40,868 bases of DNA. It comes from a virus. The notes beneath the pieces are model-generated. The model did no database searches and had not been told where the DNA came from. It saw only the letters and a program-made list of their open reading frames with translations. Positions 1-40,868 of this stretch are shown here, in pieces. Numbering within the stretch: the stretch's first letter is position 1; each line of letters begins with the position of its first letter. The position numbers were made by a program, and so were the translations under genes. The stretch is from positions 1 through 40,868 of the IMG/VR virus record IMGVR_UViG_3300022540_001027; one strand, written 5' to 3'.

Positions 1-15
1 ATTTTGCTTGCTTGT
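1..15. repeat. 15-base terminal direct repeat, left copy
   Basis: The first 15 bases (ATTTTGCTTGCTTGT) are repeated exactly at 40854-40868. This means the molecule closes on itself. It may be an assembly overlap of a circular genome or the filled-in cohesive end of a cos phage. The position, about 180 bases before the small terminase gene, resembles lambda, where cosN lies about 190 bases before nu1. Confidence 0.85.
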
Positions 16-165
16 AGCACAAAAAAAAAAATGTGACTACATTTAAACAAGTGTTTTATTTTTGATTTACAGATTTGAATTTATAGACTTTAAGTAAAGT
101 ATTATAACAATAAGATAACTAAGTATATATAAAATTTAACTTAAATATTATATTATGTTTATTTT

Positions 166-195
166 GTTTTAAATTTGTTTTAAATTTGTTTTAAA
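166..195. repeat. Three 11-bp iterons before the small terminase
   Basis: GTTTTAAATTT occurs at 166-176 and 177-187, and a truncated third copy at 188-195 runs into the start codon of the small terminase. Direct repeats beside a Nu1-like gene are where lambda-type phages carry the cosB R sites bound by the small subunit. A regulatory site is the alternative. Only the repeat itself is seen; its role is inferred. Confidence 0.6.
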
Positions 196-776
196 TGAAT
201 CTTCTTACCAGAAAAGAAATAGCTGCTTTAATAAAAAAGACACCTCAATATATTGGTGTTCAGATTAAAAGAGGTCATTTAATTGAAGAAAATAAAAGAA
301 TAGATACTGATAATAAAAAAAATAAAGTATTCCTGAATAAGTTTATAACTAAAGAAATAATTGAAGAAAATGAAGAAGATTTAAATGATGAATCATTAAA
401 CGGAATAAATAAATCTAATATTGATTATGTTATAAAGCAACATGATTTAAAATTAAAACAGGTAAAATTAAAAAAAGAAATTTTAGATTTTCAAAAAAAA
501 GAATCAAAATTAATTGAAGTTATTGAATCGAAAGATATAATGCAAAGGGCAATTATAGTTTTAAGTAATCAATACAGGCAAAGCTCCAAACAATATTTAA
601 TTGAATTATTAGCAAAATATAATATTCCTGAAAAAGATTTAGCAGGAATTCAAAAATGGTTTGATGAAACAATAAATAATGCAATTAAGGAATCAAAAGA
701 TCTTATTAATACTGAATGTAGAATTGTTTCAGATAGTTATTCTGAACAATTAGAACAGGGTGAATCTATAAATTAA
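195..776 (+). CDS. Terminase small subunit, Nu1-like
   Basis: A 193-residue protein. The first 50 residues look like a winged HTH of the MerR/Nu1 type (LTRKEIAALIKKTPQYIG). Residues 80-150 are helical and charged, followed by a region (IMQRAIIVLSNQYRQ) like the C-terminal half of Nu1-type small terminases. Such proteins recognise the packaging site and load the large subunit. It is the first gene of a plus-strand trio and follows three 11-bp iterons. The large terminase lies 1.7 kb away on the opposite strand, which is unusual. The family call is by pattern only; the small HTH gene at 4485-4742 is the rival candidate for this role. Confidence 0.6.
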   Translation: MNLLTRKEIAALIKKTPQYIGVQIKRGHLIEENKRIDTDNKKNKVFLNKFITKEIIEENEEDLNDESLNGINKSNIDYVIKQHDLKLKQVKLKKEILDFQKKESKLIEVIESKDIMQRAIIVLSNQYRQSSKQYLIELLAKYNIPEKDLAGIQKWFDETINNAIKESKDLINTECRIVSDSYSEQLEQGESIN

Positions 777-787
777 AATTATAAGTC

Positions 788-1636
788 ATGAAGGTTACAA
801 ATTTTTTAGCAAAATTACTTGTGTTCTTTGCAGTTGCAGGAATAGTTTTTATTTTAACATTAATAAATACAAAACTTCTTTTATATCTTAATTGGTATAA
901 GATTGGTCACGGTTTGGATAATTATTTTGCAATAATATCCGGAATAGCTTATGCACTAGGAAGTATTTCTGTTGTTATTTGGTATAACCCTAAATTAAAA
1001 GAGAATGCTGATGAAAAGACAAAAAAGCAATTTAAATGGAATTCTGCCGGAGCTACATTATTAAAATCAGCATTTGTAATATTAGACGGTATTCATGTGT
1101 ACATATATCAGAATATTAATTATTCTGATAATATTATTCCGGAAGTTGCTTCAATTGTTTTTGCTATTCAAACAATTTTGATTTTATATTTTATCGGTTC
1201 CGTAGTAGACGGGATTATTAAAAACCCGACAAAAAAAACTGACTATTCAACATTAGAAACTGACTATAAAAATATTAAAAGTAAGTTTGTAAAAACAGAA
1301 AGTGACTATAATTTGCTTAAGCCAAACTATGAAAAATTAAATGAGCTTAATGATGAATTAAAAAGTAAGTTTCATGATATGGTAACTGAGAATAAAAATT
1401 ACTTAAGTCAGATTTTAGAATTTAAAAGTGAGATTGTAGAAAAAAATAAAATTCATGAAAACAGGAAACAATCAATAAAAGAATTTCAAGATGAAATTGA
1501 TAGTAAAGATGAACATATTCTATTTTTAGAGGGTTATTTTTATAAAAGTGAAAGATCCCGAATTTTAAAGAAATTAGAATCTAACAGAACCGAAAAAGAA
1601 AAAGAAATTTTAAAAAGTTCAGAAGATTTTTTATAA
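788..1636 (+). CDS. Membrane protein with C-terminal coiled coil
   Basis: A 282-residue protein not assigned to a family. The first half has about four hydrophobic spans (roughly residues 5-33, 46-66, 90-110 and 118-142). Residues 150-282 are strongly charged and predicted to form a long coiled coil that would lie on one side of the membrane. It starts 12 bases after the small terminase and is probably cotranscribed with it and with the PP-loop gene. Such an anchor-plus-coil design could serve in superinfection exclusion or host signalling, but nothing in the sequence proves it. Confidence 0.7.
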   Translation: MKVTNFLAKLLVFFAVAGIVFILTLINTKLLLYLNWYKIGHGLDNYFAIISGIAYALGSISVVIWYNPKLKENADEKTKKQFKWNSAGATLLKSAFVILDGIHVYIYQNINYSDNIIPEVASIVFAIQTILILYFIGSVVDGIIKNPTKKTDYSTLETDYKNIKSKFVKTESDYNLLKPNYEKLNELNDELKSKFHDMVTENKNYLSQILEFKSEIVEKNKIHENRKQSIKEFQDEIDSKDEHILFLEGYFYKSERSRILKKLESNRTEKEKEILKSSEDFL

Positions 1637-1652
1637 ATTAAGCTGTAAAATT

Positions 1653-2489
1653 TTGAAAATGAAGGAAAGTAAAAAAACATATATAGCATTATTATCAGGC
1701 GGTAGAGATTCTACTGCAATGGTTGAATTATTATTAAGAGAAAATAAGCAAGTTGATTATATAATATTTAATGATACTTTATTAGAATTTGATATGATGT
1801 ATAAATTCATTGAAAAGTTTAATAGTTATTTAAAAGAAAAATATAATAAAGAAATTATAATTAATAAACCTAAATCAACATTTAGTGACTGGGTATTTGG
1901 AAAGGTAACAAGAGGTGATCGAAAAGGTTATATAAGAGGTCTGCCAATGCTGAAAGATCCTTGCTACTGGAAGAGAGAAAGTAAAGTTTATACAACAGAA
2001 AATTTTATAAAGGCTAATAATATATTAGATCCTATATATTATATTGGTTATACATATTCAGAACAAAAAAGAAGTCAAGTAAAACTTACAAATCAAATAT
2101 TTCCGTTAATTAAAATGAGAAAATGTGAGGCTGATGTTGATAGGATTTTAAAAGATATTGATATGATTAATCCGCTTTATGATTATTTTGAAAGAACAGG
2201 CTGTGCAATTTGTCCATATCAATCAGATAGAGCATTTTATACCTTAATGATAAAATTTCCTGAACAATGGGCAAAAATGAAATTATTTGAAAGTGAATTA
2301 AAAACATTAGAAAATCAAGGATATAATGTTTTAAATTCGCAATGGGATGATAGACGAACAATTTTAGAAATGGAACAAAAGTTTTTAATAAATAGGAAAC
2401 ATTATTCAACTGAACCGCCTAAATCTTGTGAATGTAAATCAATAATATTAGAAAAACAACAAAAATTTGAATTTGATAACGTAATATAG
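1653..2489 (+). CDS. PAPS-reductase-like PP-loop ATP pyrophosphatase
   Basis: A 278-residue protein. Residues 14-20 (LSGGRDS) form the PP-loop of the adenine-nucleotide alpha-hydrolase/PAPS reductase superfamily. Cysteines at 104 (DPCYW), 184 and 187 (GCAICPY) could bind metal or relay sulfur. True PAPS reductases carry a C-terminal redox cysteine motif that is not seen here, so sulfate reduction is unlikely. DndC-type sulfur transfer to DNA or a tRNA-thiolation activity fits better but is inferred. The methionine at residue 3 is an equally good start. The stop lies one base from the stop of the convergent large terminase. Confidence 0.75.
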   Translation: MKMKESKKTYIALLSGGRDSTAMVELLLRENKQVDYIIFNDTLLEFDMMYKFIEKFNSYLKEKYNKEIIINKPKSTFSDWVFGKVTRGDRKGYIRGLPMLKDPCYWKRESKVYTTENFIKANNILDPIYYIGYTYSEQKRSQVKLTNQIFPLIKMRKCEADVDRILKDIDMINPLYDYFERTGCAICPYQSDRAFYTLMIKFPEQWAKMKLFESELKTLENQGYNVLNSQWDDRRTILEMEQKFLINRKHYSTEPPKSCECKSIILEKQQKFEFDNVI

Positions 2490-2490
2490 T

Positions 2491-4485
2491 TCATAAATTC
2501 TGCATAATTAAAACAGTGTTATTCCAAGTTGAGTTAACACCGGCCTCATTACAAATTATATCAGAAATTATATTTTTTAAAGCAAAATTATAAACAGCAC
2601 AATCCCAAAAATGGTTATTTTTTCCATGCCTTCTTTCCCAAAGATAGTATTCAATATTATTAGCATTCTTTTTTATTTTCTTCTGTTCCCCTTCATAATG
2701 GCTGAAATAATTTTTATAATCATATTTTCCTTCACCAGAATTAGGGAAGTTCATAAAATTAGAAGGTTGAAATTCTTGATTAACTTCTAATTCCATATAA
2801 TTAGCAATATCATCTTTTATAGAATTAACATTAATTAAAAATAGATCTTCAATTTTTTTTGATTTTTTATATATTTGTCTGTCTTCTGTTGACATTCTGA
2901 AAGATTCAGGCTTATCACCTTTAAGACCCACTACATTTAAACCTGATTTATTGCATATTTTTATAAAGTCGTTTGCATATTCTGTATAATGTCCGATATC
3001 AACACCGGTTATAAAAATTTCCATTCCGGAATAATCTTTATTTATTATTTCTTCAAATGCTGCCCAAACCGAATAATCATCATAATGTCTGTATGTCCAT
3101 TTTATTCTGTCAGGCGGATGTTTAAAACCCTTATCACTAACTTTACTTTTAAAAGTTCCTATACTTCCGGCATCAACTGAATATGACGGTCCGTTTTCTG
3201 ACCAAGCTTTAATTTCATAATCAAGTCTTACATCATCACCTTCATCACCGTTCATTATTCCGTTTAAATCACAGCTGCATGTTATCATAATAATATCACC
3301 GTTACCATCTTCTTTGCTTAATTCAAACGGAACTTCACCGGCTTTATAATTTCGTGAATTATTTTGTAGTTTTGTGCTTTTTGGTGTTTTTCCTTTTAGT
3401 TCCCAAGTTTTTCCTAAAACAGAATTGTAAAATGACTGAAGTTGAACTTGATCCGGGAACCCTCCCCTGGGGTAGATCGATTGATATTTTACAGCGTAAT
3501 CTTCCCAAGATTTCATTCCGATGGGTGCATATAATGAAGATATTGCATAACTAACATAATTATCAGCAATCGGTTCAGCTGTCGGAATCCATTCACCGTT
3601 TTTTAAGAGATCTGTTTTATATTTTTTTTCTTCAAATTCATTACCACATTTTGGACATCTATACCGAACAGAACCGGGAACAACCCTGTTTTTTTTTATA
3701 TCAAATAAAACTCCGTATTGCATTCCGGCATCTGTTTTTCCGTACCATTCCCAAACAATATATTCCCCACATTTAGGGCATGGTACATTGTAATATCTTT
3801 GATCGCCTTGAATAAAAACTTTATAAATTATCGATGTATTTTTTAAAAGCGGTGTCGAAAGATACATTAATTTTCTTGACGGTCCGTAGCTTGATGTTCT
3901 GTCATCCATAACATTAATAAAAGATCCTGCCAATTCATCTTTTAATTTGTATGTATCGCATTCATCAGCAATCACAATTTGAACCGGGTTTGATCTCATA
4001 TTTGCCAAGGAACGGCCCCCGAAAGAAATTAAAGAACCACCGCTGAATTGTTTCCACATAGCTGTATCGCCGGAAGCTCTGTTATTTGTTTTTTTCTTTG
4101 CATCAAGTCTTATTAAATTTCGCAAATCAAAGCCATCAATTGCTTTATTTATACGGTTCATTGTTTTGGCAGCAAGATCTTCATTTGCACTAACAACCAT
4201 TATATTTGTAGGGCATTCTGATATTCGGTAGCAAATACCATTTTCAAAAGTAGCATTTCCGCCTAATTGATGGCCTTTAATTAATCCGAGAACATTTTTT
4301 GAATTATAAGGTGAAAAGAAATTCAGAATTTCTTTCATGTATGGAGTTCTTTCAATATCAAATTTCCCCTGAAAATTACTTTCACCTGATTTCATTATTC
4401 TATTGGCTGAAAAATCAGATGGTAATATATCGGAAACATTAAAATTAAAATTCGTTATTAATTTTAGTTTATCAATAAAATGCAT
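2491..4485 (-). CDS. Terminase large subunit, GpA family
   Basis: A 664-residue protein close to the usual GpA length. It would be the packaging ATPase and nuclease at the portal. A Walker A-like loop lies at residues 70-79 (KGHQLGGNAT), Walker B at 170-175 (IVIADE) and the coupling motif LSTP at 209-212. A zinc-ribbon-like insertion has CPKC at 236-239 and CPKC at 277-280. The C-terminal half carries acidic nuclease-like stretches (CSCDLNG, GVDIGHY). The Walker A differs from the lambda form but keeps lysine and glycine. It starts as TAATG overlapping the HTH gene upstream, which implies coupled translation. Unlike most phages, it points away from the head genes. Confidence 0.93.
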   Translation of the reverse strand: MHFIDKLKLITNFNFNVSDILPSDFSANRIMKSGESNFQGKFDIERTPYMKEILNFFSPYNSKNVLGLIKGHQLGGNATFENGICYRISECPTNIMVVSANEDLAAKTMNRINKAIDGFDLRNLIRLDAKKKTNNRASGDTAMWKQFSGGSLISFGGRSLANMRSNPVQIVIADECDTYKLKDELAGSFINVMDDRTSSYGPSRKLMYLSTPLLKNTSIIYKVFIQGDQRYYNVPCPKCGEYIVWEWYGKTDAGMQYGVLFDIKKNRVVPGSVRYRCPKCGNEFEEKKYKTDLLKNGEWIPTAEPIADNYVSYAISSLYAPIGMKSWEDYAVKYQSIYPRGGFPDQVQLQSFYNSVLGKTWELKGKTPKSTKLQNNSRNYKAGEVPFELSKEDGNGDIIMITCSCDLNGIMNGDEGDDVRLDYEIKAWSENGPSYSVDAGSIGTFKSKVSDKGFKHPPDRIKWTYRHYDDYSVWAAFEEIINKDYSGMEIFITGVDIGHYTEYANDFIKICNKSGLNVVGLKGDKPESFRMSTEDRQIYKKSKKIEDLFLINVNSIKDDIANYMELEVNQEFQPSNFMNFPNSGEGKYDYKNYFSHYEGEQKKIKKNANNIEYYLWERRHGKNNHFWDCAVYNFALKNIISDIICNEAGVNSTWNNTVLIMQNL

Positions 4486-4742
4486 TAATCGAATTTTCTA
4501 ATTTTTAATTCAGAAGTTAATATATCATTTTCGAAATATATTTTTATTATTTCTTTTGATTTATCAGAAACAATATTTTTAACATATTCAAACATGCTAT
4601 CGATTTTTTTAATATGGTGTTTTTTCCATTTGTTATTTTTTAGATATAAATCAAATGTTGGTCTTGAAATTTCAAGATGATGTGCTAATTGGCTTTTTTG
4701 TAAATAATTTGTTAAAAAAAGAGCCCTGTTTAAAGTTTGCAT
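4485..4742 (-). CDS. Small HTH DNA-binding protein
   Basis: An 85-residue protein starting at ATG 4740-4742. An in-frame upstream start at 4793 would overlap the methyltransferase gene by 46 bases and is less likely. Residues about 17-40 (SQLAHHLEISRPTFDLYLKN) form a helix-turn-helix resembling XRE/HTH-type or small-terminase domains. Its stop overlaps the large terminase start as TAATG. That coupling makes a packaging role (a second DNA-recognition subunit) or autoregulation of the operon plausible. Confidence 0.65.
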   Translation of the reverse strand: MQTLNRALFLTNYLQKSQLAHHLEISRPTFDLYLKNNKWKKHHIKKIDSMFEYVKNIVSDKSKEIIKIYFENDILTSELKIRKFD

Positions 4743-4747
4743 TTTAT

Positions 4748-5839
4748 TTATTTTAAAAATTTTAATATTGAAGAAATTATGTTGACGGTCCAACCATTAC
4801 CAAGCATTTTATAACGTTGGGTGTTTGAAACATGATTTGTATAGTTATCAGGAACCGTTTGTAGCCGTTCACATTCAATTGGTGTTAATCTTCTTAATTT
4901 GTAATCTTCTGTATATTCTGATTTTCTGTCATTTGAATTTTTAGGATTGCGTCCGCGCATTGCAACACAAATAATATCCATATCCGAATGATTACCGCCT
5001 GAATTACCACCGCCGGTTAAACAAGCTGCTTTATGTTGATCAGATTTTTCATTTAATTGTTTATCTAATTTTATAAATGTAGAACTTGATTTCATGGAAC
5101 CGGTAGTTAATGCTGTACTTTTTTGATTCCCGGTTTTAAACTCCGGTTTAAATCCGTTACCATTAGCTTTATTTCTTTTACCCCAATCGAGTAGATTATT
5201 AATAGTCTTTTCTTTTAAATAATATTTTTCATCAACCTCATTTTCAGGCTGCAAAATATCTTTTAATAGAATTCCTTTATCTTTTGGCTGTGGAATGTCA
5301 GAAACTAATTCATCTTTAAATAAACCAAAAGCTCTTGTTTTTATATTAGTCCAATAAAAACGATTTCTATTTTGTGCACTTAGTAAATTTGAATTAATAT
5401 TTACCGGAAACACTCCGACATGTTCAGAGATTATTCTCAAATATTCTTTCTTCATTCTTACATTTTCAAGTAAAAATTTTACTTCCGGATTCATTTTTTT
5501 TACATGGTTTAATATGTCGACAAAAACAAAAAATAATGCTGATCTGGGATCATTAAAATTTAATTGCTTCCCTGCAAAACTGAATCCTTGACACGGAGAA
5601 CCAGCCAATATTAATTTTATATTTTTCCAGTCAATATTCCATTGTTTCCAATTATTAATATCACCAAGTTGAATAGTATTCGGGAAATTTGCATTAGTAA
5701 CTTTTATCGCAAATTTATCTGTTTCAGAGGCATAATATTTATTATAAGGAATACATAAATCATTTAATGATATTTGTCCGCAACTCATGCCGTCAAATAA
5801 ACTTAATATATCTTCTCCCGGTAAACTTATTTTATTCAT
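4748..5839 (-). CDS. DNA (cytosine-5) methyltransferase
   Basis: A 363-residue C5-methyltransferase. Motif I is at residues 12-20 (LSLFDGMSC) and motif IV GSPCQGFS places the catalytic cysteine at 83. Motif VI ENV is at 125-127, followed by motif VIII (QNRNRFYW) and the C-terminal RRLTPIECERLQ and GNGWTV motifs. It would methylate cytosines in phage DNA to resist host restriction. No restriction endonuclease gene is next to it, so it looks like an orphan protective methylase. The start overlaps the preceding 59-residue ORF as ATGA. The target-recognition region (about 200-300) gives no readable specificity. Confidence 0.95.
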   Translation of the reverse strand: MNKISLPGEDILSLFDGMSCGQISLNDLCIPYNKYYASETDKFAIKVTNANFPNTIQLGDINNWKQWNIDWKNIKLILAGSPCQGFSFAGKQLNFNDPRSALFFVFVDILNHVKKMNPEVKFLLENVRMKKEYLRIISEHVGVFPVNINSNLLSAQNRNRFYWTNIKTRAFGLFKDELVSDIPQPKDKGILLKDILQPENEVDEKYYLKEKTINNLLDWGKRNKANGNGFKPEFKTGNQKSTALTTGSMKSSSTFIKLDKQLNEKSDQHKAACLTGGGNSGGNHSDMDIICVAMRGRNPKNSNDRKSEYTEDYKLRRLTPIECERLQTVPDNYTNHVSNTQRYKMLGNGWTVNIISSILKFLK

Positions 5840-6015
5840 ATCTTATAAACATTTTGGTCTTCCGGGAAATAAAATATTTCTTCCGTATCTATTCTTTTTA
5901 CTTTTATTCTTCCCTTGTATAATCTTTCTTCTGATTGTCTCATAGGAATTCGTTTCATTTTAATTCCGCTGTGCATTTCAAAATATTCATTTATTGCTAT
6001 TTCCGAAACTTTCAT
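5836..6015 (-). CDS. Small protein, 59 residues, unknown function
   Basis: Short ORF starting MKVSEIAINEYFEMHSG and ending EDQNVYKI. It is supported by tight packing: its start overlaps the end of the Cys-rich gene by 29 bases, and its stop overlaps the methyltransferase start as ATGA. It fills what would otherwise be a 147-base gap in a compact operon. Basic residues dominate the middle (MKRIPMRQSEERLYKGRIKV). No family is recognised. Confidence 0.75.
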   Translation of the reverse strand: MKVSEIAINEYFEMHSGIKMKRIPMRQSEERLYKGRIKVKRIDTEEIFYFPEDQNVYKI

Positions 6016-6181
6016 AAAAAGTTTTTAGTTTATTAAATAGTTCAATTATTAATGTCAGGAATGATTTTTTATATTTATTACACCAACTTGCATTAATTGA
6101 TATTTTCATATCTTTAAGTTTGCAATATCCTTTCTTATTGTGTTTGCATGTTTTACACTCTATTATTGTATTATTTACCAT
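5987..6181 (-). CDS. Cys-rich small protein, possible zinc binding
   Basis: A 64-residue protein with CKTCKH near residues 9-14, then YCKLKD and SWCNKYK. The four cysteines could form one zinc site, a layout common in small phage proteins. A weakly hydrophobic C-terminal tail follows. The start overlaps the end of the upstream DnaA-like gene by 7 bases. Function unknown. Confidence 0.65.
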   Translation of the reverse strand: MVNNTIIECKTCKHNKKGYCKLKDMKISINASWCNKYKKSFLTLIIELFNKLKTFYESFGNSNK

Positions 6182-6537
6182 AATATTTTTTTGATATTCA
6201 TTTTCTGAATCATATAATTTTCAAAATGTTCAAACTGAAATTTTAAATCATATTTATTTTTACATCTTTTACTTCCTGAAATTAAAGATGTTCTATCTCT
6301 ATCTACAACTATGGATATATCATTTTGTTTTTCATTTGTATAAATGTTTGCAAATGTCATATAAAAGAATCTTGCTTTTGCATTTAGTATATTATTTGAA
6401 AATCTATTAATACCATCAATATTAAAATATTTCAAAGTAAATAAAAGAATATCATTCAGTTTTGCAGAACGATTCTTGATGAATCTAATTTCAAGTTTTT
6501 TTAGATTTACAGATTTAACTATTCTCATAGAACTCAT
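6175..6537 (-). CDS. DnaA domain IV-like DNA-binding protein
   Basis: A 120-residue protein if started at ATG 6535-6537; an earlier in-frame start at 6609 would overlap the upstream gene by 95 bases. The segment ARFFYMTFANIYTNEK followed by ISIVVDRDRTSLISGSKRC resembles DnaA domain IV, where a helix is followed by an RDHTTV-type box-contacting loop. The ATPase domain of DnaA is absent. Such a protein might bind host or phage DnaA boxes to steer replication. The resemblance is by eye and moderate. Confidence 0.5.
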   Translation of the reverse strand: MSSMRIVKSVNLKKLEIRFIKNRSAKLNDILLFTLKYFNIDGINRFSNNILNAKARFFYMTFANIYTNEKQNDISIVVDRDRTSLISGSKRCKNKYDLKFQFEHFENYMIQKMNIKKILW

Positions 6538-6898
6538 AATTTTCAATTCCTTTTTTAACTGTTTTCTTGTATAGTTTTTTATTGAATACTTTAATAACAT
6601 TTGAATCATCTAATGCTTTAAACTCTTTTTTATCAATAAGGTATTTATAAAAATCTTGATTATGACATTCCAACATCACAAGATTTACCCCTTCTCTGTT
6701 ACATGAATTATAAAACCATTCAAAAACATCTTCTAAATGACCATTGCCGGGCTTTTCATTTATAACCGATAAAATATAATAGAAATCATCAGTAAAACCC
6801 CAAATTCCATGACATGTACCGATTTTATAAAGTAAACCGTATTCTTTACTTTCTTTAACAAGAAAATCAAGATTATGTTTTGTTTTTATTGTGTTCAT
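6515..6898 (-). CDS. GNAT-like protein
   Basis: A 127-residue protein. The core (EKPGNGHLEDVFEWFYNSC, then LVMLECHNQDFYKYLI) matches the helix-strand-helix pattern of the C-terminal half of GNAT acyltransferases, where a glycine turn binds the pantetheine pyrophosphate of acyl-CoA. The N-terminal part is short for a complete enzyme. It lies in the methyltransferase/terminase operon. A DNA-modifying role like that of Mom (a GNAT-fold protein) is possible but speculative. Confidence 0.45.
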   Translation of the reverse strand: MNTIKTKHNLDFLVKESKEYGLLYKIGTCHGIWGFTDDFYYILSVINEKPGNGHLEDVFEWFYNSCNREGVNLVMLECHNQDFYKYLIDKKEFKALDDSNVIKVFNKKLYKKTVKKGIENYEFYENS

Positions 6899-6903
6899 AC
6901 AAT

Positions 6904-7164
6904 TTAACTAAATGTTTTAATTAATAAGATTGTAATATAAATTGAAAAAACTGTTATTGATAGAGTTAATAAAAGATTCAAAACCATTGTTATTGCTTCA
7001 AAATACATTTTAACTTTAATTCCGGTTATAAGGAATTTTAAGGGGTTAATTGTTGATAAAGTTTTCTTTTTAGGAAGCTTTAATTCGTAGATTTTTTTTG
7101 CAGCATGCGTATCATTTATTTTTCCGGTTATTAAATCATTTAAGATTTCTAAAATATCATTCAT
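6904..7164 (-). CDS. Small membrane protein
   Basis: An 86-residue protein. Residues 1-38 are soluble and charged, followed by one long or two short hydrophobic spans at about 45-84 (MVLNLLLTLSITVFSIYITI). It is the first gene behind the minus-strand promoter at 7215-7244. No family is recognised. Confidence 0.65.
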   Translation of the reverse strand: MNDILEILNDLITGKINDTHAAKKIYELKLPKKKTLSTINPLKFLITGIKVKMYFEAITMVLNLLLTLSITVFSIYITILLIKTFS

Positions 7165-7200
7165 ATTAAATTAATTAAAGTTAATAATTAATATTCATTA

Positions 7201-7250
7201 AATTTACATAATCGCAAATATAAGTAAATTATTTTACATACAAAGTAAAT
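7201..7250. promoter_or_regulatory. Operator-like GTAAA/TTTAC repeats
   Basis: AATTTAC (7201-7207) is the inverse of GTAAATT (7224-7230). TTTACATA recurs at 7203-7210 and 7233-7240, and AGTAAAT at 7223-7229 and 7244-7250. The repeats overlap the minus-strand promoter and lie in the divergent gap before the virion operon, so a repressor or activator site is likely. A related perfect palindrome sits at 30423-30434. Confidence 0.45.
7215..7244 (-). promoter_or_regulatory. Bacteroidota-type promoter for the terminase/methylase operon
   Basis: On the minus strand a -7 box TATATTTG (7222 to 7215) follows a -33 box TTTG (7244 to 7241) after an 18-base spacer, close to the known TTTG/TAnnTTTG pattern. 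The start would be near 7209, about 45 bases before the gene beginning at 7164. Confidence 0.6.
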
Positions 7251-7288
7251 CATTATTTTATTTTAATTATTCTTAATAAATTGCAAAC

Positions 7289-7567
7289 ATGACAGAATCA
7301 GCATATTTAGCTTTATATCCGGATCCTGAAGCAAAATTAATACAAGTTCAAGCAATTTTAGACGCTTATGATTTACTTGTAACTGATTTAATATCAAAGG
7401 GTGCAATTAAAGATTATACGCTAAATGACGGACAAGTCCGTATTGAAAGATCATATGGAACATTAAAAGAAATTGCTGATGGTCGCTTAGCTTATGAACA
7501 ATTAGCCAACAGGCTGTTAAGTCAAATGGAAGGAAGATCAACAAAAATTCAACCATGTTTAGGATAA
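7289..7567 (+). CDS. gpW-like head-tail joining protein
   Basis: A 92-residue protein, first gene of the virion operon. The pattern of a helix, then DGQVRIERSY, then a second helix (LAYEQLANRLLSQ) and a flexible tail resembles lambda gpW, which seals the portal after packaging. The position directly before the portal is the lambda order. Its end overlaps the portal start by 13 bases. No TAnnTTTG box is seen upstream, so late transcription may need a phage activator. Confidence 0.6.
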   Translation: MTESAYLALYPDPEAKLIQVQAILDAYDLLVTDLISKGAIKDYTLNDGQVRIERSYGTLKEIADGRLAYEQLANRLLSQMEGRSTKIQPCLG

Positions 7568-9084
7568 GAACAAAAAATAAAGCATTATATGATAAACTTG
7601 AAATTCAAGATCAAAAATATAATGAATTATTAAGCCAGTTTTCATTTTTAGAACGTCAATATTTTGATGGTGAAAAAGAAGCCGGTGAACTTGGACCCGC
7701 TGTTTCAATTTATCCTGATTATTATTCAGCCCGGGAGCGTGCATGGGAACTGCAACTAACAAATGATATTGCAAAACTTGTTATTAATAAGTGGGTTACA
7801 TGGCTGATAGGCAAAGGATTACGGTTTAATGCTACACCGCCAAAAGATGAATATTTAAGCCAAAATACAGACAGGAATAAATTAATAAAAGATATTGAAT
7901 TTCGGTTTAGAAATTATCTGACAAGCCGTTATTCTGATTATTCTCAGATGTTGGACTTTCATAAAACAGCAAAAAACGCAACATATAATGCAATAACAGG
8001 CGGTGATGTTCTGGCTGTTTTAAGAGTTAAAAATAAACAAGTCACCATTCAATTAATAGATGGTGCAGTTGTTTCTACACCATCAGGTTATGACGGGGAC
8101 AATGAAATTCTTGACGGTGTTGAATTTAATGAAAAAGGAAAACATGTTGCATATCATGTTTTAGATTCTGAACTTGAACATGTTCGAATTCCTGCTGTTC
8201 ATGGATCTAGCGGTTTAAAAATGGCTTTTTTAATTTACGGCTCTAAATTCCGTTTAAACGAAACAAGGGGAACACCTCTATTATTAGAAAATTTTGAAAA
8301 AATAAAAAATCTTGAAAGATATATTGATGCAACAGTTAAAAGTGCTGAAATTTCAAGTGAATTAGCATTTATAAATGAACATGATAATAGTTCAACAGGA
8401 GAAAATATTTTTAAGAATTCGGCATTAAAGGCGATTAAAACAAGTACAGTAGATTATTCATCAGAATTACCTTCACCTTCATGTTTTCAAAATAATTTAG
8501 CTAAATCAACAAAAGGTATTGTGTTAAACAACACTATAGGGGCAGAATTAAAAATGTTGAAACCGGACGGTGAGGCAACAATGCCTGATTTTTTAGAAGC
8601 AAATTTAAAATTGACTTTTGCAAGCGGCGGAATTCCTTATGAAGTTGCAATGTCTGTTTATAATTCAAATTATTCTGCTTCCAGAGCAGCAATAAAAGAT
8701 TGGGAACATAATTTGAATGTAAAAACAGAAGAAATCGCAAGCCAAATTTATAAACCGTTCTATGATTTATGGCTTTATAATGAAATTTTAACAGGACGGG
8801 TTTCTTATCCTGAATTATTAACAGCATACAGTATAAAAGACTATGTTATGTTATCGGCATTAACAAAAGCAACATTTACAGGGGTATCAGTTCCGAGTAT
8901 CGATCCGTTAAAAGAAGTTAAGGCTGTACGGTCTGCAATGGGTGATGAAATAACTCCGTTAATGACCGGTGAACAGGGCGCTGAAATTGTTTCACAAATG
9001 GATTTTACAGAAATTCAAGAAATTGTTAAACAGGAAAGATTAATATCAGTAAAACCGATAAAAAATACAGAAGATGAATTATAA
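7555..9084 (+). CDS. Portal protein, lambda gpB-like
   Basis: A 509-residue protein, close to lambda gpB (533). It would form the dodecameric ring for DNA entry and exit. The early stretch AWELQLTNDIAKLVINKWVT with WLIGKGLRF matches the portal pattern of N-terminal helix followed by VGxGL. The middle contains long helices and a wing-like region. It overlaps the gpW-like gene before it and the protease gene after it by about 11 bases, as expected for a coupled head operon. Confidence 0.9.
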   Translation: MFRIRTKNKALYDKLEIQDQKYNELLSQFSFLERQYFDGEKEAGELGPAVSIYPDYYSARERAWELQLTNDIAKLVINKWVTWLIGKGLRFNATPPKDEYLSQNTDRNKLIKDIEFRFRNYLTSRYSDYSQMLDFHKTAKNATYNAITGGDVLAVLRVKNKQVTIQLIDGAVVSTPSGYDGDNEILDGVEFNEKGKHVAYHVLDSELEHVRIPAVHGSSGLKMAFLIYGSKFRLNETRGTPLLLENFEKIKNLERYIDATVKSAEISSELAFINEHDNSSTGENIFKNSALKAIKTSTVDYSSELPSPSCFQNNLAKSTKGIVLNNTIGAELKMLKPDGEATMPDFLEANLKLTFASGGIPYEVAMSVYNSNYSASRAAIKDWEHNLNVKTEEIASQIYKPFYDLWLYNEILTGRVSYPELLTAYSIKDYVMLSALTKATFTGVSVPSIDPLKEVKAVRSAMGDEITPLMTGEQGAEIVSQMDFTEIQEIVKQERLISVKPIKNTEDEL

Positions 9085-10318
9085 ATTGGCAAAAGAAATA
9101 TATGGAATTCCTTGGTTTGTAGATCCTGTTTCTTTCATGCAACTTTCTAAGGCTTTGGAGGGTCAACAACAGGAAACTATTACGGTTGCTGAAAGTGAAA
9201 AAGCAAATTGTTTTAATGTTTTAACAAAAGCAAATGCTTATAATGCATTTAGTATTTCAAGAATGGAAGAAGTTCCGAAAGATTCTATTGCAATTTATTA
9301 TTTTGATTCCGTTATAACAAAAAATGGCGGCATGTCTCATTTCGGCACAAAAGAAATTGCTGCACAATTTACAAAAATGGAAGCCGATGATAATATTATC
9401 GGTCATTTATATCATATTGAAAGTGGCGGCGGTTCAGCAAATGCTGTAAAATATATAAGAGAGGTTGCCGCCAAATCTGTAAGAAAAAAACCTTTGGTTG
9501 TATATGCTGAGGACCTTATGGCAAGTGCTGCAATGTATATCGGTTCAGATGCTGATTATATTTTTGCAAAAAGTGATGATGCTTTAATCGGTTCAATCGG
9601 TACAATGGTTGCTTTTGAAGGACATAAAGCAGGAACAGAAGACAAAACAGGTAAAAGACATATTAGGATTTATTCAACTCAATCTTTTAATAAAAATAAA
9701 GAATATGAAGATGCTATAAATGATTTTAATTATGAACCTATTCAGAAAAAAATATTAGATCCGCATTCTGAAACGTTCATAAAAGACATGGAAGAAAATC
9801 GACCGAATATTAGAAAAGAAGAAAAAACCGGTGCAATATTCCATGCACATGAAGTTGTAGGTACATTAATTGATGAAATAGGATCTTTTGATGATGCAAT
9901 TGAAAAAATTACCGAATTACATAATAATAATAATAATCTTAATTCCAAAAACATGACAAATGAAGAATTAAAAAATCAACACCCTGTGTTGTTTGCTGAA
10001 ATTCATGGATTAGGAAAACAGGAAGGTATTGAAACGGAAAAGGCCCGTGTTGATACATGGAATGTTTTTTCTGAAATTGACAGCAAAAAAGTTAAAGCCG
10101 GAATTAATTCCGGCAAACCTATGAGTGAAGCTGAAAAGCTTGAATTTCTCATGCTTTCACAGAAAACGGATATGCAAAGAAGTTTAGAAGATGCAAGCAC
10201 TGGCGATGTAAATGCTGACCTTGAAACAGGAAAAATTAAACCAAAAACTAACATTGAAGAAAAAGCAGCAAATGTTGCTCTTGATGAATTGTTAGGTAAA
10301 AAAGAGGAGGAACAATAA
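9074..10318 (+). CDS. S49/SppA-like capsid protease with scaffold tail
   Basis: A 414-residue protein. Residues 70-290 have the ClpP/SppA fold pattern: HIESGGGSANAV at 114-125, then the nucleophile region MASAAMYIGS with serine 151, then DDALIGSIG at 168-176. An asparagine-rich linker (near 285-293) leads to a charged, helical C-terminal region (294-414) typical of scaffolds. This is the lambda gpC/Nu3 arrangement, in which the protease matures the prohead and removes scaffold. It lies between portal and decoration protein. Confidence 0.88.
   Translation: MNYKLAKEIYGIPWFVDPVSFMQLSKALEGQQQETITVAESEKANCFNVLTKANAYNAFSISRMEEVPKDSIAIYYFDSVITKNGGMSHFGTKEIAAQFTKMEADDNIIGHLYHIESGGGSANAVKYIREVAAKSVRKKPLVVYAEDLMASAAMYIGSDADYIFAKSDDALIGSIGTMVAFEGHKAGTEDKTGKRHIRIYSTQSFNKNKEYEDAINDFNYEPIQKKILDPHSETFIKDMEENRPNIRKEEKTGAIFHAHEVVGTLIDEIGSFDDAIEKITELHNNNNNLNSKNMTNEELKNQHPVLFAEIHGLGKQEGIETEKARVDTWNVFSEIDSKKVKAGINSGKPMSEAEKLEFLMLSQKTDMQRSLEDASTGDVNADLETGKIKPKTNIEEKAANVALDELLGKKEEEQ
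9953..10318 (+). CDS. Possible internal-start scaffold protein, Nu3-like
   Basis: An in-frame ATG at 9953 falls right after the Asn-rich linker of the protease gene and would give a 121-residue, highly charged product identical to its C-terminal region. Lambda makes Nu3 this way inside gene C. No clear ribosome site precedes the ATG, so use of this start is inferred from architecture only. Confidence 0.4.
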   Translation: MTNEELKNQHPVLFAEIHGLGKQEGIETEKARVDTWNVFSEIDSKKVKAGINSGKPMSEAEKLEFLMLSQKTDMQRSLEDASTGDVNADLETGKIKPKTNIEEKAANVALDELLGKKEEEQ

Positions 10319-10319
10319 A

Positions 10320-10760
10320 ATGGGAGCTGAAAATGTTTTAACAGATCAAAATCAAGCAATAACGAACTATGATTATAGTAAGTTATTCAAAACCAATTTT
10401 AAAACTGTTCAAATGACTTATACCAATGCTTCAGGCGGAACAATTGAGTTAGTTCCGGGAATGTTATTTGGTAGAGTATCAGCAGATTTAAAAGGTGCTA
10501 TTCTTAAAAGTGCATCAGTAGACGGTTCACAAATTCCTTTCGGAATTAATTTAACCCAAGCTACCGTTTTAAACGGCGCTTCAAAAACAATTCAAGTTGC
10601 TGTTACAGGAATGGCAGACAAAGCATTGATTGTTCTTGACGGTACTGACACACTTGACACGCTTATTACTAGCCGTACTATAGGGGACCGTATCCCGGCC
10701 GATACAGAAGGAATTACCCTTGAAGATTTTGAACAATTAGTTAATTTAGATAATCAATAA
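10320..10760 (+). CDS. Head decoration protein, lambda gpD-like
   Basis: A 146-residue, beta-rich, Gly/Ala/Thr-rich protein (LVPGMLFGRVSAD, IPFGINLTQATVL). Size, composition and position between the protease-scaffold and the major capsid protein match gpD-type trimers that stabilise the expanded head. AGGAGG lies 8-13 bases before the start (AAAGAGGAGGAACAATAAAATG), one of the few strong Shine-Dalgarno sites here, consistent with high expression. Confidence 0.75.
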   Translation: MGAENVLTDQNQAITNYDYSKLFKTNFKTVQMTYTNASGGTIELVPGMLFGRVSADLKGAILKSASVDGSQIPFGINLTQATVLNGASKTIQVAVTGMADKALIVLDGTDTLDTLITSRTIGDRIPADTEGITLEDFEQLVNLDNQ

Positions 10761-10764
10761 TATT

Positions 10765-11856
10765 ATGGGATATATACCGGCACAGAATGCCAGAATGGTA
10801 TTCACAACAGTTTTAGCAAACATATTTGAAGATTTTATTGAAGCACCTAGCTTTTTAAGATCTTTTGCTAAAGAAAAAGTTTACAGAACCAAAACGGTTC
10901 AATTACTTGCAAGGCGTTCAACAGAAAAGGTTGCTGTTGATATCATCAGAGGTGATAAAGGCAATTATAATAAAATGGACAGATTTACCGGAAAAGAATA
11001 TTTACCGCCTTATTATAAGGAATTAATCAGCATATCTGCTTTAGATATTTATGATATTCCTTTTTATTCAGGCGATAAATATAATACTGCACAAATTGAA
11101 GCTTTAGCAATGGAAGCTGCTCGCGGATTATCTGAAATTAAAAAGAAAGTTGACAGAGCAATTGAATTGCAGATGTCTCAAGTTTTTGAAACAGGTATTG
11201 TTTTAATTAAAAACGGTGATTCAATTGATTATAAAAGAGATTCGTCAATGATTGAAGTTTTAGCCGGTGGTGATTTATGGGATGCGGCTTCGGTTGATAT
11301 CATTAAATTCTTTGAAGATAAAGCTGCCTTATTAAGAAGTAAGGGAAAAGTTTCCGGTGGTGAAACAATTGATGTCGTTATGGGAATGGCAGCATGGCAA
11401 GCTTTTAGAAAAAATGCATATATTATTGACGGTGAAAATCTTTATGTTCAACAATTAGTTGATTTGAGCAAACCAAGGGTTAATTCAACAGGCGGTTCTT
11501 ATAAAGGAACATTAAAAGCCGGGGCATATAGTTTTGATATTTGGACATACGATGAAGTTTATGATAATGCAAGTGATGTTTCAACACGTTATTTCAACAC
11601 TAAATTTTGTGCATTAATTCCAAAATCATTTCAAGCAGAAATTAGTTTTGCTCAAGTTCCTAAATTACCTGATTTTATTATGCAAGATCCGAGATCGCGT
11701 AAAATAAGACAAAGTTTACGGAATAAAATGACAGGTTTTGACATTTTTGACAGTGTTAATGCAGAAGATGAAATTTACAATGTAGGAATTAAAGCTGCAC
11801 CATTAGCACAATTAATTTCAGTTGACAGAATCTATACTGCTCAAGTTTTAGCTTAA
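10765..11856 (+). CDS. Major capsid protein, lambda gpE-like
   Basis: A 363-residue protein (lambda gpE 341) that would form the icosahedral shell with an HK97 fold. Visible features are the N-terminal FLRSFAKEKVYRTKTVQL region, a long spine-like helix (AMEAARGLSEIKKKVDRAI) and the C-terminal DPRSRKIRQSLRN segment found in gpE-family capsids. It directly follows the decoration gene. Confidence 0.9.
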   Translation: MGYIPAQNARMVFTTVLANIFEDFIEAPSFLRSFAKEKVYRTKTVQLLARRSTEKVAVDIIRGDKGNYNKMDRFTGKEYLPPYYKELISISALDIYDIPFYSGDKYNTAQIEALAMEAARGLSEIKKKVDRAIELQMSQVFETGIVLIKNGDSIDYKRDSSMIEVLAGGDLWDAASVDIIKFFEDKAALLRSKGKVSGGETIDVVMGMAAWQAFRKNAYIIDGENLYVQQLVDLSKPRVNSTGGSYKGTLKAGAYSFDIWTYDEVYDNASDVSTRYFNTKFCALIPKSFQAEISFAQVPKLPDFIMQDPRSRKIRQSLRNKMTGFDIFDSVNAEDEIYNVGIKAAPLAQLISVDRIYTAQVLA

Positions 11857-11874
11857 TCTTTAAAATTTTAAATT

Positions 11875-12285
11875 ATGGCAAAGAATAAAACGGCTGCAGA
11901 ATTAGCTGCAGAAGAAGAAGCAAAAATTGCTGCTGAAATAAAAGCAGAAGAAGATGCTGAAAAAGCAAAAATTGAAGCCGATGAAAAAGCAAAATTAGCT
12001 GCCGAAACAAAGGCAAAAGAAGATGCTGAAAAGGCAAAAATTGCTGCTGAAATAAAATCAGAAGAAGATGCTGAAAAAGCAAAGGCAAAAGCCGCAAAAT
12101 CTGCTTCTGAATTATTAAAAGCTGAAAAGGATGCATTATCAAAGAAAAAATTTAAAGTTTGTGTCACCGGTTTTTTAGCATTTGGAAAAATGTTCAGAGC
12201 TAATGATAAGATAAGCGGAAAAGTTTATATTGATCATGTTTCAACATGGCTTAAGGAGGGCAAAATTAAAGAAGTTAAAAAGTAA
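11875..12285 (+). CDS. Ala/Lys/Glu-repeat protein, FI-like position
   Basis: A 136-residue protein. Residues 5-90 are repeats of EEDAEKAK and AAEIKAEE that would form an extended coiled coil; the repeats are also visible in the DNA, so copy number may vary. Residues 92-136 form a compact domain (FKVCVTGFLAFGKMFRA, then VSTWLKEGKI). Lambda gpFI likewise has a helical N-terminus and a small C-terminal domain and lies between E and FII, so this is its positional counterpart. FI assists terminase/prohead interaction in lambda; the same role here is inferred. Confidence 0.55.
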   Translation: MAKNKTAAELAAEEEAKIAAEIKAEEDAEKAKIEADEKAKLAAETKAKEDAEKAKIAAEIKSEEDAEKAKAKAAKSASELLKAEKDALSKKKFKVCVTGFLAFGKMFRANDKISGKVYIDHVSTWLKEGKIKEVKK

Positions 12286-12290
12286 ATTGG

Positions 12291-12629
12291 ATGAATGTAT
12301 TAGAAGATGCAAGAAAAGATGCAAAAATGATTGTTTCAAATGGTGGGGGATTTGAACTCCCCGCCGTATTTAGCGATCAAAACGGCAGAATCATTGAAAG
12401 TAAAGGTTTATTTATAAGAAGAACAGACACTTTAGATTTTGATGACGGAAGTCAAAAAAAAGCACCTTATTCAAGCATTACAACTGATATTGACATTTTT
12501 GAATTTACCGAAAAATATATTTCTTTAAAAGGTTGGATTGTAACAGTTGAAGGAAATGATTACGAAGTTATTCAATCAAATCCGAATAGAACATTAGGAA
12601 TTATTCAATGTGATTTAAAAGATGGCTAA
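12291..12629 (+). CDS. Head-tail joining protein, FII-like
   Basis: A 112-residue protein, mostly beta strands (FELPAVFSDQNGRII, then GWIVTVEGNDYEVIQ). This resembles the FII/head-completion family that presents the site for tail attachment. Its position after the FI-like gene and before a terminator-like protein is the standard order. Its end overlaps the next gene by 8 bases. Confidence 0.6.
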   Translation: MNVLEDARKDAKMIVSNGGGFELPAVFSDQNGRIIESKGLFIRRTDTLDFDDGSQKKAPYSSITTDIDIFEFTEKYISLKGWIVTVEGNDYEVIQSNPNRTLGIIQCDLKDG

Positions 12630-13185
12630 AATTGATTACAAAATAGAAGAAGATAATTTTTCAATAGTTTTGAAAAGAATTGCTGATATATTATTGGTTG
12701 AATTTTGTGAACAAGTAATAAAAGGAAATGACTTTTTACCGGAAGAAATTTATTACGATACAGATTATACACCCGATGAAGGTAATATTCCTTGGGTTGC
12801 TGTTAATTGGTTAAATTATACTAATTCAGTAGAAAACAGATCATCAAGTCAAAATAAAAATAGATATTTTATTGATGTTAAAGCTGTATCTTATGAAACG
12901 GTCAGAAAAATTATTTCTGTAATTCGAAAAATATTAAAATCTGAACAATATATTCTGTTAGATTTTCCTTACGGAATTGTTTCTGAAACAAGCATTTCAG
13001 AAGCCGGCGTTTCTTTTGAAACACATTTAAGAGACAGCCAAGGTGCAATTTCAGCAGGTTTAAATTTCGAATGTAATGTATTTGAATCGAATGATATTCC
13101 TGTTTCAACAGACCTGAACCAAACTACGTATGAATCAATCATTAATGAAAGTGATAAAAAATTAACATTAAAAAATATATACTAA
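12622..13185 (+). CDS. Tail terminator/neck protein
   Basis: A 187-residue protein with mixed alpha/beta pattern (helix at 10-32, then VAVNWLNYTNSVENR and RYFIDVKAVSYETVRKIISVI) like neck terminator families (LIC_12616/gpU type) that cap the tail tube and join it to the head. It lies just before the sheath and ends in the sheath start (TAATG overlap). Family assignment is by position and fold pattern. Confidence 0.5.
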   Translation: MAKIDYKIEEDNFSIVLKRIADILLVEFCEQVIKGNDFLPEEIYYDTDYTPDEGNIPWVAVNWLNYTNSVENRSSSQNKNRYFIDVKAVSYETVRKIISVIRKILKSEQYILLDFPYGIVSETSISEAGVSFETHLRDSQGAISAGLNFECNVFESNDIPVSTDLNQTTYESIINESDKKLTLKNIY

Positions 13186-14690
13186 TGACTAATATATCGA
13201 ATGCAGTAGCACAAGACAGAGTTTCCTCTGTTATTGGCTATGAAATAAAAAAAGGCTTGGCCGGTGTTACAGGTGGATATCTTCCACAACGTATTGCGGT
13301 CATTGCTGAAGCAAATACAGATAAACAGGTTGGCTTAAAAACAAAATTTGCATTTACAACAGCTGATGAGGTTGCTGTTGGATGTGGTTACGGCAGCCCG
13401 GCACATTTAGCCGCAAGAAGGTTAAGAGGTGTTTTAGATGTCGGAGGAATACCGACTTTAGTTTTTCCATTGCCTGAAAATGGTGCAGCTGTTGCACAAG
13501 CTGATTCTATTACAACAACCGGAGCTGCAACAAAATCAGCAACACAATTTGTAATTGTTGCAGGTTTATACATTCCGTTTACAGTTTTAAAATCTGAAAC
13601 CGGTGATGATATTTTAAATAAAATTAAAGATGCAATTAATGCTGTTTTAGAAACACCGATTATTGCAGATGCAGTTGCATTAAATGCACTACCGATTATT
13701 GCAAAATGGAAGGGATTAACATCTGCTGATATTGTAATTGAATTTGCAGGTGATGATATAGGTGTTAATTATACTATTGCAGAAGTTGCAGCGGGTGCCG
13801 GTGAAGTTCTTCCTACTGATGCAGTAGCGTTATTCGGAAGTGAGTGGAATACACAAGTTGTAAATTGTTTAGGTTCAACTTCAACTGTTTTAGATGCCTA
13901 TGAATTATTTAACGGTAATTCAACTGATAAAACAGGAAGATATAATGCCGAAGATTTTAAACCGTGTATTGTAACATCCGGAACAATTGAAGATGATAAA
14001 GATAATTTAATTGCAATTACAGATTCAAGAAAATTAGAACAAACAAATGTTGTAATCCCGGCACCTAAAAGTTTAAGTTTGCCGTTTGAAATTGCAGCGG
14101 TTGCGGTTGCTGTTTATGCACCAAGGGTTGAGATAGATCCAAAATCTGATATTTTGGATGCTGCATTAACCGGAATAACACCGCCGCAAGATTTAGAAGT
14201 CGGTGATTTAGACGTATATGATAACCGCGATTTAGTTGTTAAGGGCGGATGCTCAACTGTTGTTTTAAGAGACGGTGTATTTTATGTAAAAGATTTTATT
14301 ACGACTTATCACCCGGTAGGTGAAGAACCGCCACAATTCAGATGGGTAAGAAATTTAGCCGGTATTGATTTTAATATTGCATACAGAACTTTATATATTG
14401 ATGAAACATTTATTAAAGGGAAAACAATTCTTCCCGACAGTAATACATCAACAGACCCGAATGTGATAAAGCCAAAGGATGCAAAAGGTTTGATGATTAA
14501 TAAATTATTTGTACCTTTTGCAAATGACGGAATAATTGCTGATGCAAATTATTCTATTGAAAATTGTAAAGTTGGAATAAACGAATCAAATCCGGATAGA
14601 TTTGATTTTGAAAACCCATACAAAAGATCTGGTTTTGCTAGAATTATTAGCACAACTGCAATTGCAAACTTTTATTTAGGAGGAAATTAA
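13185..14690 (+). CDS. Contractile tail sheath protein, Mu L-like
   Basis: A 501-residue protein. The long alternating domain in the middle and the C-terminal block (FRWVRNLAGIDFNIAYRTLY, GLMINKLFVPFANDGI, RSGFARIISTTAIA) match the Mu gpL/sheath family, whose C-terminal part links subunits in the contractile mesh. It shows that the virion is a myovirus despite its lambda-like head. It lies between the tail terminator and the tube gene; a clean AGGAGG precedes the tube start at its end. Confidence 0.85.
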   Translation: MTNISNAVAQDRVSSVIGYEIKKGLAGVTGGYLPQRIAVIAEANTDKQVGLKTKFAFTTADEVAVGCGYGSPAHLAARRLRGVLDVGGIPTLVFPLPENGAAVAQADSITTTGAATKSATQFVIVAGLYIPFTVLKSETGDDILNKIKDAINAVLETPIIADAVALNALPIIAKWKGLTSADIVIEFAGDDIGVNYTIAEVAAGAGEVLPTDAVALFGSEWNTQVVNCLGSTSTVLDAYELFNGNSTDKTGRYNAEDFKPCIVTSGTIEDDKDNLIAITDSRKLEQTNVVIPAPKSLSLPFEIAAVAVAVYAPRVEIDPKSDILDAALTGITPPQDLEVGDLDVYDNRDLVVKGGCSTVVLRDGVFYVKDFITTYHPVGEEPPQFRWVRNLAGIDFNIAYRTLYIDETFIKGKTILPDSNTSTDPNVIKPKDAKGLMINKLFVPFANDGIIADANYSIENCKVGINESNPDRFDFENPYKRSGFARIISTTAIANFYLGGN

Positions 14691-14691
14691 T

Positions 14692-15096
14692 ATGAGCATT
14701 ATAGCAGGATATTTTACAGAAGTTAATTGCCAACATTCAATTGCCGGCAATCAAAAATTTGATTTAAAAAGCGGTGAAGATTCTGAACTTGACCGTGGCG
14801 GAAATAGAATTATAGATGATGACAACAATAGAACGGCGTCAGGTAAAATGATTGTTCAATATGAGAATAAACAACCGTATATTCAATTTACAAGTGTTGT
14901 TGACGGTGATATTGAAGATTATATTCAAAAGTTAATTAATAATTCTACGGAAGAAATTCCTAACTGGACTTTATCACATATTTCAGGCGATATTTATACC
15001 GGGAACGGTTATATTGTTGGTGATGTAAAACCAAACAGAAATGCCGGAACCGTGCAACTGAAAGTTGCTTTTGAAGATGAATTATTAAAAATCTAA
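14692..15096 (+). CDS. Tail tube protein
   Basis: A 134-residue beta-rich protein (DGDIEDYIQKLINNS, NGYIVGDVKPNRNAGTV) directly behind the sheath. Size, place and the AGGAGG before its ATG fit the inner tube protein of Mu-like tails (gpM/DUF3277-like). It would polymerise along the tape measure protein. Confidence 0.75.
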   Translation: MSIIAGYFTEVNCQHSIAGNQKFDLKSGEDSELDRGGNRIIDDDNNRTASGKMIVQYENKQPYIQFTSVVDGDIEDYIQKLINNSTEEIPNWTLSHISGDIYTGNGYIVGDVKPNRNAGTVQLKVAFEDELLKI

Positions 15097-15111
15097 TTAA
15101 AATTTAACAAA

Positions 15112-15636
15112 ATGTCAAAATCAAAAAAAGGTAGTGATGATTCAGTTGTTATCGATGAATCTTTTGAAGATGTACAATTTTCAGAAAATCAAGAAAAATT
15201 GGAAGAATTGTCTGATAAGCAAAAAAAGATTGTTGAAGAAATATCAGACTGGTTAATTAAAAAAAGGAATTATAAAGAATATGATATCGATCCGGAATTT
15301 AAGGTTGATAAAATAATTCCTTTATTGAAATATGTTGAAAACAATGAAATTATTTTCAATGAAGAAAACATAATTCAGAATTTAAGATTTCCGATTGAAT
15401 TAAAAAACAGTAAAGAAGAAGTTGTAAGGGAAATAAAATCTTTAACTTATAGAGTAAGATACAGAGCTTTTGAATTAAATAATGCCACAAAAGGGATTAA
15501 TTTATCAAAAGAAATGAATTTATACATGGATGCACAAGTTGGGATGCTTACCGGAATTGCACGGTCCATAATCGGGAAATTATTTGATACTGATCATTCA
15601 ACTACAAGATTAATACAGAGCTTGTATTTTTTGTAA
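15112..15636 (+). CDS. Tail assembly chaperone, short form (G-like)
   Basis: A 174-residue acidic, helical protein between tube and tape measure, the standard position of the G chaperone that coats the tape measure during tail assembly. It ends at TAA 15634-15636, directly after a slippery heptamer. A Mu-like phage has the same pair in gp41/gp41'. Confidence 0.8.
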   Translation: MSKSKKGSDDSVVIDESFEDVQFSENQEKLEELSDKQKKIVEEISDWLIKKRNYKEYDIDPEFKVDKIIPLLKYVENNEIIFNEENIIQNLRFPIELKNSKEEVVREIKSLTYRVRYRAFELNNATKGINLSKEMNLYMDAQVGMLTGIARSIIGKLFDTDHSTTRLIQSLYFL

Positions 15637-15854
15637 TTGGTAAACTTTCGGAAACAGGAAAAACATTAACATATGACAAGGTTCAATTTATTAATGATGA
15701 AACAATAAATAATGCAATTAAAACGGTAGGTGTTGAGTTTAAATGGACACCGATGGTTTTAAGATCGCTGTATGTTGATGATACTGATTCCGAAGGTTTA
15801 TTTTTTTGGTATAATGAGATTTTAAGACAAGTAAAAATTAAAAACAATTCGTAA
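15112..15854 (+). CDS. Tail assembly chaperone, frameshifted long form (GT-like)
   Basis: The heptamer TTTTTTG at 15627-15633 reads T-TTT-TTG in the zero frame and is followed at once by TAA. A -1 slip continues into an open frame (VIGKLSETGKTLTYDKVQF onward) that has no start codon of its own and ends at TAA 15852-15854, three bases before the tape measure. The fused product would be 247 residues. This copies the lambda G/GT and Mu gp41 arrangement, so programmed frameshifting is the simplest reading. Confidence 0.85.
15627..15633 (+). promoter_or_regulatory. Slippery site for -1 frameshift
   Basis: TTTTTTG fits the X-XXY-YYZ rule in the chaperone reading frame and sits directly upstream of the zero-frame TAA. 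The -1 frame is open from 15594 to the stop at 15852. Confidence 0.82.
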
Positions 15855-15856
15855 TT

Positions 15857-18037
15857 ATGCCCGCTGTTTTCACAGTTCCCGCCGTATTTAAAGCAGTAAA
15901 TAAAATTTCTGCACCTATGAAGCAGATGCAAAAATCTGTTAAAAGTTTCGGCATGTCTGCTAAAGCCGATATGATGAGGGCATCAATGGCTGTTGAAAAA
16001 CTGAATCAGCGAATTAAAAGAGTAGGGCGTAACATTAAAAAATCAGTAGGAACTATCGGGCTTGCATTTGGTATGTTGGCCCTTGTTTCTATTGTCGGAA
16101 ACGGTGTAAAAGTTTTTGCCGATTTTGAACAGGCAAATGCAGGTCTTGCTGCCGTGATGGGTAAAACCATTAAAGAAAATAAAGCCTTAAATGAAGATGC
16201 AAAAAGGCTTGGTGCAACAACAGCCAAAACAGCAACTGAGGTTGTCGGCTTACAAGAGGCTTTTGCAAGATTAGGTTTCCAAGAAAATGACATTTTAAAT
16301 ATGACTGAATCAACTATTGCAGGTTCAGTTGCTATGAATGCAGCATTAGCAGATACTGCAGAATTAGTCGGGGCAATGGTTAAAACATTTGATGATTTAA
16401 AAAGTACTGATGCACCTTTAATTATTGATCAAATGACATTAGCCACTCAAAAGAGTGCATTAAATTTTGAAAAATTACAAACGGCATTACCGATTGTTTC
16501 CGGTGCGGCAGAAGCAGCAGGAATTCCCTTTACAAAATTATTGTCATTATTGGGTAAATTATCTGATTCCGGTATTGATGCAAGTAGTTCAGCAAATGCC
16601 TTAAAACGAATTTTTATTGAAAGTAGGGCTAAAGGTGAGGATTATGAACAAATATTGGGAAGAATTGTAAAAAACAGTGATAAATTAACAGCTTCAGTTG
16701 ATCAATTTGGTGTAAGGGCTTCTGTAAGTTCTGTAATACTATCTAAAAACATTAAGGCAACAAACGAATTAGATCAAGCATTACAAAATGCAGGCGGTAC
16801 TGCAGAAATTGCTGCACGTAAGCAGTTAGACACTTTAAACGGTCGATTAACAATATTAACAAGTGCATGGGAAGGGTTTATTTTATCTGTTGAAGACGGT
16901 AACGGTGAGTTTTCTAAATTCTTAAAAACATCTGTTGAGGTTGCAACAGAATTTTTATCAATGGCAACAGGCACTGCAAAGCTTGGTACTGAGCTTTCAG
17001 AATCAGAATTGAGAATCAGAAGTTTAGCAATTAAACTTCAAAAGGTTGTTTCTATTGCCGGTAAATTTATAAAAGGGTATATTATAATGATTGCTGTTCA
17101 AAAGTCATTGAATTTAGCAATTAAAGCTTATCAGCTTTTAACTAAGGTCGGTCACTTTCTTAGATTTGCAAGGGTGTTTATAAAATTAGCAAAAGCAAAA
17201 GGAATTGCTGCGGCTGCTCAAAAATTGTTAAATAAATCAGTTTTAGCAAACCCGTATGTGTTAATGGCTGTTGCTATCGGTGCAGCTGTTGCTATGATTT
17301 ATAAAATGTCAAAGGCTCAAACGCTTTCAGAACAAATTCAGGAAGATATTCAAAAAAGGACCCGAGAAATAGCAAGCCAGCAAATTGTTGATTTAGATAA
17401 GGTATTCAGGGCCATAAAAAAAACAGTTCCGGCATCAAAAGAAAGAATTGCATTAGTAAATCAATTAAAAGATGCATACCCGGGGGTGAATGCTGCAATG
17501 GAACAAGAAATTATTAACACTAATAATTTAGCAAAATCGTATTCATTTTTAAGAGAGGAAATTATAAAAGCAGCAAAAGCCAGAGCTATACAAGAAAAGG
17601 TCGGAGAACAGGCAAATAAACTTGTTGATTTTGAACTAAAATTACAAGAATTAGGAATTGATAAAGCCAGATTATTTAAAGAAGTTGAGGCTGTGAATAG
17701 AGAGTTTGAGACAAGGGCGTTTGGCGACAGACCTTTGGCTGAAGCATTTAATAAAAAGTATGGTGTTAAGAAAGGTTTTTTTAAAAATGAAAGTATGCTG
17801 CAAGATGCCAGAGCTGCACTTGAGGTTAATGTTGCAATAAATGATCTTTTAACATTACAAGAAAAATTAACTGTTCCTTCAGAAGAATATAAAAGCAATC
17901 AGGTTATTTTAAATAATAATGAAACAAAACCGACAGCTGATAATTCAAGGGTTGATTTATTTTTAAATAACAGAACTTCAGATACTGAAATATATACCGA
18001 AGGAACAGGTGTTAATGTAATGTCAACAGGAAATTAA
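15857..18037 (+). CDS. Tail tape measure protein
   Basis: A 726-residue, mostly helical protein that would set tail length and act in DNA ejection. Residues 1-60 are basic and helical, followed by a region like the TP901 tape measure core (FEQANAGLAAVMGKTI, VVGLQEAFARLGF, LLSLLGKLSDSGIDASS). Hydrophobic stretches near 400-480 may enter the host membrane. At about 1.5 angstrom per residue it predicts a tail near 110 nm. It directly follows the frameshifted chaperone and its end overlaps the next gene as TAATG. Confidence 0.88.
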   Translation: MPAVFTVPAVFKAVNKISAPMKQMQKSVKSFGMSAKADMMRASMAVEKLNQRIKRVGRNIKKSVGTIGLAFGMLALVSIVGNGVKVFADFEQANAGLAAVMGKTIKENKALNEDAKRLGATTAKTATEVVGLQEAFARLGFQENDILNMTESTIAGSVAMNAALADTAELVGAMVKTFDDLKSTDAPLIIDQMTLATQKSALNFEKLQTALPIVSGAAEAAGIPFTKLLSLLGKLSDSGIDASSSANALKRIFIESRAKGEDYEQILGRIVKNSDKLTASVDQFGVRASVSSVILSKNIKATNELDQALQNAGGTAEIAARKQLDTLNGRLTILTSAWEGFILSVEDGNGEFSKFLKTSVEVATEFLSMATGTAKLGTELSESELRIRSLAIKLQKVVSIAGKFIKGYIIMIAVQKSLNLAIKAYQLLTKVGHFLRFARVFIKLAKAKGIAAAAQKLLNKSVLANPYVLMAVAIGAAVAMIYKMSKAQTLSEQIQEDIQKRTREIASQQIVDLDKVFRAIKKTVPASKERIALVNQLKDAYPGVNAAMEQEIINTNNLAKSYSFLREEIIKAAKARAIQEKVGEQANKLVDFELKLQELGIDKARLFKEVEAVNREFETRAFGDRPLAEAFNKKYGVKKGFFKNESMLQDARAALEVNVAINDLLTLQEKLTVPSEEYKSNQVILNNNETKPTADNSRVDLFLNNRTSDTEIYTEGTGVNVMSTGN

Positions 18038-18432
18038 TGATAAATAAAACAAAATATGAAACAGGTTCCGGCGGAACAATTCTTATAAAAGAAAATGATA
18101 TTCAAAATGATTTTGGAATTTTCACGCCGGTATATGAAGCACTTTTTTCAACTGTTTCAGAATATTGGGCTAATAGTGTTTTTAATATCAAAATTAATTC
18201 TGAAACAGAAAATGCTTTAACAAAAAACTCATTAGATCTGAAAGGGATTGAAAATATAAAAAGAGCAATTGAACAAGATCTTTCAAATTTGTCTTTTGCT
18301 GAATTTACAGTTACAGTTGTACTTGTTAATAGTGATAAATTAAAAATAACAATTGAAGCTTTAAATAACAGCACTTTACAAATAATTTGGGATTTTACAA
18401 AAGGTCAAATTATTGAATTTAAAACAATATGA
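18037..18432 (+). CDS. Baseplate protein, W/gp46 position
   Basis: A 131-residue protein placed directly before gpJ, where P2 has W (gp25-like) and Mu has gp46. The second half (LKGIENIKRAIEQDL, then FTVTVVLVNSDKLKITIEAL) has the helix-then-beta layout of gp25-type wedge proteins, but the conserved EPR-type motif is not seen. The assignment depends largely on position. Confidence 0.45.
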   Translation: MINKTKYETGSGGTILIKENDIQNDFGIFTPVYEALFSTVSEYWANSVFNIKINSETENALTKNSLDLKGIENIKRAIEQDLSNLSFAEFTVTVVLVNSDKLKITIEALNNSTLQIIWDFTKGQIIEFKTI

Positions 18433-19562
18433 CAAAATTAGAACTTTTTGAACAGATAAAATTAGATTTTGCAAATGTCTATGGGATTCCTGTTGAAGAA
18501 TTAGGAAATAATTTTTTAGCTGAAAGTGCAGTTTTAGCAACAATTGAATATAATTTGTTGTTAAGATTAGATGAAATTGCTGCTAATGTTTGGGTAGGAA
18601 GTGCCGATGCCGAAACTTTATATATTATAGGTTTAGATAAAATCGGAAGATTACCGTTCCCGGCTGTTGCAGGTATTTATGAATGTTCAACAACTCAAAT
18701 TGATACAGAAACAGATCAAATTCCTTTGGGAACAAAATTCAAAAAAGGTATTTTTGTTTATGAAACTTTATCAACAATAAATCCCGGGAATAATGTACAA
18801 GTAAGGGCATTAATTGCCGGAACGGAAAATGAATTAATTGTATCTGATGAATTAACAAGTGTTTCACCGCTGCCTTCTATTTCTGATATAATTACTGTAA
18901 CTTCAATTGTTCAGGCCCCATCTGATGAAGAAGATATTGATGATTATAGGGCGGATGTTGTTAATAGTTTTATTTTAAGACCCTCAGGCGGGAATGCTTC
19001 TGATTATATTATTTGGGCTTCCGATGTTTCTGATATAAGAATAGTTTACCCTTATGCAGCTGACAGTGAAGCAGGAAAAATAAAGGTATATTGTGAAGGT
19101 GTATCTTCCTTTATACCGTCAGGTGCTAAAATTGATGAAGTAATTGAAGCAATAAAATATGATACTGAAGGGAATGGTCGCGTTGCTGTTGATTTGTTTC
19201 CGTTTATTACAGATACATATATTGTTCCTGTTCAAATTACTGATGTTAATATTGAATTAATAGACGGGAATGCTTCACAGCAAGTTGCAGCCGAAAATAT
19301 AATTAAAGATTATTTATTTGCAATTAGACCATATTTGCCAACGTTAAATAGTGTTCGCGATCCTAATGATGATACAATTACACAATCAGCATTAATTAAT
19401 GTATTATCAACAGGCGGCATTACATTTTCTAGTTTGGTTTTAAAAATTAAGCCTTTGGGCGGTACTGAAGTTACTGTTACAACTTATCAGGTCGGTAATG
19501 CAGATAATCCTTTATATTATGGTGAAATTCCTGTTTTAGAAACTTTAACAATAACACCCTAA
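18429..19562 (+). CDS. Baseplate J-like protein
   Basis: A 377-residue protein of the Baseplate_J (P2 J/Mu gp47) family that forms the wedge. Family features are ADAETLYIIGLDKIGRLPF near residue 60, the IPLGTKFKKGIFVYET strand pair, and the later DDYRADVVNSF and NASDYIIWASDVSDI region. It overlaps the gene before it by 4 bases. Confidence 0.88.
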   Translation: MTKLELFEQIKLDFANVYGIPVEELGNNFLAESAVLATIEYNLLLRLDEIAANVWVGSADAETLYIIGLDKIGRLPFPAVAGIYECSTTQIDTETDQIPLGTKFKKGIFVYETLSTINPGNNVQVRALIAGTENELIVSDELTSVSPLPSISDIITVTSIVQAPSDEEDIDDYRADVVNSFILRPSGGNASDYIIWASDVSDIRIVYPYAADSEAGKIKVYCEGVSSFIPSGAKIDEVIEAIKYDTEGNGRVAVDLFPFITDTYIVPVQITDVNIELIDGNASQQVAAENIIKDYLFAIRPYLPTLNSVRDPNDDTITQSALINVLSTGGITFSSLVLKIKPLGGTEVTVTTYQVGNADNPLYYGEIPVLETLTITP

Positions 19563-19565
19563 CAA

Positions 19566-20186
19566 ATGGATGCATATATAAAAGAATATGTTAGTTTACT
19601 TTTTCCGAACGGGAGGGCTTATAATAATATTGAAGGTAGTGAAAAGTTTAATGAAGTTATTGCATTACAAATTGAAAGGGTTTTTTTATGGATAAAAGAT
19701 TTTCAAAACCAATTATGGTATGCGAATGCAAATTTTGATCCGGGTCCTTGGGAAAAAAGATATCAAATTTTAGTTCCTGAAAATGCAACAATTGAAGAAA
19801 GACAACAAACGGTTAAATCATATATGATTTTCCCGATATCAGAATATAGGATGAGTTTGGAATATATTCAAAATGAATTAATTGAAGCAGGGTTTGAAGA
19901 TGTTATAGTTACAAGAAATCCGACAGGAGTTGCATCAGGAACTTTACACGGTAACAATATTACAGGTACAGAAAATTATATAATAGGCCCTGATGCTTAT
20001 AATTCTTTTAATATTACCGGAAATATAAAAGCTAATTATTATGAAAAAATGTTACTTTTACTTATGAGTATAAAACCACTTGAAACAGCTGTTTATGATT
20101 CTGTTCAATTTGTTTTAGCTTTGGCAATTGATGAAACACTTGCTCTGGCTTATGATAATTCATTGATGTTAGCAATTAATAATTAA
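19566..20186 (+). CDS. Tail protein I / YmfQ-like (DUF2313)
   Basis: A 206-residue protein following gpJ as in P2 (I) and Mu (gp48). LLFPNGRAYNN at the N-terminus and the later EERQQTVKSYMIF plus the IQNELIEAGFEDV segment match the DUF2313 pattern. It would link the baseplate wedge to the tail fibre encoded next. Confidence 0.8.
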   Translation: MDAYIKEYVSLLFPNGRAYNNIEGSEKFNEVIALQIERVFLWIKDFQNQLWYANANFDPGPWEKRYQILVPENATIEERQQTVKSYMIFPISEYRMSLEYIQNELIEAGFEDVIVTRNPTGVASGTLHGNNITGTENYIIGPDAYNSFNITGNIKANYYEKMLLLLMSIKPLETAVYDSVQFVLALAIDETLALAYDNSLMLAINN

Positions 20187-20199
20187 TAAATAAAAAAAT

Positions 20200-21480
20200 A
20201 TGTCATTTCCAACACCGGTACAGGCCGAAGGAGTTAGCAGTTTAACACCGGCACAATTAAAAACTGTCAGAGAATCATTTGGTATTGTTGATAGTCCTTT
20301 AAGAGCAGACAGAACATATGTTATATTTGATGCTGTTGCAGGGAATAATAATTTTCATATTAATACCGGTGCATCTTTAACATATTCAATAATTCAAGGT
20401 GACGGTTCTCAAGAAATATCATACACTGATACAGGCGGTACAAAAGTCTTAAATTTTGATACTGCCGGAAGATTTTTAATAACAATAAAAGAAACTTTTC
20501 AAGGTTTAAGTACTAATGGTGCATCAGCAGCTGAAAAAGCAAAATATATTTCTGTAATCGGAGGAACAAATCACCCGACAACAATTGCAACAAATGCCTT
20601 TAAAGATTGTTTAAAATTGGAATATATTTCATTTCATTCTGCTTTAATAATTGGAATATCGGCATTTAACGGTTGTATATTATTAAAGGAAATTGATCTT
20701 CCGATTGCAACTAATATTTTAGAATTTGCTTTTAATAATTGCAATATTTTAGAATTATTAAATTTACCATTGGTTACAGAAATTGACCAAGAATCATTTG
20801 CTAACACTTCTAAATTAATAAAAGTTATTTTACCAAGTGCTATTAATAATATTAATATAGATGAAAGTGCATTTGCAGATTCATCTGTCAGATCTATTGA
20901 AATTTTATATTCTGCCGGATTAACACTTGGACCATTAGTTTTTGCAAATGTAATTTTAGATATTTTACATGTAACAAATTCAACATTATTACAAGCCAAG
21001 GGTGTAAGGGATAAATTTATTGCAGCCGGTGCAACTTTCAGTTCAGAATTTAAGTTAATATCAGATGATCTTGAATTAAGCAATAATAGTATAAATGAAA
21101 GAATCATTAATACAAATGATTCTTTAGATGATGTAATTGATTCTTTAGGCGGTTTAAAAACTAAGGTTGTTAATATAGGTGTTTGGAATATGAATACTGA
21201 TTCAAGTAAAAATGTAGCACATGGATTAGTCGATGCCTCAAAAATTAGAGGTGTGCAGGCATTAATTATTCCGGATGTACCCGGATCTAGTTTAAGACTT
21301 ATGAACTTAGAAGCTGTTGGTTTTGCAACCGGAACAATTAATGGTGGTATTAATGAAATTCGGGATAATGATATTGAGTTATTAAGATATACCGGAGGGC
21401 TTTTTGATAATTTAAATTATGATAAAACAGAAGATGAATATAATAGAGGTTATTTAAAAATTGATTATGATGCATCTTGA
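20200..21480 (+). CDS. Tail fibre with BspA-like leucine-rich repeats
   Basis: A 426-residue likely receptor-binding protein. The N-terminus (TPAQLKTVRESFGI) is a typical attachment start. Residues about 115-290 are LRR_5/BspA-type repeats (IATNAFKDCLKLEYISF, ISAFNGCILLKEIDL). The C-terminal 110 residues begin IGVWNMNTDSSKNVAHGL and end in an NRGYLKIDYD strand, a domain common at the tips of Bacteroidota phage fibres. BspA repeats in host surface proteins bind extracellular ligands, so this fibre may mimic or meet such surfaces. It follows gpI, the normal fibre place. Confidence 0.8.
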   Translation: MSFPTPVQAEGVSSLTPAQLKTVRESFGIVDSPLRADRTYVIFDAVAGNNNFHINTGASLTYSIIQGDGSQEISYTDTGGTKVLNFDTAGRFLITIKETFQGLSTNGASAAEKAKYISVIGGTNHPTTIATNAFKDCLKLEYISFHSALIIGISAFNGCILLKEIDLPIATNILEFAFNNCNILELLNLPLVTEIDQESFANTSKLIKVILPSAINNINIDESAFADSSVRSIEILYSAGLTLGPLVFANVILDILHVTNSTLLQAKGVRDKFIAAGATFSSEFKLISDDLELSNNSINERIINTNDSLDDVIDSLGGLKTKVVNIGVWNMNTDSSKNVAHGLVDASKIRGVQALIIPDVPGSSLRLMNLEAVGFATGTINGGINEIRDNDIELLRYTGGLFDNLNYDKTEDEYNRGYLKIDYDAS

Positions 21481-22171
21481 GTATAAAGGAAATAAATTAA
21501 TTGATTTTAGTTTTAAGTTAAATAAAATCCACCGGGCAGCGTTACCGAATGCTGTTAGATTTACATTAACTGATGCCGCAAAAGATGTTAAATTTAAAAC
21601 TTTAATAAAAAGTGCAAATAAATTTTTTGATGTTAAAAAACGTAACTTTTTCAGAGCTTTTTCAGCTTATAAGCCTGCAACCGGGTTTGATATTTCAAAA
21701 ATGGCTTCTGTTGCCGGAATGACAAAAGGAAAATCACCGACTTCTAAATCTGTTGCAAGTACAGAAATAGGTCAACAACAATTTGCCGGGACCATAGAAA
21801 ATAAATCATTTATGCCGGCAAAGAATCAAAAAACACCAAAAGGTACTGTTAAAAAAGCGTATAAAGATTTAAGGAAGATAAAACCGATTGTTACAAAAAA
21901 GGGTAAAAGTTTTTTTCCTGATGTTGAAAAAGCAAGAAAAACAAATACACCGCTTTTAATTAAAAAAAACAATAAAGGAATTTTAGTTAAGGTCGGGAAA
22001 TCAAAAAAGAAACTTAAAACAACTCCTATTGCAAGTTATGAAAAAGATCGGAAAATTAATTTAGTAAAAGCCAGACCTTTTTTAAATTATGCAGCAAAGG
22101 AAAGTGGTAAAAAATTAAATACGTTTTTCAAAAAAAATGCAGAAAAACAAATTGCAAGATTTTTAAGATAA
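21461..22171 (+). CDS. Basic tail protein, minor tail Z/gp10-like
   Basis: A 236-residue, very lysine-rich protein. The start (NKIHRAALPNAVRFTLTDAA) resembles N-termini of minor tail protein Z and HK97 gp10-type families. The middle is rich in basic, Pro-Thr segments. It overlaps the fibre gene by 20 bases; the ATGs at 21467 and 21470 are alternative starts. Family assignment is weak, but a structural role is supported by the operon. Confidence 0.45.
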   Translation: MIMMHLEYKGNKLIDFSFKLNKIHRAALPNAVRFTLTDAAKDVKFKTLIKSANKFFDVKKRNFFRAFSAYKPATGFDISKMASVAGMTKGKSPTSKSVASTEIGQQQFAGTIENKSFMPAKNQKTPKGTVKKAYKDLRKIKPIVTKKGKSFFPDVEKARKTNTPLLIKKNNKGILVKVGKSKKKLKTTPIASYEKDRKINLVKARPFLNYAAKESGKKLNTFFKKNAEKQIARFLR

Positions 22172-22177
22172 TAAATT

Positions 22178-23494
22178 ATGGCTTGGTTTGATGACATAAA
22201 TGCATATAAATTAATACCGATTACTACGGGGGACGGTACTACCTATGAATTAAAAATGAAATTTAAAGGCGGGTCTATTAATCCTTTAACGGCTGTTTAT
22301 AATTATGCCGGAAAAGTCGGAAGTAAGCCCACAAGAAACAGTTCAGCATCCCCGGTTTATGATTTAATGTTTTTTGTTCCGCAAGATTCATGGAAAAACT
22401 TCAAAGACAGTATTTCTGACCCTTCTTCTGAATGGCTGGTAAAGCATCCTTTATATGGTGATTTGGTCGGGCAGCCCACTTCTATGAACTGGGATAATAC
22501 AAAATTTGGCGATGTTGAGTTTAATATTCAATTTCAACAATCTATAAGTGATGAAACGCCGGATGTTTTAATAGATTATAAATCTGCAGTATTGACACAA
22601 AGCTCTTTAATTGATGAGGCTACAATTGTTTTATATGAAAATATCGATCCTTCGACTGAAGAATTGAACATTTTTGATATTTTTATTGATGAACTTGAAT
22701 CAATATATGAAAATGTTATGAATAGTGATATTCTTAATTTGTTTTATGATATCAGACAGGTTTTAATTGATACAACATTTGATTCGTCAAGATTTATATC
22801 ATTAAACAACCAAATTCTTAACTCTGCTGCTTCTTTATCTGTTAATGGTATATTATCGCCGTTGAATGAAAGATTTAATCTTATAAGCTTACAAATGGCT
22901 GAAATATTAAATTTAGATGAGGCTGTTTTAACCGAAAGTGCAGACGGAAATACAAGCGATGCAATTGCATTATATAAAGAAAATTGTGGTGCTGTTAATC
23001 TTGGTGCAATGGCAATTGCAATTTCAACACCTTCGGAAAGTCAAAATGATGTAGCCGGTTTTGATATAACTGATACATTAAATGCCGGCAATCAAGAAGA
23101 TTATAAATATAAAAAGGATGTTGATAAAACAATTGAAAATACAAATATTTTATTTAATGACTATGTAAGTGCATTAGATGCAATTGATATTGAAATTCAG
23201 GGCTATATAAAATATTCACCGGATGATAATTTGAATTATTTAACAACGAATATTGTATTAAACGGAATTCAGTCTGTAAAAGAAATTTCAGCAACAGCCA
23301 AAACAGAAAATATAATTATTACCGAAAAAGATACGGTTCCTGAAATATTAGCTTTTGAATTATATGGGAGTGCTTCTGATGAAAATATAAATGATATTAT
23401 TAATAACAATGATCTTTTGGGTATTAATTCAATTAAAAAGACACGTTATGGCTTAGTCATTAAAAAAGGGACATCAATTATTTATTATGATTGA
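22178..23494 (+). CDS. DNA circularisation/tail protein N-like
   Basis: A 438-residue protein. The first 120 residues (YELKMKFKGGSINPL, then YDLMFFVPQDSWKNF) fit the N-terminal domain of Mu gpN, which forms part of the central baseplate hub. The rest is helical with a late beta segment. It stands before P and gp45 as in Mu, but this hub trio has moved behind J, I and the fibre. Confidence 0.7.
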   Translation: MAWFDDINAYKLIPITTGDGTTYELKMKFKGGSINPLTAVYNYAGKVGSKPTRNSSASPVYDLMFFVPQDSWKNFKDSISDPSSEWLVKHPLYGDLVGQPTSMNWDNTKFGDVEFNIQFQQSISDETPDVLIDYKSAVLTQSSLIDEATIVLYENIDPSTEELNIFDIFIDELESIYENVMNSDILNLFYDIRQVLIDTTFDSSRFISLNNQILNSAASLSVNGILSPLNERFNLISLQMAEILNLDEAVLTESADGNTSDAIALYKENCGAVNLGAMAIAISTPSESQNDVAGFDITDTLNAGNQEDYKYKKDVDKTIENTNILFNDYVSALDAIDIEIQGYIKYSPDDNLNYLTTNIVLNGIQSVKEISATAKTENIIITEKDTVPEILAFELYGSASDENINDIINNNDLLGINSIKKTRYGLVIKKGTSIIYYD

Positions 23495-24416
23495 ATTAAT
23501 AATTAAAATAAACGGGGAAAAATTACAATTTTTTGATAATGTTAGTTTATCAACATCGATTGATGCAATATCATCTTCTTTTTCTTTTGATACATTTTAT
23601 GATGTTATTAATTATGAATTCAGCAAGATTGAAGTTTTAAGAGATAATATAATTATTTTCACCGGCAAGGTTTTTTCTAAAACAGTTCCGAATGATAATA
23701 AACCGAAACCTTTTAATTATCAATGTTATTCAACATCAGGAATTTTAGAAGATTGTACTATTCCCTTAGAACTTTATCCTTTGCAAAGTCATAATACTAC
23801 TTTAAAAGAAATTATTGAAAAAATATGTAATTATTTTGAAGTTATTGTTAAATTTGATGCTTCGGCAATATCTGATGTAAATAAAAAATATACTTATGAA
23901 GATCAGAGCCCGACAACAAAAGTTGCAAGTATTATTAATAAATTATGTACTGAGAAAAATTTAATTGTAACACACAATGCAAAGGGTGAATTAATTATAA
24001 CAAAATCAGTTATAGGAAATAATGCTGCACCGCCGATACTAATTAAATCAAATAAAAGTTATAATTACAGGAAATTTTTTAACAAATATGTTGTTGTCGG
24101 TCAAAAAAGTTTCAGGGGCGGATCCGTAAGGGAGGCAACAGCAACCTTTGAACAGATTGAAGAAAAAAGAAATACAACAAAGGTATTAACATCAGGTGAT
24201 GCAGACAGCGCACAAGAACAAGCTGATTCAATTAAGAATGACAGTTATAAATCGAATAAATTAAAATTAGATTATCATGATTATATTGCCAATATTGGTG
24301 ATATCTATGAAATTGAAGGTGTTAAATTAATTGCAAATTCAATGAATTATAAATATAAGGCAGGTTTAGAAACATGTTCTGTTGATTTGTTAAATTTAAA
24401 AGTTTATTCAAGGTAA
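23487..24416 (+). CDS. Baseplate hub protein, Mu P/P2 D-like
   Basis: A 309-residue protein with the gpP/gpD hub pattern: beta barrel (FSFDTFYDVINYEFSKIEV), a linker domain (LQSHNTTLKEIIEKICNYF) and a C-terminal barrel (YNYRKFFNKYVVVGQ, LDYHDYIANIGDIYEI). It would form the hub that holds the spike. It overlaps the gpN-like gene by 8 bases. Confidence 0.78.
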   Translation: MIELIIKINGEKLQFFDNVSLSTSIDAISSSFSFDTFYDVINYEFSKIEVLRDNIIIFTGKVFSKTVPNDNKPKPFNYQCYSTSGILEDCTIPLELYPLQSHNTTLKEIIEKICNYFEVIVKFDASAISDVNKKYTYEDQSPTTKVASIINKLCTEKNLIVTHNAKGELIITKSVIGNNAAPPILIKSNKSYNYRKFFNKYVVVGQKSFRGGSVREATATFEQIEEKRNTTKVLTSGDADSAQEQADSIKNDSYKSNKLKLDYHDYIANIGDIYEIEGVKLIANSMNYKYKAGLETCSVDLLNLKVYSR

Positions 24417-24417
24417 T

Positions 24418-24963
24418 ATGGGAATATCCGGGAATGTGATAGAAGTTTTTAAAGAAAATGCATTAAGAATTATTAAAATGCTAAAATTCGGCAGTAAAGA
24501 TACTGTTAATACATTTATGATTTCACCATTCGGTGATGATTTTAATGTGCCGAAAGGATATGATGCTTTATATATAAAAACATCTAACAGTTCTGAACCG
24601 GTTTGTGTGGGTTTTATAAATAAAATAATTTCTGATGATTTGGCATCCGGTGAAAAGATTATATTTTCAACAGATGAATCCGGTGATAATTTAAAAGCTT
24701 TTATAAAATTATTAAATACAGGAATCATTCATTTTAATGGTGATGGTGATTTTATTGCAGGTTTTAATGATTTAAAATCAGGGTTTGATCAATTAAAATC
24801 TGATGTTAATAATTTAGTAACAGGGTTTAACAGTCATACACACTTAACAGTTGCATCATTGGGAACACCGACACCACCAGTTCCGGTACCTCCTTATATT
24901 CCGGCATCACCATCAACAGCAAGTATTGATTCAAGTAAAAAAGATAATTTAAAAACAGAATAA
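24418..24963 (+). CDS. Baseplate spike protein, Mu gp45-like
   Basis: A 181-residue protein. A beta-rich N-terminal part is followed by a short helix and the motif FNSHTH near residue 140, then a proline-rich tail. HxH near the tip binds iron in P2 gpV-type spikes that pierce the outer membrane. It directly follows the P-like hub gene. Confidence 0.75.
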   Translation: MGISGNVIEVFKENALRIIKMLKFGSKDTVNTFMISPFGDDFNVPKGYDALYIKTSNSSEPVCVGFINKIISDDLASGEKIIFSTDESGDNLKAFIKLLNTGIIHFNGDGDFIAGFNDLKSGFDQLKSDVNNLVTGFNSHTHLTVASLGTPTPPVPVPPYIPASPSTASIDSSKKDNLKTE

Positions 24964-24964
24964 T

Positions 24965-25927
24965 ATGAGTTTATTAAGCAATATTTTTAAAATAAGTTCA
25001 AGGGGTAAAGAAATTAGCAGTCAAAATCCATTATCGGTTGACGGTGATTCTGTACATGCAAAAGATGTTGATATTTCAAGATCTATTTTAGGTAATTTTT
25101 TAGGTGCAGCAACTGACTTTTTTGATGATTTACATTCTGAAAATCTTGATAATACATTAAATAATCCGAAATTATTAACAATTCATTTTCATCGTACACT
25201 TGTTACACCCATAATCGGAATAGGAAGTACTGAGGGCGGTTCATTTTCAAATGTAAAAGTAATCGGTATTTTATCAGGTGAAATAGAAGTTGTTTTAGCA
25301 GACTTTACAGATGATAATACTAACAGAACAACACAATATTTTGAATTTCCGAATGCAGGTTTAAATGCTTTTCGTTTAGAGTTTCATACAACAGATCCGA
25401 TTAGTATTACAAATATTTACATCCCGAAATTAGTTGCTGTTGTTGCTTTTTCTCAATCTTCTATTGTATATGCCGATTCATACGGTTCACCATATTTATT
25501 AAATGGCGGTAGTGATAGTATGAAAGTAGACGGTTCAGGATCACCTATTGATTTTGAATATGAAATTACTGGTAGTTCATCCGCTAAATTGTATAGATCA
25601 TTTATTGATTTATCTGACGGGGCGCAAAATTTCAATCCTGATAACTTTGGGGCTTTGACCGCTTTAACAAACGGAGTTGATATAATTGTTGTTAAAGACG
25701 GGTTTGAAATAATAATAGAAAATTGGAAAACAAACATGGATATTTCTATGACCATGTACGATTTTACAAGTCCATTTAAATTAGGGGCTTATATCGGTAG
25801 ATGGACTATTGGTAAAGATGTCGGAAGCCCATTAACATTATTCCCTGGAGATAAAATAATTGTCAGAATTAAGGATGATTTAACAGGTTTAGACAGTTTT
25901 AGGCTCAGATTAAAATTAAATTTATAA
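24965..25927 (+). CDS. Probable structural protein, unknown
   Basis: A 320-residue beta-rich, Gly/Ser/Asp-rich protein between spike and fibre genes. Two halves are apparent: residues 50-155 with a possible beta-sandwich (FRLEFHTTDPISITNIYIPK) and 170-320 with another (SAKLYRSFIDLSDGAQNF). It may be a baseplate or accessory fibre part. No family is recognised. Confidence 0.6.
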   Translation: MSLLSNIFKISSRGKEISSQNPLSVDGDSVHAKDVDISRSILGNFLGAATDFFDDLHSENLDNTLNNPKLLTIHFHRTLVTPIIGIGSTEGGSFSNVKVIGILSGEIEVVLADFTDDNTNRTTQYFEFPNAGLNAFRLEFHTTDPISITNIYIPKLVAVVAFSQSSIVYADSYGSPYLLNGGSDSMKVDGSGSPIDFEYEITGSSSAKLYRSFIDLSDGAQNFNPDNFGALTALTNGVDIIVVKDGFEIIIENWKTNMDISMTMYDFTSPFKLGAYIGRWTIGKDVGSPLTLFPGDKIIVRIKDDLTGLDSFRLRLKLNL

Positions 25928-25941
25928 ATTTATAAAAAATT

Positions 25942-26238
25942 ATGATGTATACAACAGGAAAATTATATGAAGTTAGTAAAAGCGGCCGACCGGTAATAGG
26001 AAATGATGTGCCGATCAGAATTATTTCAGCACTTGCACCAAGTATTGCAATTTACGGAAGTGAACAGGTTCCGGATGCAGTATCTGATATGCAAAATATT
26101 CATAGTGAATCAACACCGATTATTGTGTCTGATTATTATAGATTTGCATCTATACCGCGCTATATTGCTTTTATCGGAACAGCTGATGATATTGAAGTTT
26201 CAAATTGCAAACTTGATGAAATTAAAGATATTACTTAA
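25942..26238 (+). CDS. Small protein of the virion operon, unknown
   Basis: A 98-residue protein starting MMYTTGKLYEVSKSGRPVIG. It has a likely beta-rich content and no hydrophobic span. The 14-base gap before it and its position in the fibre region suggest a minor virion part. No family is recognised. Confidence 0.6.
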   Translation: MMYTTGKLYEVSKSGRPVIGNDVPIRIISALAPSIAIYGSEQVPDAVSDMQNIHSESTPIIVSDYYRFASIPRYIAFIGTADDIEVSNCKLDEIKDIT

Positions 26239-26256
26239 CTAAAAAATATATCAATT

Positions 26257-26448
26257 ATGAGTTTTTTAAAAGACAATAGTGGTAAATGGTCACATAAAAG
26301 GATCATTTCAATAATATTAATTATTGTATCTATAATTATGGGTTTTATGCAATATCCGATTGAGTATGTTTACTTTTTTGGAGGTTCAGGACTTGCAAAT
26401 GTAGCTATGACAGTATTTAACAGTGTAAAATCAATATCTAATGATTGA
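26257..26448 (+). CDS. Two-span membrane protein, holin candidate
   Basis: A 63-residue protein with a basic start (KDNSGKWSHKRI), a hydrophobic span at about 15-31, and a second weaker one at 35-53. This is the size and topology of class II holins. The endolysin is 2.8 kb downstream in the same operon and the next gene is also membrane-anchored, so a lysis role is plausible but not shown. Confidence 0.5.
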   Translation: MSFLKDNSGKWSHKRIISIILIIVSIIMGFMQYPIEYVYFFGGSGLANVAMTVFNSVKSISND

Positions 26449-26725
26449 GATTTTAACAACAGTAGGAATTTCATTATTGTTTTTATTATTAGGAATTATA
26501 GGTTTCTTCTTGCGTCAATTTTGGAAAGGGACAAAAGATATGAAAGTAAGTTTAACTGATTTACGTTTAGATGTAAAACTTTATAATGCAGAATTGAGCA
26601 GAAATCGGAAAGATCTTATAAGATTAGAGATAAAAACAGAAAAGAATGAAGATAATATAGCTGATAATAAACTTGAAATAACAAAATTACATGCAAATCA
26701 AGAAAATTGTCAGTTCAGAAAGTAG
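26441..26725 (+). CDS. Membrane-anchored coiled-coil protein
   Basis: A 94-residue protein with one N-terminal span (VGISLLFLLLGIIGFFLRQF) and then a charged coiled coil (EIKTEKNEDNIADNKLEI). It overlaps the holin candidate by 8 bases. The layout fits a spanin or holin partner; the family is unknown. Confidence 0.55.
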   Translation: MIEILTTVGISLLFLLLGIIGFFLRQFWKGTKDMKVSLTDLRLDVKLYNAELSRNRKDLIRLEIKTEKNEDNIADNKLEITKLHANQENCQFRK

Positions 26726-26773
26726 AATGTTATTAAATTACCGAAAAAGAACTTGTAAAATAAATATTAGATT

Positions 26774-27172
26774 ATGGCAATAATATCATGTGAGAGTGTT
26801 GATAATAAACCGGCAAGGCTTGATTTATTAGTTGTATTAGGTGATAAATACCTTGGTGATCAATTTCAAATTAATTTGAGCGGTGCCCCGTTAAACTTAA
26901 CAGGTGCAAAAATAAGGGGACAATATAGAGAAAAAAGCAAAACCGGAACTCTTGTAAAAGAAGTCTCAACAACAACTGACGGCGGTATTACAATTACAGA
27001 TGCTATCGGCGGTACTTTTATTTCAGATCCTTTTACTGTTGATCCTTCTGAATTTTCTGCACAAAATTATTGGCGGGATTTTGAAATTACAGATATTGTT
27101 GAAGGTCCGTTAACACCGATTGAAGGAATTTTTGAAGTTTATCAGGATGTAACACAACCACCAACATCATAA
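26774..27172 (+). CDS. Baseplate upper-protein-like domain
   Basis: A 132-residue beta protein (DQFQINLSGAPLNLTGAKI, then IEGIFEVYQDV) with the feel of BppU N-terminal and related small fibre-anchoring domains that describe an input/limit sandwich. It lies directly before a trimeric-type fibre, so a connector for that fibre is inferred. Confidence 0.45.
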   Translation: MAIISCESVDNKPARLDLLVVLGDKYLGDQFQINLSGAPLNLTGAKIRGQYREKSKTGTLVKEVSTTTDGGITITDAIGGTFISDPFTVDPSEFSAQNYWRDFEITDIVEGPLTPIEGIFEVYQDVTQPPTS

Positions 27173-27176
27173 CATT

Positions 27177-28244
27177 ATGAATGAATTTGAAGTAAATATA
27201 ACTAAGGTTGTTAATCAATACACTATTGACAGAATAACAGCAATTGGAATTCCGCCGGGAGGAACTAATGGGCAGGTTTTAATTAAAGATGGTGCAGGAA
27301 ATTATACAGCAAAGTGGGATAATATAGCAACAACTTTTATTGGTCTTACAGACACACCTTTGAATTATACCGGAAGCGGGTTAAAATCTGTAAGAGTTAA
27401 TGCAGGAGAAGCGGCATTAGAATTTTATACACCGGCAACCGCTGACAGCACAAAAATACAAGACACCGCAGGAACTACATATATAGATACTGAAAGCACA
27501 GCGGACGAAGTTGATATTGTAAGCCCAAACACAGGCACGGATTTATTAGCTAAAATAATAAACGGTAGTTCTGAGCAGGTTTTTCAAGTTAATGGGGACG
27601 GAAGTATTTTTAATAACGGCAATGCAATAGTTTTATATAATAACTCATCTGTATATGTAGGTACTTTACAGCCGCACTCAGTAGCAACAGGGGCGTTCAA
27701 TGTAGGTTTCGGAATTGATGCTTTAATGAATGTGACCTCTGGCAATGAATTAGTTGCTATAGGGAAGGCGGCGGCACGTGATACAACAGTTGCTACTAGA
27801 AATGTGTCAGTTGGTTCAAATGCCGGCTACAAACAAGTTGGGGGGCATAACAATTTATATATAGGAAGAAATGCGGGATTTAATAACCGGGAATCTGAGA
27901 ATGTCATAATTGGAAGTGAATCAGCATATAGTTTGAGAGGAAGTCGAAATGTGTTTTTAGGATACGGCTCAGGCTATCGTCAGGTATCTGTGTATGATAG
28001 ATTGATTGTGCATAATCAAATATTATCAGACGCAGCCACAGAATTAACCAACAGTTTAATTGTCGGAAAATTTAATGCAAGTCCAATAAACCAATTTATA
28101 AAACTAAACGGGATTACTAAAATAAAGGGTTTTACAACAACTGAAATAGGAACATTAACACCGGAAGAGGGTGATTTAACATTTAATAATATAACGAAGA
28201 AACATATCGGATATGATGGCACTTCTTGGAATAATTTATATTAA
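27177..28244 (+). CDS. Tail fibre with YadA-like head repeats
   Basis: A 355-residue fibre. The N-terminal part has the common GGTNGQVLIKDG motif. Residues about 175-275 are repeats of the collagen-binding head type (NVSVGSNAGYKQV, NLYIGRNAGFNNR, NVFLGYGSGYRQV) that form left-handed beta rolls in trimeric adhesins. The C-terminus (GDLTFNNITKKHIGYDG) is a typical fibre end. It is a second receptor-binding candidate beside the LRR protein. Confidence 0.78.
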   Translation: MNEFEVNITKVVNQYTIDRITAIGIPPGGTNGQVLIKDGAGNYTAKWDNIATTFIGLTDTPLNYTGSGLKSVRVNAGEAALEFYTPATADSTKIQDTAGTTYIDTESTADEVDIVSPNTGTDLLAKIINGSSEQVFQVNGDGSIFNNGNAIVLYNNSSVYVGTLQPHSVATGAFNVGFGIDALMNVTSGNELVAIGKAAARDTTVATRNVSVGSNAGYKQVGGHNNLYIGRNAGFNNRESENVIIGSESAYSLRGSRNVFLGYGSGYRQVSVYDRLIVHNQILSDAATELTNSLIVGKFNASPINQFIKLNGITKIKGFTTTEIGTLTPEEGDLTFNNITKKHIGYDGTSWNNLY

Positions 28245-28256
28245 ATAAAAAATGAT

Positions 28257-28832
28257 ATGATACTAATAAACGAAAACAAAATTAAAGTAGGAGCATTCGG
28301 ATTAAATACTGAAAAAGTATTAATTATTATTAATCATTTTCAAGTGATGCAACAAAAAAACGCATCAAAAGAATTAGAAAATGTAATTCGGTTTAATTTT
28401 ATGCCTGTAAATTATGAGGCAATAAAACAGGGTGTTCAAAAAACTAGTGAAATTGATATTTTACAAAGAATTGAAACGGTATTCTTACCTGACAATTACG
28501 AAGTAAATTATGTTTCAGTCTTAAAACTTTTAAAGACTAAAATAATAAGCGAGTTTAATTTAAAAAAAGATGATTTTAGCTTGATTTCACAAGCTAATTG
28601 GACACATCTTGAAATGAAAGCACGTGTTCAAATTCCTTCAAAGATAGTTCCTAAAAACGCTGGTCTTTTGGAGTTAATTAGTAAAGTTGAGGGGTTGATT
28701 GAATCAGGTCACGCCTTTGAATATTCAACAGATAATAGTTTTATCCTTTATTTCCGAATGTTATTACCGGAAGATAAAGCAATTTTAGAACAATCGGATA
28801 TTGTTAATAGTATTTTAATTGAAGAAATATGA
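28257..28832 (+). CDS. Unknown protein of the fibre/lysis region
   Basis: A 191-residue soluble mixed protein (VIRFNFMPVNYEAIKQGV, later VQIPSKIVPKNAGLLELI). It lies between fibre and membrane gene, with a 1-base style overlap (ATGA) with the next gene. No family or signature residues are recognised. Confidence 0.6.
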   Translation: MILINENKIKVGAFGLNTEKVLIIINHFQVMQQKNASKELENVIRFNFMPVNYEAIKQGVQKTSEIDILQRIETVFLPDNYEVNYVSVLKLLKTKIISEFNLKKDDFSLISQANWTHLEMKARVQIPSKIVPKNAGLLELISKVEGLIESGHAFEYSTDNSFILYFRMLLPEDKAILEQSDIVNSILIEEI

Positions 28833-29281
28833 AAATAATTGAATTTATAGCATCAGTTATTTTAGGAGTATTCTTATTCCCTTTCGGAATAGCCTTTGAA
28901 ATATTCCAAATACTTAGATTAAGGTTAAGGTTTGTAAAATGGTTTTGGATATTTACAAAAAGAATTGTTTTAGAATTATATGATATTTTTGAAGTGATAG
29001 CTGTTAAAATAGATATTTTAGGAAATATTATTTTAGGCAGATTATTTGAAAGTATATTTGTTCAGAAAGAGTTTTGGAAACAAACCTTATTCGGAAAAGA
29101 CGGTATAACAATATCAGCAAGTTTCGGGCATTCTTACGAATGGATTTATTTAAACGAGTACGGGGTTCGCTTTGTATATGCACTTGATAAAGTTTTCGGA
29201 AAAAAACATTGTGATTCTGCTTATTGGTGGCATTTAATAAAAACAGCATTTAAAAGTAATAACAAAACAGCGATATCATAA
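28829..29281 (+). CDS. Membrane protein before the endolysin
   Basis: A 150-residue protein with an N-terminal hydrophobic span at 5-27, another weaker amphipathic region, and a soluble C-terminus with Trp/Tyr/His (SYEWIYLNEYGVRF). It overlaps the amidase start as TAATG, implying coupled translation, so an export or lysis partner of the endolysin is likely. Family unknown. Confidence 0.6.
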   Translation: MKIIEFIASVILGVFLFPFGIAFEIFQILRLRLRFVKWFWIFTKRIVLELYDIFEVIAVKIDILGNIILGRLFESIFVQKEFWKQTLFGKDGITISASFGHSYEWIYLNEYGVRFVYALDKVFGKKHCDSAYWWHLIKTAFKSNNKTAIS

Positions 29282-29886
29282 TGGAGAAAGGAGCAACAGT
29301 ATTAGTAGATACCGGTCACCCAGATATAAATTTCGGAGAATATAAACCTTTAACTTCGGGTAAGAAGTGGACGTTTGAAGGCCATCCGACAATTTATGAA
29401 GGTGCATATAACAGAATGGTTGCACGTTTATTTATGTGGAAACTTGGTATGTCTGAAATTCCTTATTATAATGTAGGTCATCATCCATACGATGTTCCGT
29501 TAAATGAAAGGAAATACGAGATAAACAAAATACAAGAAAAGCACCATAATGTTTATTTATTATCTATACATGGAAATGCTTATATTGAAAATAAAGCGGA
29601 TGGTGTAAGGTTTTATACTTCAAAAGGTGAAACTGATTCTGATAAAATAGGTGTTAAATATGCTAAATCAATAAAGAAAGAAGCGTCAGAGTTTATTAAA
29701 GTAGATAATTTTGAAAGGGATAAAAACTTTTCAATACTTTTGTGTGGCCCTCCTGCATTATTAATTGAATTAGGATTTATGACATCATTTAAAGATTATA
29801 TAGCAATGACCAATTTAGAAAGGCTTGATGATATGACAGACGGCATGTTAAATGCTGCTAAGTTTATTTATGAAAATGGGATATAA
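29281..29886 (+). CDS. N-acetylmuramoyl-L-alanine amidase endolysin
   Basis: A 201-residue Amidase_3 enzyme that would cut the amide between MurNAc and L-alanine in peptidoglycan. Zinc ligands fit H13 (DTGHPD), E40 (IYEGAYNR) and H97 (SIHGNA), and the catalytic glutamate is E163 (LIELGFM). There is no signal peptide, so it depends on a holin. It is the last gene of the virion operon; a strong terminator follows. Confidence 0.9.
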   Translation: MEKGATVLVDTGHPDINFGEYKPLTSGKKWTFEGHPTIYEGAYNRMVARLFMWKLGMSEIPYYNVGHHPYDVPLNERKYEINKIQEKHHNVYLLSIHGNAYIENKADGVRFYTSKGETDSDKIGVKYAKSIKKEASEFIKVDNFERDKNFSILLCGPPALLIELGFMTSFKDYIAMTNLERLDDMTDGMLNAAKFIYENGI

Positions 29887-29920
29887 TCCATTAAAACTAA
29901 TTTTTTTGATGAGGCTATAA

Positions 29921-29948
29921 AAAAACCCTGTGATTTCACAGGGTTTTT
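29921..29948. terminator. Rho-independent terminator, likely bidirectional
   Basis: A perfect 12-bp stem (AAAAACCCTGTG / CACAGGGTTTTT) with loop ATTT. A-run and T-run flank it on both strands, so it can end both the plus-strand virion operon and the convergent minus-strand transcripts. Confidence 0.92.
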
Positions 29949-29973
29949 CTAATTATTAACTCTAAATTTATTA

Positions 29974-30396
29974 TTATGAAATAAATCTTTTAAGGCCCGG
30001 TTTATCAAATAGCCTCCCTTTTATATACTTATTAGTTTTACTTTCAGAATTGAATTTATTTATATAAGGATTCCAAGTAGTTGGATTTATTCCTGTATAA
30101 ATAACTACATTATAATATGAATATTCAGTTCCGTAAAGTTTTTTAAAATGACTTTCATTAATAATACCTTTTTCTTTAATGGCTTGAAAGGTAGTTTCTA
30201 AAGGAAGCATTTTTAAATGATCGGCAATAAAATAACTATTGCTTTCAACAATTAAAGCTTCTTCAGTTAATGTAAAATCATTTTCAACAGACAAGGTAAT
30301 AACATTATCTGTATCAATTTTGGTGAATGGTTCAGCACTCACCAAAAAGACACCTAAAACAAAGAGTGCCGATAAGATTAGAAATAATTTTTTCAT
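29974..30396 (-). CDS. Secreted protein with signal peptide
   Basis: A 140-residue protein beginning MKKLFLILSALFVLGVFLVSA, a Sec signal with cleavage probably after the SA at residues 20-21. The mature part is small and mixed (TDNVITLSVENDFTL, FKKLYGTEYSYYNVV). It is the last minus-strand gene before the terminator and has its own promoter-like box, typical of a moron expressed in lysogens. A surface or periplasmic exclusion role is possible. Confidence 0.65.
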   Translation of the reverse strand: MKKLFLILSALFVLGVFLVSAEPFTKIDTDNVITLSVENDFTLTEEALIVESNSYFIADHLKMLPLETTFQAIKEKGIINESHFKKLYGTEYSYYNVVIYTGINPTTWNPYINKFNSESKTNKYIKGRLFDKPGLKRFIS

Positions 30397-30422
30397 AAAT
30401 TAAAATTTTTAATTTGTTATTT

Positions 30423-30434
30423 GTAAATATTTAC
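30423..30434. promoter_or_regulatory. 12-bp palindrome GTAAATATTTAC
   Basis: A perfect palindrome just downstream of the TATATTTG box for the secreted-protein gene. It shares GTAAAT/TTTAC with the repeats at 7201-7250. This would suit a phage repressor controlling both. Confidence 0.45.
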
Positions 30435-30445
30435 ATTTATAAATT

Positions 30446-30453
30446 CAAATATA
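30446..30453 (-). promoter_or_regulatory. -7 box TATATTTG
   Basis: Minus-strand TATATTTG about 50 bases before the secreted-protein gene. No TTTG is seen at the expected -33 place. Confidence 0.4.
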
Positions 30454-30471
30454 CAGCTTTTTTTTAATTAA

Positions 30472-30783
30472 TTATCCATATTCCAAATAAATTTTATAAA
30501 GTTCCGGGGAAATATCTTTTAAAAATAAGCTGAAACTATTATATTTAAAAACATGTAGCTTATATTTCCTATAAAGTATAACATTAACAGCATTAATTTT
30601 TTTATTAAATTCGTTAATCAGTGCTGCAGTACTTTCACTAGATGTAATGTTTCTTGCTTCTAATATATTATTAAAATCTTCAACAAAAACATTAATCATA
30701 TTTTTTGTTGCTTCAATAGTTGTTTCATTGGTAAATTCTTTATTTTCTTCAATAAACTTTTTGGCAATTTCTTTTGATTTCAT
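30472..30783 (-). CDS. Small helical protein, unknown
   Basis: A 103-residue charged, helical protein (KEIAKKFIEENKEFT, FVEDFNNILEARNIT) with no signal or membrane span. No family is recognised. It is preceded by a gap of 27 bases after the next minus-strand gene and probably belongs to the same transcript. Confidence 0.6.
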   Translation of the reverse strand: MKSKEIAKKFIEENKEFTNETTIEATKNMINVFVEDFNNILEARNITSSESTAALINEFNKKINAVNVILYRKYKLHVFKYNSFSLFLKDISPELYKIYLEYG

Positions 30784-30810
30784 ATTTTTAGTTATTAGTT
30801 ATTAATTTTT

Positions 30811-31056
30811 TTATTTAGGAACTCCGTACCCGGCAAAAGCCAATTTATCATCAAATGTTGCATATATATGAAATATATATGATCTTCTGTTAAATGCAAA
30901 TTTACATGCTCTGTCAAATGAATCTTTTAATTCAATACTGAATAAGTCAGTCATACCCGATTTAATACGGTCGGTTATATTAACTCTTTTACCGTTATTT
31001 TCTATTTTATAATAAGAATTACTTATTATTTCTGTTGGTTGATTTTTTTTAGACAT
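30811..31056 (-). CDS. Small protein, unknown
   Basis: An 81-residue protein; the middle is basic (KNNGKRVNITDRIKSG-like) and the end aromatic (RRSYIFHIYATFDDK). No family is recognised. It is one of a run of short minus-strand genes. Confidence 0.6.
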   Translation of the reverse strand: MSKKNQPTEIISNSYYKIENNGKRVNITDRIKSGMTDLFSIELKDSFDRACKFAFNRRSYIFHIYATFDDKLAFAGYGVPK

Positions 31057-31112
31057 AAGTTTAAATTTTATTTATTAAGTTTTGTATTTATGCACTTGTT
31101 ATTCATAGCAAT

Positions 31113-31688
31113 TTATCTTTTAATGACAGTTACTTCTTCTGTTGTTGTTTTTCCTGTACAATTGTTTAATGTTTCGGTTCTTGTATAGTTTTTTCCGAAT
31201 GGCCAAAATCTTTTTTTACCTTTTTTATTTTCGCGGCTTTTATAAAGTACACTTTGGGAACTATAATTCATTATAGGATCTTTAAATAAAAAATGTTTAG
31301 AAGCTAAATTAAATTCAACACCGACCTGAAAACATTTATCCGGTGCATATAATGTTGAATAAATTGAATCTTTTTGTTCAGCTTTTATTACAGTATCTTT
31401 ATAGTGATTGTAATAATTATTATTAACGGTCCTAATAACATGCTTTGTTTTTATGTTGAGGCTGTCTAAAATGTGTTTTAAGAGCTTATTGTTTGAATTT
31501 GATATATACGAGCCTAATTGGTCACGTGTTAAAAACAGCTCTTTATTTTGCCTTGTTTCATCAATTAATTGATTAGTGTTTTCATGTGAAATTTCAAGTT
31601 TGGTTTTTAAATCAAAATAACCGAAAAGTAAACCGCCAACAATTAAGATAATTAAGGCTGCAAAAATTAGTTTATAAATTGTTTTCAT
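31113..31688 (-). CDS. Membrane-anchored protein, DUF6549-like
   Basis: A 191-residue protein with one N-terminal span (LIFAALIILIVGGLLFGYF), then a coiled coil (about 28-75), then a soluble region ending basic and aromatic (KKRFWPFGKNYTRTE). This resembles small anchored proteins labelled DUF6549 in Bacteroidota phages and has the topology of an inner-membrane spanin. The name is from memory; the topology is seen. Confidence 0.5.
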   Translation of the reverse strand: MKTIYKLIFAALIILIVGGLLFGYFDLKTKLEISHENTNQLIDETRQNKELFLTRDQLGSYISNSNNKLLKHILDSLNIKTKHVIRTVNNNYYNHYKDTVIKAEQKDSIYSTLYAPDKCFQVGVEFNLASKHFLFKDPIMNYSSQSVLYKSRENKKGKKRFWPFGKNYTRTETLNNCTGKTTTEEVTVIKR

Positions 31689-31713
31689 TTTTATAAATTT
31701 ATAGTGTGAATAA

Positions 31714-31932
31714 TTAAAGTATAATAGGTGCTTTTGTTCTGTCTGTATTGAATTTAATTATTTTATCTTCTACAAGAATATTTAATATTCTTGCAGTCTT
31801 ATTATATCCTACTGAATATCTTCTTTGTATAAAAGAAGGGGTGATTCCGGATCCTTTTTTAAAGTTTTGTTTGATTTCTTTTTTTAAATCATTTACTATA
31901 GTATCATCTGAATAATTAATTAACTTTTTCAT
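31714..31932 (-). CDS. Orphan FtsK gamma-domain protein
   Basis: A 72-residue protein consisting only of a winged helix like the gamma domain of FtsK/SpoIIIE. Residues 33-57 (SFIQRRYSVGYNKTARIL onward) align with the QRxFxIGYNRAARI signature that reads KOPS and touches XerD in E. coli. The motor and membrane parts of FtsK are absent. The start overlaps the 32-residue ORF upstream as ATGA. The Xer-like recombinase gene lies about 300 bases upstream on the same strand. An Xer-activating or targeting role is a reasonable inference; a plain transcription regulator is the alternative. Confidence 0.75.
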   Translation of the reverse strand: MKKLINYSDDTIVNDLKKEIKQNFKKGSGITPSFIQRRYSVGYNKTARILNILVEDKIIKFNTDRTKAPIIL

Positions 31933-32027
31933 TTTTGTATAATTAAAATTAATAATAAAATTAGTATGCAGATATAAGAAACTGCAACTATATAAATATT
32001 TAGACTATAATTTTTTAATTTTTTCAT
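31929..32027 (-). CDS. 32-residue membrane peptide
   Basis: Short ORF MKKLKNYSLNIYIVAVSY with a single hydrophobic span ending LLLILIIQK. Its stop overlaps the FtsK-gamma start (ATGA) and its start overlaps the 42-residue ORF stop (ATGA), so it lies in a coupled chain. Function unknown. Confidence 0.55.
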   Translation of the reverse strand: MKKLKNYSLNIYIVAVSYICILILLLILIIQK

Positions 32028-32152
32028 GATGAGGCTGAATTTAAATTTTTTGATTCTTTAATACATTCTTTACCTTCTTTATATATCCAAGGGCTGTTGT
32101 AATATTTCCGCCCTATTTTGTATTGATAATATTTGATTAAAACATTTTCCAT
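32024..32152 (-). CDS. 42-residue small protein, aromatic
   Basis: Short ORF with MENVLIKYYQYKIGRKYYNS then PWIYKEGKECIKESKNL. The composition looks protein-like, and it overlaps the next ORF as ATGA. Unknown function. A second frame (32079-32195) overlaps it; this one is preferred for the coupling. Confidence 0.6.
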   Translation of the reverse strand: MENVLIKYYQYKIGRKYYNSPWIYKEGKECIKESKNLNSASS

Positions 32153-32195
32153 ATTTTTCTAATGCTATTTTATTTAAAATTTCATTTTTATCCAT
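32079..32195 (-). CDS. Alternative 38-residue ORF
   Basis: MDKNEILNKIALEKYGKCF onward, overlapping the 42-residue ORF in another frame. It also reads like protein, so both may be made, or it may be only the leader of the chain. Weakly supported. Confidence 0.3.
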   Translation of the reverse strand: MDKNEILNKIALEKYGKCFNQILSIQNRAEILQQPLDI

Positions 32196-32206
32196 AATTT
32201 TTCTGA

Positions 32207-33016
32207 TTATAAAGGCATATTAACCTTGTTTAAAGTTTGTTTTGAAACATGTGTGTAAATTTCAGTTGTTTTACTACTACTGTGTCCGGCAATTGTTTGA
32301 ATTATTCTTAAATCTGTTCCGTTTTCTAACAAATGTGTAAAAGAAGAGTGACGCAATATATGCATATAAGCATCCTTCTCAATATATTTTTTTACAATTT
32401 TATTGCAAGATGAAGCTGTATATTGATTTTTAAATTGTCCGTTAAAAAGATATTCTTTTGGTAAATATTCTTTATAATATGTTCGTAATATCTCAACTAA
32501 TGATTGTGATAATGGGACTATTCTATCTTTTCTTCCTTTTGCTTGATATATAGTAATCAACATCCTTTTAGAATCAATATCTTTGATCTTCAAATTAATA
32601 ACTTCTGAAACTCTTAATCCACAACTATAAGTTAGAGCTAATATAGCTTTATGTTTGGTATTTTTTATTGAAAGTATTTTTTGCTTCAATGTTTCACTGT
32701 CAATAATTCTAGGAAGTTTTTTCTCCTTTCTTGGTCTTGTAATATTAAGGTCTAATTTTGCACCAATTATATTAATATAGAAAAACTTTATAGCATTAAT
32801 AATTTGATCTTGTTGGGATACTGATGAATAACTAAAATTTTCTAAATATATCTTAGCATCTTTAATGCTGATATGGTAAGGATCTGTATTATAATTTGCT
32901 AAAAATTTAGCAATATAAGAACAATACGTTTTTATTGTTTGTTCTGAATAGTTCCGAACTCTCAAAATGTTTTCCGTTTTTTTGAGAGTTGATTTTGATT
33001 TAATATTCATAATCAA
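32207..33016 (-). CDS. Tyrosine recombinase, XerC/D- or integron-like
   Basis: A 269-residue enzyme with a SAM-like N-terminal arm (SEQTIKTYCSYIAKFL) and a catalytic domain. The active-site set is complete: R135 (GLRVSEV), K160 (QAKGRKDR), H219 and R222 (HILRHSS), H245 (AGHSSSKT), Y254 (EIYTHVS). The length is that of simple Xer recombinases; there is no obvious insertion of the IntI kind between K160 and H219. It may integrate the phage and/or shuffle the cassettes immediately upstream. The methionine at residue 3 is an alternative start. Confidence 0.93.
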   Translation of the reverse strand: MIMNIKSKSTLKKTENILRVRNYSEQTIKTYCSYIAKFLANYNTDPYHISIKDAKIYLENFSYSSVSQQDQIINAIKFFYINIIGAKLDLNITRPRKEKKLPRIIDSETLKQKILSIKNTKHKAILALTYSCGLRVSEVINLKIKDIDSKRMLITIYQAKGRKDRIVPLSQSLVEILRTYYKEYLPKEYLFNGQFKNQYTASSCNKIVKKYIEKDAYMHILRHSSFTHLLENGTDLRIIQTIAGHSSSKTTEIYTHVSKQTLNKVNMPL

Positions 33017-33045
33017 TAGTTTATAATGATTTTAATATACATGTT

Positions 33046-33321
33046 ATTCAGGTTAATAACCGTTCGTTCGTGCCTCACTCCCTTTTTGTTTCTACATTTA
33101 AAAATCTATTGAAGCCTTTCTGAGAGTAAAATTTTAGTATAAATTCTTCTCCTGTATTTTCATCAATAAACATTTGTTCTATATGTGTTTCTAAATCGCA
33201 CACCTTAAATGCTGTTACTAAAATCTTACAGGCGGCAATACCTGCTTCTTTTAAAATTTCTTCTCTATCATTATCCATAGTTTGATTTTTAAATTCCCAA
33301 AACAAAATTATTAACCTGAAT
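33046..33321. repeat. 14-bp inverted repeats around the first cassette gene
   Basis: ATTCAGGTTAATAA at 33046-33059 is the exact inverse of TTATTAACCTGAAT at 33308-33321. Inside, CCGTTCGTTC (33060-33069) is the inverse of GAACGAACGG (33353-33362, just outside the right arm). The pair brackets the gene at 33075-33278, as R-type boxes bracket an integron cassette. Confidence 0.65.
33075..33278 (-). CDS. Cassette gene 0, unknown 67-residue protein
   Basis: Starts at ATG 33276-33278 (MDNDREEILKEAGIAACK); a longer TTG start at 33305 would reach close to the inverted repeat and is rejected. It is acidic and helical with FKVCDLETHIEQMFID and a late FYSQKGFNRFL segment. It is flanked by 14-bp inverted repeats. 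The sequence GTTCGTGCCTC overlaps its stop and recurs at 34538-34548. No family is recognised. Confidence 0.6.
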   Translation of the reverse strand: MDNDREEILKEAGIAACKILVTAFKVCDLETHIEQMFIDENTGEEFILKFYSQKGFNRFLNVETKRE

Positions 33322-33453
33322 GCTCGGTGAAACTCGAATCAAATTCCCGTGGGAACGAACGGAGACGTAACCCGAACAACAAATAAACAAAATTTGTACC
33401 TCTCTCTTTTTCGTACCTCAAAAGCGGAACAAACATTGCTTATTCACCGAGCA
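33321..33453. repeat. Attachment-like hairpin region, variant type
   Basis: TGCTCGGTGAA (33321-33331) is the exact inverse of TTCACCGAGCA (33443-33453), enclosing 111 bases with further short palindromes (TTCCC/GGGAA). The length and folded shape resemble the 132-base repeats beside it, but the sequence is different, as expected for an attC-like site of another cassette. No gene is seen between 33279 and 33595. Confidence 0.55.
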
Positions 33454-33589
33454 GTTTAAATGAATGTCTGTGACATTCATTTAAATGGGTAGTCAGATAT
33501 GTTTCAGAGGTGTCACAGACACTCATTCAAACTGTCAAATATATAACATTAACAAGTAACGAATTACATATCTGACTACCCATTACCCA
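33454..33589. repeat. Cassette repeat, copy 1
   Basis: 136 bases identical to copy 2. A 14-bp palindrome (TTTAAATGAATGTC, loop TGT) comes first. Then 19-bp inverted arms (33484-33502 and 33566-33584) enclose a second inverted near-copy of the TGTCTGTGACA core. It ends in TTACCCA just past the stop of the gene at 33596-33922. Confidence 0.95.
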
Positions 33590-33595
33590 CTATTA

Positions 33596-33922
33596 TTAAG
33601 TAGGGATTCCATTCTTATCACATTTTTTAAGTCCCGGCATTATTTCAGGATTATAGTGTGATTTTACACCGCAAAAAGAACATTGATAATCATATACATA
33701 TTGGTTTGTGTCCTTAACAAATCGTTCATCTAAAAAAGACTGACTATGTACCATTTCATTTCCACATTCGCAGAAAACTTGTGTATTCCATTTTCCGTCA
33801 ATTGCTCTTATTTTTTCGCCTTTTTTAAATTCGCTTAAATCTCTCCATTTTGTATCATTCAAGTAAAATGTTCTTTTGCTAAATAAGTTCCTGAACCACT
33901 GTTTTTGTATTAAAAAATTCAT
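33596..33922 (-). CDS. Cassette gene 1, possible zinc-binding protein
   Basis: A 108-residue protein from ATG 33920-33922; the longer start at 33961 would read into the flanking box. CECGNE in the middle and CSFC (YDYQCSFCGVK) further on give two CxC/CxxC pairs that suit a zinc ribbon. The gene is bracketed by TTACCCAC (33583-33590) and GTGGGTAA (33938-33945). Unknown function. Confidence 0.65.
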   Translation of the reverse strand: MNFLIQKQWFRNLFSKRTFYLNDTKWRDLSEFKKGEKIRAIDGKWNTQVFCECGNEMVHSQSFLDERFVKDTNQYVYDYQCSFCGVKSHYNPEIMPGLKKCDKNGIPT

Positions 33923-34029
33923 ATTTTCAAAATTAACGGTGGGTAACACTAAATATAGCAAATAAGCCCACCAAGTTTATATTAAATTATTAATTTCGTT
34001 TTTATGGCTTACTTGCCATATTATTGACC

Positions 34030-34165
34030 GTTTAAATGAATGTCTGTGACATTCATTTAAATGGGTAGTCAGATATGTTTCAGAGGTGTCACAGACACTC
34101 ATTCAAACTGTCAAATATATAACATTAACAAGTAACGAATTACATATCTGACTACCCATTACCCA
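34030..34165. repeat. Cassette repeat, copy 2
   Basis: 136 bases identical to copy 1, between cassette genes 1 and 2. The stretch 33923-34029 before it holds cassette-specific sequence with TATATTTA, a possible promoter for gene 1. Confidence 0.95.
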
Positions 34166-34173
34166 TAATACTA

Positions 34174-34473
34174 TTAATCGTATTTTAATTTAAGTTTTTT
34201 AAGTTGTTCTAATTCGTTTTTTTTAATTTCTTCTTTTTCTGCTTGTACTCTTTCTATTCTTTCATTATATTCTTCATCTGTTTCGTCTCTATTTGTATAT
34301 CCCTCAATCGAAACATAAGAACAGTTATAACTAGTTTCGCTATCTATTTCTATGTGTGTAGCTCCAAGTTTTTCGAGAGCGTCTAAATCTTCTCTCATTT
34401 TTTTTATTTCAATTCCGTATTCCCAATTTTCAAAATTGAATACTATATTAAATCTTCTGTTTACTTTTTCCAT
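34174..34473 (-). CDS. Cassette gene 2, charged helical protein
   Basis: A 99-residue protein with a mixed N-terminal domain (RFNIVFNFENWEYGIEI, LEKLGATHIEIDSE) and a long charged C-terminal helix (NERIERVQAEKEEIKKNEL). It is bracketed by TTACCCAT (34159-34166) and ATGGGTAA (34514-34521). An AACAATG/CATTGTT hairpin follows at 34520-34542. No family is recognised. Confidence 0.65.
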   Translation of the reverse strand: MEKVNRRFNIVFNFENWEYGIEIKKMREDLDALEKLGATHIEIDSETSYNCSYVSIEGYTNRDETDEEYNERIERVQAEKEEIKKNELEQLKKLKLKYD

Positions 34474-34572
34474 TATTTCAATTTTTAAAGTTAATATTTA
34501 ATTTAAACCGTACTATGGGTAACAATGTATAAAAATCATTGTTCGTGCCTCTCTACGCTTCTTATACTCAGC

Positions 34573-34704
34573 GTTTAAATGAATGTCTGTGACATTCATT
34601 TAAATGGGTAGTCAGATATGTTTCAGAGGTGTCACAGACACTCATTCAAACTGTCAAATATATAACATTAACAAGTAACGAATTACATATCTGACTACCC
34701 ATTA
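34573..34704. repeat. Cassette repeat, copy 3
   Basis: 132 bases identical to copies 1 and 2. The final ACCCA of the others is replaced by TAGCC. It lies between cassette gene 2 and a decayed ORF. Confidence 0.95.
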
Positions 34705-34711
34705 TAGCCAA

Positions 34712-34915
34712 TTAAGACTTATCTGTTTGGTCATAAAAAAAGTCTAAACTTTGTTGTAAAACGTCAGTGTGCCCAAAATATATTCTGCTCCAATATTTCG
34801 TTTTTTTAAATAATATTTTTATTAGCTGTTCTATTTCAGTTAGTCCTCTTTTCTCAAACAGGGGATGAAATGTAAATTTATATCTTTCTCCTAACCAATC
34901 AATTTCCTCTATTTG
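34712..34915 (-). pseudogene. Decayed cassette ORF, no start codon
   Basis: An open frame of 67 residues from after a stop at 34916-34918 to TAA at 34712-34714. It contains EEIDWLGERYKFTFHPLFEK and YFGHTDVLQQSLDFFYDQTD, which look like real protein, but no ATG, GTG or TTG opens it. Read as the remnant of a cassette gene that lost its 5' end. It lies directly after repeat copy 3. Confidence 0.5.
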
Positions 34916-34943
34916 TTAAGTTAGTATTGTTATTTAAGGGCAA

Positions 34944-34954
34944 ACTACCCATTA
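34944..34954. repeat. Remnant of the cassette repeat end
   Basis: ACTACCCATTA, identical to the last 11 bases of the 132-base repeat and again placed just beyond the stop of the next gene (34964). Confidence 0.55.
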
Positions 34955-34963
34955 GCGGTAAAT

Positions 34964-35179
34964 TTAAGTATAAACTTCACCGCAATCATGGCATACATCT
35001 GCATCATCTGTAATCGTCTGGTTTTTTGATCCACAATAAACACATTCATCATGCTCTGGATTTTCGTCTGTATTTGATTTTAAATGATAATAATCTTTCC
35101 CGTCAGAATAAACTACCGCTAACACAGGATCATAATTAATAGCCTTAGTTTCCTGTAACTTTGAAGTATTTTTTCCCAT
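34964..35179 (-). CDS. Cassette gene 3, zinc-ribbon protein
   Basis: A 71-residue protein whose C-terminal part has CVYC and CHDC (HDECVYCGSKNQ, ADVCHDCGEVYT), a clear CxxC...CxxC zinc ribbon. The N-terminal part is short and polar. The repeat-end remnant at 34944-34954 lies beyond its stop and the partial repeat at 35245-35271 lies upstream. Nucleic-acid binding is likely but the partner is unknown. Confidence 0.7.
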   Translation of the reverse strand: MGKNTSKLQETKAINYDPVLAVVYSDGKDYYHLKSNTDENPEHDECVYCGSKNQTITDDADVCHDCGEVYT

Positions 35180-35244
35180 ATCAAATATTGTTTAAATATT
35201 AAAATTTTAGTTTCATTAGTCGGTTACTAATCATAGCCTAACTC

Positions 35245-35271
35245 TTTAAATGAATGTCTGTGACATTCATT
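35245..35271. repeat. Partial cassette repeat, copy 4
   Basis: Only the first 27 bases of the repeat (palindrome with TGTCTGTGACA) are present, with the same left edge TTTAAATG. The rest is replaced by the end of a small membrane ORF. Confidence 0.85.
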
Positions 35272-35416
35272 ATTTATAAAAAAAATAAGCTGCTGTATGT
35301 CTTCCTATCCATAAAATGAAAAATATAACAAGTGTTAAGAATATAATTTTTAACAGATTTTTTAAAAATCTTCCAAAGCGCGTTAATTTTCTTTGATATA
35401 TTATAATTTCTATCAT
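35270..35416 (-). CDS. 48-residue membrane protein
   Basis: Short ORF MIEIIIYQRKLTRFGRFL followed by one hydrophobic span (IIFLTLVIFFILWIG). Its stop codon touches the edge of the partial repeat, so it marks the right border of the array. Function unknown. Confidence 0.5.
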   Translation of the reverse strand: MIEIIIYQRKLTRFGRFLKNLLKIIFLTLVIFFILWIGRHTAAYFFYK

Positions 35417-35443
35417 TTATAATTTTTGTGTTATATTTTTATT

Positions 35444-35677
35444 CTATTTTTGAGATTGTATTGTTTCCCAATAATTGAAATCTTTGATCATTCTTTCAAT
35501 ATCTGTGTTTGAAATATCCTTATCAATGTAGATAAGATAACCATTATAATCAAGTTCTATATCTTGTACATTTTCATTTTTACATAAATTTCTGCATTCT
35601 TCAATTGTTTCTTTCAATTTGCTACCTTTTTTGGCTATTAATTCCAAAAAATTGTTATTAAATTTTAAATGTTTCAT
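35444..35677 (-). CDS. Small protein, unknown, 77 residues
   Basis: Started at ATG 35675-35677 (MKHLKFNNNFLELIAKKG) because the longer ORF start at 35725 overlaps the upstream gene by 47 bases. The later part (DIELDYNGYLIYIDKDI) suggests a small alpha/beta protein. No family is recognised. Confidence 0.6.
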   Translation of the reverse strand: MKHLKFNNNFLELIAKKGSKLKETIEECRNLCKNENVQDIELDYNGYLIYIDKDISNTDIERMIKDFNYWETIQSQK

Positions 35678-35678
35678 A

Positions 35679-35927
35679 TTATCTAATTTTATTAATAATA
35701 TTTTGAATTGCTGATTGTATATCACTTATAGCATATAAAAATTCATTTTCTTTTACCGGTTCCATATCGATTGATAAAAATTCTTCTTCAGAAAATTCAT
35801 TCTTTATAATATCAATTCTTCCGATTGATTTATCATTTTCAAAATGTTCAACAATAATTATAATTTCTTCATCTATATATAAGAATATTATTTTATCATT
35901 TTCTATTGTTTTAAAATATTTTGACAT
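35679..35927 (-). CDS. Small protein, unknown, 82 residues
   Basis: Acidic alpha/beta protein (DKIIFLYIDEEIIIIVEHF, EENELFAISDIQSAI-like end). It lies between two similarly small genes with gaps of under 10 bases, so they form one transcript. No family is recognised. Confidence 0.6.
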   Translation of the reverse strand: MSKYFKTIENDKIIFLYIDEEIIIIVEHFENDKSIGRIDIIKNEFSEEEFLSIDMEPVKENEFLYAISDIQSAIQNIINKIR

Positions 35928-35934
35928 AATATTA

Positions 35935-36141
35935 TTATTTTTTTATGAAGCTAAAAAAGTTATTATTTTTAACAGTCAGATTTCTTATTTCATTCAAAGA
36001 TCTTATTTTTTTAATTGTAAATCTATCTTTAAGAACAAAAACAGCATTTATCAAATTATCAGATTCAAAAGAATATTTTCTATTTCTTCTTAATATATTT
36101 TCATCATCTAAGTATGTTATATCAGCTATAAATTTGATCAT
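35935..36141 (-). CDS. Small protein, unknown, 68 residues
   Basis: MIKFIADITYLDDENILRRN and a basic C-terminus (KNNNFFSFIKK). The start overlaps the end of the upstream gene as ATGA, implying coupled translation. No family is recognised. Confidence 0.6.
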   Translation of the reverse strand: MIKFIADITYLDDENILRRNRKYSFESDNLINAVFVLKDRFTIKKIRSLNEIRNLTVKNNNFFSFIKK

Positions 36142-36590
36142 GATATTATTTTTTTATTAAACCTAATAGATTTCAAGCAATGACCACATTCAGTTTCATC
36201 ATTATTTTGTTTTATTAATGGTTTTTCACAAGTGCAAAAATTATTTTTATCTATTCCGGATACCACAATTTTACAATCAAAATAAGGTAAAATCTTTTCA
36301 CCTGTTTTTATCCATCTTTTAATTAATGCCGGGAAACTTGAATTTCCTGTTATTTCTTTCAGTTTATTCATTGAACCGTATTTGTATTTGGCTACTAACT
36401 TTAACAATTCATAAATTTCATTATTCTCTCTTATAATTTTATTTATCATTTCATATTGTTCATCGGTAATATCACCACTAACAATATAAGATTCCCCTTT
36501 TTGTTTCGTTAAATTTACTTTTAAGGGATTTATTTTATTCTTAAACATAAATTTATAAATTTCATTTTGCTTTAATGCTTCAAGATCCAT
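36138..36590 (-). CDS. Protein with C-terminal zinc-ribbon pattern
   Basis: A 150-residue protein. A helical N-terminal region is followed by ALIKRWIKTGEKILPYFDC and a tail with FCTCEK and CGHCLKS, enough cysteines for one zinc ribbon. The TAnnTTTG box at 36595-36602 is only 4 bases before the ATG, so the mRNA may be leaderless. No family is recognised. Confidence 0.6.
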   Translation of the reverse strand: MDLEALKQNEIYKFMFKNKINPLKVNLTKQKGESYIVSGDITDEQYEMINKIIRENNEIYELLKLVAKYKYGSMNKLKEITGNSSFPALIKRWIKTGEKILPYFDCKIVVSGIDKNNFCTCEKPLIKQNNDETECGHCLKSIRFNKKIIS

Positions 36591-36594
36591 TTAA

Positions 36595-36602
36595 CAAAGA
36601 TA
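36595..36602 (-). promoter_or_regulatory. -7 box TATCTTTG before a possibly leaderless gene
   Basis: Minus-strand TATCTTTG ends 4 bases before the ATG at 36590. Transcription would start at or next to the ATG. Confidence 0.5.
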
Positions 36603-36618
36603 TAAAAAATAATTAAAA

Positions 36619-36667
36619 TATATCATATATAACACTCTTCTGTGTTTAAAATGTTATATATGATATA
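36619..36667. promoter_or_regulatory. 15-bp inverted repeat, operator or hairpin
   Basis: TATATCATATATAAC (36619-36633) is the exact inverse of GTTATATATGATATA (36653-36667). It occupies most of the only sizeable gap in this gene block and overlaps the expected -33 zone of the promoter at 36595-36602. A smaller AACAC/GTGTT stem lies in the loop. Confidence 0.6.
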
Positions 36668-36677
36668 ATAGTTTAAA

Positions 36678-37484
36678 TTATTTATATTGAATAAAACACC
36701 AATCTTTCATTAATATTTCTTCTGAAGGAAGTTCAGATTCATCGGTGAATGTTACAGAAACTATTTTATTTAATTCTGCATCAATCATTTCTTTAGCTTT
36801 TTCTTCAATTATTGATTCAACTTCCGGTGCATATAAAGAACATTTTAATGTTGATGCATCAATATCTATTTCAACATCAAATTCAAATGGTTCTCCGCCT
36901 TTTAAAACTTCAAATTTTAATGTAAATTCAGTTGTTAAAGAGTGAATTACATTTTCTTTAATAATAAAGCTTTTTGATCCTTTATTATCATCAGAATTTT
37001 CAATTTCTTTATTTACTTTAGCTTTAAATGAACTTAATTCTTGAAAAACTTTTTTAAATAAATCTTTGTTTGGAAATAGGTGTTTTCTTTTTCTAAGTTC
37101 CCGTCCAAGTTCTTTTGCATCATATTCTTCATTAAACGGAATATTTAAATAATCTTTTGTTTCCTTTATCATTCCTTTAATGACTGTTTCATAATCATCA
37201 TCAAATCTTTGATCATTACCGATAAATTTAATTGATTTTTGATCATAATCAACAACAATATGAGATTTCGTTTTATCAAACAAATTAATTCTTTTGATTA
37301 AAAACTGAAAAACTGAATCAATTCTTCCTTCTTCTACACTTAAAGAAATCTTTTCAATTGGTGCTATTGGCATAAGCATATCAGCTGCAACACCTGTTCT
37401 TTGAATAATTTCAATTTTACCATCTTTTGCAGCATTTGCAAATGCTTGCATAAATTCTTTACTAAATACTTTTTTGTTTTCCAT
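36678..37484 (-). CDS. Conserved-looking early protein, unknown
   Basis: A 268-residue acidic protein. Residues 1-60 include IIQRTGVAADMLMPIAPIE; the middle is helical and basic (KELGRELRKRKHLFPNK); the C-terminal half is beta-rich (LTTEFTLKFEVLKGGEPFEF). It is in a block with HNH and replication genes, so a DNA-metabolism role is possible, but no motif supports one. It starts one base after the stop of the upstream gene. Confidence 0.6.
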   Translation of the reverse strand: MENKKVFSKEFMQAFANAAKDGKIEIIQRTGVAADMLMPIAPIEKISLSVEEGRIDSVFQFLIKRINLFDKTKSHIVVDYDQKSIKFIGNDQRFDDDYETVIKGMIKETKDYLNIPFNEEYDAKELGRELRKRKHLFPNKDLFKKVFQELSSFKAKVNKEIENSDDNKGSKSFIIKENVIHSLTTEFTLKFEVLKGGEPFEFDVEIDIDASTLKCSLYAPEVESIIEEKAKEMIDAELNKIVSVTFTDESELPSEEILMKDWCFIQYK

Positions 37485-37892
37485 TTAACTAATTTTTTTT
37501 TGTTTATTAAATAAATTCATAGTAGATCCTTTTTCAAGTCTAGTTTTTTCTACTATATAACCATCTTCATTAATAAGTTCAGCAAATTTTGTATCTGAAT
37601 TATGCACAGTCCAAATTTTACCGATCGCTTCCATAAATCCTTGTGTAACTTCATTGTTGTTTTTTCTTATTCCTTGATTTTTTTCAGAAATAAGTTTTGT
37701 TAATTTTTTTCTTTCTTCTTTCAATTTTTCAATAGATTGAAGGTTTTCATTAATTTCATCATTCCGTTTATCAATTTCTTCTTTTGAAAGGGGTTTTTGG
37801 TAAACATGTCCTTCTTTAACTTTAACACAATTAATTTCTAGGGCATCAATCCTTTCAGATCTATCCATGTCAAAAAAATCTGATTTTTCCAT
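37485..37892 (-). CDS. Coiled-coil protein, 135 residues
   Basis: The middle part (IDKRNDEINENLQSIEKLKE, then KKLTKLISEKNQGI) is a coiled coil; the end has IWTVHNSDTKFAELI. Its stop is directly followed by the ATG of the next gene (TAA ATG). No family is recognised; a partner of the 268-residue protein is plausible from coupling. Confidence 0.6.
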   Translation of the reverse strand: MEKSDFFDMDRSERIDALEINCVKVKEGHVYQKPLSKEEIDKRNDEINENLQSIEKLKEERKKLTKLISEKNQGIRKNNNEVTQGFMEAIGKIWTVHNSDTKFAELINEDGYIVEKTRLEKGSTMNLFNKQKKIS

Positions 37893-37919
37893 ATTATTAA
37901 TTTAAAGTTTATAAAATAT

Positions 37920-38246
37920 TTATTGGTTTATATACATATTAAATTTTTGTATTTTGTCATTAATAAATTTTTCATCAAATTTAACACCATGCAGAATCAT
38001 AAATTCTTTATGTTTCAAATAAAGAAATGACATATGTTCATTTTTATCACCAAATTCATCGTGTTCTTTTCTAGTTAATGCCATTAAATTTTCAATTCTA
38101 TCTTTTTCACCTTTGGGGTCTCCACCCATTCCGCGGTTATCAATATGATTAATATCAACAGCTCGATTTTCTGAAATTTCAGATGGTGTATAATCTTGTT
38201 CACCATATCCAAATGCATCGAGATATATTTTAGTATATTTTTGCAT
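37920..38246 (-). CDS. HNH endonuclease-like protein
   Basis: A 108-residue protein with NRAVDINHIDNRGMGGDP (D31, H34), IENLMALTRKEH (N53, H62): the H-N-H metal site of small endonucleases. The usual zinc-ribbon cysteine before the first H is replaced (PSEISENRA), a cysteine-less HNH variant. Phage HNH proteins often work with terminase or act as nicking enzymes; here it lies in the replication block. It overlaps the gene upstream as TAATG. Confidence 0.8.
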   Translation of the reverse strand: MQKYTKIYLDAFGYGEQDYTPSEISENRAVDINHIDNRGMGGDPKGEKDRIENLMALTRKEHDEFGDKNEHMSFLYLKHKEFMILHGVKFDEKFINDKIQKFNMYINQ

Positions 38247-38404
38247 TATTTTTTTTTTCTTGTTGTATTATATGCATGTATAAATAATGGAAATGTTATC
38301 AATAAAATACCGCTTAATGTGAGATTTATGCCTAAATATGATAAAAATTCTGTTGTTATTACAACATATAAAATTAATCTAAATATTGTTTTTATATAGA
38401 ACAT
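38246..38404 (-). CDS. Small two-span membrane protein
   Basis: A 52-residue protein from ATG 38402-38404; the longer frame uses TTG at 38437. Two hydrophobic spans (IFRLILYVVITTEFL and LTLSGILLITFPLFI) and a basic end (TTRKKK). Its stop overlaps the HNH start as TAATG. Function unknown. Confidence 0.55.
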   Translation of the reverse strand: MFYIKTIFRLILYVVITTEFLSYLGINLTLSGILLITFPLFIHAYNTTRKKK

Positions 38405-38453
38405 AATTATTTTCAGTTTTGCATTTTTAAAAATCAAAAAAAACGATTATTTT

Positions 38454-38942
38454 TTACAATAATTTTATTTTTTTTGGTGTCCATTTTATAAACTCATACT
38501 TTTCAAAATATTCAGTTCGTATATACATCGGCTTTTTTATTCCAATATCAATCGATGTGAAATATTGAAAAGGGTCTTTTATTGTATCGTTTAATTTCAT
38601 TATTTGTTGCCATGTAAATAGTTCAGCGCGTTTATCATATTTCAAAATACTTGCAATTGTAGGATTCGGATAAATGCAAGTATCAATAACATTATTTATT
38701 GCTGCTGTCAATCTTTTATTTGTAAATCCTTTTTCTTTTATTCTATTTTGAAACAAATCATAAAATTCAGCAGACAACGAAGGAAAAGCTATTTTAATTT
38801 TTGCAGTATTTTTAACTACACAATCAGCTGTAAGATCATCATTATAAATAGATATTTCATAATTATTTTCTTTTTTCTGCAAAGTTGTTAGCAGTGATTT
38901 CTGCGATTTCTTCAATAGTTGCACCGATTTGTTTTGTTCCAT
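38454..38942 (-). CDS. Replication-accessory protein, unknown family
   Basis: A 162-residue protein. The core (FYDLFQNRIKEKGFTNKRL, AINNVIDTCIYPNPTIASIL) is a pattern I associate with proteins beside phage replication initiators in Bacteroidota, perhaps helicase-loader-like. It overlaps the end of the initiator-like gene by 80 bases. The family name is unknown to me; the role is inferred from context. Confidence 0.5.
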   Translation of the reverse strand: MEQNKSVQLLKKSQKSLLTTLQKKENNYEISIYNDDLTADCVVKNTAKIKIAFPSLSAEFYDLFQNRIKEKGFTNKRLTAAINNVIDTCIYPNPTIASILKYDKRAELFTWQQIMKLNDTIKDPFQYFTSIDIGIKKPMYIRTEYFEKYEFIKWTPKKIKLL

Positions 38943-39609
38943 TTTGTTTATTTTTATAATTTCCTTCTAAAATTTTTATAAAATTTGCAGGTTTTAATAT
39001 CCAATCAAAATCAGCTGTCCAACCATTATCATTTTTACCGTTTAAAAAATCACTTTCTGAAGCAATTTCAAATACATTTCCGATTTCTGGATAACTATAT
39101 TCTTTTGATCGACTATTAATTGCATTTTTTCTTTTTTCTGTTATTTTTGTAATTGTTGGTAAATTTATACAAATTGAATTGAAAAAGTTTTTTACTTCTA
39201 TATATATATCTTTATCTTTATCTTTATCTTTATCTTTATCTTTATAGCTAGAGTTTTGCTTTAGCAAACTTTTAGCATTGCTAGACTTTTTCAAACCTCC
39301 CAATTGACCTGCTTTTTGACGTTTTAACCTTTTTTCAGATAGTAAATCATACTGAATATTAAGAAATTTAATATTAATATTTTTATCCTCATCTACTTTT
39401 ATGATATTTAAAGAAATTAATTCTTTTATCATATTTATAGCATTGCTAAACTTCTTTTCTAGCAATGCTATATTTATACTACAATCTTTAAACCAGTAAT
39501 ATGCACAAATATCAATAAACAATCCTTTGTGTTCATACGATTCAAGATTTATATCATCGCTTAACCATTCTGAAGCAGTAAATCTAAAATAAGGTAATTC
39601 TTTCGACAT
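38863..39609 (-). CDS. Replication initiator-like protein, DUF1376/DUF4373 type
   Basis: A 248-residue protein. The first 100 residues (PYFRFTASEWLSDDINLES, then GLFIDICAYYWFKDCSI) match the winged-helix initiator/replisome-organiser type (Lin1244/DUF4373). Then comes a KDKDKDKDKDKD linker encoded by a hexamer repeat. The C-terminal part (WTADFDWILKPANFIKILEG) is the DnaD-like motif that contacts helicase or DNA. A structured leader precedes the start. Confidence 0.75.
   Translation of the reverse strand: MSKELPYFRFTASEWLSDDINLESYEHKGLFIDICAYYWFKDCSINIALLEKKFSNAINMIKELISLNIIKVDEDKNINIKFLNIQYDLLSEKRLKRQKAGQLGGLKKSSNAKSLLKQNSSYKDKDKDKDKDKDIYIEVKNFFNSICINLPTITKITEKRKNAINSRSKEYSYPEIGNVFEIASESDFLNGKNDNGWTADFDWILKPANFIKILEGNYKNKQNGTKQIGATIEEIAEITANNFAEKRK
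39211..39245. repeat. TTTATC hexanucleotide microsatellite
   Basis: Five full TTTATC units (39211-39240) and a partial one. On the coding strand this gives (Lys-Asp)n in the initiator linker. Unit length is a multiple of 3, so changes in copy number only lengthen or shorten the linker. Confidence 0.9.
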
Positions 39610-39612
39610 AAC

Positions 39613-39685
39613 ATCACACAGTTATTCGACAATGCAACAGGGGGTGTGATAACTACCAAAGATCGGAGTTCCCCTGTGCAATGTC
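39613..39685. promoter_or_regulatory. Pseudoknot-like structured leader
   Basis: Two interleaved stems. ATCACAC (39613-39619) pairs with GTGTGAT (39644-39650). GACAATGCAACAGGGG (39628-39643) pairs, with one mismatch and one bulge, with CCCCTGTGCAATGTC (39671-39685). This is H-type pseudoknot topology, GC-rich in an AT-rich genome, and on the minus strand it ends 3 bases before the initiator ATG at 39609. It could control translation, or be a DNA origin element. Confidence 0.55.
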
Positions 39686-39737
39686 TTATATTAAAAATTA
39701 TTGGATTTCATTATCTTTGGTTTCATTATCACAATTG

Positions 39738-39745
39738 CAAATATA
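39738..39745 (-). promoter_or_regulatory. -7 box TATATTTG before the initiator gene
   Basis: Minus-strand TATATTTG about 130 bases before the initiator start. Transcription from here would include the structured leader. No clear TTTG at -33. Confidence 0.4.
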
Positions 39746-39775
39746 GTAATTATATTTTATTAAAACTATTTAAAT

Positions 39776-40444
39776 TTACTTTGTTTTAATTATTCTATTA
39801 AGATTCTTTTTTAAATGAACTTTAGTAAATTTATTTAGTTCAGAAACTAATTTAAAAATTTTTTCTTTCGGTGGTTCAGGTAGTTTATTATTGCCTGTAT
39901 CAGCACCAATATTTACCTGTTCCGGATCACAATTCTTTATCAGGTTTACAAGTTCAACTAAATCAAAATCCATTATCGGTTCAACTGTTACATATTTTCT
40001 TCTGTCTTTAAAAAGACCCATATAAAAAGACCTTTTATATGGTTTTGGGCTGTTATTCATTATTTCAGGATAATACCTGTTTGTTTCAATTGTTGTACAA
40101 ATAACAGTTCTTTTTGGCAACCACTTTCTAAAATCAACCATACGTGCAACATTCTTTGATTGAAATAAATATGAATTATCAAAATTATTACAATGTATTA
40201 ACGTATCTATGATCCAATCTTTGTTTAAATTATCTGAAAACATATCATTTGAGCTAACGACAAAGATAAAATTATCAAAACTTAAATCTGTTTTAAGTTC
40301 TTTTTCATCAAATCTCACAAGGTTTTGTTTACCCCATCTTTTCATATAACAATATGAACAATTATGTTCACATTCTCCCTTTATTGTATTCCATGTATGA
40401 GTAATAAAATCATACATATTTCCATTTGATATATTTAAAGGCAT
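39776..40444 (-). CDS. DUF5131 (Gp37/Gp68) radical-SAM-like protein
   Basis: A 222-residue protein. The N-terminus has HTWNTIKGECEHNCSYCYMK, with C25, C29 and C32 as CxxxCxxC, the radical SAM [4Fe-4S] motif. The downstream TTIETNRY and VTVEPIMDFD segments match the phage Gp37/Gp68 family (DUF5131), here slightly short. The reaction is not known; nucleic-acid or protein modification is possible. The upstream neighbour is the HTH regulator. Confidence 0.85.
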   Translation of the reverse strand: MPLNISNGNMYDFITHTWNTIKGECEHNCSYCYMKRWGKQNLVRFDEKELKTDLSFDNFIFVVSSNDMFSDNLNKDWIIDTLIHCNNFDNSYLFQSKNVARMVDFRKWLPKRTVICTTIETNRYYPEIMNNSPKPYKRSFYMGLFKDRRKYVTVEPIMDFDLVELVNLIKNCDPEQVNIGADTGNNKLPEPPKEKIFKLVSELNKFTKVHLKKNLNRIIKTK

Positions 40445-40453
40445 TGTATTTAT

Positions 40454-40654
40454 TTAAGTTTGTTTATTTTTAAGTTTAATTTCACTAATGCCGACAGTTA
40501 AACATATATTTATAAATGTAATATAGTTCATTTCACCCTTTCCTGATTTAGTGTAGTGATATGCAGCTTCACTAATGCCGACAGTTAAACATACATCTTT
40601 TATTGTAAGTTTCTTTTTCTTTCTGTTTTGTTCAATTAAATTCCAGTGTAACAT
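40454..40654 (-). CDS. Small XRE-like HTH regulator
   Basis: A 66-residue protein. Residues 16-60 (LTIKDVCLTVGISEAAYHY, GEMNYITFINICLTVGIS) form a minimal XRE-type HTH. It is the first gene of the early minus-strand block, 10 bases from its probable promoter, whose box overlaps ACTACAAA repeats. A Cro/CI-type control of the divergent early and terminase transcripts is inferred. The CLTVGISE stretch is encoded twice by identical DNA. Confidence 0.7.
   Translation of the reverse strand: MLHWNLIEQNRKKKKLTIKDVCLTVGISEAAYHYTKSGKGEMNYITFINICLTVGISEIKLKNKQT
40481..40593. repeat. 26-bp direct repeats inside the HTH gene
   Basis: TTCACTAATGCCGACAGTTA plus AACATA occurs at 40481-40506 and 40568-40593, 87 bases (29 codons) apart, so both copies give CLTVGISE in frame. 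Identical bases, not just residues, point to recent duplication or gene conversion. Confidence 0.9.
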
Positions 40655-40670
40655 ATGTAATAATTTTCAA

Positions 40671-40678
40671 CAAAACTA
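40671..40678 (-). promoter_or_regulatory. -7 box TAGTTTTG for the HTH gene
   Basis: Minus-strand TAGTTTTG, 17 bases before the ATG at 40654. It overlaps the first ACTACAAA repeat. Confidence 0.45.
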
Positions 40679-40764
40679 CAAAGAAAAAATTTAACTACAA
40701 AATGTTTTATTAAAAATAAATTATAAAAATTATTATATTAAATTTTATTTAGTATTTTTGTAGT
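40674..40764. promoter_or_regulatory. ACTACAAA operator-like repeats
   Basis: AACTACAAA occurs at 40674-40682 and 40693-40701, and the inverse TTTGTAGT at 40757-40764. Each outer copy overlaps a -7 box of one of the two divergent promoters, the layout of a lysis/lysogeny switch. Confidence 0.5.
40753..40760 (+). promoter_or_regulatory. -7 box TATTTTTG reading toward the terminase gene
   Basis: Plus-strand TATTTTTG whose transcript would cross the contig join into the small terminase operon at 195. The 408 bases from 40655 through the join to 194 hold no gene; they contain these promoters, the terminal repeat, an 11-base A run (21-31) and the iterons. Confidence 0.45.
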
Positions 40765-40853
40765 CTAAAATCATTCATTATATAAATAAACTATATAATA
40801 TATTTTGTTTTATATTTTAATAAGGTACTGTATACTAGATATTTAAATACGCT

Positions 40854-40868
40854 ATTTTGCTTGCTTGT
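40854..40868. repeat. 15-base terminal direct repeat, right copy
   Basis: Exact copy of bases 1-15. Joining the two copies places the HTH regulator at 40454-40654 and the terminase gene at 195 back to back across an intergenic region of about 390 bases. Confidence 0.85.

Follow-up and report, generated by a model that had tools for sequence, protein, structure and literature searches.

A probable worn copy of an integron-like cassette platform in a myophage contig, with relatives in Bacteroidota phages and chromosomes

Among the cassette-capture systems known from bacteria, integrons are the principal ones. Their chemistry on single strands is credited to I2, a helix added to the integrase. 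Xer and XerA recombinases, by comparison, resolve dimers at one dif site. In the published view it is the I2 helix that allows IntI to use single-stranded attC sites (PMC7790495). Phage-borne integrons and CALINs were described by Qi et al. (2023), who found attC sites with canonical models and ascribed the odd attC directions in phage P12002L to mosaicism (PMC9892861). Records of complete integrons are very scarce for Flavobacterium and other Bacteroidota (PMC9024848), and gene-less cassettes in Vibrionaceae superintegrons have been shown to carry promoters (PMC11014356).

Here we analysed a window comprising the whole 40,868-nt stretch of IMG/VR record IMGVR_UViG_3300022540_001027, a contig of myophage type. 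An earlier note had read one of its loci as an array of integron-like cassettes beside a recombinase of its own, different from IntI, with R''/R' box logic, and on these points its reading is supported. The locus is very probably a worn copy of an integron-like cassette platform that would shuffle phage accessory genes. A survey of the open-access literature found no description of this system, which within that literature is previously undescribed. As in class 1 and Vibrio chromosomal integrons, the recombinase adjoins an attI-like site, each cassette has one attC-like hairpin at its attI-distal end, the cassette-end box is complementary to the cassette-start box, folding prefers one strand, and the small genes are mostly uncharacterised. 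In contrast to integrons, the recombinase has no I2 insertion, the core is G/TTA plus free bases rather than GTTRRRY (slashes mark the predicted crossover point), the stems have G.T wobbles at preferred positions and no consistent extrahelical base, and the phage genes face attI and often begin within the attC body.

Family-wide arrays and cassette exchange

Dozens of contigs of Bacteroidota phages carry the system, as do some host chromosomes, and recombinases 52-63% identical to the window protein occur in at least 80 viral contigs. The source contigs are mostly metagenomic and many records are fragments, a terminase or T4-type portal being found in only 8 of the 20 array-bearing records. 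Directly upstream of the clade recombinases, small genes are arrayed with attC-like hairpins between them. Sought by stem alone, attC-like sites of the form TAAC..stem..GTTA numbered 275 as against 1.0 expected from Markov-shuffled sequence; 267 of these fell within 357 kb on the upstream side of the recombinase and 7 within 501 kb on the downstream side. Cassettes start with G/TTA plus 6 nt and finish with the reverse complement of these followed by TAA/C. Boxes complementary at 6/6 positions were found in 109 of 205 adjacent pairs (53%) compared to 1.8% of 1806 non-adjacent pairs, and chains built from boxes alone extend to 12 cassettes, whereas those in Markov controls never exceeded two. 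The inner arms of box-defined spacers self-match at 10/11 positions or better in 70% of cases (0.9% for swapped arms). Across the family the six positions that follow GTTA are free to vary and are matched only inside one cassette, and the R' consensus GTTRRRY is not followed, GTTATAC, GTTACCC and GTTATAT being common among the boxes. The misfit of GTTACCC, noticed earlier in the window phage, is real but not peculiar to it.

Of 71 recombinase leaders, 63 contain TAAC TATTATATATA, in most cases 36 or 51-52 nt ahead of the ATG, and between-phage homology begins at this leader TAAC. Comparison between contigs indicates that cassettes are mobile in the family: the near-identical phages L025, L026 and L077 carry the same cassettes in differing order, contigs that otherwise differ share cassettes of 97-100% identity (L029/L056, 100% over 315 nt; L025/L062), and the breakpoints of shared cassettes fall at TAA/C in nearly every case. 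The earlier note had held that an unchanged gene order without repeats in related phages would count against it; among the related phages compared here the order differs. In L054 a cassette is duplicated at 100% identity, with the second copy at the recombinase leader. This duplicate, the L025/L077 and L029/L056 blocks and the leader junctions indicate that the attC body travels with the downstream gene in phages, and its assignment to the upstream gene, as in the canonical layout, was rejected for them.

It is improbable that homologous recombination and phage mosaicism account for these patterns, with the hairpins serving as terminators or regulatory elements and the recombinase being an unrelated phage integrase. 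Phages are mosaic, and certain events do look homologous, for example the hybrid leader of an 83-aa cassette in L026, but breakpoints occur at the 4-nt TAAC despite unrelated flanks on both sides (L029/L056, L038/L042), and homology explains neither the reverse-complement ends within rather than between cassettes nor the 38:1 placement upstream of one recombinase family.

On the preferred reading, that of a cassette platform, the recombinase would recognise two kinds of site, an attI-like TAA/C TATTATATATA in its leader and one attC-like site per cassette, the latter as a folded single-stranded hairpin with core TAA/C...G/TTA, inner stem and variable loop. Strand exchange at the core would excise a unit C-(attC body)-GTTAnnnnnn-gene-n'n'n'n'n'n'TAA, which could re-enter at attI beside the recombinase or at other attC sites. 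Viewed from attI the geometry is that of the integron, with attC attI-distal, except that the phage gene within is inverted, facing attI and the recombinase. We infer that the recombinase catalyses this exchange and that single strands are its substrate.

The window array and its 128-bp unit

The window array is partly degraded (Table 1): TAA/T replaces TAAC at the unit-bearing junctions, the attI-like site departs from the family consensus TAAC TATTATATATA, and c4 is unpaired. Single small genes alternate with repeats as originally described, all on the minus strand. Two complementary box pairs had been recognised, around the c2 gene (9 nt) and the c1 gene (8 nt), and both hold; a third, of 7 nt, which had been missed, frames the c0 gene. 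Shuffled versions of the array contain 0 or 1 such pairs. The cassette described as decaying at 34712-34915 is indeed a frame with neither start nor 5' box. The boundaries of c4 are uncertain because its candidate 5' box, GTTAGGCTAT, is not complementary to its 3' box.

Table 1. Features of the recombinase locus and cassette array (window positions)
Feature	Position	Strand	Details
Tyrosine recombinase (PF13495 + PF00589)	32207..33016	-	269 aa, TTG start; ATG at 33010; no I2/patch insertion
attI-like site in recombinase leader	33034..33059	-	TTATTAACCTGAATAA/CATGTATATT; compared with 63 family leaders
Cassette c0	33053..33454	-	sequence, box and hairpin analysis
c0 gene, 76 aa	33305-33075	-	5' box GTTAATAA, 3' box TTATTAAC
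c0 attC-like body	33454-33315	-	arms GCTCGGTGAA and TTTCACCGAGC
128-bp gene-less unit, copy 1	33455..33582	-	between TAA of c1 and C of c0
Cassette c1	33583..34030	-	sequence, box and hairpin analysis
c1 gene, product function not assigned	33961-33596	-	5' box GTTACCCAC, 3' box GTGGGTAA
c1 attC-like body	34030-33947	-	arms ATATGGCAAGTAAGCC and GGGCTTATTTGCTATAT
128-bp gene-less unit, copy 2	34031..34158	-	between TAA of c2 and C of c1
Cassette c2	34159..34573	-	sequence and box analysis
c2 gene, 99 aa	34473-34174	-	5' box GTTACCCATA, 3' box TATGGGTAA
c2 attC-like body	34573-34523	-	arms GTATAAGAAG and TTTTTATAC
128-bp gene-less unit, copy 3	34574..34701	-	between TAA of c3 and C of c2
Cassette c3, 5'-truncated	34702..34944	-	3' box TGGCTATAA retained; start codon, 5' box and attC body gone
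Truncated copy of 128-bp unit, TGGGTAG	34945..34951	-	directly after TAA of c4
Probable cassette c4	34952..35244	-	3' box TACCGCTAA; boundaries uncertain
c4 gene, 71 aa, weak zinc-ribbon match	35179-34964	-	open reading frame
27-nt remnant of 128-bp unit (terminal hairpin)	35245..35271	-	sequence match

The repeats had been described as three identical copies of 132-136 bp. The copies are present and identical, but the exact unit is 128 bp, bounded by a shared TAA and by C, and rather than being attC-like itself it is inserted into three attC sites at TAA/C. It is the variable segments adjoining the copies that form the attC sites themselves, and masking of the unit leaves three cassettes with paired boxes and three attC sites of standard form. 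The unit contains two hairpins, the last being TTTAAATGAATGTC-ACA-GACATTCATTTAAA, and both of its previously noticed remnants are confirmed. It has been copied into the three attC crossover points and may itself be a cassette of the gene-less kind found in integron arrays (PMC11014356).

A transposable MITE hopping between genes, with the integron look incidental, is a very improbable source of the repeat. A MITE would suit a repeat that has inverted arms, occurs three times in identical form in one genome and was not found in the other viral contigs or phages searched, but each of the three intact copies lies precisely at TAA/C of an attC core of the family type, none is flanked by the target duplication that the earlier note had named as evidence for such an element, and boxes and attC bodies persist in standard form under masking. 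The 128-bp element was not seen in the family-wide arrays. An exact search of viral contigs with the repeat arm returned two matches, both within unrelated coding genes and judged to be chance rather than relatives. Neither Rfam nor a nucleotide-level comparison of the array with GenBank phages gave a match, and searches with a neighbouring protein, terminase and sheath found no close relative of the window phage with an intact array, only fragments lacking the recombinase.

The recombinase and its hairpin substrates

The recombinase adjoining the array is complete, as first reported, with the arrayed genes directly upstream and catalytic residues present (R135, K160, H219/R222, H245, Y254). 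It is a member of the phage cassette-recombinase clade (support 100/100), of which no representative was found in GenBank phages (best match 40.6%). Structure, profile and sequence alignments bear out the earlier observation that it lacks an obvious IntI insertion: IntI4 (2A3V) aligns in two pieces, with 79 chain residues opposite 31, TIGR02249 gives a split match of 171.9 bits, below its cut-off of 265, and the IntI1 insert is missing from the recombinase, which is only 26% identical to IntI1 and falls in a separate clade. XerA/Xer recombinases (NF040815, PDB 5HXY, 4A8E) are the closest fold and sequence class, likewise combining PF13495 and PF00589 with no insertion; the NF040815 XerA model scores 187.9 bits, below its cut-off of 220, and the present clade differs in adjoining cassette arrays. 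Absence of I2 is a real difficulty for an integron-like reading, because I2 is held responsible for the use of single-stranded attC sites (PMC7790495).

Stem mismatches in the box-defined phage sites comprise 152 G.T versus 15 A.C, and those in bacterial sites 6 G.T versus 27 A.C. In 93 of 106 phage sites the hairpin is more stable on the gene-sense strand, and the G.T wobbles suggest that one strand folds. Pairing of at least 15/16 without a bulge is seen in 69 of 90 phage stems, a bulge helping in 20; a consistent extrahelical base is absent and most stems have none.

Acquisition by a phage of a canonical integron (IntI plus attC), as in Qi et al. (2023), is highly unlikely. The attI, attC and 3'/5' box pairing logic are alike, the integrase_gron model aligns piecewise, and phage-borne attC sites are known (PMC9892861), but the match is of 172 bits against a 265-bit cut-off with no I2 region, IntI1 is only 26% identical, boxes deviate from GTTRRRY, gene polarity is inverted, and the stem has no consistent extrahelical base. 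The phages of Qi et al. (2023) do share attC-type sites and methyltransferase cassettes with those studied here (PMC9892861), and in their Polaribacter phage P12002L, whose annotation includes no recombinase, a Mom-like gene and a methyltransferase cassette are separated by a site (38879-38936) that resembles those of the present family and may be the P12002L site that they tested. That the recombinase is a lysogeny integrase, with TAAC TATTATATATA as attP and an array of independent origin, is scarcely credible: PHROGs labels it integrase and tyrosine integrases often lie beside attP, but the conserved leader site is the same TAA/C that bounds cassettes, a duplicated cassette joins the leader, and lysogeny integrases are unusual in contigs such as the array-bearing ones, which attain 180-360 kb and in some cases encode T4-type portals.

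Bacterial relatives and cargo

Cassette genes face the recombinase and attI in 145 of 151 phage cases, and 27 of 30 in bacterial arrays are of canonical polarity. The proposal of a distinct phage-borne Bacteroidota system stands as regards its Bacteroidota relatives and its carriage by phages, but bacterial chromosomes carry it too, with arrays in Flavobacterium and other Bacteroidota. In one such relative, Flavobacterium limicola, polarity is canonical and an nhmmer profile found 11 strong, near-full-length site copies on a single strand.

On balance, though with considerable reserve, we favour a second kind of integron, in which a patchless Xer/XerA-like family of Bacteroidota and their phages would recombine folded single-stranded attC-like sites without I2 and without extrahelical bases, G.T wobbles marking the strand, and in which the phage branch would have inverted cassettes with each attC 5' of its gene. 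If so, either the I2 innovation is not required for integron recombination or integrons arose from this lineage. The same cassette logic, widespread and lacking I2, opens the origin of integron recombination to direct test.

The arrays also reveal large hidden cassette pools, in Bacteroidota phage contigs and on chromosomes. Cargo proteins number 308 in 267 clusters (median 85 aa) and represent small, fast-changing phage accessory genes, probable counter-defence genes among them, which may benefit the phage; the few with matches are DNA methyltransferases, RNA ligase and Lar-like anti-restriction proteins.

The window array and its cassettes

The window is a 40,868-base virus record whose ends overlap by 15 nt, and it has a full myophage gene set (terminase, portal, protease, major head protein, sheath, tape measure and baseplate). 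We confirmed the locus described in an earlier note, in which a complete tyrosine recombinase is accompanied by small genes on the minus strand and by a repeat present as three identical copies and two remnants. The exact length of the repeat is 128 bp, and each intact copy lies between the TAA closing the box of one gene and the C with which a variable segment opens. Masking this unit leaves three family-type attC sites, 53, 86 and 142 nt long, together with three cassettes whose paired boxes match over 9, 8 and 7 nt, placed in order in an array that ends at an attI-like site in the recombinase leader. The unit itself has the anatomy of a cassette and no gene, a first hairpin being followed by 14-nt complementary boxes 3 nt apart, and we infer that it is a gene-less cassette put in at the crossover point of the three attC sites. 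The distal part of the array is in decay, c3 being truncated and the boxes of c4 unpaired (cassettes are numbered from the recombinase). The motif TTCGTGCCTC occurs twice in the window, in the attC body of c2 and after the c0 gene, near attI.

Coordinates of features in the window and in compared loci
Feature	Locus or record	Position
Intact 128-bp units	window	33455-33582, 34031-34158, 34574-34701
Motif TTCGTGCCTC	window	34541-34552 (c2 attC body), 33064-33076 (after c0 gene)
attC body with gene start	L029	4925-5049
1.87-kb repeats	L184, IMGVR_UViG_2883400621_000001	2502-4370, 4792-6669, 6961-8838
Recombinase behind erm(F), Flagellimonas plasmid	L283, NZ_CP092416.1	11020-12795
Flavobacterium limicola array	L129 (loci L274-L277)	G001:C1:1354800-1434400
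P12002L cassettes	L292, NC_028924	37264-38936

Phage arrays, mobility and strand bias

A box-only test, requiring GTTA plus at least 5 nt and, downstream, the reverse complement plus TAAC, chained via short spacers, identified chains of at least two cassettes in more than half of 81 sequences (longest, 12 cassettes in L029); chains in Markov controls (n=810) never exceeded two. Box complementarity ends at nine nucleotides in most cases. A second, independent test using the inner stem only recovered 275 sites against 1.0 expected; of these, 267 lie upstream and 7 downstream of the recombinase. The box after one site is perfectly complementary to the box before the next in 53%, as against 1.8% for other pairs. 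At sites defined by boxes, a stem arm matches its true partner in 70% of cases; the figure is 0.9% when partners are swapped. The attC bodies of phage sites (L019-L098) have three discrete lengths (about 42, 82 and 120 nt), each ~40 nt longer than the one before.

Three loci (L025, L026 and L077) have a common backbone and the same cassettes in different orders. Cassettes are also common to separate loci: one of 315 nt is 100% identical between L029 and L056, one of 277 nt is common to L025 and L062, and one of 960 nt to L025/L026 and L077. Among 85 non-redundant viral loci, such common blocks nearly always start and stop at TAA|C, which defines the cassette unit as C-body-GTTAnnnnnn-gene-n'n'n'n'n'n'TAA, and several recombinase-containing blocks begin at the same TAAC. 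The leader site TAAC TATTATATATA, present in 63 of 71 recombinase leaders, probably acts as attI, because cassettes join there and because L054 contains a block duplicated perfectly over 394 nt, the second copy adjoining the recombinase leader, as expected from insertion at this point.

On the gene-sense strand of phage sites defined by boxes, mismatches are far more often G.T (152) than A.C (15), and this strand forms the more stable hairpin in 93 of 106 phage sites; both biases would be the trace expected from selection on one folded strand. The mismatch bias is reversed in bacterial sites (G.T 6 vs A.C 27). Viewed from attI, the favoured strand is the same in phage and bacterial sites but gene direction differs, being toward the recombinase for 145 of 151 phage cassette genes and away from attI for 27 of 30 bacterial ones. 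In line with body and gene forming one unit, an open frame begins within the attC body and continues into the cassette gene at 95 of 267 phage sites. In about a third of phage sites the attC body takes in the next gene's start codon and its first ~20 residues, examples being the L029 body and similar 120-nt sites in L023 and L033; this stretch is frequently a conserved leader such as MKDLKHIKRFNESEENLNISDV. Phage cassettes are enriched for the Bacteroidota -7 promoter motif TAnnTTTG in the stretch 10-29 nt past GTTA, a sequence pattern suggesting that some may have their own promoters.

The recombinase family and bacterial arrays

Relatives of the window recombinase (52-63% identity) are present in at least 80 viral contigs, considering the best 80 of 172 and the best 80 of 282 matches in two scans; the GenBank phage set has none above about 41%. 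Phylogenetic reconstruction places the phage recombinases in a single clade (support 100/100) within which contigs L099, L100 and L103 from bacterial bins are nested, followed by Bacteroidota chromosomal recombinases without the extra IntI helix (I2) and a few from other phyla; IntI1 and XerD are distant. Catalytic residues are kept by all members of a 20-sequence alignment, and the nearest solved folds to the modelled recombinase are XerA and IntI4. The IntI insertion is absent from these recombinases in alignment, profile and fold comparisons. In IntI, I2 docks onto extrahelical attC bases (PMC7790495); 69 of 90 phage stems have no bulge and at least 15 of 16 positions paired, indicating that these bases are mostly missing along with I2. 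On a Flagellimonas plasmid, erm(F) is directly followed by a recombinase of 45% identity that is annotated xerA/integron integrase, and a viral record that may come from an isolate genome (L184) has a related recombinase and three 1.87-kb repeats that are 99.7-99.9% identical.

Chains of at least three were found in 7 of 80 bacterial loci and 0 of 240 controls; in five of the seven, roughly 75-250 nt separate the recombinase stop from the start of the array. On the Flavobacterium limicola chromosome, a recombinase without I2 is followed by an array of about 64 kb with at least 11 attC-like copies, all on one strand, and this is apparently an unrecorded sedentary integron-like island.

Relation to known integrons and cargo

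Canonical integrons and CALINs are known in phages (PMC9892861), and we found no description in the open-access literature of an inverted cassette system lacking I2. By how it works we file the system with the integrons as a new variant, although it is without the defining IntI/I2 feature, fails the GTTRRRY box and departs from integron cassette polarity. Polaribacter phage P12002L, among the phages of PMC9892861, holds one site of the present family type, so parts of the family have probably been met before without its recombinase. This cultured lytic phage has two family-type cassettes (a Mom-like gene and a DNA methyltransferase), a single family-type attC site and no recombinase.

The 308 cassette proteins (median 85 aa) form 267 clusters. 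Pfam matches were few among the 106 scanned and comprise DNA methyltransferases, RNA ligase, Rv2179c-like RNase, YopX, ADP-ribosyltransferase and Lar-like restriction alleviation, predicted functions that fit phage accessory and counter-defence genes.
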